DNA from: an uncultured Myxococcales bacterium
GTDB lineage: Bacteria > Myxococcota_A > UBA9042 > DTJE01
Reading direction: 5' to 3'
NCBI GenBank assembly: GCA_903847405.1
Contig: CAINDP010000195.1
Location: 1-44,809 of the forward strand
Length of the DNA stretch: 44,809 nt
In this document: positions 1 through 44,809 of the stretch, piece after piece
Position numbering within the stretch: position 1 is the stretch's first letter
How the letters are laid out: each line of letters starts with the position of its first letter
Made by a program: the position numbers and the translations under genes
Notes under the pieces: model-generated
Seen by the model: only the letters and a program-made list of their open reading frames with translations
Told to the model about the DNA's origin: nothing
The model's database searches: none

Positions 1-129
1 GACCAGTGCCGCAGTCGCATCAAGGCGGGAATCTCGCTGCTCGATCCCTCTGCGGCGCCGGGCGGCGAGCGCATCGGGGAGTGGGGCCTCCGACTCAACG
101 TCCGCATTCGCCGGGAGAACCCCTCATGA
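1..129 (+). CDS. 3' end of probable AbiEi-type antitoxin (partial)
   Basis: An open frame enters from the left edge and stops at a TGA at 127-129. The 42 visible residues end in a segment with LLDPS followed by EWGLRLNVRIRR, which resembles the 'LDPs ... W.lrlN' tail of AbiEi-type antitoxins. The stop overlaps the ATG of the next gene as ATGA, the translational coupling usual in AbiE toxin-antitoxin pairs. AbiEi proteins are DNA-binding repressors that neutralise AbiEii. The N-terminal winged-helix part lies outside the window, so the assignment rests on the tail and on the neighbour. It could be another small regulator paired with an AbiEii-family protein. Confidence 0.5.
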   Translation, partial: DQCRSRIKAGISLLDPSAAPGGERIGEWGLRLNVRIRRENPS

Positions 130-1298
130 TCGCGTACGCGGAAATCCGGGCCCTTCGCACGGAATGGGACCTCCGCGACGACGTCATCGAGAAGGACTAC
201 GTCCTCGGCTGGATGCTGGCGGCCATCGCGGCCGAGCCTGCGCTTAACGACACCTGGGTCTTCAAGGGCGGAACGGCGCTTCGGAAGTGCTACTTCGAGA
301 CGTACCGTCTGTCGGAGGACCTGGATTACACGGTCATTCGGGGTGGACCAGAGGAGCCCGCGGACCTCCTTCCCATCTTCGGTCGGATCCAGGCGTGGCT
401 GGCCGATCGATGCGGTTTGGAGATCGTGCTGGACGAAACGGCATTTCGTCGCGGCACGAACTCCCGTGGGCGGCCGACGACCCAGGGGAAGATCGCGTAT
501 CGGGGCCCCCGGCCTACATCGCAACTGCCGAAGCTCAAGATCGACATCACGGGCGATGAGGTGGTCGTCCTCCCGCCCGCGCCTCGTGGCATCCTCCACC
601 CGTACAGCGACGCGGCAGGGGTTGCGGGCAGCGTGGCGTGCTACGCCTTCCCGGAACTCCTCGCCGAGAAGATCCGGGCTCTCGCCGAACGATGCCGCCC
701 TCGCGACCTGTACGACGTGGTCCATATGTTCCGCCATCCGGACCTCGTGGCCAGGTCCGCGGAGGTCCTCGCCATCCTGCAGCGGAAATGCGCCCACGCC
801 GGGATCGACGTGCCCGATCTGGCCTCCCTGGAGAACTCGCCGTTCCGCGACGAGATCCGGCAGGAGTGGGCCAACATGCTCGCGCACCAGCTCCCGCACC
901 TGCCGTCGTTCGAGGAGTTCTGGAGGGCGCTGGGCGAGGTCTTCGCCTGGCTGGCGGGCGGTGCGGTGGTGCCGTTGCCGACGTACCCGACCAGGGACGT
1001 GGACGCGACCTGGACGCTGCCCCGATCGATGAGCGCATGGCACGCGCCGTTCCCGCTGGAGATGATCCGGTTTGCGGGTGCCAATCGCCTGAAGGTCGAA
1101 ATCGACTATCGGGCCGAGGACGGTCGTTGGGGACCGCGCGTCGTTGAACCCTATTCGCTCCGGCGCACGTGCGACGGGATCCTGATGCTTTACGTGGTGA
1201 ACGATCGAGGCCAGTTGCGATCGTACCGCCTCGACCGCATTCGCGGGGTTCGCCCCACGGACCACTCGTTCATCCCGCGCTACGTCGTGGAGTTCTAG
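126..1298 (+). CDS. AbiEii/AbiGii-family nucleotidyltransferase toxin with WYL-like C-terminal domain
   Basis: The 390-residue protein starts at ATG 126, just after GGGAGAA and overlapping the upstream stop. Residues about 46-54 read FKGGTALRK and residues 61-68 RLSEDLDY, the nucleotidyltransferase signature of AbiEii toxins (GG.AL... then S.DLD). Members of this family are the toxin half of type IV-like AbiE systems involved in phage abortive infection. About residues 305-390 look separate: an IRFAGANRLKVEIDY strand segment, then VEPYSLRR, then LRSYRLDRIRGV. That is the pattern of a WYL domain, a ligand-sensing module common in defence regulators. The fusion is inferred from pattern only. 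It may instead be a lineage-specific extension. Context is a toxin-antitoxin module next to a tRNA gene. Confidence 0.8.
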   Translation: MIAYAEIRALRTEWDLRDDVIEKDYVLGWMLAAIAAEPALNDTWVFKGGTALRKCYFETYRLSEDLDYTVIRGGPEEPADLLPIFGRIQAWLADRCGLEIVLDETAFRRGTNSRGRPTTQGKIAYRGPRPTSQLPKLKIDITGDEVVVLPPAPRGILHPYSDAAGVAGSVACYAFPELLAEKIRALAERCRPRDLYDVVHMFRHPDLVARSAEVLAILQRKCAHAGIDVPDLASLENSPFRDEIRQEWANMLAHQLPHLPSFEEFWRALGEVFAWLAGGAVVPLPTYPTRDVDATWTLPRSMSAWHAPFPLEMIRFAGANRLKVEIDYRAEDGRWGPRVVEPYSLRRTCDGILMLYVVNDRGQLRSYRLDRIRGVRPTDHSFIPRYVVEF

Positions 1299-1425
1299 GC
1301 CTCTGCGGGTAAGCCTGCGCCGCGTCGAGCCCGTTGGCGGCGTCCTCCCTTTGGATGGTCTTTCGCGGTGACGCACGCGACCTGTAGGGCTCTGGCTGCG
1401 AATCCAGTTTTCCGTGAGGCAAACC

Positions 1426-1905
1426 TCACCAGGACCGAACCGAGTAGCCGACCTTCTCCTCCCAGGCGCCCTCGTCCGATTCGTCATCGTCATCGGAAGC
1501 ACAGTCTGCTGGGTCGGGGGTTGCTCCCAATTCCACCACGGTGGCCTGCAGGCGAAGGTTCTGGCCAACGAGATCCTGGTTCATAATCGCCAGCGCCTGA
1601 GTTTCCTCCCGGAGTCGCTCGAGTTCCCCGTTCAGGCGATCCACATGAGGCTTCGGAACCTCGACAACCTCCACGATATCGAAAGTCTTCACACCCAGTT
1701 GGAAGACCTTCGTCTTGCCGATGCCCTTGAGATCAGGCTCGCCGATGAGGACCCAACTGTACGCCGGGGGACAAGTCATTCGGAATTCGTAGGAGGCCAG
1801 GACCACCCCGGGTCGTGCGTACTTGCCAATTCGCGCACAGCGGTCAACGGGTGTTCCGAGAACATCAGGCTCGGCATGCCCAGGAAGTTCGATACAGTGA
1901 GACGT
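1426..1905 (-). pseudogene. Decayed class III nucleotide-cyclase C-terminal fragment
   Basis: On the minus strand an open frame carries DVLGTPVDRCARI, then GVVLAS, then IGEPDLKGIGKTKVFQLG. This matches the last third of class III adenylate/guanylate cyclase domains (G.pVnraARi ... gevlvS ... LKG...v.). It continues into a short Leu-rich coiled coil (DRLNGELERLREE) and an acidic tail. The metal-binding Asp residues and the first two thirds of the domain are missing. The frame upstream of about 1905 looks like random high-GC translation and runs toward the tRNA gene. I read it as a truncated remnant, although a short accessory protein with a divergent N-terminus cannot be excluded. Confidence 0.5.
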
Positions 1906-2106
1906 TCGCGGACGAGGGCAAGAGCGGGTTGAGCATCGAGGGCCGGGAATCGCTGCAACGGCTGATCGGGAGTGCGGTCCCCGGCACCCGCGCCCCGTTC
2001 CAGCCGCCACCCGGGATTTCTTTCGAAGTCTTGCACTTGTACGCCAGGGATCGGGGGTGTAGACCACGCCGCCCTTGACGGTCGGGTGGACGTTCAGTTC
2101 TGTAGA

Positions 2107-2181
2107 TGGCTCCGGCTGAGGGATTTGAACCCCCGACCCGGCGGTTAACAGCCGCCTGCTCTACCACTGAGCTAAGCCGGA
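2107..2181 (-). tRNA. tRNA-Asn (GTT)
   Basis: On the minus strand the sequence folds as a full tRNA. The acceptor stem TCCGGCT (2175-2181) pairs with AGCCGGA (2111-2117). The anticodon stem GGCGG/CCGCC holds the loop CTGTTAA, giving anticodon GTT. The T arm reads GGGGGTTCAAATCCC. Discriminator G and a genome-encoded CCA (2107-2109) follow. No intron or mismatch was seen. The 3' end points toward the AbiE genes and the cyclase fragment. Confidence 0.97.
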
Positions 2182-2212
2182 ATCGATCAAGGTCTTCAAC
2201 GAACCGGCCGGT

Positions 2213-2242
2213 ATTTTGTTCAGCGGGCCGGGGGTTGTCAAG
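2213..2242 (-). promoter_or_regulatory. Predicted sigma-70-type promoter of tRNA-Asn
   Basis: On the minus strand a perfect -35 TTGACA (2237-2242) is followed after 18 bases by CAAAAT (2213-2218, 4 of 6 consensus). Initiation near 2205 would leave about 24 bases of leader before the tRNA 5' end at 2181. Pattern match only. Confidence 0.5.
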
Positions 2243-2451
2243 ACGAAAATGCGGCCGGGCCCGCCGGGCCGCCGGCCGAAGGTCCCGAAGGCGCGGGACG
2301 GAGGATTGAAGGGGCCCGAGGCGACTCCTGCTCCGGCGAGAGTTTCCTGCGGAAACCCATCGCCTGCGCCTGCGTGCTCGGGCGGCCCCAGGGGAGAGCA
2401 GGGCGGTGCGGGGCTTCCGACGGCGCGCGGAAAAATCCCCGTGCAGTTTTC

Positions 2452-2481
2452 TTGTCACCCCCAAAAGGGTGGTGGTACCGT
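2452..2481 (+). promoter_or_regulatory. Predicted promoter of ftsB
   Basis: TTGTCA (2452-2457, 5 of 6 to consensus), an 18-base spacer and a weak TACCGT (2476-2481). Initiation would fall about 4 bases before the ATG at 2492. No Shine-Dalgarno sequence is visible before that ATG, so the message may be nearly leaderless. Confidence 0.35.
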
Positions 2482-2491
2482 CGCCCTCACG

Positions 2492-2779
2492 ATGAAGGCA
2501 ATACGCATCCTCCAGGTTCTGGTCGCGCTGGTCGCGGCGGGTCTGCTGGTCCTGGTCCTGGTGTCCGACCTGTCGGGACCGGGCCGCCGGGTGCTGGACA
2601 ACCTGGAAGCCGAGCGATCGTCGCTGGAACTGCGCAGCCGGACCAAGACGTTCCAGAACGAGCGGTTGCGCGACGAGGTCCGCGCCCTGAAGGGGAACCG
2701 CAAGGTCGTGGAACACCGCATCCGCGAGGACCTGGGCTTCGTCAAGGACGACGAACTGGTCATCATGATCCCGAAGTAG
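2492..2779 (+). CDS. ftsB: Septum formation initiator family protein (FtsB/DivIC-like)
   Basis: A 95-residue single-pass membrane protein. A short N-terminus is followed by a hydrophobic helix at about residues 6-25 (LQVLVALVAAGLLVLVLV), then a coiled coil at about 35-70 rich in Leu, Glu and Arg, and a C-terminus with VEHRIREDLGFVKDDELVI. This is the topology and length of FtsB/DivIC, the divisome protein that links FtsQ and FtsL at the septum. The tail motif 'R.dLG.v..gE.v' is typical of the family. The ATG at 2492 is chosen because it directly precedes the membrane helix. Upstream in-frame codons give low-complexity sequence. Its last 17 bases overlap the convergent phosphatase gene. Confidence 0.85.
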   Translation: MKAIRILQVLVALVAAGLLVLVLVSDLSGPGRRVLDNLEAERSSLELRSRTKTFQNERLRDEVRALKGNRKVVEHRIREDLGFVKDDELVIMIPK

Positions 2780-3605
2780 AGCCCCCCCCTACCTGACCGC
2801 GCAGCGCGTCCGCCAGGGTCAGCAGGGCCGGGTGCAGCGGCGTCCCGGAAGCGGCCACGCCGTCCACCAGCAGTTCCGGCAGGTTGAACGTGTAGGGCCG
2901 GCCCCTGGCGTCCGTGACGATTCCCCCCGCCTCCTGGACCAGCAGCACCCCCGCGGCGACATCCCACTGCGACCGCGGGTTCACGGTCAACGTGCCGTCG
3001 CACATGCCGGCGGCCACGCAGGCCATCTTGTAGGCGCAGGACCCGACGATTTCGCACCGCACCAGGCCCTCGATCGGGGCCAGCCATCCCTTCCGGTGTT
3101 CGTGGTTCGACAGGTACAGGGTCGAGGTGGACAGGCAGGTCGCGGTTGTCGCGCGGATCGGTGCGCCGTTCAACCACGCGCCCCCGCCGCGGACGGCCGT
3201 GAAGGTTTCGCCCGTGAACGGCTGGTGGACGCACCCCCAGGCCAGGTCCCCGTCCCGCCACAGGGCGACGCTGATCGTGGCTTCCAGGCGGCCTGCCAGC
3301 AGGTTCCGCGTGCCGTCGATCGGGTCCACGATGAACACCTCGCGGGCCTGAAGGCGGGCGCGGTCGTCGGGCCGCTCCTCGCTGAGGTACACGGGCGCCG
3401 GGCCGCCGGCGAAGGGCGCCATCAGGGCCTCGTGCAGCAGGACATCCGTTTCCCGATCGACGTCGGTGGTGGGATTCTCGGCGTCGTTGAGCTTGTCGGT
3501 GACCGGCCGGATGCGGCCGGCGGCCCCGACCACGAAGGCTCCGACGCGGACGATGGCGCGTTCCAAACCCTCGAACAGGGGGGCGTCTTCACGGGGGGCT
3601 TGCAT
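2763..3605 (-). CDS. Inositol monophosphatase family protein
   Basis: This 280-residue enzyme has the Mg-dependent, Li-sensitive phosphatase motifs: NPTTDVDRETD near residue 45, an SEE acidic pair at 75-77, DPIDGT at 94-99 and WDVAAGVLLVQEAGG near 220. The metal ligands Glu76/77, Asp94, Asp97 and the later Asp of WDVAAG are all present, so it should be active. The family includes inositol-1-phosphatase (SuhB) and 3'-phosphoadenosine 5'-phosphate phosphatase (CysQ). The substrate cannot be told from motifs. It is read convergently with ftsB, overlapping it by 17 bases. It stands alone, and the start is the ATG at 3605. Confidence 0.9.
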   Translation of the reverse strand: MQAPREDAPLFEGLERAIVRVGAFVVGAAGRIRPVTDKLNDAENPTTDVDRETDVLLHEALMAPFAGGPAPVYLSEERPDDRARLQAREVFIVDPIDGTRNLLAGRLEATISVALWRDGDLAWGCVHQPFTGETFTAVRGGGAWLNGAPIRATTATCLSTSTLYLSNHEHRKGWLAPIEGLVRCEIVGSCAYKMACVAAGMCDGTLTVNPRSQWDVAAGVLLVQEAGGIVTDARGRPYTFNLPELLVDGVAASGTPLHPALLTLADALRGQVGGGSTSGS

Positions 3606-3731
3606 GCCGGTCTCCTACGTCCAGGGCGGGCGGGGGGCATCGGGTCGGGTTCGCCGCAGGGCGTCGCCTTGCGTCCCCCCATTCGCTGTTCTACCATACT
3701 CATGATTTCCGGCGACCAGGAGGCGGCCCGC

Positions 3732-4118
3732 ATGTTTTCGAAGAGCAAGGTTCTTTCCCTGTTCGACGCCCGCTTCGATTACGCGTCTGCCAGGATCGTG
3801 CTCGGCGATGCGCTGGCGAAGGCCGGCGTCGCGGCGGGGAAGGAGGGCCTGGAGGGCGAGGATCTGCGCCGACTGGCGGCGGCCCTGACGGCGCTGGGTC
3901 TGCCCCGGGTGGACGCCCTGGTCGCGGCCCTGACCGACCTTGTCGGCACGGCGCCGGCGGGCAAATCGAAGGCTGCGCCGGAACCCCAGGCCCAGGCCGA
4001 GGCGGACGCTCCGCCGCCGTCCGAGGAGTCCGGCGAGGCCGCGGAAGCCGATCAGGGCGCCGAGGCCGACGAATCCGACGCTCCGAAGGCGAAGCCGGGC
4101 AAGGGAAAGAAGCGCTAG
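3732..4118 (+). CDS. Small conserved protein with helical N-terminus and charged low-complexity tail
   Basis: A 128-residue protein of unknown function. Residues 1-75 form a compact, probably all-helical domain (starting MFSKSKVLSLFDARFDY, with LRRLAAALTALGL and VDALVAALTDLV). Residues 76-115 are an Ala/Glu/Pro/Asp low-complexity stretch. The end is Lys-rich (KAKPGKGKKR), a layout seen in nucleic-acid- or granule-associated proteins. No signal peptide or membrane helix is present. The ATG at 3732 has a perfect AGGAGG 8 bases upstream, which decides the start over an in-frame ATG at 3702. It is oriented away from the phosphatase gene. I cannot assign a role. Confidence 0.75.
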   Translation: MFSKSKVLSLFDARFDYASARIVLGDALAKAGVAAGKEGLEGEDLRRLAAALTALGLPRVDALVAALTDLVGTAPAGKSKAAPEPQAQAEADAPPPSEESGEAAEADQGAEADESDAPKAKPGKGKKR

Positions 4119-4311
4119 GACCGCCGGACGCGTCCGCCGCCCGCTCCCGGGGCCGTGCGAGTGTGTCCTGGGACGCGCCTCGTTTCCGTCCGAGCAATCC
4201 CCCCGCACCGTTGCGCCGAATCCCCGTGCGATTTCTGCTTGAATCCGGCACGACCGTCCGTATGATTCCCAGCGGTGTCCCTGCGTTCCTTCCCACGAGG
4301 AGTCCCCGCAG

Positions 4312-4890
4312 ATGCGATGGGCCGTGACGGTCTCGATGGCGGTTCTTGTCCTGGCAGTGGCGTTCCCGACAGGCGCGACCACGGTCCTGAAACTGCCGGT
4401 CGAGGACATGACCCGCCGGGCGGATCTGGTGATGCGTGCCCAGGTCGGCAGTGTCGACGTGCGTGTCGAGCAGGGTGGCGTGCGGCCGGTGGCCACCGTC
4501 GTGACGTTCCGCGTGCTGGCCGTCCTGAAGGGGCAGGCGACGTCGCCGATCTTCCGCCTGGAGCTGCCGGGCGGGCATGTCGGGACGGCTTCTTCGTTCA
4601 TCCCGGGCATGCCGTCCTTCCGCGAAGGCGAGGAAGTCGTACTGTTCCTGCAGCGCACGCCGGGCGGGTTCATTCCGGCCGGGCTGTCCCAGGGGAAGTA
4701 CCGGGTACGTCGCGAATCGTCGGGCCTGGCCCGGGCGGCCCGGGAGACGATCAACGTGTCCCGCGTGGCCCACGACGTCACGGGGAAACTGGTGCATGTC
4801 GAGGGACCCGATCCCGAAGACGACCTGCCCCTGGACGACCTGCTGAAGGCGGTCGGTCGTGGCCTGCTCCGCAAGGGGGGTGCGCGATGA
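4312..4890 (+). CDS. Secreted protein coupled to a matrixin-like protease
   Basis: A 192-residue protein with a clear signal peptide (residues 1-22, cleavage near GATT). The mature part begins TTVLKLPVEDMTRRADLVMRA and has beta-rich segments (VVTFRVLAVLKG, then FRLELPGGHVG), followed by FREGEEVVLFLQR and FIPAGLSQGKYRV. I have the impression that this type of domain often accompanies bacterial matrixin-like proteases, but I know no function for it. The stop TGA overlaps the protease ATG (ATGA, 4887-4890), so the two are almost certainly co-translated. Plausible roles are a propeptide-like inhibitor, a chaperone or a binding partner of the protease. These are inferences from coupling alone. Confidence 0.75.
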   Translation: MRWAVTVSMAVLVLAVAFPTGATTVLKLPVEDMTRRADLVMRAQVGSVDVRVEQGGVRPVATVVTFRVLAVLKGQATSPIFRLELPGGHVGTASSFIPGMPSFREGEEVVLFLQRTPGGFIPAGLSQGKYRVRRESSGLARAARETINVSRVAHDVTGKLVHVEGPDPEDDLPLDDLLKAVGRGLLRKGGAR

Positions 4891-6908
4891 ACCGAATGAA
4901 TCGCCACACTGCCTTGCTTCTGGCCTTCGCCGCGACCGTCGCATCCCTGCCGGCACCCGCGGTGGCCTACGGGGTCGCGACCTACGGGGACAGCCTGAAG
5001 GGCAACATCATCCGGTGGGGCACCCCGAACATCTCCTACTATCTGGATGAGGCCGGGACGAAAGGGCTGACCGCGGCCCAGGCCCAGCAGTGCATGAAGG
5101 ATTCGTTCGCCGGCTGGGAACAGTCGGCCAACTCCCAGGGCACCGTCTGCACGTCGCTCCATTTCACCTACGCCGGGACCACGACGGTCAAGAAGGTCCT
5201 GCCGCTGTCGACCAGTTACAACATCTACGAGGACGGCAAGAACCAGTTGGTCTGGATCAACTCCGGCTGGACGTTCGGCGACCAGGTGCTGGGGGTGACG
5301 ATGGTCAACGGTTCCTGGTCCTGGAGCGGCACCATCACCGAGTCGGACATCGCCTTCAACGGCCAGAACTACAACTGGAACGTCACCGGCGACGTCGGGT
5401 ACTGGAACAACGACATGGATTGCAGGAGCGTCGCAATCCACGAGATCGGGCACCTCTTCGGGCTGCAGCATGTTCTGTCCGGGGCTTCGTACACCGACCC
5501 GCCGACGATGAACCCGGCCGTGGACCCGGAGGGGAAGTCCGCCAGTCTCAGCCTGGACGACCAGTTGGGGGCGTGCTTCCTGTACCCGGTGAACGACTAC
5601 TACCGATGCAGCAAGACCAGCGAATGCCCGAAGGTCGTCGGCCACGACGGCAACCAGGAAATCGAGGTCGGACAGATCTACTGCCAGGACACCTACTGCC
5701 AGGGCGGTGGCGGACTGGCCCCGAACACGACCGAACTGGGCGGGGTCTGCACGAAGGTCACCGACTGCGTCGTGGGCCTGGGGTGCTGGACACTGTCCTC
5801 GGGCGTCGACATGTGTTCGCGCACCTGCGACACCGCCGCCGACGACTGTCCCGCCGGGTACCACTGCGAGGTCCCGGCCGGGACCGGGGTGACCCAGTCC
5901 ATCTGTGTCCCCGGCACCAAGAAGAAGGTCGTCGGCGACGCCTGCTCCACGGCGTACGAATGCACGACGAACTTCTGCCAGCCCCAGCCCGACAAACCCG
6001 TAACGACCACCTGCCGCCTGGCGTGCACGTCGGGCGGGACCGCCTGCCCGGTGGGCGAGGCGTGCTGGTCCTCGGCGTATTCCAGCGTCGGCGGGTGCTA
6101 TCCCGAGGCCATGGTGCCCAAGGTCAAGTTGAAGCTGGGCGCGGAGTGCACGGCCCAGGGCGAGTGCGAATCGGGCCTGTGCTATGCGGCGCCGGACGAC
6201 GTGGCCCGGTGCCTGAAGACCTGCGTCGTCGCCAGCCCGGTCTGCTATACCGGGTACCGGTGCATCGACATGGGGAACGGGGACGGCGCCTGCGTCCCCG
6301 GCGACGGGAAGAAGGTCGCGGGCGTGGAGTGCGCGGCGAACGACGAGTGCAGCAGCGGCTGGTGCGTCACGCTGGTGACCGACGGCAAGTCCTGGTGCCG
6401 CAAGTCGTGTGACCTGGCCTCGTGGGTCTGCGACACGGGCAATTCCTGCGTGTCCTTCGGTTCGACCGACTTCGGCGTGTGCATGCCCAGCGAAGGCAAG
6501 GGGGCTGCGGGCGAGGCCTGCGCCGCGAACGCCGACTGCATTTCGACCATGTGCAGGGACTTCGGCGACGGCGGCCGGCTGTGCACCCAGAACTGCGTGG
6601 CCGGCGCGTGCCCGAACGATTGGCATTGCGTCGTCGGCGACCCCTGGGGCGATCTCTGCGCCCCGGCCGGTTTCGACCCGCTGACTCCGGGCGACGAGGG
6701 GACTCCCCAGGAGGACCGGGGGACGACCGTGGACGAGGACGTTCCCGGGACGGCCCAGGATTTCGGGCAGGAGGACGCCGGTTGGGTGCCCCCGCAGCCT
6801 CTGGCCAGCAAGAAGGGGTGCACGGCAGGCGCCGTTCCGGGCACTGCCCCGGTGCTGCAACTGCTGCTGGCCCTCGGGGCCCTGATCGCCCGTCGCCGCC
6901 GCTCCTGA
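4887..6908 (+). CDS. Matrixin-like zinc metalloprotease with five Cys-rich repeats and MYXO-CTERM tail
   Basis: A 673-residue exported protein. After a signal peptide (about 1-27, ending AVAYG), a metzincin domain runs to about residue 235. It contains the full zinc motif HEIGHLFGLQH at 185-195 and a following PTMNP that fits the Met-turn. Then come five tandem Cys-rich modules of about 55-60 residues (starts near GGVC, GDAC, GAEC, GVEC and GEAC), each with roughly six to eight Cys in the order C-C-C-C...C.PG. A Thr/Asp/Glu-rich linker leads to a tail with Cys645, a hydrophobic helix and RRRR, a MYXO-CTERM-type surface sorting signal. The catalytic residues are intact, so it is probably a surface-anchored protease. 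The start codon overlaps the upstream stop. Confidence 0.9.
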   Translation: MNRMNRHTALLLAFAATVASLPAPAVAYGVATYGDSLKGNIIRWGTPNISYYLDEAGTKGLTAAQAQQCMKDSFAGWEQSANSQGTVCTSLHFTYAGTTTVKKVLPLSTSYNIYEDGKNQLVWINSGWTFGDQVLGVTMVNGSWSWSGTITESDIAFNGQNYNWNVTGDVGYWNNDMDCRSVAIHEIGHLFGLQHVLSGASYTDPPTMNPAVDPEGKSASLSLDDQLGACFLYPVNDYYRCSKTSECPKVVGHDGNQEIEVGQIYCQDTYCQGGGGLAPNTTELGGVCTKVTDCVVGLGCWTLSSGVDMCSRTCDTAADDCPAGYHCEVPAGTGVTQSICVPGTKKKVVGDACSTAYECTTNFCQPQPDKPVTTTCRLACTSGGTACPVGEACWSSAYSSVGGCYPEAMVPKVKLKLGAECTAQGECESGLCYAAPDDVARCLKTCVVASPVCYTGYRCIDMGNGDGACVPGDGKKVAGVECAANDECSSGWCVTLVTDGKSWCRKSCDLASWVCDTGNSCVSFGSTDFGVCMPSEGKGAAGEACAANADCISTMCRDFGDGGRLCTQNCVAGACPNDWHCVVGDPWGDLCAPAGFDPLTPGDEGTPQEDRGTTVDEDVPGTAQDFGQEDAGWVPPQPLASKKGCTAGAVPGTAPVLQLLLALGALIARRRRS

Positions 6909-7015
6909 TCCCCGATGCGCGGTGCGCACCACTTTCCACCACACTGCAGGGCGCCGCGGCTTGTCGCTCCCGGCCGGATCGGGGATGATGGTGCGGTTCT
7001 CCGGGTGGCGGCGTG

Positions 7016-8074
7016 ATGGGCGGCTGGTCAACCATTTCCGACGACGAATTCGAGCGGGTCAAGGGCCTCGCCGAGGACGCCCGGAAGGCCTGCGAAGACC
7101 ACGACCCCGTCACCTTCCACCACTCCGTGCGCGTGGCCCACTGGTCCGTGCTGCTGGCGTCGCGCCTGGTGGGATTCGGCCTGTCGCGCCTGCGGCGGCT
7201 GGAAATCACCGCGATGCTGCACGACTACGGCAAGAACTTCGTGGACCCGAAGGTGCTGGCGAAAAGCGGCCCCCTGGACGAGGCCGAGTGGTTCCAGATG
7301 CGCAACCATCCGGAACTGGGCATCACGCACCTGCCGGTCCCGCTGGACTACGTGGCGCACGAGGGCATCCGGTGGCACCACAAGTATTACAACGGCGGCG
7401 GGTATCCCGAGGGCGACGTCAAGGGCGTGGATCTGCCCCTGGAAGCGCGCCTGATCTCGGTGGCGGACGTGTTCGACGCGCTGACGTCGAAGCGCCCCTA
7501 CCGGGTCGAGCACCCGGCGTTCACGCCCAGCGAAGCCCTCGACATCATGCGGAACATGTCGGGACGGCAACTGGATCCATCGCTGGTGTCCCTGTTCGAC
7601 GCGGTCTACAAGGGCGAGTGCGAACGCGTGGGGGGCGCCGCGGGCGCCCAGACGATGCAGTTGATGAGCATCCTGGGCGTGGAAATCCAGCGGGCCCGCG
7701 ACATCCTGAAGCGCATCATCGGGTCCTTCGACCTGCGGAACCCGCTGCGCGGCCGGGTGGCCGAGCCCGTCCTGAACGAACTGATCGCCAAGCTGGAACG
7801 CACCAACCTGGACCGGGGCTCGGCGGAAAACATCGCCCGCAGCGTGCTGGCGCTGCCGTTGAAGGAAACCTTCGCGCCGGACGACCTGGAACCCCTGCGC
7901 GGTTCGGCCGGACCGACCGGCGCCATGGTCGGCCACCACTTCGAGGTGCGGTTGGCCCTGCGAAACCGCGAGCGCGACACGTCCTACCTGAAGGTCGTCG
8001 TCTACAAGGGGCGGCTGTGGCTGTGCATCAGCGAAACCACCGACGACGCGATCGAGGTGCGATTGGCACGGTAG
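7016..8074 (+). CDS. HD-GYP domain protein with unassigned C-terminal domain
   Basis: A 352-residue cytoplasmic protein. Residues about 30-185 form an HD-GYP phosphodiesterase-like domain with HHSVRVAHW, the metal-binding HDYGK at 69-73, HHKYYNGGGYPEG around 121-133 and DVFDALTSKRPYR. HD-GYP proteins hydrolyse cyclic di-GMP. Here the usual 'DG.GYP' reads NGGGYP, a substitution at a conserved position, so activity is uncertain although the HD pair is intact. Residues about 200-352 match nothing I recognise and hold no transmembrane helix or receiver domain. The ATG at 7016 was taken. A GTG directly before it (7013) is equally possible. It is convergent with the next lipoprotein gene, 15 bases apart. 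Confidence 0.85.
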   Translation: MGGWSTISDDEFERVKGLAEDARKACEDHDPVTFHHSVRVAHWSVLLASRLVGFGLSRLRRLEITAMLHDYGKNFVDPKVLAKSGPLDEAEWFQMRNHPELGITHLPVPLDYVAHEGIRWHHKYYNGGGYPEGDVKGVDLPLEARLISVADVFDALTSKRPYRVEHPAFTPSEALDIMRNMSGRQLDPSLVSLFDAVYKGECERVGGAAGAQTMQLMSILGVEIQRARDILKRIIGSFDLRNPLRGRVAEPVLNELIAKLERTNLDRGSAENIARSVLALPLKETFAPDDLEPLRGSAGPTGAMVGHHFEVRLALRNRERDTSYLKVVVYKGRLWLCISETTDDAIEVRLAR

Positions 8075-8089
8075 GGTGCGGTTCGAAGG

Positions 8090-9898
8090 CTAGGGCGTCG
8101 TCGTTTCGGGAACCAACTCCAACTGATCGATTGCCGGGCCGGTGATGTCGCGGACGATCCGCACGTGACCGGCGACGGGGATCACCACGGACTGCTCGAC
8201 CGGGCCCCGGAAGCCGTTGGACGTGGCGTCCACGTGGTAGCGCCGCAGGATCCACCGCAGGGGGGTCAGGGGCACGCCCTCCACGTCCAGTTGGTACCGC
8301 ATGCGCACGCCCTCCTGGGCGGGGGACACCGGGGGCAGGGACACGACGACCGCCGTCAGCCCGCCGGTCTTGGTCCGGGCGGCCAGCACCCGCAGCGTGT
8401 CGCCTTCCAGGGGCAGTTCGGTCCCGGCGTCGGGCACGTCGGCATCTGCCGCATCCGTGGCGGCGTCCCGGGCAGTCGCGTCGGCCACGACGTCCAGGGT
8501 GGTCGCCTGCGGAAGGGCCGCACTGGCCGCTGCATCCTTCGGGGCGTCCGTGGCCACGGCGTCCCGGGCGTCCAGGTCCGACCCGATCACATCCCGGTCC
8601 TCGGTGACCGGATCGGGCCAGGGGACGGTTTCCACCGCGATCCGCGTGGCGTCGTCGGCGTCCATGCGCGCGAACGGGGACAGGGACAGCAGGGCCGGCA
8701 GGGGCTGGCCGTCCGCCGACTGGAACAGGTCCTCGCCCGTCACGGCGCCCACCGTGGTCGGCAACGGGCCGCCCCAGCGATCCGCCACCAGCAGGTCCAG
8801 GTCGTCCTGCTCCAGCACCTTGACCATGGCCAGGTAGGCCCCCAGGTAGGCGGACCGGCGCGCCGTGGTGTCGTAGACCTTGGACAGGGACGCCCAGGTC
8901 GCTTCGGGCAACCGGAGCCCGGTGTCGGCGATCTGGACGCCCGTCAGGCCCATGCCGTCCAGCGCCGCACGCGTTGCCTTGACCAGGGCCAGGTGCTGTT
9001 CGGGGGTGCTGGTGTTCGACAGGAACGACAGGACCTCGGGGGCCAGCGTCGACTGCTGCCGGATGTAGTCCAGAAAGCCGCCCAGCAGCGTTCCCTTGGT
9101 CGTCACGTCGTCGGGCCCGGCTGCGGGAAGGGACGGTCCCACCGTCGCCTGGATGCGCGTGGCTCCACCGTCCGGAAACGCGACGTCGAAGGCGCGGCGC
9201 CAGGCGACGTACACGGGCAGCAGCGAGGACAGGCCGCCCTTGGCATAGTTGGCGGTGGCCAGGGCGTCGGGCAGGAACTCGACGTACCCCGGGTGCAGGC
9301 GCTGCAAGGCCAGACGGGCCGTCGCGTCGGCGGTGAAATAGGGCGCCGTGGCCCGGGACAGGCGGTCCGTGACGCCGGTGACGACGGTTGCCCAGGTGTC
9401 GACGTCGCCGATCCGGCCGCCCGTGGCGACGCCCTCGGTGGAAGTGCAGGAGCCCTGGTCGAGTCCGATGTCGTAGATCGTCTGCCACATCGGGACGATG
9501 CTGCGCGCCGCCAGTTCCACCGTCAGGCTCTGCAGTCCTTCCATGCTGTAGGAGGCCGACCGGGTCGGGTCGGCCGTGGGATCGGGGAACACCGCGTCCA
9601 GGGTCAACTGGCAGCCCCAGCCCCGGGGGTACCGGAGGACCTTCACCCCCGCCTGCTGACTGAACGGGAGGGGGTTCTGGCCCGTCGGCGCCAGGGAACT
9701 GCCGTCCACGCCGTTGAACGGGCGCAGCCGGGCGGGCAGTCCGCCGGCGCCGTTCACGGGCGTGTCCAGACGGACGGTGAACGCCCGAGTGACGGCCTGG
9801 TTGTACCCCCCGGGGAGGGGCGGCGAGTTCGAAACGTCGCATGCGACGAAAGCGACGGCCAACAGCGACAGGGAACCCAGCAAAGCGCGCGTTTTCAT
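8090..9898 (-). CDS. Lipoprotein with GH39-like TIM barrel, catalytic motif apparently lost
   Basis: A 602-residue protein with an N-terminal signal ending at Cys20 (AFVAC), a near-lipobox. Residues about 35-400 look like a TIM barrel of the GH39 type: VKVLRYPRGWGC at 85-96, VFPDPTADPTRSASY at 103-117, then a repeating alpha/beta pattern. Where GH39 enzymes have the acid/base motif EIWNEPD, this protein reads VEFLPD (206-211), so the catalytic Glu seems absent. An Asp/Ala/Thr-rich stretch at about 430-490 links to a C-terminal beta domain. It may bind rather than cleave glycans. The family call is by eye and modest. The start ATG lacks a Shine-Dalgarno sequence and lies where initiation is predicted. 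Confidence 0.7.
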   Translation of the reverse strand: MKTRALLGSLSLLAVAFVACDVSNSPPLPGGYNQAVTRAFTVRLDTPVNGAGGLPARLRPFNGVDGSSLAPTGQNPLPFSQQAGVKVLRYPRGWGCQLTLDAVFPDPTADPTRSASYSMEGLQSLTVELAARSIVPMWQTIYDIGLDQGSCTSTEGVATGGRIGDVDTWATVVTGVTDRLSRATAPYFTADATARLALQRLHPGYVEFLPDALATANYAKGGLSSLLPVYVAWRRAFDVAFPDGGATRIQATVGPSLPAAGPDDVTTKGTLLGGFLDYIRQQSTLAPEVLSFLSNTSTPEQHLALVKATRAALDGMGLTGVQIADTGLRLPEATWASLSKVYDTTARRSAYLGAYLAMVKVLEQDDLDLLVADRWGGPLPTTVGAVTGEDLFQSADGQPLPALLSLSPFARMDADDATRIAVETVPWPDPVTEDRDVIGSDLDARDAVATDAPKDAAASAALPQATTLDVVADATARDAATDAADADVPDAGTELPLEGDTLRVLAARTKTGGLTAVVVSLPPVSPAQEGVRMRYQLDVEGVPLTPLRWILRRYHVDATSNGFRGPVEQSVVIPVAGHVRIVRDITGPAIDQLELVPETTTP

Positions 9899-9904
9899 GC
9901 CGCA

Positions 9905-9933
9905 ACTTTAGTGGGTTTTTCGCCGGATCGCAA
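9905..9933 (-). promoter_or_regulatory. Predicted promoter of the GH39-like lipoprotein gene
   Basis: Minus strand: TTGCGA (9928-9933), 17-base spacer, TAAAGT (9905-9910), each 4 of 6 to consensus. Initiation about 7 bases on falls at or next to the ATG at 9898, which has no Shine-Dalgarno sequence. A leaderless message is possible. Confidence 0.35.
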
Positions 9934-9950
9934 AGGGGGTGGAGCCCGCC

Positions 9951-9979
9951 TTGCCAACCTCCCCCCGTCGGGATACCCT
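9951..9979 (+). promoter_or_regulatory. Predicted promoter of cvpA
   Basis: TTGCCA (9951-9956, 5 of 6), 17-base spacer, weak TACCCT (9974-9979). Initiation would coincide with the ATG at 9986, before which no Shine-Dalgarno sequence is seen. Confidence 0.35.
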
Positions 9980-9985
9980 CCGGCC

Positions 9986-10531
9986 ATGTCGCTGGACCTC
10001 ATCGCCGCCGGTGTCGTCGTGCTCTTCGCCCTCACCGGCCTCCTCTCGGGCCTGCTGCTGCAGGTGCTGCGGCTGGCCGCGTCTGCGGTGGCGGCCACGG
10101 CGGCCCTGGCCCTGTCGGGACCGGCCATGAAGGCCTTCCCCATGCTGGCCGATCAGCCGGCCGCGCGGGAGGTGTTCTACCCCTTCGTCATCTTCACGAC
10201 GCTGTACCTGGTGCTGGACGTGGTCGCCCGACTGGTGGTGGCGGTGCTGCACTCGGTGGCCGGTCCCCTGTCCATCCCCGACCGCCTGGGCGGGCTGGTC
10301 CTGGGTGCCGTCAAGGGCGTGATCCTGGTGTACTTCCTGGTCGCCGTGGGCCTGTCCACCGAGGCGTCGTCCGGCGGCCGTCTGGCGCACCTGGACACCG
10401 GCAAGTCCGTCGTGGCCGGCTTCGTGAAGGCGTGGCCCGTGGGTCGCCTGAGGGACTTGATGCGAACGCAGACGCTCCGGGACCTCGGGGTGGATGTCGA
10501 CCTTCCTGGCACCCATCCTCGCGGCCGCTGA
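9986..10531 (+). CDS. cvpA: CvpA family membrane protein
   Basis: A 181-residue inner-membrane protein with four predicted helices: about 3-25, 28-48, 60-82 and 100-122. It begins MSLDLIAAGVVVLFALTGLLSGL, a pattern typical of CvpA (D.i...i...f...G...G). The third helix is followed by LSIPDRLGGLVLGAVKG, the conserved 'd...G...G..kg' segment of the family. CvpA proteins are needed for colicin V production and envelope or bile-salt tolerance in enterobacteria. Their biochemical role is unknown. The length fits the family. The ATG at 9986 is preceded by a candidate promoter with almost no leader. The CPBP protease gene follows 19 bases downstream on the same strand, so the two probably form an operon. 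Confidence 0.85.
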   Translation: MSLDLIAAGVVVLFALTGLLSGLLLQVLRLAASAVAATAALALSGPAMKAFPMLADQPAAREVFYPFVIFTTLYLVLDVVARLVVAVLHSVAGPLSIPDRLGGLVLGAVKGVILVYFLVAVGLSTEASSGGRLAHLDTGKSVVAGFVKAWPVGRLRDLMRTQTLRDLGVDVDLPGTHPRGR

Positions 10532-10550
10532 GCCGCCCGGGAGGGCCGAC

Positions 10551-11642
10551 GTGGACGACCCGACGCCATCCGACCCGGTTCCCCCACCCCCGACATCGCT
10601 CCGGTGGCGCACGGGCCTCGAGGTCCTGGGCCTGTGGGCGGCGGGCCTCGTGATCCTGTTGGCCGGGGGCCGTTTCGCCGTCCTCGGCGGCCTTGCAGCC
10701 GATGTCGCCTCCACCGCCACCGCCGCATTCTTCCTGCTGGTGCCCGTCCTGCTGGTGCGTCGTGCCGGCCTGGACCCTGCCGCGTCGCTGGGGCTGCATG
10801 CCCGGGGCCTGGGTCGGTCCCTGGCGACCTTCCTGGTGGTGGCCGCCATCGTATTCCCGCCCTATATCCTGGCCTTCGAAGGCTGGTCCCGCCTGGTGGA
10901 AGGGCGTCACCTGCACCTGCCCGCCGAGCCCCTGGCGGACTTCCCGGCGGACGTCCGGGGGCGTCCCGATCTGCCGGACCTGGCCCCCGCCGCCGTGGCC
11001 TGGACCCAGGAGGACGCGCTGTACGTCCTGAACGCCTCGGACGCGCCCGTGCAGGCCATCATCCGCGGGTGCATGGGGCCGGCCTCGGGACTGGCGCAAC
11101 GCGAAGGCCGGCTGTTCCTGCGGGAACTGGAAACGTCCCCTGCGTCGGACGGCGCGATTTCGGGGCGTCTGGAGCCCGGCGCGGGCTGGCGATGTCGCGT
11201 AACGGACGAATTCCAGGCCACGCTGGAGGGGCCCCACGCCCCCTGGCGCACCGGCGAGGGGCTTCGCAGCCCGGGCGGGGACACCGTGTCCGCCAGCCGT
11301 TCGATCCTGTGGCTGTTCGAACTGCTGCTGATCCACCTGCTGGTCATCGCCCTGCCCGAGGAGGTGTTCTACCGCGGGTACGTGCAGTCCCGGCTGGCCC
11401 CGCTGTTCCGGCGTCGCCTGCGCGTGCTGGGCGTGAACATGGGCGGGCACGTGGTCCTGGCCTCGGCGCTGTTCGCCCTGTCGCACCTCGTGGCGATCCC
11501 CGCACCCTTCCGCCTGGCGGTCTTCTTCCCCGGATTGCTGTTCGGCTGGCTTCGCGAGCGGACCGGGTCGCTGGTCGCGCCGGTGCTGCTGCACGCGTTC
11601 AGCAACGTGCTGCTGGCGCTGCTGGTGCGGTTCCAGGGGTAG
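10551..11642 (+). CDS. CPBP-family intramembrane glutamic protease, candidate myxosortase
   Basis: A 363-residue membrane protein of the CPBP (CAAX protease/bacteriocin-processing) family. The three family motifs are present: EEVFYRGY at 270-277 with the catalytic Glu pair, FALSH at 308-312, and HAFSN at 348-352. Unusually, a hydrophilic insert of about 145 residues (about 108-252) lies between the N-terminal helices and the catalytic core, probably outside the membrane. CPBP proteins of this general kind have been proposed as myxosortases, which cut MYXO-CTERM tails. At least two such substrates lie in this window, which supports that reading without proving it. GTG 10551 is chosen because GGGAGGG precedes it. 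An in-frame ATG at 10494 would overlap cvpA. Confidence 0.85.
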   Translation: MDDPTPSDPVPPPPTSLRWRTGLEVLGLWAAGLVILLAGGRFAVLGGLAADVASTATAAFFLLVPVLLVRRAGLDPAASLGLHARGLGRSLATFLVVAAIVFPPYILAFEGWSRLVEGRHLHLPAEPLADFPADVRGRPDLPDLAPAAVAWTQEDALYVLNASDAPVQAIIRGCMGPASGLAQREGRLFLRELETSPASDGAISGRLEPGAGWRCRVTDEFQATLEGPHAPWRTGEGLRSPGGDTVSASRSILWLFELLLIHLLVIALPEEVFYRGYVQSRLAPLFRRRLRVLGVNMGGHVVLASALFALSHLVAIPAPFRLAVFFPGLLFGWLRERTGSLVAPVLLHAFSNVLLALLVRFQG

Positions 11643-11699
11643 GCGACCGGGGTCCGGCAGGAAGGGGAGGAGGGCAGGGCGCGGCCCCGCCCGGGCGGG

Positions 11700-14174
11700 T
11701 TACGGGGCGGCGTTCGGCGCGATCGGCGTCAAGGTCAGGCGCAGCGTCCCGCCGTTTTCCACGTCGGAGTGCTTCAGCCACATCGAGTCCACCGCAACCC
11801 CGTTGAACGTCGCTTCCGAGATGACCGTGTCGCGCCGGCCCGTGGCCCCGGCCGCCTCGACAATCAGGTCGCCCTTCGGCAGGTGCAGCACCGCGCGGTC
11901 GAAGATCGGCGCGGTGATGTAGTAGCCCGGGAAGCACGGCCAGGGATACAGGCCCACGGCCGCGAAGGCGTACCACGCCGCCAGGGTCCCGGCGTCGTCG
12001 TTGCCCACCATCCCGTCGGGCTTGTTGGCCCAGTTCGCGTCCAGGATCCAGCGGGACCACCGCTGGGTCAGGTCCGGCCGCCCGGCCCGGATGGCCAGGA
12101 AGGGCGCGTGGATGTCCGGCTCGTTGCCCATGAAGAAGTAGTTCGAGGGGATCAGGAACTCGAAGTTCTCGATCGCCTGCTCCATGAAGATCGACAGGCG
12201 CTCCACCACCTTCGCATCGCCGCCGATGGTTTCCCGCAATCCCGCTTCGTCGTGCGGCACGAACCACATCCACTGCCAGGCCGTGCCCTCGACGTAGTGC
12301 CCGCGGCCCAGGTTCCATTCCGTCGGTTCGAACGGCCCCGCCGTCAGCGTGCCGTCGGCGTTGTGCGCCCGGAAGAAACCCGTGTCCGCGTCCCACAGCT
12401 TCTTCCAGCCGGTCGACCGCGCGCGGTACCGGGCCTCGTCCTCCGTCTTCCCCAGGGTCTTCGCCATCTCGGCCAGGCAGTAGTCGTTGAACGCGTACTC
12501 CAGAGTCAGGGAAACCGACTCGCCCGAGGCGTCGGCGGCGCAGTAGCCCACGTCCAGGTAGGACTGCAGGCACCCGCGGTTGCCGTAGGCGCCCGAGCCG
12601 GACGTGGGCCCGTCGGCGTTCTTCTTCAGGGTGTCGTACAGGACGTCCATGGCGTTCGTGGGCATGTCGTCCGTGTTGAAGTCCACCATCCCCTTCAGGA
12701 CCGTGTCCGCCGCCACGCTGGCCGAGTGCTGCCCGATCATGCTGCCCGTGTCGCCGGCGCCCATGGGCCACATCGGCGACCAGCCGCCCGTGTTCATCAT
12801 CGTGGTCAGCGAGCGCATCATGTCGCGCTGCCGCTCCGGCCAGACCAGCGTGTACAGCGGATGCGAGGTGCGGAAGGTGTCCCAGAAGGACATGTCGGTG
12901 TAGTAGGTCCAGCCGGTCGCCTGGTGGGGCACGGGGTTGTCGCGGTCGAACGTGCGGAAGCGCCCGTCCACGTCGCTCCAGATCGTGGGCATCTGCATCA
13001 CGTGGTAGATGGACGTGTAGAACTGCACCTTTTCGTCCGTCGAGCCGCCCTGGACCTCCATGCGTCCCAGTTCCGCCTCCCAGAGGGCGACGGTCGCCGC
13101 GCGCTCGGCCTCGAAGTCCATCGTGGGCATTTCCGCCGCCATGTTCTTCTGCGCGCCTTCCGCGTCCACGTACGACAGGCACACCTGGAACTCGACGACG
13201 GGGTCGGTGGCCGTGTCGAACCGGAAGTACGCGCCGTAGTTCGGATTGGGCACCGTGCTGGTCGCGACCGTCGCCACGCCTTCCTGCAGCGCCCCGTCCA
13301 GCCACGTTCCGTAGGACGCGAACGGGCGGTCGAACTTGATTGTGAAGTACACGGGGAACCCACCGTAACGACCGCTGAACTCGCCGTCGTTGTGGTTCCA
13401 TCCGTCCACGGTCCTGTTCGTCGCGTCGATGGACACCGCGCCGCCCTTGGAGCGGCCCTTGACGGCCGCGGTCGTCGGGTCCAGCGCGATCGTGCCGGTC
13501 GTCCCGTCCAGGAACGTGTACCGATGGTGGGCGCAGCGGGTGGACGCCGTCAGTTCCACCCGGACCCGCGGATCGGTCAGGTTCACCGCGTAGTAGCCCG
13601 CCGACGCGACCTCGCCCTCGTGGGTGAAGGTCGCCTGCAGGCCATGGCGCGGCGTCTTGTCGGCCGTCATCTCGCCCACGGGCATGAACCCGATGTTGCC
13701 GTAGTCGGGCGCCCCGGTGCCGTGCAGGTGGTTGTGGGTGAAGGCGTAGATGTAGTCGTCCTCGTAGTGGTAGCCGCCGCAGTGCTGGAAGGCGGTGACG
13801 CCGGCCGAGGTCTTGGTGTCCGGGCTGACCTTCACCAGGCCGAAGGGCGCCGTGGCGCCGGGCAGGGCGCTGCCGACGTTGGCCAGTTCGCCGCCGCTGC
13901 CGATGAAGGGATTGATCCAGCGGGCGTAGGGCGGGTCGTCGAGGCCCGGTCCCGGGTCCCCGGGGATGTCCTGGCCCGGATCGGTGGTGACGTCGTCCGG
14001 CACGTCCGGAAGCAGATCGCCGGGAACTTCGGGGGTCGCCACGTCGGCAACGTCCCCGATCGTGCCGTCGACGCCCGGGTCGGCGTCCGTGCCGGACGAC
14101 CCGGTGGAACCGCACGCCGCCGCGAACATCAATGCCGTTGCCGCAGCAAGGAAGGACCAACGCCCAGTCACCAT
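11700..14174 (-). CDS. GH92 family alpha-mannosidase lipoprotein
   Basis: An 824-residue exported lipoprotein: signal peptide with lipid-attachment Cys21 (FAAAC), then an Asp/Pro/Val-rich surface linker to about residue 80. The rest matches glycoside hydrolase family 92. Seen are WINPFIGSGG, GGYHYEDDYIYAFTHNHLHGTGAPDYG cut across its conserved positions (GGYHY, THNHLHGTG), SFWDTFRTSHPLYTL, HYVEGTAWQWMWFVPHD, MGNEPDIHAPF, and GMVGNDDAGTLAAWYAFAAVGLYP. The NEP Glu and the NDDAG Asp pair correspond to the acid/base region of these Ca-dependent inverting exo-mannosidases. The likely job is removal of mannose from external glycans at the cell surface. It lies 94 bases downstream of the NtrC-type regulator on the same strand, so the two may be linked in expression. 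Confidence 0.93.
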   Translation of the reverse strand: MVTGRWSFLAAATALMFAAACGSTGSSGTDADPGVDGTIGDVADVATPEVPGDLLPDVPDDVTTDPGQDIPGDPGPGLDDPPYARWINPFIGSGGELANVGSALPGATAPFGLVKVSPDTKTSAGVTAFQHCGGYHYEDDYIYAFTHNHLHGTGAPDYGNIGFMPVGEMTADKTPRHGLQATFTHEGEVASAGYYAVNLTDPRVRVELTASTRCAHHRYTFLDGTTGTIALDPTTAAVKGRSKGGAVSIDATNRTVDGWNHNDGEFSGRYGGFPVYFTIKFDRPFASYGTWLDGALQEGVATVATSTVPNPNYGAYFRFDTATDPVVEFQVCLSYVDAEGAQKNMAAEMPTMDFEAERAATVALWEAELGRMEVQGGSTDEKVQFYTSIYHVMQMPTIWSDVDGRFRTFDRDNPVPHQATGWTYYTDMSFWDTFRTSHPLYTLVWPERQRDMMRSLTTMMNTGGWSPMWPMGAGDTGSMIGQHSASVAADTVLKGMVDFNTDDMPTNAMDVLYDTLKKNADGPTSGSGAYGNRGCLQSYLDVGYCAADASGESVSLTLEYAFNDYCLAEMAKTLGKTEDEARYRARSTGWKKLWDADTGFFRAHNADGTLTAGPFEPTEWNLGRGHYVEGTAWQWMWFVPHDEAGLRETIGGDAKVVERLSIFMEQAIENFEFLIPSNYFFMGNEPDIHAPFLAIRAGRPDLTQRWSRWILDANWANKPDGMVGNDDAGTLAAWYAFAAVGLYPWPCFPGYYITAPIFDRAVLHLPKGDLIVEAAGATGRRDTVISEATFNGVAVDSMWLKHSDVENGGTLRLTLTPIAPNAAP

Positions 14175-14268
14175 GACGCCCCCCGGGACAAGCCGGTGGC
14201 TACTCTAGTGCAAACCAACGGCAGTTTACAGGGGCTTGTGCCGGTCCTGCCGGCAGGCGTGACGCGGT

Positions 14269-15717
14269 TCAGGGAGGGGGACCCTGGGTGCCGTCGTCCT
14301 TCAGCCAGCGGTACAGAGTGGCCCGGCCGACGTCCAGCGACCGGGCGGCCTTGCTGACGTTCCCGGCCGCGACCTGGATGGCCAGTTGCAGGTAGGCGGC
14401 CTGGACGTCGTGCAGCGTCGCCAGGGCGTCCACGGTGGGGAACACGGCCTTCAGCCGCTGCTCCAGCGGGGCGGAGGGGTCCAGGGAGGTCGGCGTCGGC
14501 GTCGCGGACTCGGGAACCATGGTGGGCAGGCGGTGGCTGCCCAGCGTGAAGCCCACGTCCTCGCCCGTGATCTCGTTCCCCCGGGCGACGATGACCGCGT
14601 GGCGCACCAGGTTTTCCAGCTCGCGGACGTTTCCCGGGAACGGGTGGGACGACAGCGTCCGCAACGCCCCCTGGCTGAACCCCAGGATCGGCTTGCCTTC
14701 CTCCCGGGCAAATCGCCGCAGGAAGTGGGCCGCCAGGATCGGGACGTCCTCCGGGCGCTCGCGCAGCGGCAGCAGGCGCACCGGGAACACCGAAAGGCGG
14801 TAGTACAGATCCTCGCGGAAGTTCCCGTCCCGGACCTCGGTCATCAGGTCGCGGTTGGTGGCGGACACCACGCGCACGTCCACGCTGATGGTTTCCGTGC
14901 CGCCCACGCGCTGGAACGTGTGGTCCTGCAGTACGCGCAGCAGCTTGGCCTGCAGCGACTTGGGCAGTTCGCCGACCTCGTCCAGGAACAGCGTGCCGCC
15001 GTGGGCCGCCTCGAACTTGCCGGCCCGCCGGGAGGTGGCGCCGGTGAAGGCCCCCTTTTCGTACCCGAACATCTCGCTTTCCAGCAGCGTTTCCGGGATG
15101 CCGGCGCAGTTCACCGCGATGAAGGGGCCGGCTTTCCGGTTGCCTGCGGCGTGGATGGCCCGGGCGATGACCTCCTTTCCCGTGCCGCTTTCGCCCTCGA
15201 TCAGCACCGTGACGCCCGAGTTCACGACGGACTCGAGGGTCCGCAGGATCTGCTTCATGCGCGGGGACACGGTCAGGAACTCGCTGAACTGGCCCTGCTC
15301 GGACAGTTGGGTGCGCAGCGAGTTCAGTTGCTCGGTCATGGCCACGCGATCGAAGGCGTTCTTGACGGCGACGTTCAGGCGCTTGGCGAGGTCCGACCCC
15401 TTGGCGATGAAATCGAACCCGCCCCGGCGCGTCGCTTCCACGGCCAGGTCCAGGGCCGCATGCCCCGTGACGAAGATGACGGGCAGGTCCGGCGAGATGC
15501 GCTTGATTTCCTCGAAGACGTCCAGGCCGCCCAGGTCGGGGAGGTTGATGTCCAGCAGGACGACCCCGGTGAAGCCATCCCGGATCCGCGCCAGCCCCTC
15601 GTTGCCCGTGGACGCAGTGAAGACCTCGTAGCCCTCGCCGTTCAGTTGCAGCGTGAGCATGCTGACCAGTTGCGGATAATCATCGACGATCAGGATACGG
15701 CGGTTGGCCACGACCAT
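14269..15717 (-). CDS. NtrC-family sigma-54-dependent response regulator
   Basis: A 482-residue regulator in three parts. A receiver domain (about 1-115) has the phospho-acceptor Asp56 in [14 protein letters not shown]+ sigma-54 activation domain (about 140-370) has Walker A GESGTGKE at 175-182, the sigma-54 contact loop GAFTGA at 222-227, FLDEVGEL, and the FREDLYYRL and [11 protein letters not shown] motifs. A Fis-type helix-turn-helix lies at the C-terminus ([20 protein letters not shown]). All key residues are intact. ATG 15717 is preferred, because a longer reading from 15786 would overlap its own predicted promoter. GTG 15711 is also possible, with GGAAGG 6 bases before it. No cognate histidine kinase is adjacent, so the partner is unknown. 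Confidence 0.93.
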
Positions 15718-15757
15718 CCTTCCCGCAGGACGAACCCGTCGGTTGTGAACTGGTCGT

Positions 15758-15786
15758 AGTGTATCAATTTGAGAACCGTGAGACAA
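15758..15786 (-). promoter_or_regulatory. Predicted promoter of the NtrC-type regulator
   Basis: Minus strand: TTGTCT (15781-15786), 17-base spacer, TACACT (15758-15763), each 4 of 6 to consensus. Initiation near 15751 would give a leader of about 34 bases before ATG 15717. Confidence 0.45.
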
Positions 15787-15867
15787 CCCGGGCGGGCGAG
15801 GGGAGCGCGCAGGGGCGCATCCGGGGCAGTGTTGGGGACTTCAGGCGTGGTGGAATGCAGGAAGGAA

Positions 15868-15978
15868 AAGGGCCCGGGGTCCCGACCTCGTCTGGAGGTC
15901 GTTCGCTTCCACATCCGCTACCGTTGTGCCTCCTAACCGCTTCGCTGTCATGGGCGGTCGGGACCCCGGACGGGCCTT
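15868..15978 (-). terminator. Long stem-loop with U-tract on minus strand (terminator/attenuator or small RNA)
   Basis: A 14-base perfect inverted repeat, 15874-15887 against 15956-15969 (core GGGGTCCCGACC / GGTCGGGACCCC), encloses 68 bases that hold a second pairing GGAGG/CCTCC (15894-15898, 15929-15933). With bulges the stem extends to AAGG/CCTT. On the minus strand the stem is followed by TTTTCCTTCC, as in an intrinsic terminator. It lies 150-260 bases upstream of the regulator gene and about 400 bases past the SCP2 stop. It could end read-through from that gene, act as a leader attenuator, or be a structured RNA. Confidence 0.5.
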
Positions 15979-16033
15979 CTACGTGTCGGATGCTTCTGGC
16001 GCCCGACCCGCGATTTTCAAGGAGAGTGCATCC

Positions 16034-16062
16034 CCCGGCGGCCCGTTGACCGGGCCGCCGGG
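16034..16062. repeat. Perfect 12-bp inverted repeat hairpin
   Basis: CCCGGCGGCCCG (16034-16045) and CGGGCCGCCGGG (16051-16062) form a perfect stem with a 5-base loop. No T-run follows on either strand. It may be a weak transcription barrier or part of a structured RNA together with the larger stem-loop 60 bases to the left. Confidence 0.55.
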
Positions 16063-16379
16063 AGACTAATGGGGGTAAATTGTGAAATGAGGGTTGGGGA
16101 GTCAACGTCACCGTACGTCATTTAGTATTAGCAGGATGCGTGCCAACGGTCGCGATGATGTGAAACCTCTGATAACTACACAGAAAGGCATCCCAATGGC
16201 GCGACAGGGGAGTTGTAACAGATTGATACATGTTTGGGCGCGTCAGGGGGGCGAAGGGGGGAGGGGCCGATACAAGAATCGTCCTAGCCCTTTGGATGAC
16301 TGGGGTTTCGCGGTCAGAGAATGGTGTGTCGCAAAATGAAACATGCGGAAGAAAGTGGATCAGGATGGTACGGTCTGGC

Positions 16380-16718
16380 CTACCAGCCCTTCGCGTCCAG
16401 CAGGACCTGCAGCTTGAGGGACATGGCGAGGTTGCCTTCCACCTTCAGTTTGCCGGTCTTGAACGCGTCCATGGCGCCCAGTGTGCCGTTGACCAGTCCC
16501 AGGAAGTCGCCGGCGGCCATGCGGATGCGGCAGTTCATCTTTTCGGCCGGGCCTTCGCGCAGAACGGGTTGCGTCAGGTCGAGGGTCCAGGTGCCGCCCG
16601 TTTCGCCGTCCAGCACGAACTCGAACACGCCGCCGATCAGCTTGGCACGAGAAGGGTTGCCGTCGATGCGCGCCTTCAGGACGTCATTGATGTATGAGGT
16701 TGCGGATTCGTAAGCCAC
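16380..16718 (-). CDS. SCP-2 sterol-transfer family protein
   Basis: A 112-residue single-domain protein resembling the SCP2 lipid-binding fold. Visible are GVFEFVLDGETGGTWTLDL near 31-48, a strand with NCRIRMAAGDFLGLVNG near 62-78, and the conserved KTGKLKVEGNLAMSLKL near 87-103. SCP2 proteins bind hydrophobic ligands such as fatty-acyl chains or sterols in a closed tunnel. The length is typical of stand-alone members. The start is GTG at 16718, supported by AAGGAGG 6 bases upstream. It is divergent from the deoxynucleoside kinase gene. The ligand cannot be inferred. Confidence 0.88.
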   Translation of the reverse strand: MAYESATSYINDVLKARIDGNPSRAKLIGGVFEFVLDGETGGTWTLDLTQPVLREGPAEKMNCRIRMAAGDFLGLVNGTLGAMDAFKTGKLKVEGNLAMSLKLQVLLDAKGW

Positions 16719-16765
16719 GGTGAGCCTCCTTCCTTCCTTTCAGATTCCGGCACCAGCCGGGGACG

Positions 16766-16794
16766 ATGATAGCCGAGGGGCGGGGAGGGGGCAA
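16766..16794 (-). promoter_or_regulatory. Predicted promoter of the SCP2 gene
   Basis: Minus strand: TTGCCC (16789-16794, 4 of 6), 17-base spacer, TATCAT (16766-16771, 5 of 6). The leader to GTG 16718 would be about 40 bases. Confidence 0.45.
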
Positions 16795-16827
16795 ACCGGA
16801 GCGACCGCGCGGCGTGGGCGGGCGCGC

Positions 16828-16857
16828 TCGACGTGGTCGCAGCGGGGCTGGTAGAAT
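16828..16857 (+). promoter_or_regulatory. Predicted promoter of the deoxynucleoside kinase gene
   Basis: TCGACG (16828-16833, 4 of 6), 18-base spacer, TAGAAT (16852-16857, 5 of 6). Initiation near 16864 gives a short leader before ATG 16879. Confidence 0.35.
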
Positions 16858-16878
16858 GCCGGCGACCGGGGGATCTGC

Positions 16879-17529
16879 ATGCGAATCGGACCTGCGCGGT
16901 GCATCGGCATCTCGGGGAACATCGGTACCGGGAAATCGACGCTGGTCGAGTTCCTGACGAAGCACTTCCGGGTCCAGCCGCTGTACGAACCGAACGACGA
17001 AAACCCCTATCTCGCGGACTTCTACCAGGACATGCCGCGCTGGGCGTTCCACAGCCAGGTGTTCTTCCTGGTGCGGAAGTTCCACCTGCACCGGCAGTCC
17101 GAGGCGACCCCCGGATGCGTCGTCGTGGATCGGACCATCTACGAGGACGCCGACATCTTCGCGGCGAACCTGGCACGGATGGGCGTTCTGTCGCCGCGCG
17201 AGTACGGCACCTACCGGCAGATGTTCCAGACGTTCGTGGACCTGCTGCGGCCCCCGGACCTCATGATCTACCTGCGCTGCGGGCTGTCGTCGATCCGGCA
17301 GCGTGTCGCCCTGCGGGGCCGGCCCGAGGAGCAGGCCATCCCGGACGCCTACCTGAAGCGACTGAACCGCATGTACGATCAGTGGTATTCGAACTGGCAC
17401 CTGTCGCCCAGCCTCGTGCTGCGCACGGATCGGATCGACTACGTGTCGGACCTGGTGGACCAGGCGGACGTGCTGGATGCCATCGAGCGCATCGTGGGGC
17501 GCCTGCCGCACCAGGATGATGCGGAGTGA
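16879..17529 (+). CDS. Deoxynucleoside kinase family protein
   Basis: A 216-residue nucleotide kinase. Walker A GNIGTGKST lies at about 13-21, an LYEPNDENPYLADFY substrate segment at 35-49, and VVVDRTIYEDADIF with the conserved DR pair at 84-85. A later LRCGLSSIRQRVALRGRPEE segment matches the LID-type arginine region of the dNK family. These enzymes phosphorylate deoxyadenosine, deoxyguanosine or pyrimidine deoxynucleosides with ATP in salvage. The EPNDENPYL reading resembles bacterial dAdo/dGuo kinases, but substrate choice is not provable here. The ATG at 16879 follows GGGGGAT. The DUF192 gene follows 20 bases later on the same strand. Confidence 0.88.
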   Translation: MRIGPARCIGISGNIGTGKSTLVEFLTKHFRVQPLYEPNDENPYLADFYQDMPRWAFHSQVFFLVRKFHLHRQSEATPGCVVVDRTIYEDADIFAANLARMGVLSPREYGTYRQMFQTFVDLLRPPDLMIYLRCGLSSIRQRVALRGRPEEQAIPDAYLKRLNRMYDQWYSNWHLSPSLVLRTDRIDYVSDLVDQADVLDAIERIVGRLPHQDDAE

Positions 17530-17549
17530 GCCGGGAAGGAGGGTGCTGA

Positions 17550-18098
17550 ATGGGACGTGACGCTGCTTCCGGGCGATCGGATCGGGGCGTGCCTGCCGGC
17601 GCGCAGTGGCCTTCGGCCGTGGCCCTGGTCCTGGCCCTCCTGGCGTGCCGTGGGGCCCCGGGGGCCGCTGCCGACGCGTCCTCGTCCCCGGCGGAGGTCC
17701 CCATGCGCGAAACGACGGCAGTGTTCACCGCGGCGGACGGGCGGAAGTCGTCGTTCCGGCTGGAGGTGGCCGATACGCCCGACCTGCGCGAGCGCGGCCT
17801 GATGTACCGGAAGACCCTCGACCCGTCGCGGGGGATGGTGTTCGTGTTCCCGGCGGACGATGTCCTGTCCTTCTGGATGAAGAACACCCACGTGCCGCTG
17901 GACATGGTCTTCGTGGAGGCGACGGGGCGCGTGGCCGGCGTGGTCGAGGATGCCCGGCCGCTGACGCTGGACGTCCGGACGATCGGTGTTCCGTCGCGCT
18001 ACGTGGTGGAGTTGAACGGTCGTGTTGCGAAGGCGAAGGGGATTGGCCCGGGCGCTACCGTCGTGTTCGAGCCTCCGTTGAAGCCCGTCGGGCGGTAG
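17550..18098 (+). CDS. DUF192 family exported protein
   Basis: A 182-residue protein with a hydrophobic N-terminal segment ending LALLAC (Cys33), a likely signal peptide or lipoprotein signal. The mature half is a DUF192 domain: RLEVADTPDLRERGLMYRKTL, GMVFVFPADDVLSFWMKNTHVPLDMVFV read in pieces (MVFVFP, FWMKNT, VPLDMVFV), and a final RYVVELNG. DUF192 is a small beta-barrel family of unknown role, widespread and often exported. Start ATG 17550 has AAGGAGGG upstream. It probably shares a transcript with the kinase gene. Nothing links their functions. Confidence 0.88.
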   Translation: MGRDAASGRSDRGVPAGAQWPSAVALVLALLACRGAPGAAADASSSPAEVPMRETTAVFTAADGRKSSFRLEVADTPDLRERGLMYRKTLDPSRGMVFVFPADDVLSFWMKNTHVPLDMVFVEATGRVAGVVEDARPLTLDVRTIGVPSRYVVELNGRVAKAKGIGPGATVVFEPPLKPVGR

Positions 18099-18139
18099 GC
18101 CCGGTCGGAACCAACCCGCTTTCAAGCAGAACCGAGGCC

Positions 18140-19735
18140 CTACGCCTGCTGGGCGCGGATGCGGCGGACGAAGGTCATGACCGTCTGGATGACGGCGGGG
18201 GCCTCCATGTCCAGCAGCATCTCGTGGCCGCTCTTCTCGAACCACACGAGGTTCTTGTCCTTGGAGGACACCTTCTTGTGGATGATCGTGGCCGCCACCG
18301 GGTTCACGACCTGGTCCTTGCGGGTCTCGATGATGACGATCGGCGCCTTCACGAACGACAGCAGGTTCGTGACCTTGTGCGCGTACTCGTACAGCGACGC
18401 GAAGGACGCCGTGGCGAACTTCGGGTAGTTCCGGTTCTCGCGCTTGCGGCACTCGTCGTCGTGGTAGGCGTCGGGGCTCGGCCAGAACTTGATGACCTTG
18501 GCCAGCGCCGGGGTCATGAAGGCCATCGGGTCCGCGAACTTCAGGGCCGCGGCGACCGTCGCGACGCCGACGACCTTGTCGCGGTGCCGGGCAGCCAGTT
18601 CCAGCGCCACGAGGCCTCCCATGGACAGGCCGACCACGAGGATCTTGTCGCACTCACGATACAGGTCCAGCAGGGCGTTTTCGCCGTCCTCGAACCAGTC
18701 GCGGTTCGTGACGCCTTCCATGTCCTGGTACTTCGTGCCGTGGCCACGAAGGATCGGGAAGCGGTAGGGCAGGTCCTCGGTGTCCAGGTACGGGACCAGC
18801 GGGTCCACGCAATGGATGTCGGAGGTGAAGCCGTGCAGCACCAGCACGCCCAGCGGCGCCTTGGTGCCGGCCTTCAGGCCCTTGGGGGACCGGGTGTAGG
18901 CGTAGCGCGGCAGGAAGGACGGTTCCGTCTTGTCGCGGATCGGCACGACGGTCGGGACGAAGTCGCGGGTGAAGTCGATCAGCTCGGACATCGCCAGCAT
19001 GATCTTCTTGGTCGACTTGGCCAGGTCCTCGCGGGTCGTTTCCTTGACCGGCTTCTTGAAGTACAGGGGCTTGCCGAAACGGATCGTCACCGGCGCCGGC
19101 TTGGGCATCGGCGGGAAGACCTCGAACCGGGGATACGCTTCCGGCGGGTACGCCAGGCCGGTGCCCGACAGGCCGCAGGGGATGATCGGGGCGCCGGTGG
19201 CCATGGCGATGCGGACGGCGCCGGAGTGGCCGCGCAGCAGGCCGGTGTCCTTTTCGACGTCCCAGCGCGGCACGTCTTCCTCACCGGGGATGGTCCCCTC
19301 GGGGAAGATGACCACGGCCTTGCCGTCGTTGACTGCCTTGATGATTTCGGCCAGGGCGTCCTTGTCGCCGCCGCGCTTGACGTAGATGCCGTCCGCGAGG
19401 TCGATCGTGCGGCGGAGCATCGGCCATTCCTTGAAGTCCGCCTTGGCCACGAAGAACAGGCGGCGCTTGGTGCCGACGCCGAGCACCTGGGCGTCCAGCC
19501 ACGAACGGTGGTTGGAGGCGATGATGCAGCCACCGGTCTCGGGGATGTTCTCCTCGCCGATGACTTCCAGGTTGTACTGCTTGTCGAAGGACTTCTTCAT
19601 CATGGTCTTGATCGTGCCGTTGAACTTGTCCTTCAGGGGCTCGTACAGGCCGGCCTTCTTGAGGGCGTCCACGCCCAGTCCGACGACCTGGTCCACGGGC
19701 ATCAGCACCTTGTTCACGAGCTCGTACGTTTCCAT
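18140..19735 (-). CDS. PlsC-type acyltransferase fused to alpha/beta hydrolase
   Basis: A 531-residue two-domain protein. Residues about 50-230 form a glycerolipid acyltransferase: NHRSWLD at 75-81 is the HX4D catalytic motif, FPEGT at 144-148 the glycerol-phosphate-binding motif, and GAPIIPCGLSGTG the fourth block. Residues about 290-531 form an alpha/beta hydrolase with LVLHGFTSD, nucleophile Ser371 in GLSMGG, Asp474 in TRKDQVV and His504 in KSGHEML, a complete triad close to monoacylglycerol lipases. Both activities look intact. A protein that both adds and removes acyl groups suggests glycerolipid remodelling. Its neighbours are an alkylglycerone-phosphate-synthase-like enzyme (divergent) and a lipid-kinase homologue. 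ATG 19735 has GAGGAA upstream. Confidence 0.9.
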   Translation of the reverse strand: METYELVNKVLMPVDQVVGLGVDALKKAGLYEPLKDKFNGTIKTMMKKSFDKQYNLEVIGEENIPETGGCIIASNHRSWLDAQVLGVGTKRRLFFVAKADFKEWPMLRRTIDLADGIYVKRGGDKDALAEIIKAVNDGKAVVIFPEGTIPGEEDVPRWDVEKDTGLLRGHSGAVRIAMATGAPIIPCGLSGTGLAYPPEAYPRFEVFPPMPKPAPVTIRFGKPLYFKKPVKETTREDLAKSTKKIMLAMSELIDFTRDFVPTVVPIRDKTEPSFLPRYAYTRSPKGLKAGTKAPLGVLVLHGFTSDIHCVDPLVPYLDTEDLPYRFPILRGHGTKYQDMEGVTNRDWFEDGENALLDLYRECDKILVVGLSMGGLVALELAARHRDKVVGVATVAAALKFADPMAFMTPALAKVIKFWPSPDAYHDDECRKRENRNYPKFATASFASLYEYAHKVTNLLSFVKAPIVIIETRKDQVVNPVAATIIHKKVSSKDKNLVWFEKSGHEMLLDMEAPAVIQTVMTFVRRIRAQQA

Positions 19736-19873
19736 GACGGCGTTCCTCCGTTCTCACGTGGATCAGCCCGAGTCGACTACGGCTTCGGCGAGAGATTGCT
19801 GCGCAACCCGCTCGCCCGCGCCTTCGTGCCCGGGCAGCTTCGGGGAAGGACGTCTCCCCCGCTCGACGGACGA

Positions 19874-19902
19874 AGCATGGCGCGATTGCTGCACCGCGTC
19901 AA
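19874..19902 (-). promoter_or_regulatory. Predicted promoter of the acyltransferase/hydrolase gene
   Basis: Minus strand: TTGACG (19897-19902, 5 of 6), 17-base spacer, weak CATGCT (19874-19879, 3 of 6). It would give a leader of about 130 bases. Confidence 0.35.
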
Positions 19903-19968
19903 GAGTCGAGTTTGCGTCCGGATGTCACGTGCGCCCCTGTCGGGAAAGTCCTCGCACCGAATGGTGTC

Positions 19969-19998
19969 TTGAGTCCTGTGGCGCGTGCGGGGTATGCT
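19969..19998 (+). promoter_or_regulatory. Predicted promoter of the double-FAD enzyme gene
   Basis: TTGAGT (19969-19974), 18-base spacer, TATGCT (19993-19998), each 4 of 6 to consensus. The leader to ATG 20063 would be about 60 bases. Confidence 0.35.
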
Positions 19999-20062
19999 TG
20001 CGCGTCGGATCCTTGGAGCGTCCCGAGGCGGCTTCGGCTTCGGCGGGAGAGGTGGAGTCCCC

Positions 20063-22828
20063 ATGATCGATGACGATACCCTGAACCGGTTGCGCGGAGC
20101 CGCCGGGGAGGACGGTGTTTCCGTTCGACCGGCCGATCTGGACAACGCCTCGTCGGACCAGTGGCCGCGCCTGGGCGTCCTGCGCCTGTCGCGGTCCGCG
20201 CCCGACTGGCGTCCGGAGGCGGTCGCGTGGCCCCGGGACGACGGTGCGGTTGCCGGCATCCTGCGGACCTGTCGCGACGCGGGCATCCCCGTGGTGCCGC
20301 GAGGCGGCGGTTCGGGCGTGTGCGGCGGCGCCGTTCCGGTCGAGGGGGGCGTGGTCCTGGACCTGACCCGGATGAACCGCCTGCTGGAGGTGGACGACCT
20401 GTCGATGACCTGCGTGGTCGAGGCGGGCATGATGGGGAAGGCCCTCGAGGACGCGCTGAACCTCCGGGGCTACACGCTGGGTCACGAACCCTCCTCGATG
20501 GGCATTTCCACGGTCGGCGGCTGGGTTGCGACACGATCGGCCGGCCGGCACTCGGCGCGGTTCGGGAAGATCGAGGATCTGGTGGTGTCGCTGGACGTGG
20601 TCCTGTCCGACGGGACGCCGCTGCGCCTGCACTCGATGGTCGAGCATCGGGATTCGCCCGAACTGGTCCACCTGGTCCTGGGGGCGGAAGGCACGCTGGG
20701 CGCCGTGGTGCGGGTGCGGTTGCGGATCTTCCCGCGCCCGGCGGCGCGCCGGATGGTGGCCTTCCGCTTCATGGAAATGGACATGGGCCTGGAGGCGATG
20801 CGGAACATGCTTCAGGCGGGGTTGCGCCCGTCCCTGCTGCACCTGTACGACCCGATCGAAACGCTGGTGCACGAATTCTCGGAGGCCGAGGCCGGGACGA
20901 CGGATCCGCTGGAGGCCGAGGCCGGGGTGCTGGAAACGGCCCTGCGCCGGCTGGTCCGGGGCGAACTGCCCAGCGTCTCCCGGCGCGTCGCGGCGCGGAT
21001 GCTGCGCCAGACCCTGGCGAACCCGCTGGTGTCGATGCCGATCATGGACCGGTTGCCCCTGTCCAGCCTGATGGTGCTGGGCTTCGAGGGGGACGAGCGG
21101 CGGACGCGGTTCGACCTGGCCGAGGCGACCGACATCGCGCTGCGGGCCACGGGGCGCGACCTGGGGCCGGGTCCGGCCGAGCACTGGTCCAAGCACCAGC
21201 GCTACGCGTCGTCGTATCGTTTGACGCAGGTGTTCGGGCGCGGGGCCTTCACGGACACCGTCGAAGTGTCCGGGCTGTGGCGGGACCTGCCGGGGATCTA
21301 CCGGAAGGTGCGGTCGGCGTTGTCGCACCGCGTGGTCGTCATGGCGTCCTTTGCCCACGCCTACCGCGAGGGGTGCGCCTGCTACTTCACCGCCGTCGGC
21401 GAACAGTCGAACCCCCGGCGCCTGCTGGATCTGTACGACTGGTGCATCCCGACGGGATTGTCCAGTGCCATGGAGGCGGGCGCCTCGCTGAGCCACCACC
21501 ACGGTATCGGCATGATGAAACGCGCCTACACGCCCGAGGAGTTCCGGGGGGGCAGCCGCCTGTTCTGGGCGATCAAGCGCGCGATGGACCCGGCGTGCAT
21601 CATGAATCCACAGAAGGTCTACCCGGGGACGGTGCCGCTGGTGCGCCCGGACGCGGACCGGCTGAACCCGCATGCCGATTCGGCGTCGTGGATGCAGTGG
21701 GACCCCAGCGGCGCCGTGCCCGGCGAGTTCGTTCCCGAGGTGCCCGAGGAACTGCCCGAGGTCCTGGCCCTGGCGCGGCACCACGGCCTGGCCCTGACGT
21801 GCCAGACAGGGGAAGTCCCGCTGGTGCAGGGGGCGGGGCGGAAGTCGAAGTCCGTGAAGCCCGTGCGCCTGATGCTGGACCGGCTGGACCAGGTCGTGGA
21901 AATGGACCCCGTCTCCGGGACCGTGACGGTCCAGTCGGGGCTGACGGTCCTGCAGGTGGAAAACTACCTGCGCGAGCGGGGATACACGCTGGGCTTCGTG
22001 CCGCGGCGCCTGCTGGGCCAGACCGTCGGCGACTACCTGGCCGGCGCCAGTCCGGCGGCCGGCAGTCCCAAGTACGGCACCGTGCGTCAGAACTGCATCG
22101 GGCTGTCGGCGATCCTGGCCGACGGCACCCTGTTTTCGGCCCGTCCGGCGCCGCGGCGATCCACCGGCCCGGACCTGCTGCACTGCTTCATCGGCGCCCG
22201 CGGGCGCTATGGCGTGATCACCGCGGCGTGCTTCCGCGTGTTCCCGCTGCCGACGGTCCGGGAAGCGGTGGCGTTCGGCGTGGACGACCCCGTGACGGCC
22301 GTGGCGGCGGTCCGGACGATCCTCGTCCGGGAGGCGCTGCCCGAATGGGTGCTCCTGGTCGTCCGTGCGCCGACGGCCTCCTCGGGCCACCGGAAGCGGG
22401 TCCGCGTGGTCCTGCAGTTGGGCGGGACGCGGTCCACGGTGTCCTCGGACATGGCGATCATCCGCGACGTGATGGAGCCCCTGGGGCTGGACGCGGAGCC
22501 GATCCGCACCGAGGACCGCATGGTTCCGCCGACGCGGCGGTACCCCTTCCTGGAGCGCTTCCTGCCGATGGACGCGCTGATGGACGCCGCCACCAGCCTG
22601 CGTTCGACCGAGGCCAGTTGTCCGGAGGCCCACATCACCCACGTGTCGATCCAGGGGGCGACGTTGCGGCTGCTGCTGCGGGAAGACGGGCACCAGTTCC
22701 CGCCCGGACTGGAAACGCGCCTGCGTGGCGAGGCCGCCGACCCGGTGCGGCAACAGGTGGCGAAACTGATGAAGGCCGAACTGGACCCTGACGGCATCCT
22801 GAACGCGGCCCTGGACCGGACCGAGTGA
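20063..22828 (+). CDS. Alkylglycerone-phosphate-synthase-like flavoenzyme with second FAD-binding module
   Basis: A 921-residue protein with two flavoprotein modules. Residues 1 to about 540 follow alkylglycerone-phosphate synthase (AGPS) closely: PP-loop PRGGGSGVCGG at 79-89, GHEPSSMGISTVGGW near 130-144, LGAEGTLGAVVRV, the active-site HHHGIG beginning at His478, and KRAMDPACIMNP. AGPS swaps the acyl chain of acyl-dihydroxyacetone phosphate for a fatty alcohol, making the ether bond. From about 545 a second FAD_binding_4-like module begins: LDQVVEMDPVSGTVTVQSG, LGQTVGDYLAG and GARGRYGVIT. Its PP-loop reads QGAGRKS, not the usual GGGTS, so it may not hold FAD. ATG 20063 follows GGTGGAG. Usual AGPS length is about 450-650. 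Confidence 0.88.
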   Translation: MIDDDTLNRLRGAAGEDGVSVRPADLDNASSDQWPRLGVLRLSRSAPDWRPEAVAWPRDDGAVAGILRTCRDAGIPVVPRGGGSGVCGGAVPVEGGVVLDLTRMNRLLEVDDLSMTCVVEAGMMGKALEDALNLRGYTLGHEPSSMGISTVGGWVATRSAGRHSARFGKIEDLVVSLDVVLSDGTPLRLHSMVEHRDSPELVHLVLGAEGTLGAVVRVRLRIFPRPAARRMVAFRFMEMDMGLEAMRNMLQAGLRPSLLHLYDPIETLVHEFSEAEAGTTDPLEAEAGVLETALRRLVRGELPSVSRRVAARMLRQTLANPLVSMPIMDRLPLSSLMVLGFEGDERRTRFDLAEATDIALRATGRDLGPGPAEHWSKHQRYASSYRLTQVFGRGAFTDTVEVSGLWRDLPGIYRKVRSALSHRVVVMASFAHAYREGCACYFTAVGEQSNPRRLLDLYDWCIPTGLSSAMEAGASLSHHHGIGMMKRAYTPEEFRGGSRLFWAIKRAMDPACIMNPQKVYPGTVPLVRPDADRLNPHADSASWMQWDPSGAVPGEFVPEVPEELPEVLALARHHGLALTCQTGEVPLVQGAGRKSKSVKPVRLMLDRLDQVVEMDPVSGTVTVQSGLTVLQVENYLRERGYTLGFVPRRLLGQTVGDYLAGASPAAGSPKYGTVRQNCIGLSAILADGTLFSARPAPRRSTGPDLLHCFIGARGRYGVITAACFRVFPLPTVREAVAFGVDDPVTAVAAVRTILVREALPEWVLLVVRAPTASSGHRKRVRVVLQLGGTRSTVSSDMAIIRDVMEPLGLDAEPIRTEDRMVPPTRRYPFLERFLPMDALMDAATSLRSTEASCPEAHITHVSIQGATLRLLLREDGHQFPPGLETRLRGEAADPVRQQVAKLMKAELDPDGILNAALDRTE

Positions 22829-22868
22829 ACGCGGCCGACCGGCCGACAACAGCAACGGAGGCAAGCAC

Positions 22869-23789
22869 GTGAAGCCGTTCTTCGTGGTGAATCCCCACAG
22901 CGCCAACGGCGCGACCCGGCAGAGGTTCCTGGAGGCCGAGCCGCTGATCCGCGCGGTCTACCCGGCCATGCGGTGCGCGTTCACGGCGGCTCCACTGCAC
23001 GCGACGGAACTGGCCGAGCGTGCTGCGCGGGACGGTGCGGACGTGGTGATCGCCGTGGGCGGGGACGGAACGTTGAACGAGGTCGCCGGCGGGCTGCTGG
23101 CCTCGGGGCGGGCGGCGGAAACGGCCCTGGCGATGCTGGCCAGCGGGACCGGGGGCGACTTCCGCCGGGTGGCCGGCTTCCCGCGGGAACCGGAAAAGAT
23201 GGCGGCGTTCCTGGGGGAGGCCGTGCGCCGTCCCATCGACTGGGGGATGCTGGACTATGTGGATCAGAACGGGAAGGAGTGCCAGCGCCCCTTCGTCAAC
23301 ATCGCCAGCCTGGGCATCTCGGGCGTGGTGGACAAGTTCGTGAACGCGACGTCGAAGGCCCTGGGGGGGCGCGTGTCGTTCCTGGCGGGGACGGTACGCG
23401 GGATGCTGGCGTTCAAGAACGTCCCGATGCGCGTGACGGTCGACGGGAACATGTTCCACGAGGGCCCGACGAACCTGGTGGCCATCGCGAACGGGCAGTA
23501 CTTCGGGGGCGGGATGCGGGTCGCGCCGGACGCGAAACTGGATGACGGCCTGTTCGACGTCGTGGTGTTCGAGGACCTGTCGAAGATCGAGTTCCTGGCG
23601 CTGGCCAGCGTGATTTACGGCGGCCGTCACCTGGGTCGGCCGAAGGTGCGGGTGACGCGCGGCACGGTGGTGGTCGTCGAGGCGGTCGGGGATGCGCTGA
23701 TCGATCTGGACGGCGAGCAGGTCGGGCGGGCGCCGGCACGGGCGACGATGCACGCCGGGGGCCTGGTCGCGTTGATGCCGCGGGAGTGA
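22869..23789 (+). CDS. Diacylglycerol/lipid kinase family protein
   Basis: A 306-residue cytoplasmic enzyme of the DAGK catalytic family (DgkB/YegS/sphingosine-kinase type). The signatures are NPHSANG at 8-14, the ATP-binding VGGDGTLNEV at 63-72, ASGTGGDFRR near 98-107 in place of the usual GT.NDfA.., NIASLGISGVVD, and a C-terminal DLDGEQVG, the usual 'iDGE' motif. These enzymes phosphorylate diacylglycerol, sphingoid bases or related lipids. The gene starts with GTG 22869 behind GGAGG and follows the AGPS-like gene by 40 bases, probably co-transcribed. In that setting a lipid alcohol made or used by the neighbours is a plausible substrate. Confidence 0.9.
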   Translation: MKPFFVVNPHSANGATRQRFLEAEPLIRAVYPAMRCAFTAAPLHATELAERAARDGADVVIAVGGDGTLNEVAGGLLASGRAAETALAMLASGTGGDFRRVAGFPREPEKMAAFLGEAVRRPIDWGMLDYVDQNGKECQRPFVNIASLGISGVVDKFVNATSKALGGRVSFLAGTVRGMLAFKNVPMRVTVDGNMFHEGPTNLVAIANGQYFGGGMRVAPDAKLDDGLFDVVVFEDLSKIEFLALASVIYGGRHLGRPKVRVTRGTVVVVEAVGDALIDLDGEQVGRAPARATMHAGGLVALMPRE

Positions 23790-23800
23790 GGACGGTGAGA

Positions 23801-25807
23801 ATGACGGGGCGCAACGCCTGGGCGGTCGCGTTCGTGGTGGTGGCGACGTGCGTTGCGCGGGGCGCGGGCGCGGTGGAAATCCAGTCCGTGACGCGGGTCG
23901 ATGGGGGAGGGCCGGTCCTCGTCGGGCAGCGGGTCGAGTTCGCGGTTGTGCTGGGGAAGTCCTACGCGAACCCCTTCGATCCGGTCGCGATGGTGAAGGT
24001 CGCGGCGTCCTTCACGCGGGAGGGCGGCGCGCCCGTGATCGTCGGGGGATTCTGGTTCCAGGACTACGTGGCGTCGTACGACCAGGGGCGGGAAACGCTG
24101 ACGCCCCGGGGCGATCCCGGCTGGCGCGTGCGGTTCCGACCGATGGAGGCCGGCACGTACACGATGGGCCTGACGGTGCTGGACGTCGCGGAAGGTGTCA
24201 CGACGGAAGGCCCGACCGGGGCCGACGCGCAGACGCTGGACGCAGGCACGACCGCGCTGCCGACCGACGGGTTCGTGACCGTGGACGACGCGCCGGGACA
24301 GCAACCGGGGTTCCAGCGCAACGGCAAGCCATGGGTGCCGTTCGGGGCCAACGTCTGCTGGTCGGGTGCGGGGGGCACGAAGGACATCGAGGGCTGGTAC
24401 CAGGAAATGAAGACGGCGGGGCTGCAGTGGTCCCGCCTGTGGATGACCAGTTTCGACGGGACCGCGCTGGAGTGGAAGACCGGCGCCGACGACGGCGGGT
24501 ACGCGGGGCTGGGGACCTACAACCTGAAGGCGGCGTGGCGCGTGGACCGCATCCTGCAACTGGCGGAGGAGCGCGGGATCGCGCTGCAACTGGTGCTGCA
24601 GCAGCATTCGCAGTTCGAGTGCCAGCAATGGTCGTCCTGGGGCGACAACCCGTGGAACGTTGCGAACGGCGGGCCGTGCCGGCAGAGCATGGAGTTCTTC
24701 ACGAACGCCGACGTGGCCGCGGGGTTCGACGCCAGGCTGCGCTACATCGCCGCGCGGTTTGCCGACTCGCCCGCGATCATGGCCTGGGAACTGTGGAACG
24801 AGGTGGACCTGATCACCGGGTACCAGGCGGAGGTCGTCGCCACGTGGGCGCACCAGCGCGTCCCGCTGCTGAAGTCGATGGACCCGTACGGTCACCTGGT
24901 GACCACGTCGTATGCGTGGCCGCCCGCGGACGATCAGGACTGGCAGTACGAGGGGTACGACTTCGCGCAGTTCCACAGTTACCTGGCGATGTACGCGGAC
25001 TGGCTGCCGCAGTGGGCGTCGGACCTGCGCAAGTACGGCAAGCCGGTCGTGCTGGGGGAGTTCGGGATCGACACCCAGGGCAGCGACAACCTGAAGGACA
25101 CGGACGGGACGCACCTGGTCAACGCGACGATGCTGTCGGTGCTGTCGGGGTTCACGGGCGGAGCGATGTCGTGGTGGTGGGACAACTACCTGACGCCCGA
25201 CGGGCTGTGGATGCCCCTGGGGAACGTGGCGGCGCGGCTGCGCGCGGTGGGCGCGGCGCACGTGGTGGAACCTCTGCCCGCGGACGGCGTGATGGTCACG
25301 GAAGCCGATCCGGTGGTCGACGGGCATGCCGTGGAAGGGCGGGCGGCGCGGACGACCGACGGGGTCCTGGTCTGGCTGCACGACGCCGGTTCGGAGTGGA
25401 ACCGCGCGGCCGACTGGGCGCCGATTGACCACATCGGAGTGGTCGTTGACGTGGCGGGCCTCCGCCTGGACGGGGGCCTCTGCCGTGGCTTCATGCAGCA
25501 GTGCGACCCCCGGGGCGAATGCGCGGACATCGACGGGGCCCAATCGACCCAGGACACCGCGGAGGGGGCGATCCGGCTGACGGCGGACGTCTTCACCCGG
25601 GACCTGCTGATCCAGGTGCACTGCCTGGGGTCCTTCGGCGAAGACCCGGGTGGGGCGGGGGATACGGCGGGCGGCGAGGATTCCGGGACGACGGATGGGG
25701 CGGGCTCGGACGACGGGACGCCTGGGGACGGGATGGACGCGGCGGATGTGCCGGACGAACCGGAAGCCCCGCGGCCCCGTTCCCGCGGGTGCAGCGCAGC
25801 ATTCTAG
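23801..25807 (+). CDS. Secreted GH5-like glycosidase with DUF5060-like N-terminus and cut-short sorting tail
   Basis: A 668-residue exported protein: signal peptide to about residue 25 (ARGAGA), then a beta domain like DUF5060 (RVEFAVVLGKSYANPFDP), then a clan-A TIM barrel from about 160 to 480. The two catalytic carboxylates are visible: Glu334 in ELWNEVD and Glu420 in VLGEFGID. The NE dipeptide and the following strand pattern fit GH5-type endo-glycanases. A Cys-containing beta domain and a Gly/Asp/Thr linker follow. The protein ends RSRGCSAAF, the Gly-Cys of a MYXO-CTERM signal without its hydrophobic helix and Arg cluster. ATG 23801 is preferred, with GTG 23786 as an alternative. It lies 11 bases after the kinase gene. 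Confidence 0.85.
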   Translation: MTGRNAWAVAFVVVATCVARGAGAVEIQSVTRVDGGGPVLVGQRVEFAVVLGKSYANPFDPVAMVKVAASFTREGGAPVIVGGFWFQDYVASYDQGRETLTPRGDPGWRVRFRPMEAGTYTMGLTVLDVAEGVTTEGPTGADAQTLDAGTTALPTDGFVTVDDAPGQQPGFQRNGKPWVPFGANVCWSGAGGTKDIEGWYQEMKTAGLQWSRLWMTSFDGTALEWKTGADDGGYAGLGTYNLKAAWRVDRILQLAEERGIALQLVLQQHSQFECQQWSSWGDNPWNVANGGPCRQSMEFFTNADVAAGFDARLRYIAARFADSPAIMAWELWNEVDLITGYQAEVVATWAHQRVPLLKSMDPYGHLVTTSYAWPPADDQDWQYEGYDFAQFHSYLAMYADWLPQWASDLRKYGKPVVLGEFGIDTQGSDNLKDTDGTHLVNATMLSVLSGFTGGAMSWWWDNYLTPDGLWMPLGNVAARLRAVGAAHVVEPLPADGVMVTEADPVVDGHAVEGRAARTTDGVLVWLHDAGSEWNRAADWAPIDHIGVVVDVAGLRLDGGLCRGFMQQCDPRGECADIDGAQSTQDTAEGAIRLTADVFTRDLLIQVHCLGSFGEDPGGAGDTAGGEDSGTTDGAGSDDGTPGDGMDAADVPDEPEAPRPRSRGCSAAF

Positions 25808-25818
25808 GGAGTTTGCCC

Positions 25819-26499
25819 GTGGAAGATCGCCTGCTGGCGGATCGATGGATTCTTGCGATGATCGGGGCGGCCCTCGGTGTCACGGCGGCCAGCCTGGTCG
25901 CGGGACTGGCCGCGAACGCGGGCGGGGCGGACTGGGCGGTGGCGCTGCGGCCGTGGCTGGACGCCGACGACAACGGGCGGCTGCCGGTGGCCTTCGAGGC
26001 CCTGTGCCTGTTCGGGGCCGGTCTGGCGTGCGTCCTGGTGTGGCACGACGGGAAGGGGACGGCGGGGACCCGCAGCGGCCACTGGGCAGGCCTGGCCGTG
26101 CTGTTCGCTCTGCTGGGCGCTGAAAAGGCCGTCGGGCTGCACGAACTGGCGGCGGCCGCCGTGTCGGCCCAGTACGGGACGTTCCGCGGCGGGCTGATGG
26201 GCACCTTCGTGATTCCCGCGGTCGCGGTGCTGGCGTTGCTGGCCTGGGCATACCGGGAATTCGTCAAGTCCCTGCCCGCGGCGACGATCCGGGGGCTGGC
26301 GTGGGGCTGGGCCCTGCTGCTGGGCTGCGGGATCGGCCTGGAACTGGTCGCCGCGGTCTGGATCAAGATGACGGGCGGCGGGGACGCGATCCAGGTTCTG
26401 CTGGCCAACGCCGAGGAAGCCGGCGAGATGATCGGCGCCGCGATCCTGTTCCGGGTGCTGTGGCGCCATGCCCGCGGGGCGCCTATCCCGCCGTCCTGA
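25819..26499 (+). CDS. Multi-pass membrane protein of unknown function
   Basis: A 226-residue hydrophobic protein with about five to six predicted helices (roughly 8-32, 48-68, 78-97, 120-143, 152-178 and 190-214). Charged residues include a short WLDADDNGRLP loop near 42-52 and a conserved-looking KAVGLHELAAAAVS near 98-111. No family motif is recognised. Start GTG 25819 has AGGGAG 8 bases upstream and lies 12 bases after the stop of the GH5-like gene, so the two are probably co-transcribed. Its 3' end overlaps the convergent GH13 gene by 17 bases. Confidence 0.75.
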   Translation: MEDRLLADRWILAMIGAALGVTAASLVAGLAANAGGADWAVALRPWLDADDNGRLPVAFEALCLFGAGLACVLVWHDGKGTAGTRSGHWAGLAVLFALLGAEKAVGLHELAAAAVSAQYGTFRGGLMGTFVIPAVAVLALLAWAYREFVKSLPAATIRGLAWGWALLLGCGIGLELVAAVWIKMTGGGDAIQVLLANAEEAGEMIGAAILFRVLWRHARGAPIPPS

Positions 26500-28141
26500 C
26501 CACCAGGCCCTCCCAGGGCGCCAGCACCAGTTCCGGGGCCGCAGCGTCCGTGCGCCGCCCATCGGTGGACACGACCAGGGTTCCGCCGGGCGCGGGGTTG
26601 CGCAGCGTGTGCGCCCGGTTCGTCGCGTTCAGCAGCACCACGACCGTCTGCCCGTCCGCCGTCCGACGCCAGCCCACCACGTCCTTGCCCGTTTCCGCGG
26701 CGTCCAGCAGCGCCAGGTCGCCCCGGTGCAGCGCGGGGTTTTCGCGGCGCGCATGCAGGAACCGCCGGTAGCACTCCAGCAGCGAATCGGGGTTCCCCGC
26801 CTGGTCCGCGACCGTGCGCCCGCCAAGGTCGTCCGGCAGCGGCAGCCAGGGCTTCACGCCCTGGGCGCAGAACCCGGCCGTCGCCGTCCCGTCCCACTGC
26901 ATCGGCGTCCGGCACTCGTCGCGGTTGATCGATTCGCCCATCAGGCTGCGGATCGCGTCGTACACGAACTGCGGCACCCACTGCATCCGCAGGACCAGGG
27001 CGTCCTGGCTGTCACGCGCCGGGATCGGCCGCTGGACCATCCCGACTTCCTCGCCGTAGTACAGGAACGGTACGCCGCGCGCGGTCAACTGCCAGGCCGC
27101 GTTCAGCCTGGCCCGCGCCATGTCGCCGCCCAGCCGGCTGATCCGCCGCGCCCGATCGTGGTTGCCGAACACCCAGGTGGGAATCAGCGGATCCGGGAAC
27201 AGACGGTCATACTCGGACACCAGTTCGCGGATCGTGGCGGGCTTCAGGGCCGCCTTCAGCGACCGGAACAGGAACACCAGGTTCAGCCCGTGGCCGTCGC
27301 AGCAGTGGGCCTGGGCCATTTCGATCGGCGCGTTGACCTCGCCCACCAGGAAGCGGTCGCCCGGGTACCCGTCGACCACTCGGCGCAGTTCCTTCATGAA
27401 CGCCAGGGTTTCCGGCAGGTTCAGCGTCCGGTCCGATCCCTGGAACAGCATGCGCGGGTCGTCGTCGCTGGGGATCAGCCGCCACGCGAACGGGTTGTCG
27501 CGGAACTCGGCGTCCTCGAACAGCGCGTTGACGATGTCCAGCCGGAAGCCGTCCACGCCCCGATCCAGCCAGAACCGCAACGTGCCCAGCATTTCCGCCT
27601 GCACTTCGGGATTGCGGTAGTTCAGGTCGGGCTGGAACGGCAGGAATTGCGTCCAGAACCACTGGTCGGTCGGGGCGTCGTAGTGCCAGCCCGACCCGCC
27701 GATCATCGCGTTCCAGTTGTTCGGGGGCGCCTTCCCGCCGGGCTTGCGCCCGTCATGCCACACGTACCAGTCGCGCTTGGGGTTGTCGCGGGACGACCGG
27801 CTTTCGACGAACCACGGGTGCTGGTCGCTGGTGTGGTTCATCACCATGTCCATCACGACCTTCATGCCGCGGGCGTGGACCGCCTGGATCAGCCGGTCCA
27901 CCGTGGCCAGGTCCCCATACTCGGGCGCGACCGTGCGGTAGTCGCAGATGTCGTACCCGACGTCGCGCTGCGGACTGGCGTAGAACGGCGAGAACCAGAT
28001 GGTCCCGACGCCCAGGTCGGCCAGGTGATCCAGTTTGGCGATGATGCCGTCCAGGTCGCCGATGCCGTCGCCGTTACTGTCGAAGAAACTGCGCGGGTAG
28101 ATCTGGTAGACCACCGTTTCGCGCCACCAGGAATTCTGCAT
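26483..28141 (-). CDS. GH13 family alpha-glucosidase (oligo-1,6-glucosidase type)
   Basis: A 552-residue cytoplasmic alpha-amylase-superfamily enzyme. It begins WWRETVVYQIYPRSFFDSNGDG, the classic start of the oligo-1,6-glucosidase/alpha-glucosidase/trehalose-6-phosphate hydrolase group. Conserved regions are DMVMNHTSDQHPWF (I), GFRLDIV with nucleophile Asp202 (II), FLVGEV with acid/base Glu268 (III) and FGNHDRAR with Asp329 (IV). A C-terminal beta domain ends the protein. It should release glucose from short alpha-glucans or sucrose-like substrates. The exact linkage is not predictable by eye. No signal peptide is present. ATG 28141 follows GGGAGG. It lies 80 bases downstream of lpdA on the same strand. 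Confidence 0.95.
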   Translation of the reverse strand: MQNSWWRETVVYQIYPRSFFDSNGDGIGDLDGIIAKLDHLADLGVGTIWFSPFYASPQRDVGYDICDYRTVAPEYGDLATVDRLIQAVHARGMKVVMDMVMNHTSDQHPWFVESRSSRDNPKRDWYVWHDGRKPGGKAPPNNWNAMIGGSGWHYDAPTDQWFWTQFLPFQPDLNYRNPEVQAEMLGTLRFWLDRGVDGFRLDIVNALFEDAEFRDNPFAWRLIPSDDDPRMLFQGSDRTLNLPETLAFMKELRRVVDGYPGDRFLVGEVNAPIEMAQAHCCDGHGLNLVFLFRSLKAALKPATIRELVSEYDRLFPDPLIPTWVFGNHDRARRISRLGGDMARARLNAAWQLTARGVPFLYYGEEVGMVQRPIPARDSQDALVLRMQWVPQFVYDAIRSLMGESINRDECRTPMQWDGTATAGFCAQGVKPWLPLPDDLGGRTVADQAGNPDSLLECYRRFLHARRENPALHRGDLALLDAAETGKDVVGWRRTADGQTVVVLLNATNRAHTLRNPAPGGTLVVSTDGRRTDAAAPELVLAPWEGLVVRTAG

Positions 28142-28221
28142 CGAAGCCTCCCGATCGTCAGCGCGCATCGATACAACGTTCCGGCCGCAATCTCCAGATG
28201 GAATCGAAGGGAAGAGGGGGT

Positions 28222-29607
28222 TCAGGCGTGGATCGCGCGCCCCAGTGCCGCCAGCGCCGCTTCCTTCAGCACCTCGGGCAGCGTCGGGTGCGCGTGGCAC
28301 GTGCGCGCAAGGTCTTCCGCGCTGGCCGCGAACTCCATGGCCGCCGCAGCCTCCGCGATCAGGTCGCCCGCCCGGGGCCCGATGATGTGCACGCCCAGGA
28401 TGCGGTCGGTGGTCGCATCGGCCAGGACCTTCACCTCGCCGTCCGTCTGGCCCAGCGCCAGTGCCCGCCCGTTGGCCTTGAAGGGGAAGGCGCCCATCTT
28501 GTAGGCCACGCCCGCCGCCTTCAACTCGTCTTCGGTCCGGCCCACCGACGCCACTTCCGGGTCGATGTAGCAGACGTTGGGGATCACGCCGTAGTTCACG
28601 TGGCCGTGGCCCGTGGCGATCCCCTCCACGCAGGCGATGCCTTCCTCGTGGGCCTTGTGGGCCAGCATCGCGCCGCCGATCACGTCGCCGATTGCGTACA
28701 CGCCCGCGACGGACGTCCGGAAGTGTTCGTCCACCGGAATGCGCCCCTTCGCGTCGGTGGCGATGCCGGCGGCATCCAGGCCCAGGCCCTGGGTGTTCGC
28801 GGCGCGGCCCACGGCAACCAGAACGCGGTCGCAGGGGATGGGGTCGGCGCCCTCGATTTCGATGATGCATCCATCGCCTTCCGGACGTGCGGCCAGGACC
28901 TTCGACGACAGCCGGAAGGTCAGGCCCTGGCGCTTCAGCAGGCGCTGGGCGATGGTGGCAATGCCCGTGTCCATGCCGGGGAGGATGCGGTCCAGGTACT
29001 CGACCACGGTGACCTTCGAACCCAGGCGGGCCCAGACGGAGCCCAGCTCCAGGCCGATCGCGCCGGCGCCGATGACGACCAGGTGTTTCGGGACCTCGGG
29101 GTAGGCCAGGGCCTCGGTGGACGTGCCGATGCGGTCGCCGTACTGGATGCCCGGGAGGCTGGCCGGCACGCTGCCGGTCGCGATGATCGTGTGCTTCGCG
29201 GTGATTTCGACGCTGTCGGCGCCTTCGACCAGCACGCGGTTGGGGGCGGCGAAGCGCGCCGTGCCCCGGTACCGCCGGATCTTGTTCTTCTTGAACAGGC
29301 CGTCGATGCCGCCCGTCAGCAGCTTGACGATGCGGTCCTTCCGTTTCATCAGGGCGCCCAGATCCAGCGATACATCGCCGATGACCAGGCCGTGTTCCTT
29401 CAGGCCGTCCTTCACCGTCGCGTAGTGCTCCGACGATTCCAGCAGCGCCTTGCTGGGGATGCAGCCCACCCGCAGGCACGTGCCCCCCAGCAGGTCCTCC
29501 TGCTCGACGCAGGCGACGTTCAGGCCCAACTGCGCGGCGCGGATGGCCGCGACGTAGCCCCCGGGCCCCGCGCCGATGATCAGGATGTCGTGGGATGCCG
29601 TTTCCAT
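28222..29607 (-). CDS. lpdA: Dihydrolipoyl dehydrogenase (E3)
   Basis: A 461-residue flavoprotein. The FAD-binding IIGAGPGGYVAAIRAAQLG lies at 10-28, the redox disulfide GGTCLRVGCIPSK gives Cys44 and Cys49, and the NAD-binding GAGAIGLELG lies at about 185. YAIGDVIGG binds FAD a second time, and CHAHPTLPEV supplies the catalytic His at the dimer interface. This is a full-length class I disulfide oxidoreductase that reoxidises dihydrolipoamide for 2-oxo-acid dehydrogenase complexes. The E1 and E2 genes sucA and sucB lie 8 kb to the right, on the same strand but not contiguous. ATG 29607 has GGGGAGGGG upstream. N-terminal lipoyl domain: none. Confidence 0.97.
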   Translation of the reverse strand: METASHDILIIGAGPGGYVAAIRAAQLGLNVACVEQEDLLGGTCLRVGCIPSKALLESSEHYATVKDGLKEHGLVIGDVSLDLGALMKRKDRIVKLLTGGIDGLFKKNKIRRYRGTARFAAPNRVLVEGADSVEITAKHTIIATGSVPASLPGIQYGDRIGTSTEALAYPEVPKHLVVIGAGAIGLELGSVWARLGSKVTVVEYLDRILPGMDTGIATIAQRLLKRQGLTFRLSSKVLAARPEGDGCIIEIEGADPIPCDRVLVAVGRAANTQGLGLDAAGIATDAKGRIPVDEHFRTSVAGVYAIGDVIGGAMLAHKAHEEGIACVEGIATGHGHVNYGVIPNVCYIDPEVASVGRTEDELKAAGVAYKMGAFPFKANGRALALGQTDGEVKVLADATTDRILGVHIIGPRAGDLIAEAAAAMEFAASAEDLARTCHAHPTLPEVLKEAALAALGRAIHA

Positions 29608-29746
29608 GAATTCCCCTCCCCGGTTCAGCCCCCAGGGGCCGCGGGGGAAACGTAGCGCGAAGGGGCGGGCTTGTCGAGGCGGGGCGGGTGGGGCGCGAGG
29701 CACGGACTGTGACCTGGGTGCAGACGGGGACGAACCGTCGCCGTCG

Positions 29747-29774
29747 TTGAAACCTGTTGCGGAGGTCGTACAAT
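29747..29774 (+). promoter_or_regulatory. Predicted strong promoter before the DUF2283 gene
   Basis: TTGAAA (29747-29752, 5 of 6), 16-base spacer, TACAAT (29769-29774, 5 of 6). Initiation near 29781 would give a leader of about 120 bases to GTG 29904, containing the remnant partner frame. Confidence 0.55.
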
Positions 29775-29776
29775 CG

Positions 29777-29914
29777 GACGGTCGGATTCGCAGATGGGGC
29801 CGGGTGCCTGAGGCAGGAAACCGATTCTTGCGAGTGATCCTGTTGCAGGATGGAGCAACCGTCCACAACGCCTTCTTTGACCGACGATTCCGGGAGGTGG
29901 AACGTGAAGGCTGA
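29777..29914 (+). pseudogene. 3' remnant of a small toxin-like gene upstream of DUF2283
   Basis: An open frame in the same direction reads DGRIRRWGRVPEAGNRFLRV, then DGATVHNAFFDRRFRE, and stops at 29914, overlapping the DUF2283 start by 11 bases. The 'RYLRV...DG.TVHNAFFDR.F' pattern is what I associate with the C-terminal end of small DUF4258/RelE-like proteins that sit before DUF2283 genes. No plausible start or N-terminal half is visible upstream, where random GC-rich translation begins. So it looks 5'-truncated. A very short intact peptide cannot be excluded. Confidence 0.4.
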
Positions 29915-30101
29915 GTATTTCCAGGACACCGACACGCTGTTGTTGACCTTCAGCGAGCGCGCGGTCGTGGACACGCAGGACGTGAACGAGAACCTCCTGG
30001 TCGAACTGGACGAGGCGGGACGGGTCGTCGCCATCACCATCGAGCACGCGAACGAGCAGATGGACGTCCGGGAGTTTTCGTACCGGTTGAGGGTCGCCTG
30101 A
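29904..30101 (+). CDS. DUF2283 family protein, possible antitoxin
   Basis: A 65-residue protein with the DUF2283 pattern: EYFQDTDTLLLTFSER, TQDVNENLLVELDEAGRVVAITIEHA. This small alpha/beta family often sits as the second gene of a pair with a small DUF4258-type protein and is thought to be antitoxin-like. The biochemical role is unproven. Start GTG 29904 is chosen for its GGGAGG 6 bases upstream. An in-frame ATG at 29850 would add 18 residues without a good ribosome site. The start lies inside the 3' end of a toxin-like frame that appears truncated, which would make this an orphan. Confidence 0.75.
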   Translation: MKAEYFQDTDTLLLTFSERAVVDTQDVNENLLVELDEAGRVVAITIEHANEQMDVREFSYRLRVA

Positions 30102-30218
30102 ATCCACCGTCCCCCCCCGGCCAGGTTCTGGAATTCCTCAAAACAAAGTCATCGACTGGAATTCGGCATCCTTTCCAGGTTTCCGTCGGGACCCGGGATC
30201 GGAACGGAGGCGACGTCC

Positions 30219-30533
30219 ATGGCGAGGTGGTCGAATGCAGTGCTGGCGCTGCTGTTGGTCGTCGGCGCGGGGTGCCTGCCTCCGTACCCGGCCCAGATCC
30301 GCAGGGAGGAGCGTCCTGCGTGGCGCGAACAGCAGCGCCGGGAACATCAGGATCGGGAGGCGCAGGCGCGGTACGAACGCGCCGAGCAGATCCGGAGGGA
30401 CCAGGAAGAGCAGCAGAGACGGGCGAAACCGCGGCGGGTGGAGCAGGACCGCGACCGCAGGCATGACGACAACCGCGACAAGGACAAGCACGACGGGCGC
30501 GAACAGGATTCCCGCGATCACGACCGGGATTGA
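30219..30533 (+). CDS. Small Arg/Asp-rich lipoprotein
   Basis: A 104-residue protein. A signal peptide ends in VVGAGC (Cys19), a likely lipid-attachment site. The rest is extremely charged and low in complexity, with long runs of Arg, Glu, Asp, Gln and His (for example REEQRR-like stretches and DRRHDDNRDKDKHD), expected to be a long helix or disordered in the periplasm. No family recognised. ATG 30219 has GGAGG 8 bases upstream. Such charged lipoproteins may act as linkers to peptidoglycan or the outer membrane, but this is speculation. Confidence 0.65.
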   Translation: MARWSNAVLALLLVVGAGCLPPYPAQIRREERPAWREQQRREHQDREAQARYERAEQIRRDQEEQQRRAKPRRVEQDRDRRHDDNRDKDKHDGREQDSRDHDRD

Positions 30534-30956
30534 GGGCCGAAGGCGCGGTCAACGGCCCCGTCATCCTTCATGGACGCCCTGGCGCCTTCGCTGAAGGCGA
30601 TGTCGGACCGGAACGACGTCCTCTGGGACCCGTTCGTCGTGAGGGCGCTCCCATCGGATGCCCCGGCTGGCTGTCAGCACGTGCGGGAATGCTCGCGGGA
30701 CGTGTCCGTCGGCCTTCAGCGCGTTGAACCGAACGGGCCGGGCGTCCGTGAGGTCCCACCGCGCACGATGGCGAACCGGAAGGACCTCGCGACGGTCCTG
30801 TCGCGTGCAGAGCGGCCATTTGCGGACGTCCGGACGGTCCCTTCCGCCAACGTGAAACAAAATTTCCCCACCATCGATCCTTTTCGTGCGGCGTCCGTCT
30901 ATTGGGCCGTACCCCCCGACGCATGGTGCGACGGGCGGTGAACTGGAGGACCGATC
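30534..30956. other. 423-bp region without a convincing gene
   Basis: Open frames exist on both strands, one of about 123 codons from 30570, but they lack a ribosome site and recognisable features. The region holds the alternative hairpin at its left end and a more AT-rich patch near 30855-30895 that may carry the promoter of the next gene. Confidence 0.45.
30538..30599 (+). repeat. Three-armed alternative hairpin after the charged lipoprotein gene
   Basis: CGAAGGCGC (30538-30546) can pair with GCGCCTTCG (30582-30590). The latter can instead pair through CGCCTTC (30583-30589) with GAAGGCG (30593-30599) around a 3-base loop. The two folds exclude each other. No T-run follows. Confidence 0.45.
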
Positions 30957-31691
30957 ATGCGACACACCACGAAGGGTTCCTGGACGACGGCGAGGCTGGA
31001 GGAACTGGGGAGTGTGACCGTGCGCTGCCTGGACCTCGACGAACGCATGGCCGACCTGGCGAAGGGCATGCGCGAGGAGGTCGGGAGGATGGCGGCGGCC
31101 ACCGCAGGCGCCAGGGCGGCGCGAGAGGAGGTGCGGTACCTGGGTCAGCAACGGAAACCGACAAAGGCCACCCTGGATCTGGTCGTGCATGACATCGAGG
31201 CCGACGTCCGCAAGGCCGCGCGCTTCGACGTGGGCTGCGACACCTACCGGGCGATGTTCCCGGACGGGCTGAACGGACTAATGGGCGTGGCCCAGGGACT
31301 GCGCACGCGCCGGTTGAAGGCCCTGGTCCAGACCCTGGCCCAGGCGACCGGCCAGGAAGCGGCAGCGAAGGCCCTCGCCGACGCGATGGCGGCGTTCGAG
31401 GCGGCCGAAGGCATCTACCAGGCGTCGCGCAGCAAATCCCAGGCGGCGACCAAGGCGGTCGAGTTGGCGCGGGCCTCCTTCCTTGCGAACTACCGCCTGG
31501 CCCAGGCCACGGTGTTCGCGCGGGTGAAGGACGCGAAGGTGGCCGCGGCCCTGTTCCCGGACATGCGGACTGTGGCGAGGTCATCAGGTGGCGACGTGAC
31601 GCCCGCGAATCCCGCCGCCATCCCCGCACTGCCCACGAACCCTGCGGTCCAGCCGTCGCTGGTCCCGCCGGACCACATCAACGCTGCTTGA
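30957..31691 (+). CDS. Hypothetical helical coiled-coil protein
   Basis: A 244-residue cytoplasmic protein without signal peptide. It is almost entirely helical: residues 8-60 (LEELGSVTVRCLDLDERMADLAKGMREEVGRM read in part) and 115-200 (LKALVQTLAQATGQEAAAKALADAM, KAVELARASF) show heptad spacing and high Ala, Glu and Lys content. Between them is a less regular segment with FDVGCDTYRAMFPDGLNGLMG. The last 40 residues are Pro/Ala-rich. I do not recognise the family. The layout recalls phage or secretion-system structural helical proteins, but nothing nearby supports that. ATG 30957 follows GGAGGA. A strong hairpin lies 17 bases after the stop. Confidence 0.75.
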   Translation: MRHTTKGSWTTARLEELGSVTVRCLDLDERMADLAKGMREEVGRMAAATAGARAAREEVRYLGQQRKPTKATLDLVVHDIEADVRKAARFDVGCDTYRAMFPDGLNGLMGVAQGLRTRRLKALVQTLAQATGQEAAAKALADAMAAFEAAEGIYQASRSKSQAATKAVELARASFLANYRLAQATVFARVKDAKVAAALFPDMRTVARSSGGDVTPANPAAIPALPTNPAVQPSLVPPDHINAA

Positions 31692-31707
31692 TACGCGCCC
31701 GGGACAT

Positions 31708-31738
31708 CCTCCCCGGCATCGACGCCGTGCCGGGGAGG
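31708..31738 (+). terminator. Hairpin terminator candidate after the coiled-coil gene
   Basis: CCTCCCCGGCA (31708-31718) and TGCCGGGGAGG (31728-31738) form a perfect 11-bp stem with a 9-base loop, 17 bases after the stop codon at 31691. No T-run follows, so termination without a U-tract is assumed. Confidence 0.5.
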
Positions 31739-31933
31739 GCCGGGGCAATCTGCCGGAACCTGCAATCGGAACATCGACGGACCGCGTGGATTCTGTGATG
31801 TCCTCCTGACGAAGAGGCCCTGCGCATTCCGCTCTTCGCTTTCGGCATGCTACCCTTCACGTTGAGTTGCAGCATCCGTGCGCCCACGGCGGTGTTGGCG
31901 GATCGCCACGTCGAGTGCAGCGGAGGACGTGCC

Positions 31934-32272
31934 TTGTCACCGCATCCCGTCGCAATCCTGCTTTCAGTGATTCTGCTTTCCGCGTGCGGGCACCCCGATG
32001 CCGATCCCTGCATCGACGACCAATCGTGCGCACGAGGCACCGTTTGCCGAGGTGGCTGCACGGTTCTGCCGTGTTCGGGAACTTCTGATTGCGAACCTAC
32101 CGAAATCTGTATCCAACTTGACGAATCACCGGCATCGGTCTGTACCGGCCAGGAGTGCAACCCCGCCGTCCCATGCACGACCACAAGCGACTGCGTCGAT
32201 GGAATCTGCGTTTCGAGGACGACCGTCGCCGACGCCTTCGATCACGAAGGCGAATCGTCCGAGGCATGGTGA
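31934..32272 (+). CDS. Small Cys-rich lipoprotein
   Basis: A 112-residue protein with a signal peptide ending in a perfect lipobox, LLSAC (Cys18). The mature part is Cys-rich, with motifs CIDDQSCARGTVCRGGC, CSGTSDCEPTEIC and CTTTSDCVDGIC, the 'C...DC....C' spacing common in myxobacterial surface proteins and in the repeats of the metalloprotease at the left of the window. The start is a TTG at 31934, supported by GGAGG 7 bases upstream. Upstream in-frame ATGs would place non-hydrophobic sequence before the signal. It is the first of a run of Cys-rich exported proteins. Confidence 0.7.
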   Translation: MSPHPVAILLSVILLSACGHPDADPCIDDQSCARGTVCRGGCTVLPCSGTSDCEPTEICIQLDESPASVCTGQECNPAVPCTTTSDCVDGICVSRTTVADAFDHEGESSEAW

Positions 32273-32363
32273 CCTCCCCGATGCCTACGAGGAAGGTATT
32301 TGCCCTTGTTCTGTGATCGCCATCGGGTGGATACTTTCGACGTCGCGTAGAGGAAGCCGGACG

Positions 32364-33518
32364 ATGCAGAGCGTGCCTCGGTCGCTGCGCCTGTGTGCCC
32401 CGGCGGCACTGGCGCTTCTGGTCCTGGCGGCGATCGGCTGCGAAGGCGTCACTGCGGAACCCGCATCGGACCGGGGCCCAGACGATGTATCGCGATTCGA
32501 GGATGTTCCGGAGTACCCGTTCTGCGATCGCGTGGGATGTTCCGCCGATTGTCCCGACTTCTTCATGGACGTGGTCATCACCTGTGACAGTGGCAGTGTG
32601 ACGGCGTCCTGGAAGGACTACTCTGGTTGCATGTCGGGAACCGCCGCGCCGGATTACCTGGCGTGCCAGGCCACCCGGACCTGCCCGACGGGGAAGTGTC
32701 GTCTGCCCGTGCTTCCCGTGCAGCATACGGCGTGCTGGGCGGAATTGCTGACCGCCTATTGCGAACCCCCTTGTGCGGCCGAGGAATCCGGTGGTTCGTG
32801 CGCCGACTATCTTCGCTGTGCGTGGAATTGCCCGGTTGGCGATGGAAGCGCCCTGTGCGATCAGGAGTGCCTGAGCAAGCTGGATGCACGCGGACTGCAG
32901 GCGTTCACGCCGTTGAAGACCTGCGCGGATAGCTTCTGCGCCGGCGCGCTGGTGTTCAACGAGTGCCTGGAGGCCAACTGTCGATCCGCCCGAATCGGCT
33001 GCGCCTGGGGCTGCAAGCATGGGAACTGCCGGGAGTTCCAGGATTGCCTGGATGCCTGCCCACCGGACGAACCCTCGACGGACGCGGATGACGGCCTCGC
33101 CTGCCGGCAATCGTGTGCGATGGATGCGACCCCGGCTGCCCAGATGGACCTGCACGCCTTCCTGACGTGCCTGGAGGCCGATTGCCCGCCCTCGCTGCCG
33201 CTGGTGTATTCAAGGTGCAGCACGGACCGGTGCACGGTCGACTGGGACACGTGCCGTGCGGCGCCGACCTCCTGTCGCGACGCGTACCTGTGCTGGACGA
33301 CGAAACCCTTCAGTTCCACCCCTGGCGAGGACGAAGTCCCCTACGGGTGCACCCACGACCTTGCCGACGCGGAAAGAACAAGGATCGATGCGATCGCCAG
33401 GTGCCTCAGGGAAGCCTGCTTCACGCCTGACGCCCCCGAGGGGTTCGCGGACGAATGCATGGCCGCAGCACTGAAGGGTGCATGTGCAGTACGGAAGGCC
33501 GACTGCGTCGGCGAATAG
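32364..33518 (+). CDS. Large Cys-rich lipoprotein
   Basis: A 384-residue exported lipoprotein. The signal peptide ends at about Cys26 (LAAIGC). The mature protein contains about 40 Cys, spaced in repeated blocks such as CADYLRCAWNC, CDQECLSKL, CADSFC, CRSARIGCAWGC, CREFQDCLDAC and CRQSCAMD. This suggests several small disulfide-bonded helical modules ('C..y..C...C') resembling each other. No enzyme motif is seen. Such modules are known in myxobacterial surface proteins of unknown function. ATG 32364 follows AGGAAG. Its neighbours on both sides are also Cys-rich exported proteins on the same strand. Confidence 0.75.
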   Translation: MQSVPRSLRLCAPAALALLVLAAIGCEGVTAEPASDRGPDDVSRFEDVPEYPFCDRVGCSADCPDFFMDVVITCDSGSVTASWKDYSGCMSGTAAPDYLACQATRTCPTGKCRLPVLPVQHTACWAELLTAYCEPPCAAEESGGSCADYLRCAWNCPVGDGSALCDQECLSKLDARGLQAFTPLKTCADSFCAGALVFNECLEANCRSARIGCAWGCKHGNCREFQDCLDACPPDEPSTDADDGLACRQSCAMDATPAAQMDLHAFLTCLEADCPPSLPLVYSRCSTDRCTVDWDTCRAAPTSCRDAYLCWTTKPFSSTPGEDEVPYGCTHDLADAERTRIDAIARCLREACFTPDAPEGFADECMAAALKGACAVRKADCVGE

Positions 33519-33547
33519 GGCCCTTGTCGTCTTTGGGGGAAGGAGTC

Positions 33548-35008
33548 ATGGCTGGTCGCGATGTCCCGTCGTCCGTTTCGGGCTGCCTTGGCGCGATCCT
33601 CCTGGTCCTGCTGGTTCCGGTCCCCGCGGCGGCGGATGGTCTGGTTTTCGAGGTCAGCGGTCGGCAGGACAGCGTCGAAATCGATCATCAACGCGCCCTG
33701 ATCTGGCAGCGGCAGGACGCCCTGGAACTGGTGATCGAACCCGTCTTCCGCTGGACCCCCGGCGATCCCGGCGCGTGGATCATCCCGTTCCCGGCCCTGC
33801 CGGTCGTGGCGGCCGGGGTCCCGTCGTTCCTGGACCGGCTGGAACGCTTGACGGCCCCGCAGTTCGTCGATGTCTGCATGGATCCCAGTTGCTGTTGCTA
33901 CTGGCAGGAGTGCGATGCAAGCATGCCCGGAACCCAGGAACTGGCCACGTCGGACGGCGTCACGGTGTGGACGTCGGGTACGGTAGGCGACCTGGACTAC
34001 GTCGTCCTGAGCGTTGCGGAAGGCAACCTGCTGGCGACCTGGCTGGCGTCCAACGGGTTCCAGGTGCCACCCGAGGTCGCTCCGACGCTGGACGGGCTGG
34101 ATGTGGTGGGTGTCTATTGGTTCGCCGCGCGGGTTGCGAACCCTGCCACGGCCGGCCAGTCCCTGGCGCCGGTTTCCTTCACGTTCCCCCCGACCGTCGC
34201 ACCGTTCTACCCGATGCGTCTGACCTTGGCCGGGATGACGGAGGGCGAGCAGATCGAACTGCACCTGTTCACCGTGACCGATGGTCCCGCGCCCCTGGTG
34301 CCCGGCGACGTGCCGTGGACGCGAGCGGACCAGGCTACGGGGCATCGCGATTACTTCGGTTTTTCGAACGGGCACTACTGCCAGGACAACGCGACGCCGG
34401 TGGCCTACGTCGAACAGGCGCGGGCCCTTCTGTCCGGGAAGAGCTCCTTCCTGCTGGAGGCGTACGGCTCGATTGCGGATCGACTGGAAGAAACCGACGT
34501 CGGCGGGCCCTTCGATCTGTTGCAAGGCAGCGATGCCAGGATCGCCCGGCTGTGGGGTGCCATGACGGCCTCGACCGAGGCGTCCGACGTGCCGTTCGTC
34601 GCGCTGGTTCCACCGGACACGTGGGGGTGGGAACAGGACCGGTTCTTTCCGACCTATTGCAACGACAAGGGCTTCTGCCACGGGTGCGACAACAATTGCG
34701 ACCAACCGCCCCCCGAAATCGTCGAGACCAGCGGGGACGTGCCCCTCGTGTTCGGTGATGTCGCTGATGCCGGGCCGGGCGTCGATGACTGCGATGGCGA
34801 CAGGGGCATCGAGGAACTCGGCTGCGACGAAGGCCTCGAGGAGGTCGGCAGCTCCTGTGAGATCATCGAAGACGTCCCGCCGACCGCTGAAAAGGGATGC
34901 TCGGGACACCCCCAGGAGCCGCACGGCGGGCGCCCGGCGCCGGCGATCGCGTTGATCCTGTGCCTGGCCGTTGCCTGCCGCGTCCGTCGAAGAGGTGCCA
35001 GCGCATGA
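33548..35008 (+). CDS. DUF2330 family surface protein with MYXO-CTERM tail
   Basis: A 486-residue exported protein: signal peptide to about residue 29 (VPAAA), then a DUF2330-like domain starting VSGRQDSVEIDHQRALIWQRQDALELVIEP, a pattern typical of that family, with FRWTPGDPGAWIIPFPALP. A CMDPSCCCYWQEC Cys cluster sits near 114-126. The Asp/Glu-rich stretch after about 395 leads to the tail with Cys451 (EKGCSG), a hydrophobic helix and RVRRRG, a MYXO-CTERM-type sorting signal. DUF2330 proteins are exported and of unknown function. ATG 33548 follows AAGGAG. The stop overlaps the next start (ATGA), so the small lipoprotein that follows is translationally coupled. Confidence 0.85.
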   Translation: MAGRDVPSSVSGCLGAILLVLLVPVPAAADGLVFEVSGRQDSVEIDHQRALIWQRQDALELVIEPVFRWTPGDPGAWIIPFPALPVVAAGVPSFLDRLERLTAPQFVDVCMDPSCCCYWQECDASMPGTQELATSDGVTVWTSGTVGDLDYVVLSVAEGNLLATWLASNGFQVPPEVAPTLDGLDVVGVYWFAARVANPATAGQSLAPVSFTFPPTVAPFYPMRLTLAGMTEGEQIELHLFTVTDGPAPLVPGDVPWTRADQATGHRDYFGFSNGHYCQDNATPVAYVEQARALLSGKSSFLLEAYGSIADRLEETDVGGPFDLLQGSDARIARLWGAMTASTEASDVPFVALVPPDTWGWEQDRFFPTYCNDKGFCHGCDNNCDQPPPEIVETSGDVPLVFGDVADAGPGVDDCDGDRGIEELGCDEGLEEVGSSCEIIEDVPPTAEKGCSGHPQEPHGGRPAPAIALILCLAVACRVRRRGASA

Positions 35009-35313
35009 GACGAGCGTTCATGGTCGTCGGCGTCACAGCGTCCTTGCTGGGCTGCAGTTCGGAAGGCTCGGAGGGGAACGGCGCAGGCCGGTGCACGATG
35101 GGCGACACCCGACAGGCCGGCAACGTGTGCTTTCCGCCCAACTGTCCCGAGGGGTGGGCGTGTCCACAGGGCGTCGCGACCGGTTGCGTATCCAGCGCTT
35201 GCACCTGCGGGACGGATGGCATCTGGGCGTGCCTGCCGGACTGCGCCCACACCGTCGCGTGCGTTCCGCTGACCGAGGTTCCGGACGCGTCGAACGACGC
35301 TCACGATCCGTGA
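35005..35313 (+). CDS. Small Cys-rich lipoprotein coupled to the DUF2330 gene
   Basis: A 102-residue protein with a short signal peptide and lipobox SLLGC (Cys17). The mature part carries about 11 Cys, including CFPPNCPEGWACPQG, CVSSACTCGTDGIWACLPDC and TVACVPL, a compact disulfide-rich domain. No family recognised. The ATG lies within ATGA at the end of the DUF2330 gene (35005-35008), so it is probably made together with it and may form a complex at the outer surface. Confidence 0.7.
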   Translation: MRRAFMVVGVTASLLGCSSEGSEGNGAGRCTMGDTRQAGNVCFPPNCPEGWACPQGVATGCVSSACTCGTDGIWACLPDCAHTVACVPLTEVPDASNDAHDP

Positions 35314-35343
35314 AGTTGCCTTTCTTCCGAGGAGCAGACGTCG

Positions 35344-35538
35344 ATGTCGGACTACAGCAGCTGTCCCCGGTGCGGCAAGAAGGCCGAGAAGGCCTTGTCG
35401 TCCAATCACTTCAACGTGATGAAGTGCTTGAAGTGCGGCGAAAAGTACTGCTACAAGTGCAGCGGAACCGACGGAGGCCACCGCTGCCCGAGTTGCGGAT
35501 CCCACGACAGGACCGAGGTCGGGAAGGTCTACTCGTGA
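35344..35538 (+). CDS. Small zinc-ribbon protein
   Basis: A 64-residue cytoplasmic protein with four CxxC pairs or knuckles: CPRCGKK at 7-13, CLKCGEKYCYKC at 28-39 and CPSCGSHD at 48-55. Eight Cys of this spacing would hold two zinc ions. The family is not recognised. Such proteins often bind nucleic acids or act as adaptors. ATG 35344 follows GAGGAGCAG. The gene is 30 bases after the lipoprotein gene on the same strand and convergent with the next gene. Confidence 0.75.
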   Translation: MSDYSSCPRCGKKAEKALSSNHFNVMKCLKCGEKYCYKCSGTDGGHRCPSCGSHDRTEVGKVYS

Positions 35539-35592
35539 GCCTTTGCGTGCAGGGAAGAATGCGCCCGGCATGACCATCCGCGGCGTGCTTCG

Positions 35593-36660
35593 CTACATCT
35601 GGAAATCGGGGGAACCACCGGAGCGGATGGTGGAGATCCACTCGGTGACCTTGTCGCTTTCGTAGACCACGGCGCTGCATCGACCCAGGTACTCCAGCAC
35701 GGCTTCCGAGTCACCCGCCTTCAGCATTTCGGCCGCAAGGTCGTACTTCGCGCCGAAGAGGGACTTCGTCGCACAGACGTCGATGGATTCCAGGAGGAGG
35801 CGACGGGCATCCTCCCGGTTGCCGGACCGGAAGGCCAGCCAGCCCAGGACCTGCAGGGCGTCGTGGTTCGAATTGCAGTAGTTCCAGTCGTCCCGGCCCA
35901 GGGCGGTGGCCTCGGCGACGATCTCGGTCGCATACGTCCTTGCCGCTTCCGGATCGCCAGCCTCGACCGCGTATTTCAGGGCCTTGGTGTTCAGGAAGAG
36001 GCGGTCATTCCTTTCGACGATGCTCGCCAGTCCATCCTGGAGAGTCCACAGAGCCGCTGTCGCCGCCTCGCGACGATCCTCGGGGGAACCCCAATGAGCC
36101 TGGACGACCTGTGCGTAGGCATATTGCACCCGGAACAGCGCGGAGTGCGGATCCAGTTCCATCGCCCGGCGAAACAGGCACAGCGAGCGGCCTTCCCAGA
36201 TCAGGCTGTTCGCGGCGTTGGACAGGACTGCGGGATCGGTTGGATGTCGGTCCACGGCATCCAGCCACATCGGGATCGTTTCTGTGTACACGTCGCCGTC
36301 GGCCGCGGGAAGCATCTTGATTCCCCCAGGATGGGCCAGGATGGCCGACTCCGGGTGGTTGCGGATCAGCCATTTGACGTGGCGTTGCAGCGCCAGTCTG
36401 GCCTGCCCCGAACCGAACCGCAGGGAGTCGTAGTGAACCACCAGGCGAATGCGCGTGCGCAGATCGTCCGGGTCTTCCACGAGCCGTCCTTCCAGGGCGT
36501 CCAACTCGCTGCTCGACAGCGTCTGGCCGCGGTCGATCATGGTGGCGATCTCGGTGTCGGAGGGATTGCGGGGCTCTGGCGCCGGAGCCTGAGGGTTGGC
36601 GGAGCATGAAAGAACCACGAGTGCCGGCAGGAACGGTAGCCACCGGAAGCGGTATCGCAC
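35593..36660 (-). CDS. Tetratricopeptide-like lipoprotein
   Basis: A 355-residue exported lipoprotein. The GTG start at 36660 is followed by a signal peptide and lipobox VLSC (about Cys19). The mature part is helical with repeat-like pairs: FRRAMELDPHSALFRVQYAYAQVVQ, NTKALKYAVEAGDPEAARTYATEIVAEA, LQVLGWLAFRSGNREDARRLLLESI and AAEMLKAGDSEAVLEYLG, typical of TPR/SEL1-like solenoids that bind peptides or proteins. A longer reading from ATG 36738 would put 26 non-hydrophobic residues before the signal, so GTG is preferred. The upstream sequence GGGGTGG is a modest ribosome site. It lies 90 bases after sucB on the same strand. Confidence 0.75.
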   Translation of the reverse strand: MRYRFRWLPFLPALVVLSCSANPQAPAPEPRNPSDTEIATMIDRGQTLSSSELDALEGRLVEDPDDLRTRIRLVVHYDSLRFGSGQARLALQRHVKWLIRNHPESAILAHPGGIKMLPAADGDVYTETIPMWLDAVDRHPTDPAVLSNAANSLIWEGRSLCLFRRAMELDPHSALFRVQYAYAQVVQAHWGSPEDRREAATAALWTLQDGLASIVERNDRLFLNTKALKYAVEAGDPEAARTYATEIVAEATALGRDDWNYCNSNHDALQVLGWLAFRSGNREDARRLLLESIDVCATKSLFGAKYDLAAEMLKAGDSEAVLEYLGRCSAVVYESDKVTEWISTIRSGGSPDFQM

Positions 36661-36750
36661 GGGGCCACCCCTGTTCACGCAGGACGCGCAAGGACGGCGC
36701 ATTATCGGGCAGGGGCACCCGGGGAGCAACCGGCGCAAGTCGGAGCGGCA

Positions 36751-37986
36751 TCACACTTCCAGGATCAACCGCGCCGGGTCCTCCAGGACCTCCTTGATGC
36801 GCTTCAGGAACGTCACCGCCTCGCGGCCGTCCACGACGCGGTGGTCGTAGGTCAGGGCTACGTACATCATGGGGCGGATGACCACCTGGCCGTCGCGGGC
36901 GACGGGGCGGTCCTGGATGGCGTGCATGCCCAGGACGCCGGACTGCGGGGGGTTCACGATGGGGGTGGACATGAGGCTGCCGTATACGCCGCCGTTGCTG
37001 ATCGTGAAGGTGCCGCCCAGCAGTTCGCGCAGTTCCAGGCGGTTTGCCTGGGCGCGCTTGCCGAAGTCGGCGATGGCCTTCTCGATGGCGGACAGGCTCA
37101 TCCGGTCGGCATCGCGCAGGACCGGGACGACCAGGCCGCGTCCGCCGCCGACCGCCACGCCGATGTCGTAGTAGTGGTGGTAGACGATCGCGTCGCCGCG
37201 GATTTCCGCGTTGACCTGGGGGATGCGCTGCAGCGCGTCCACGGCGGCCTTCACGAACATCGACATCAGGCCCAATTTGACGCCGTGGCGGGCCACGAAG
37301 GCCTCCTGGACGCGCTTGCGCAGGTCCATGAACACCGACAGGTCGATTTCGTTGAACGTCGTCAGCAGGGCCGCCTGCTGCTGGGCCATCACCAGGCGCT
37401 CGGCGATGCGGCGGCGCATCAGCGTCATCGGGACGACTTCGTCCCGGGGGTCGGTCGATGTCGCGGCGGCGGGAACCGGGTGCTCCATCGCCGTCGCCGC
37501 GCGAACCACGTCCTCCTTCAGCACGCGACCGCCGGGGCCCGTGGCCGTGACGGCCGACAGGGGCACCCCGGTGCGATCCATTTCGATGCGGGCCGCGGGC
37601 ATCACCCGGGTGGGATCGGCGGCGGGTGCGGGGACCGGCGCAGCAGGCGAGGGCGCAGCGGCAGGCGAGGGCGCAGCGGGGGCCGCCGGCGCAGGCTTCG
37701 CGGAGGCCTTCGCCGCAACGGCAGGAGCCGTCGATTCCGTTGCCGCCGCCCCTTCCTCCAGGATCGCCAGCACGTCCCCGATGACCGCCTTCGCCCCGGC
37801 GGCCTTGACGATCTTCCCCAGGCGTCCCTCGACCGGCGACGGGACCTCCATGGTGGCCTTGTCGGTTTCCAGCACGACGATCGGCTCGTCCAGGTGCACG
37901 GCATCGCCCTCGGCCTTCAGCCAGTCGCCGACCACGACCTCGGTGATCGACTCGCCGACCGCGGGGACCTTCAGTTCGATGGACAT
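36751..37986 (-). CDS. sucB: Dihydrolipoyllysine succinyltransferase (2-oxoglutarate dehydrogenase E2)
   Basis: A 411-residue E2 enzyme with the full domain order. A lipoyl domain at 1-76 has lipoylated Lys43 in [10 protein letters not shown] Pro/Ala linker follows (about 80-125, with a short APSPAAP repeat), then a peripheral-subunit-binding domain ([15 protein letters not shown] ... [12 protein letters not shown]) and the catalytic acyltransferase domain from about 185. The active-site [12 protein letters not shown] contains the catalytic His. [15 protein letters not shown] and [12 protein letters not shown] are conserved in succinyl-type E2. It transfers succinyl from lipoamide to CoA in the TCA cycle. 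The start lies 9 bases after sucA, so they form one operon. ATG 37986 follows GGAGGC. Confidence 0.97.
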
Positions 37987-37995
37987 GGATGCCTC

Positions 37996-40815
37996 CTAGC
38001 CGAACGCTCGCGCGATCAGTTCGTGCTGCTCTTCTTCGTGACGACGATGTGAACCGGTGGCCGGACTGGCCGAATCGGGCCGCGCGATGATGTCGGTCAG
38101 GGTCAGGCCTCCGGGCAGCCCGCAGCAGAAGCGTGACCGGATGGTCGGCGCCACGCCCTGGTTGCCGGCCTCCTCCTGGACCCAGGCCACCTGGGCGCCC
38201 GCGTACTGCGTCAGCGCCGCGGCGATCGCGTCGTTGGACAGCGGGTACACCTGCTCGAACCGCACGATGGCCACGTCGTCGCGCTTGCGCTCGGCCCGCG
38301 CCTTCTGCAGTTCGAAGAACACCTTGCCGCTGCACAGCAGCACCCGGGACGTCGCGGTTCCCGCCGGCCGATCGTCGGCCAGGATCCGCTGGAACCGCCC
38401 GGTCGCCAGGTCGTCCAGGGACGACACGACGGCCGGGTGCCGCAGCAGGCTCTTGGGCGTCAGCACCACCAGGGGCTTGCGCCACGGCCGGCGCACCTGG
38501 CGCCGCAGCACGTGGAACAACTGGGCCGGCGTGGTCGGCTGCACGACCTGCAGGTTGTCCTCCGCGGCCAGTTGCAGGAAACGCTCGGGGCGCGCGCTGC
38601 TGTGCTCGGGCCCCTGGCCCTCCAGGCCGTGGGGCAGCAGCAGCGCCAGGCCCGACAGGCGGTTCCACTTGGCTTCGGCCGACGCCAGGAACTGGTCGAT
38701 GATGGGCTGAGCGACGTTCACGAAGTCGCCGAACTGCGCCTCCCACAGCACCAGCGCGTCGGGGCTGTCCAGGCTGTAGCCGTACTCGAAGCCCAGGACG
38801 CCCGTTTCGGACAGCGGGCTGTTGCGCACCTCGACGGGACCCTGGCGCTGGGCCAGGTTCTGCAGCGGTTGGTACACGTGGCCGTCCACCACGTCGTACA
38901 GCACCGCGTGGCGGTGGCTGAAGGTGCCGCGGCGCGTGTCCTGGCCCGACAGGCGCACCCGCGAGCCCTCGACGGCCAGCGTGGCGTACGCCAGCAGTTC
39001 GCCCGCCGCCCAGTCCAGGGGCCGGCTGCCCCGGGCCATGTCGTTCCGGGCCTCCAGCAGGCGCAGCAGTTTCGGGTGGGGATGGAAGTCCAGCGGCACG
39101 TGGGCCAGGGACTCCAGCAGGCCGGCCAACTGCACGCGATCGACGCCCGTGTCGGGTTCCGGTACGTCCGAGTCGGGGCCGCCGGCATACCCTGCCCAGC
39201 GCCCCCGGAGCCCCGTGGGCGCGGGCGGCGGTTCCTGGCGCGCAGCGACCAGTTCCTCCTCGAACTCCCGGCGGCTGCGAACCGCGATCTCGTCGGCCTG
39301 GTCCTTGGAAATGCCGCCCATCTTCAGCAGGAAGTCCAGGTAGCCCTCGCGGACCGTCTGGCGGGCCTCGATCGCCTTGTACATGACCGGCTGCGTGAAG
39401 GCCGGCTCGTCCCCTTCGTTGTGGCCGCGCCGGCGATAGCAGTACATGTCGATGACCACGTCGCGGGCGTAGGCGCGCCGGAAGTCCAGGGCCAGGCGGA
39501 CCACCTGGGCGACCGCCTCGGGGTCCTCGCCGTTGACGTGGAAGATCGGCACGTCCAGCAACCGCGCCACGTCGGTGGCGTAGATCGACGAACGTGCCTC
39601 GTCCGGGGACGTGGTGAACCCGACCTGGTTGTTGACCACGACGTGCAGCGTGCCGCCGACCGAGTACCCGGAAAGGGTGCTCATGTTCAGCGTTTCCTGG
39701 ACGATGCCCTCGCCGGCGAAGGCCGCGTCGCCGTGGACCAGGATGGCCAGACCCCGGGCGCGCCACGTGTCGCCGGCCTGGTCCTGGCGCGCGCGCAGGC
39801 GGCCCATCGCGACGGGATTCACCAGTTCCAGGTGGCTGGGGTTGAACGTCAGGGACACGTGGATCTTTCGCCCCTGGGAGGTCGTCCAGAGGGTCGTGTG
39901 GCCCAGGTGGTACTTGACGTCGCCGGACCCGCGGTCGGCGATGTCCGTGTCGTCGAATTCCCGGAAGATCTGGCGCGGCGTCTTGCCCATCAGGTTCGCC
40001 AGAACGTTCAGGCGCCCCCGGTGGGGCATGCCCAGGATCACCTCGTCCACGCTCTGCTGCCCGGCGTGCTCCAGGGCCAGGTCCAGCAGCGGGATGAAGG
40101 ACTCGGCGCCCTCCAGGCTGAAGCGCTTGGCGCCCAGGAACTTCTTCTGCAGGAAGTCCTCGAAGACGACCGCGTCGGTCAGGCGCTTCAGGATGCGGTG
40201 CTGCTCGGCGGGCGACAGGTCCAGGCGGTTCCGCGTGCCCTCCATGCGTTCCTGCAGCCAGGTCTTCAGGGCCAGATCGTTGATGTGCATGAACTGGACG
40301 CCGATCGACCGGGCATACGTGTCGCGCAGGCGTTCCAGCAGGTCGCGCAGCGGGAGCGTTTCGGCGCCCAGCAGGGTGCGCGTGGATACGACGCGCCCCA
40401 TGTCGGCGTCGGAGAGGCCGTAGTAGGCAGGGTCCAGTTCGGGCTGGGCGGCCCGGGGGATGCCCAGGGGATCGATCTGGGCGACCATGTGCCCGCGAAC
40501 GCGCCAGGCGCGCACCAACTGGTCGACGCGGTCCTGGAAGGCGGCGACGTCCACCGGGGCGTGGGAGTGGGTGGCGTCGGGGGGCGCGCCGGACCCGGAA
40601 CCTGCGGGGAGTGGCGCGCTGCCGGTCGCGAACAACCCCGGGGACGGCGTCGCCGGTCCCTGTGCAACAGGGCGTCCCGCCTCGGTCGAGGGGAACGACG
40701 CGAACCAGGCGCGCCAGTCGTCCGTCACGGCGGACGGATCCCGCAGGTACAGTTCGAACAAGGCCTCGGCGTACCCGAGGTTCTGCAGTGCCACGTCCTG
40801 GGGCGGTTCCGACAT
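37996..40815 (-). CDS. sucA: 2-oxoglutarate dehydrogenase E1
   Basis: A 939-residue thiamine-diphosphate enzyme, the usual OdhA length. It begins with the short E2-docking segment NLGYAEALFELYLRDPSAV...WRAWF. Conserved motifs are GMPHRGRLNVL, VKYHLG, HGDAAFAGEGIVQETLNMS (ThDP/Mg binding), NNQVGFTT, YCYRRRGHNEGDEP, and later SHRHAVLYD and LPHGLEGQGPEHSSARPERFLQL. It decarboxylates 2-oxoglutarate and passes the succinyl group to the SucB lipoyl arm. ATG 40815 follows GGGGAGAG. The E3 component is likely the lpdA product encoded 8 kb to the left. Promoter candidate just upstream. Confidence 0.97.
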   Translation of the reverse strand: MSEPPQDVALQNLGYAEALFELYLRDPSAVTDDWRAWFASFPSTEAGRPVAQGPATPSPGLFATGSAPLPAGSGSGAPPDATHSHAPVDVAAFQDRVDQLVRAWRVRGHMVAQIDPLGIPRAAQPELDPAYYGLSDADMGRVVSTRTLLGAETLPLRDLLERLRDTYARSIGVQFMHINDLALKTWLQERMEGTRNRLDLSPAEQHRILKRLTDAVVFEDFLQKKFLGAKRFSLEGAESFIPLLDLALEHAGQQSVDEVILGMPHRGRLNVLANLMGKTPRQIFREFDDTDIADRGSGDVKYHLGHTTLWTTSQGRKIHVSLTFNPSHLELVNPVAMGRLRARQDQAGDTWRARGLAILVHGDAAFAGEGIVQETLNMSTLSGYSVGGTLHVVVNNQVGFTTSPDEARSSIYATDVARLLDVPIFHVNGEDPEAVAQVVRLALDFRRAYARDVVIDMYCYRRRGHNEGDEPAFTQPVMYKAIEARQTVREGYLDFLLKMGGISKDQADEIAVRSRREFEEELVAARQEPPPAPTGLRGRWAGYAGGPDSDVPEPDTGVDRVQLAGLLESLAHVPLDFHPHPKLLRLLEARNDMARGSRPLDWAAGELLAYATLAVEGSRVRLSGQDTRRGTFSHRHAVLYDVVDGHVYQPLQNLAQRQGPVEVRNSPLSETGVLGFEYGYSLDSPDALVLWEAQFGDFVNVAQPIIDQFLASAEAKWNRLSGLALLLPHGLEGQGPEHSSARPERFLQLAAEDNLQVVQPTTPAQLFHVLRRQVRRPWRKPLVVLTPKSLLRHPAVVSSLDDLATGRFQRILADDRPAGTATSRVLLCSGKVFFELQKARAERKRDDVAIVRFEQVYPLSNDAIAAALTQYAGAQVAWVQEEAGNQGVAPTIRSRFCCGLPGGLTLTDIIARPDSASPATGSHRRHEEEQHELIARAFG

Positions 40816-40852
40816 GCGCTCTCCCCGATTCGTCAGGTCCGGGTTGCACAAG

Positions 40853-40881
40853 ACAATGGGCCGTCCGGGGGGTTTCGTCAA
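40853..40881 (-). promoter_or_regulatory. Weak predicted promoter of sucAB
   Basis: Minus strand: TTGACG (40876-40881, 5 of 6), 17-base spacer, weak CATTGT (40853-40858). It lies at the sfsA stop, so sucAB may also receive read-through from the sfsA transcript. Confidence 0.3.
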
Positions 40882-41627
40882 CGGGGCTGGGGGGGATCGA
40901 CCAGAATCATTGAGGGGGAATCGACGCCCAGAGGCGATGCGGCGAACCGGAACGCACGGACGTTCAGACCCTCGCCCAGGGCGTGGCGGAACGTGCGGGC
41001 GAAGACCGGGTCAATCGCTTCCGCCGGACGGAACAGCCGGGCATCCGCGCGCTGGCACATGAACAGGACCCACGGCTCGAACCCGTCGCGGGCATGGCCC
41101 ATCAAGGCCTCGACGTGCCGGGAGGCGCGCTCGCTGACGGCGTCGGGGAACAGGGCTTCGCCGTCGATGACCAGCGACGCGGACTTCACTTCGATCAACG
41201 CCCGGCGCACCCCGTCGGTCCAGGCGAAGTCGAACCGATGCCGCCCCATGGGCACCTCGGCACGCAGGACACCCCCGGCCAGTTCCGGCACGAAGCCCCG
41301 CTCCAGCAGCAGGCGCGCCAGGCGGTTGGCGTCGATCGGGCGCAACGACACCCAGGCGTCCCCCGCGTCGGCGGCCACGGCTCGCCAGGGCAGGCGGGGC
41401 GCCTCGTAGGGCCCGTCCACCAGCACTGTCCAGCCGCTGCGGCCCAGTTCGGTCAGGCGTCCCGAGTCGCCCAGGTGAGCCTTGGCTTCGGTGCCGTCAT
41501 CCAGTCGCACGTGCAGCACGAAGCGGTTGGGGCGTGCCAGCACCAGGGCGCGGCGCAGGCGGGTCGGGTAGGTAAGCCAGGCGTCGGGGGAGGGGGGCGG
41601 CGTGGCGGACTTGCCCACCGGGGTCAA
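40878..41627 (-). CDS. sfsA: SfsA family DNA/RNA nuclease
   Basis: A 249-residue protein with the SfsA layout: an N-terminal OB-like domain with RPNRFVLHVRLDDGTEAKAHLGDSGRLTEL, and a PD-(D/E)XK nuclease-like core with RFDFAWTDGVRRALIEVKSASLV (catalytic D...EVK) and ALFPDAVSERASRHVEAL. E. coli SfsA was described as a sugar-fermentation stimulator. Later work reports nuclease activity of the fold. The expected length is about 230-250. The ATG at 41627 overlaps the upstream stop as ATGA, so translation is coupled to the glycosyltransferase. An internal GTG four codons on is an alternative. Confidence 0.93.
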   Translation of the reverse strand: MTPVGKSATPPPSPDAWLTYPTRLRRALVLARPNRFVLHVRLDDGTEAKAHLGDSGRLTELGRSGWTVLVDGPYEAPRLPWRAVAADAGDAWVSLRPIDANRLARLLLERGFVPELAGGVLRAEVPMGRHRFDFAWTDGVRRALIEVKSASLVIDGEALFPDAVSERASRHVEALMGHARDGFEPWVLFMCQRADARLFRPAEAIDPVFARTFRHALGEGLNVRAFRFAASPLGVDSPSMILVDPPQPR

Positions 41628-42364
41628 CCCGCAGGGGGCTTGATGCCCCGCAGGCGCCAGCCGATCTTCAGCACGTCGCGGAACATGCGGGCCGAGTCGC
41701 GGATGGGCGAAACGCGGGACCGGGGGTCATCGACCCAGCGCACCGGCACCTCGAACACGTCGAACCCCAGGCGCATGGCCCGGGCGATGGCCTCGACGTC
41801 GAAGGCGAACCCCTCCACCTGCATGGGCGGGAACACGGCCTGAACGACCTCGCGGCCGAACAGCTTGAAGCCGCACTGGGTATCCTGGATGCCCGGGACC
41901 ACCAGGCCCTGGACGATCCGGCGGAAGGTGCGGCCCATCATCAAGCGGTACCACGGCTGCGGGACCTCCAGCCGCGAATCGGCGAGGCCCCGGGACGCGA
42001 TGACCAGCGAGCGGGCGGTGGCGAAGGGAACCAGCTTTTCCAGTTCCTCGATGGGCGTGGAGTTGTCGGCATCGGTGAACAGGACGTACGCGCCGGTCGC
42101 GGCGAGGGCCCCGTTGCGCACCGTGAACCCCTTGCCGCGGTTGCGGTCGTTTTCCAGCAGGCGCACCCCGGGGTGTCCGGCGGCAAACTCGCGGACCACG
42201 TCGGCCGTACGATCCCGCGAGCCGTCGTTGACCACCAGGATCTCGAAGGACTGCAGGGACTGCGTGGCGTACCCGTGCACCAGCGTCAGGGTGTTCGTGA
42301 TCCGCTCGGCCTCGTTGTAGGCGGGAATCACGATCGACAGCGATGGGAAGGGCAACCGGGCCAA
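41624..42364 (-). CDS. GT2 glycosyltransferase (ALG5-like polyprenyl-phosphate glucosyltransferase)
   Basis: A 246-residue GT-A enzyme: SIVIPAYNEAERI at 10-22, VVNDGSRDRT at 43-52, NRGKGFTVRNGAL, the DxD-like FTDADNSTP near 96-104 and DTQCGFKLFGREV. The last two are characteristic of the dolichyl/polyprenyl-phosphate glucosyltransferase (ALG5) branch rather than of cellulose-synthase-like or chain-polymerising enzymes. It has no transmembrane helix. It probably moves a sugar from a nucleotide donor to a polyprenyl phosphate for envelope glycans. The start is TTG 42364, with GGTGAGG just before it, or the TTG 3 codons later. The sfsA gene is coupled by ATGA. Confidence 0.88.
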   Translation of the reverse strand: MARLPFPSLSIVIPAYNEAERITNTLTLVHGYATQSLQSFEILVVNDGSRDRTADVVREFAAGHPGVRLLENDRNRGKGFTVRNGALAATGAYVLFTDADNSTPIEELEKLVPFATARSLVIASRGLADSRLEVPQPWYRLMMGRTFRRIVQGLVVPGIQDTQCGFKLFGREVVQAVFPPMQVEGFAFDVEAIARAMRLGFDVFEVPVRWVDDPRSRVSPIRDSARMFRDVLKIGWRLRGIKPPAG

Positions 42365-42390
42365 GGCCTCACCGGCGATTTTGGCGGCTT

Positions 42391-42420
42391 AGTATCCCCG
42401 ACCCACCCCGCGGATGTCAA
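42391..42420 (-). promoter_or_regulatory. Predicted promoter of the glycosyltransferase-sfsA operon
   Basis: Minus strand: perfect TTGACA (42415-42420), 18-base spacer, GATACT (42391-42396, 4 of 6). Initiation near 42384 gives a leader of about 20 bases before TTG 42364. Confidence 0.6.
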
Positions 42421-42570
42421 AGGGATTGGGTACGAGATGATCAACCGCGGTTCATCAATTTGATGTTTCCGGCCCCTCCTCGCACCAGTCGACGGCGATG
42501 CAAGGGTTCGCAATTGCAGCGGTGCAGACGCTGGTCCGGAAACTGCAAGCGCATGAAGCAGGAGGCCAGT

Positions 42571-43623
42571 ATGTCAAGAGTCCTCATCGTCGATGACGAA
42601 GCCGGGATCCGCAGGACACTCCGCATGTACCTGAAAGACGGCGGGCACGACATCGAGGAGGTGGGAGACGTCGCCGAGGCGGTCCTGCGGGTCGCGACGG
42701 GGACGTTCGACGTGATCCTGTCCGACATCGTGATGCCGGGTGAGGACGGCATCCGGTTCCTGGAGAAGGTGCGCGTCAGTTCGCCGTTGACGCAGTTCAT
42801 CCTGATCACCGGGGATCCCAGCGTCGAGACGGCGACCGATGCGCTGCGCCTGGGTGCCTTCGACTACCTTGCCAAGCCTGTGGCGAAGGAAACGCTGTGC
42901 CAGGTCGTCGTGAAGGCCGGCCTGAACAAGGAAGCGCTGGAACAGCGGATCCGGCTGCACGAGGAAAACCGGACGCATCGCGAGGAACTGGAGGGCCTGG
43001 TCGAGGCACGTACCGGCGAACTGAAGACCGCCATCGGCCGCCTGGTGACGACGCTGGAAAGTACGACCCTGGCGTTGTCGATGGCCATCGAGATGCGCGA
43101 CCCTTACACGGCAGGGCACCAGCGTCGTGTGACGCACCTGGCCTGCGCGATCTGGGACCGCCTGTCGCTGCCCGCCGACGCCCGGGAGGGGTTGCGGATG
43201 GCCGGACTTCTGCATGACCTGGGCAAGATCCGGGTGCCGTCCGACATCCTCACCAAGCCGACGCGCCTGTCGAAGGCGGAGTTCGCGTTGATCCAGGAGC
43301 ATCCGGTGTCGGCCTGGGAAATCCTTCGTCTGGTCGAGTTCCCCTGGCCGGTTGCCACCATCGTGCGGCAGCACCACGAGCGTCTGGACGGCAAGGGATA
43401 TCCGGATGGTCTGAAGGGTGGGGACGTGCTGCCGGAAGCGTGCGTTCTGGGGGTCGCCGACGTGGTCGAGGCCATGGCCTCCCACCGGCCGTACCGTGCA
43501 GCGCTGGGTATCGACGCGGCCCTGGCCGAGATCCTCCGAGGGCGGGACACGGCGTTCCAGGCCGACGTCGTGGACGCATGCGTCGCCCTGTTCCGGGAGG
43601 ACGGGTACGAACTGCCCGCCTAG
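42571..43623 (+). CDS. Response regulator with HD-GYP phosphodiesterase output
   Basis: A 350-residue two-domain protein. The receiver domain (1-120) has Asp52 in VILSDIVMPGEDG as phospho-acceptor. After a short coiled linker (about 122-165), the HD-GYP domain starts with IEMRDPYTAGHQRRV. It has LLHDLGKIRVP with His215-Asp216, HPVSAWEIL, HHERLDGKGYPDG with GYP at 276-278, and DVVEAMASHRPYR. All motifs are canonical, so cyclic-di-GMP hydrolysis controlled by phosphorylation is expected. ATG 42571 has GGAGG five bases upstream. No histidine kinase is adjacent. It is divergent from the glycosyltransferase gene. Confidence 0.94.
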   Translation: MSRVLIVDDEAGIRRTLRMYLKDGGHDIEEVGDVAEAVLRVATGTFDVILSDIVMPGEDGIRFLEKVRVSSPLTQFILITGDPSVETATDALRLGAFDYLAKPVAKETLCQVVVKAGLNKEALEQRIRLHEENRTHREELEGLVEARTGELKTAIGRLVTTLESTTLALSMAIEMRDPYTAGHQRRVTHLACAIWDRLSLPADAREGLRMAGLLHDLGKIRVPSDILTKPTRLSKAEFALIQEHPVSAWEILRLVEFPWPVATIVRQHHERLDGKGYPDGLKGGDVLPEACVLGVADVVEAMASHRPYRAALGIDAALAEILRGRDTAFQADVVDACVALFREDGYELPA

Positions 43624-43713
43624 GTCGAACGTGGTCGCCCTGACGCTCCCCGTTTCTTGCCGTCCTTTCGTGCCCTGGGGCAGAATCGACCCTACCGGAG
43701 AAGGGAGCCGCGA

Positions 43714-44016
43714 ATGAGGATCCTGGTGGTGCAGGTTCACGTGAAGGCCGAGTGCGTTGAGGCCTTCCGAGCGGCCACGATCGAAAACGCCCGCAACAGC
43801 GTCCTGGAACAGGGAATGGCACGGTTCGACATCGCGGCCCAGGTCGACGATCCGACGCGGTTCGTGCTGATCGAGGTCTACCGGAGCATCGAGGCCACGA
43901 CGGCCCACAAGGAAACGGCGCACTACAAGGCCTGGCGTGCTGCGGTGGAACCGATGATGGCCGAACCGCGCGTCGGGACCTGGCATACGCAGATTTCCCC
44001 GGAAGGCGAGGGCTGA
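43714..44016 (+). CDS. Antibiotic biosynthesis monooxygenase (ABM) family protein
   Basis: A 100-residue single ABM domain: VQVHVKAECVEAFRAATIENARNSVLEQGMARFDI, then PTRFVLIEVYRSIEATTAHKETAHYKAW. The RF.l.EVY...eA...H..t.HY..W pattern is shared by the LsrG/YgiN-like dimeric ferredoxin-fold proteins, which are quinol monooxygenases or isomerases. ATG 43714 follows GAAGGGAG. The next gene starts 3 bases after its stop, so this forms an operon with the iron-dependent alcohol dehydrogenase. A joint role in handling a reactive carbonyl or quinone is plausible but unproved. Confidence 0.88.
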   Translation: MRILVVQVHVKAECVEAFRAATIENARNSVLEQGMARFDIAAQVDDPTRFVLIEVYRSIEATTAHKETAHYKAWRAAVEPMMAEPRVGTWHTQISPEGEG

Positions 44017-44018
44017 CG

Positions 44019-44809
44019 ATGCGCTTCGAAATGGCGAGTCCCGGGCGGATCCTGTTCGGGCCGGGCGTGGCGGTCGAGGCGGGACCCGCGGCGGCGTCCA
44101 TGGGGCAGCGGGCGTTCGTGGTCACGGGACGGGATTCCAGCCGCGTTGCGGTCGTGACGGACGCCCTGCGGTCGGCCGGCGTGGACGTGATCCTGTGGGC
44201 GACGTCAGGCGAGCCCACGGTGTCCATGGCCCGGGGGGCGACGGCGGCGGCCCGCGATGCGGCCTGCGACATCGTCGTGGCGATCGGGGGGGGCAGCGCG
44301 CTGGACCTGGGGAAGGCCGTGGCGGGACTGCTGGGCAACGACGGCGATCCGCTGGACTATCTGGAGGTCATCGGTCGCGGCCAACCGCTGACGCTGCCGG
44401 CGGCGCCCTTCATCGCGATGCCGACCACGGCCGGCACGGGGGCTGAGGCGACCCGGAACGCGGTGCTGGCGTCGCCCGAGCACGGGGTGAAGGCCAGCCT
44501 GCGCAGCCCTTGCCTGCTGCCGCGACTGGCGCTGGTGGACCCGGACTTGACGATTCCCATGCCGCCGGACGTCACCGCAACCACGGGGATGGACGCCCTG
44601 ACCCAGTTGATCGAGCCGTTCACCTGCCTGCGGGCCCAGCCCTTCACGGATGCGATCTGCCGGGAGGGGATCGTGCTGGCGGTCCGGTCCCTGCGGGCCG
44701 CCTTCCGGAACGGCGCCGATCGTGCTGCGCGGGAGGACATGGCGGTTGCCAGCCTCTTCGGAGGGATGGCGCTGGCCAATGCCGGACTGGGGGCGGTGCA
44801 CGGGTTCGC
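44019..44809 (+). CDS. Iron-containing alcohol dehydrogenase family protein (3' end cut by window)
   Basis: At least 263 residues are visible and the frame is open to the window end. The N-terminal domain binds NAD(P) (FVVTGRDSS, then AIGGGSALDLGKAVAG at about 88-103, the family's GGGS..D..K signature). MPTTAGTGAEAT follows, as does the metal-site segment VDPDLTIPMPPDVTATTGMDALTQLIEPF. Reading ends at NAGLGAVHGF, the conserved His-containing iron-binding motif. Members include 1,3-propanediol and lactaldehyde dehydrogenases and maleylacetate reductases. The substrate is unknown. ATG 44019 is 3 bases after the ABM gene stop, an operon arrangement. Confidence 0.93.
   Translation, partial: MRFEMASPGRILFGPGVAVEAGPAAASMGQRAFVVTGRDSSRVAVVTDALRSAGVDVILWATSGEPTVSMARGATAAARDAACDIVVAIGGGSALDLGKAVAGLLGNDGDPLDYLEVIGRGQPLTLPAAPFIAMPTTAGTGAEATRNAVLASPEHGVKASLRSPCLLPRLALVDPDLTIPMPPDVTATTGMDALTQLIEPFTCLRAQPFTDAICREGIVLAVRSLRAAFRNGADRAAREDMAVASLFGGMALANAGLGAVHGF

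Follow-up and report, generated by a model that had tools for sequence, protein, structure and literature searches.

A fused, two-module sister of alkyl-DHAP synthase without its relatives' iron-sulfur partner gene in an uncultured Myxococcales bacterium

We find that a 947-aa flavoprotein of an uncultured Myxococcales bacterium is the product of a fusion of two neighbouring flavoprotein subunit genes, one of the alkyl-DHAP synthase (AGPS) superfamily and the other GlcE-like, and that it remains under purifying selection even though its genus has lost both the arginine that aligns with AGPS Arg419 and the iron-sulfur gene that lies next to the unfused genes of many relatives. The gene lies in the window, by which we mean the whole stretch of 44,809 nucleotides that was analysed. 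Taken as a whole, the best explanation, to which we assign a probability of roughly 0.55, is that the protein is a fused, Fe-S-uncoupled sister of AGPS with a modified role in lipid metabolism.

The locus and its fused proteins

An earlier note on this DNA had proposed an ether-lipid locus made of a PlsC acyltransferase-hydrolase gene, an AGPS-like flavoprotein gene, and a DAGK-family kinase gene, and all three open reading frames are present where the note had placed them. The acyltransferase-hydrolase gene (18140..19735, minus strand, 531 aa) is divergent relative to the flavoprotein gene (19985-22828, plus strand), not co-directional with it. The kinase gene (22869..23789, plus strand) begins 40 bases past the flavoprotein stop, and the gene for a GH5-like secreted protein with DUF5060 and Cellulase domains (23786..25807, plus strand) shares its first 4 bases with the end of the kinase gene. 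Because of this 40-base gap followed by a 4-base overlap, a single transcript is plausible for the FAD, DAGK, and GH5-like genes, and for these only. A promoter and terminator scan of the region between the divergent genes returned none, which is uninformative at such GC content. The GH5-like gene is not conserved across the wider flavoprotein family; its product has an Asp/Gly-rich C-terminal tail ending in RGCSAAF that by eye resembles a MYXO-CTERM-type sorting tail. The GTG start of the flavoprotein is doubtful, and the true start is probably M27 (ATG, about 20063), which is nearly invariant in the fused homologues; residues 1-24 are modelled with pLDDT <50. The genome is a draft of 5.65 Mb in 273 contigs, 96.7% complete, and absences from it are not absolute.

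Pfam assigns two FAD_binding_4 domains and one FAD-oxidase_C domain to the flavoprotein. The N module (19985..21640, plus strand) has FAD_binding_4 plus FAD-oxidase_C over residues ~27-552 and belongs to the AGPS superfamily, and the C module (21695..22828, plus strand), also of FAD_binding_4 type, occupies the GlcE position and is a separate gene in sister families. Full-length fusions occur in families f1 and f2, in 11 genomes besides the window's, and elsewhere in the class the two modules are mostly encoded by separate neighbouring genes, of ~550 aa for N and ~400 aa for C, with a partial exception in the 814-aa open reading frame of L047. The AGPS catalytic motifs are all absent from the C module, whose PP-loop region is by eye degenerate and whose profile is equally near AGPS and GlcD; its GlcE-likeness is one of position and fold family. 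Among the listed structure matches of the whole-protein model none extends to the C module, though this is no argument for a new fold. The "two-module AGPS-like enzyme" of the earlier note does have two modules, and is better described as a fused GlcD/GlcE-like gene pair whose GlcF-like third member is gone.

The acyltransferase-hydrolase protein is itself a fusion of a PlsC-type acyltransferase with a bacterial monoacylglycerol-lipase (MAGL)-like alpha/beta hydrolase, as had been claimed, and here Pfam (Acyltransferase PF01553, 93 bits; Hydrolase_4 PF12146, 70 bits), motifs, and nearest structures agree. The PlsC half contains NHRSWLD (HX4D) and FPEGT, the hydrolase half contains GLSMGG (GxSxG) with its Asp and His, and the best PDB matches are PlsC 5kym for the N half and a thermostable MAGL for the C half. 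Of 237 Myxococcota genomes, 20 encode this fusion at full length, scattered over families. Among the families checked, it adjoins the flavoprotein gene only in f1, lies kilobases away in G005 and G011, and is on other contigs in G013, G014, G020, and G021, so we reject a conserved unit of the two genes. The fusion is real, but the protein probably stands outside the flavoprotein system.

Kinship to AGPS and the altered active site

In phmmer searches of the PDB, the N module matches AGPS best (169 bits for Dictyostelium, 133-138 bits for guinea pig), with lactate and glycolate enzymes behind at 115-117 bits. Residues 23-552 of the AlphaFold2 model of the 947-aa protein (pTM 0.80) match both AGPS and D-lactate dehydrogenase structures, and the N module has the AGPS-type fold. 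Foldseek puts AGPS on top, whereas the highest structure Z belongs to D-lactate dehydrogenase (37, versus 35 for AGPS), and because these values are close the fold by itself does not decide between the two. A tree with 23 members of the family, 17 AGPS-type proteins, and, for contrast, GlcD, lactate, and 2-hydroxyglutarate (D2HGDH) enzymes groups the N module with AGPS and apart from all three of these with support of 100/100. The earlier note had described the enzyme as AGPS-like and had named branching of its N-terminal half with glycolate or lactate oxidases as a refutation; the kinship held and that branching did not appear. Characterised AGPS proteins form a clade of their own (100/99) with the window's family outside it, and a 70-row tree that includes named genomes gives the same grouping, although the window's family may be paraphyletic around AGPS. 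The N module is thus related to AGPS yet not within AGPS. The hydroxyacid-dehydrogenase motifs GDGN(L)H and GEHG are not in the N module, which has the AGPS-type Tyr and SHHHG instead, and on trees and motifs together we reject reading it as a GlcD or lactate oxidase.

The flavoprotein was said to have all AGPS signatures, and those named are present: TVGGW within STVGGW (residues 175-180, 20507..20524, plus strand; the T309 region of guinea-pig AGPS), HHHGIG (residues 504-509) within SHHHGIG (21491..21511, plus strand; AGPS H615-H617), and an intact PP-loop, PRGGGSGVCGG, at residues 105-115. The Tyr578 equivalent (Y467) and the three His are also kept. The signature set is broken at the position of guinea-pig Arg419, which aligns with His286 (CAC, 20840..20842, plus strand). 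Relatives retain R419, Y578, and H615-H617 in guinea-pig numbering, whereas the three species of the window's genus have H, Q, and H at the R419 position. Outside the genus, Arg is found in all aligned homologues except that of G023, and in a set of 80 homologous loci of other genomes the sole exception is L176, a contig of the window's own genus. In 2012, Nenci et al. are said to have found that R419H inactivates AGPS, and the change reportedly occurs in chondrodysplasia type 3. By their PDB titles, 4bc7 is the Arg419His mutant and 4bca the Tyr578Phe mutant of guinea-pig AGPS, and the alignments show the difference in sequence directly. The flavoprotein gene is still under purifying selection, with a dN/dS of 0.12-0.21 that is similar to that of an intact AGPS homologue encoded on contig C78 of the same genome.

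That homologue bears directly on the ether-lipid proposal. It is full-length, scores 321 bits to Dictyostelium AGPS, and keeps R419, and the search for other AGPS genes that the earlier note had suggested yielded it along with an AGPS-like gene on C107. The C107 gene (L102:5823-9040, 551 aa) overlaps a GlpD/glycerophosphate-oxidase-like gene and lies beside a GntR/FadR-type regulator. The suggested search for fatty-acyl-CoA reductases (FAR) found no strong candidate: the best PF07993 match in this ~97%-complete draft is 47 bits, in the epimerase range, versus 190-208 bits in G016 and G018. The draft also contains no CarF/PEDS1 desaturase. In Myxococcus xanthus, ElbD is the main contributor to ether lipids, MXAN_1676 (AGPS) is a minor one, and CarF is the desaturase (PMC9131029). 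ElbD carries a FAR-like domain, of the kind for which the window genome has no strong PF07993 match. In G018, of the same class, the genes for AGPS, a FAR/acyltransferase, and an epimerase (L113:4297-10055, on C132) have the layout of M. xanthus MXAN_1676-1674, and the same genome has CarF and an operon of the window's flavoprotein family. Because the genuine AGPS operon and the operon of the window's family coexist in G018, we regard them as separate systems.

One alternative, that of the earlier note, has the N module functioning as an alkyl-DHAP synthase in a locus for the synthesis, trimming, and phosphorylation of ether lipids. Consistent with this are the grouping with AGPS in the tree, the phmmer and Foldseek rankings, the retained Tyr578, HHH, and STVGGW equivalents, and the adjoining lipid kinase. 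We nonetheless consider it decidedly unlikely, given the His at the R419 position, as in the mutant structure 4bc7, the better AGPS homologue on C78, the absence of a strong FAR and of CarF from the draft, and the two coexisting operons in G018. On the same features we reject an ether-lipid locus here: the organism may make ether lipids, but the evidence does not point to this locus, and the flavoprotein probably does not synthesise them.

Iron-sulfur and kinase partners

In the unfused operons of relatives, the N gene and the C gene are followed by a gene for a Fer4_8 plus CCG protein, a DAGK-family kinase gene, and often an Lnt-like gene. The CCG protein aligns to E. coli GlcF across 338 columns, and the order of E. 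coli glcD-glcE-glcF is identical to the N, C, CCG order of the relatives. This order, with a fold shared with D-lactate dehydrogenase, would fit a GlcDEF-type 2-hydroxyacid (glycolate or D-lactate) dehydrogenase that merely resembles AGPS. Against such an enzyme, the trees place the N module with AGPS and not with GlcD or lactate dehydrogenase, the hydroxyacid-dehydrogenase motifs are replaced by the AGPS-type Tyr and SHHHG, and the neighbours are a lipid kinase and an Lnt-like gene, and we think it very improbable.

An Fe-S/CCG gene lies near 33 of the 67 family loci from named genomes, including Asgard and other archaea, and a kinase gene near 19 of the 67, including Actinomycetota. The claim that a lipid kinase stands beside the AGPS-like flavoprotein therefore describes a recurrent arrangement, and the window's third gene does encode a DAGK-family lipid kinase of the YegS/Rv2252/BmrU family (DAGK_cat plus YegS_C, GGDG, TIGR00147 over cut-off). 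About one-third of the family loci, some on short contigs, have neither gene nearby, so coupling is not universal. Sorangium-type members are ~700 aa long with a C-terminal extension. We also observed that two AGPS-clade genes of Nannocystis adjoin a kinase. The Lnt-like protein that comes after the kinase in unfused operons (~910-965 aa, LNT_N plus CN_hydrolase) is apolipoprotein N-acyltransferase-like, and its genes lie at L047:4866-7589, L052:13765-16518, and L053:14316-17213, and also in L139, L141, and L147. In Asgard and other archaea (L174, L180, L181, L183, L184, L185, L187, and L188), the AGPS-sister subunit adjoins a CCG protein and keeps the Arg and HHH.

The FAD-FAD-Fe-S gene order of the unfused relatives is not found at the window locus. 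No CCG gene lies beside the flavoprotein gene in G000-G002, G003, G005, G009, G011, or G023, and in the seven of these genomes assigned to the window's family there is no close CCG copy elsewhere either. We considered relocation of a GlcF-like gene within the window genome and rejected it, as only generic CCG proteins of ~28% identity were found. Among genomes of the class, seven of the eight without the Fe-S gene have altered catalytic residues, versus none of the 15 with it (Fisher p = 3e-5, uncorrected for kinship). The changes reflect at least four separate decay events (the window's genus, g2, G011, and G023), and g2 and G011 have lost further catalytic residues, whereas G005, also without the Fe-S gene, retains every one. 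A single event may account for the missing Fe-S gene of g1, g2, and g4. Because residue changes track the absence of the Fe-S gene, we infer that the ancestral enzyme had an AGPS-type site coupled to an Fe-S subunit, and that the window protein has a changed or reduced function.

Our preferred explanation would join these results as follows. In the sister lineages, the N subunit, catalytic and of the AGPS superfamily, would combine with a shorter C subunit of GlcE-like FAD fold and a GlcF-like [4Fe-4S]/CCG subunit into a membrane- or quinone-linked flavo-iron-sulfur dehydrogenase. Its substrate may be of the glycerolipid or glycerophosphate type, from the same lipid pool that the co-encoded DAGK-family kinase would handle. 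In the window's genus the first two subunits are fused, the Fe-S subunit appears to be gone, and His or Gln stands in place of Arg419, so that the N module most likely carries out neither the AGPS exchange reaction nor full electron transfer, and the protein would have been retained for a modified role in lipid metabolism. Another account would have the fusion in the window's genus be a pseudo-enzyme, without catalysis of its own, that scaffolds or regulates the neighbouring lipid kinase. The lost Arg, the further residues lost in g2 and G011, the lost Fe-S partner, the persistent purifying selection, and the kinase that still adjoins in g1 would all suit such a role, but in the genus the N module keeps its PP-loop and most of the remaining catalytic residues survive, and dN/dS is no higher than for the intact AGPS homologue; we judge it unlikely. 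We put forward more tentatively the broader proposal that the unfused family, AGPS-type plus GlcE-like plus GlcF-like and often with the lipid kinase and Lnt-like protein, may be a flavo-iron-sulfur enzyme for the oxidation or rebuilding of glycerolipids, with a range that spans Myxococcota, Actinomycetota, and Asgard archaea; the window protein would belong to a lineage in which this enzyme was fused, uncoupled, and repurposed.

AGPS is one of the few enzymes that use flavin without net redox change, and an Fe-S-linked sister lineage could show how its chemistry arose from, or returned to, that of ordinary dehydrogenases. Its presence in bacteria as well as Asgard archaea, often beside a lipid kinase, suggests a step of lipid redox metabolism that has gone unrecognised. 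For annotation, AGPS-like matches in Myxococcota need not mean ether lipids.

Comparison with known systems

With AGPS of guinea pig (4bby), Dictyostelium (2uuu), and M. xanthus (MXAN_1676), the window protein, as a member of a sister lineage, shares the fold, the domains, STVGGW, Tyr578, and HHH. It differs in lying outside their clade, in the loss of R419 in its genus, and in its fused second FAD-fold module; its relatives have an Fe-S partner, and no FAR or GNPAT genes lie alongside. Kinship to AGPS is likewise shared with ElbD and the M. xanthus MXAN_1676-1674 operon, the layout of which G018 has, but the window locus has no FAR/acyltransferase partner and is a paralogous, separate system. 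With E. coli GlcDEF, the unfused relatives share the order of FAD subunit, second FAD_binding_4 subunit, and Fe-S/CCG protein. Unlike GlcDEF, the catalytic subunit is AGPS-type, the first two subunits are fused, and the window's genus lacks the Fe-S gene.

Searches of the literature for Rv2251, R419H, and a link between AGPS, DAGK, and glycolate oxidase found no functional data. The earlier note knew of no such arrangement of genes, yet the flavoprotein-kinase pair has a parallel in mycobacteria, where glpD1 (Rv2249c) is followed by a regulator, the flavoprotein Rv2251, and the diacylglycerol kinase Rv2252 (PMC4564863), which phosphorylates diacylglycerol (PMC3229680). There, as in the window, a flavoprotein adjoins a kinase of the YegS/Rv2252 family, a likeness of gene layout. 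We know of no flavoprotein fusion at Rv2251-Rv2252. Within the window's own family, the flavoprotein gene of the Actinomycetota member L191 is likewise paired with a kinase gene, and a GlpD-like gene lies close by.
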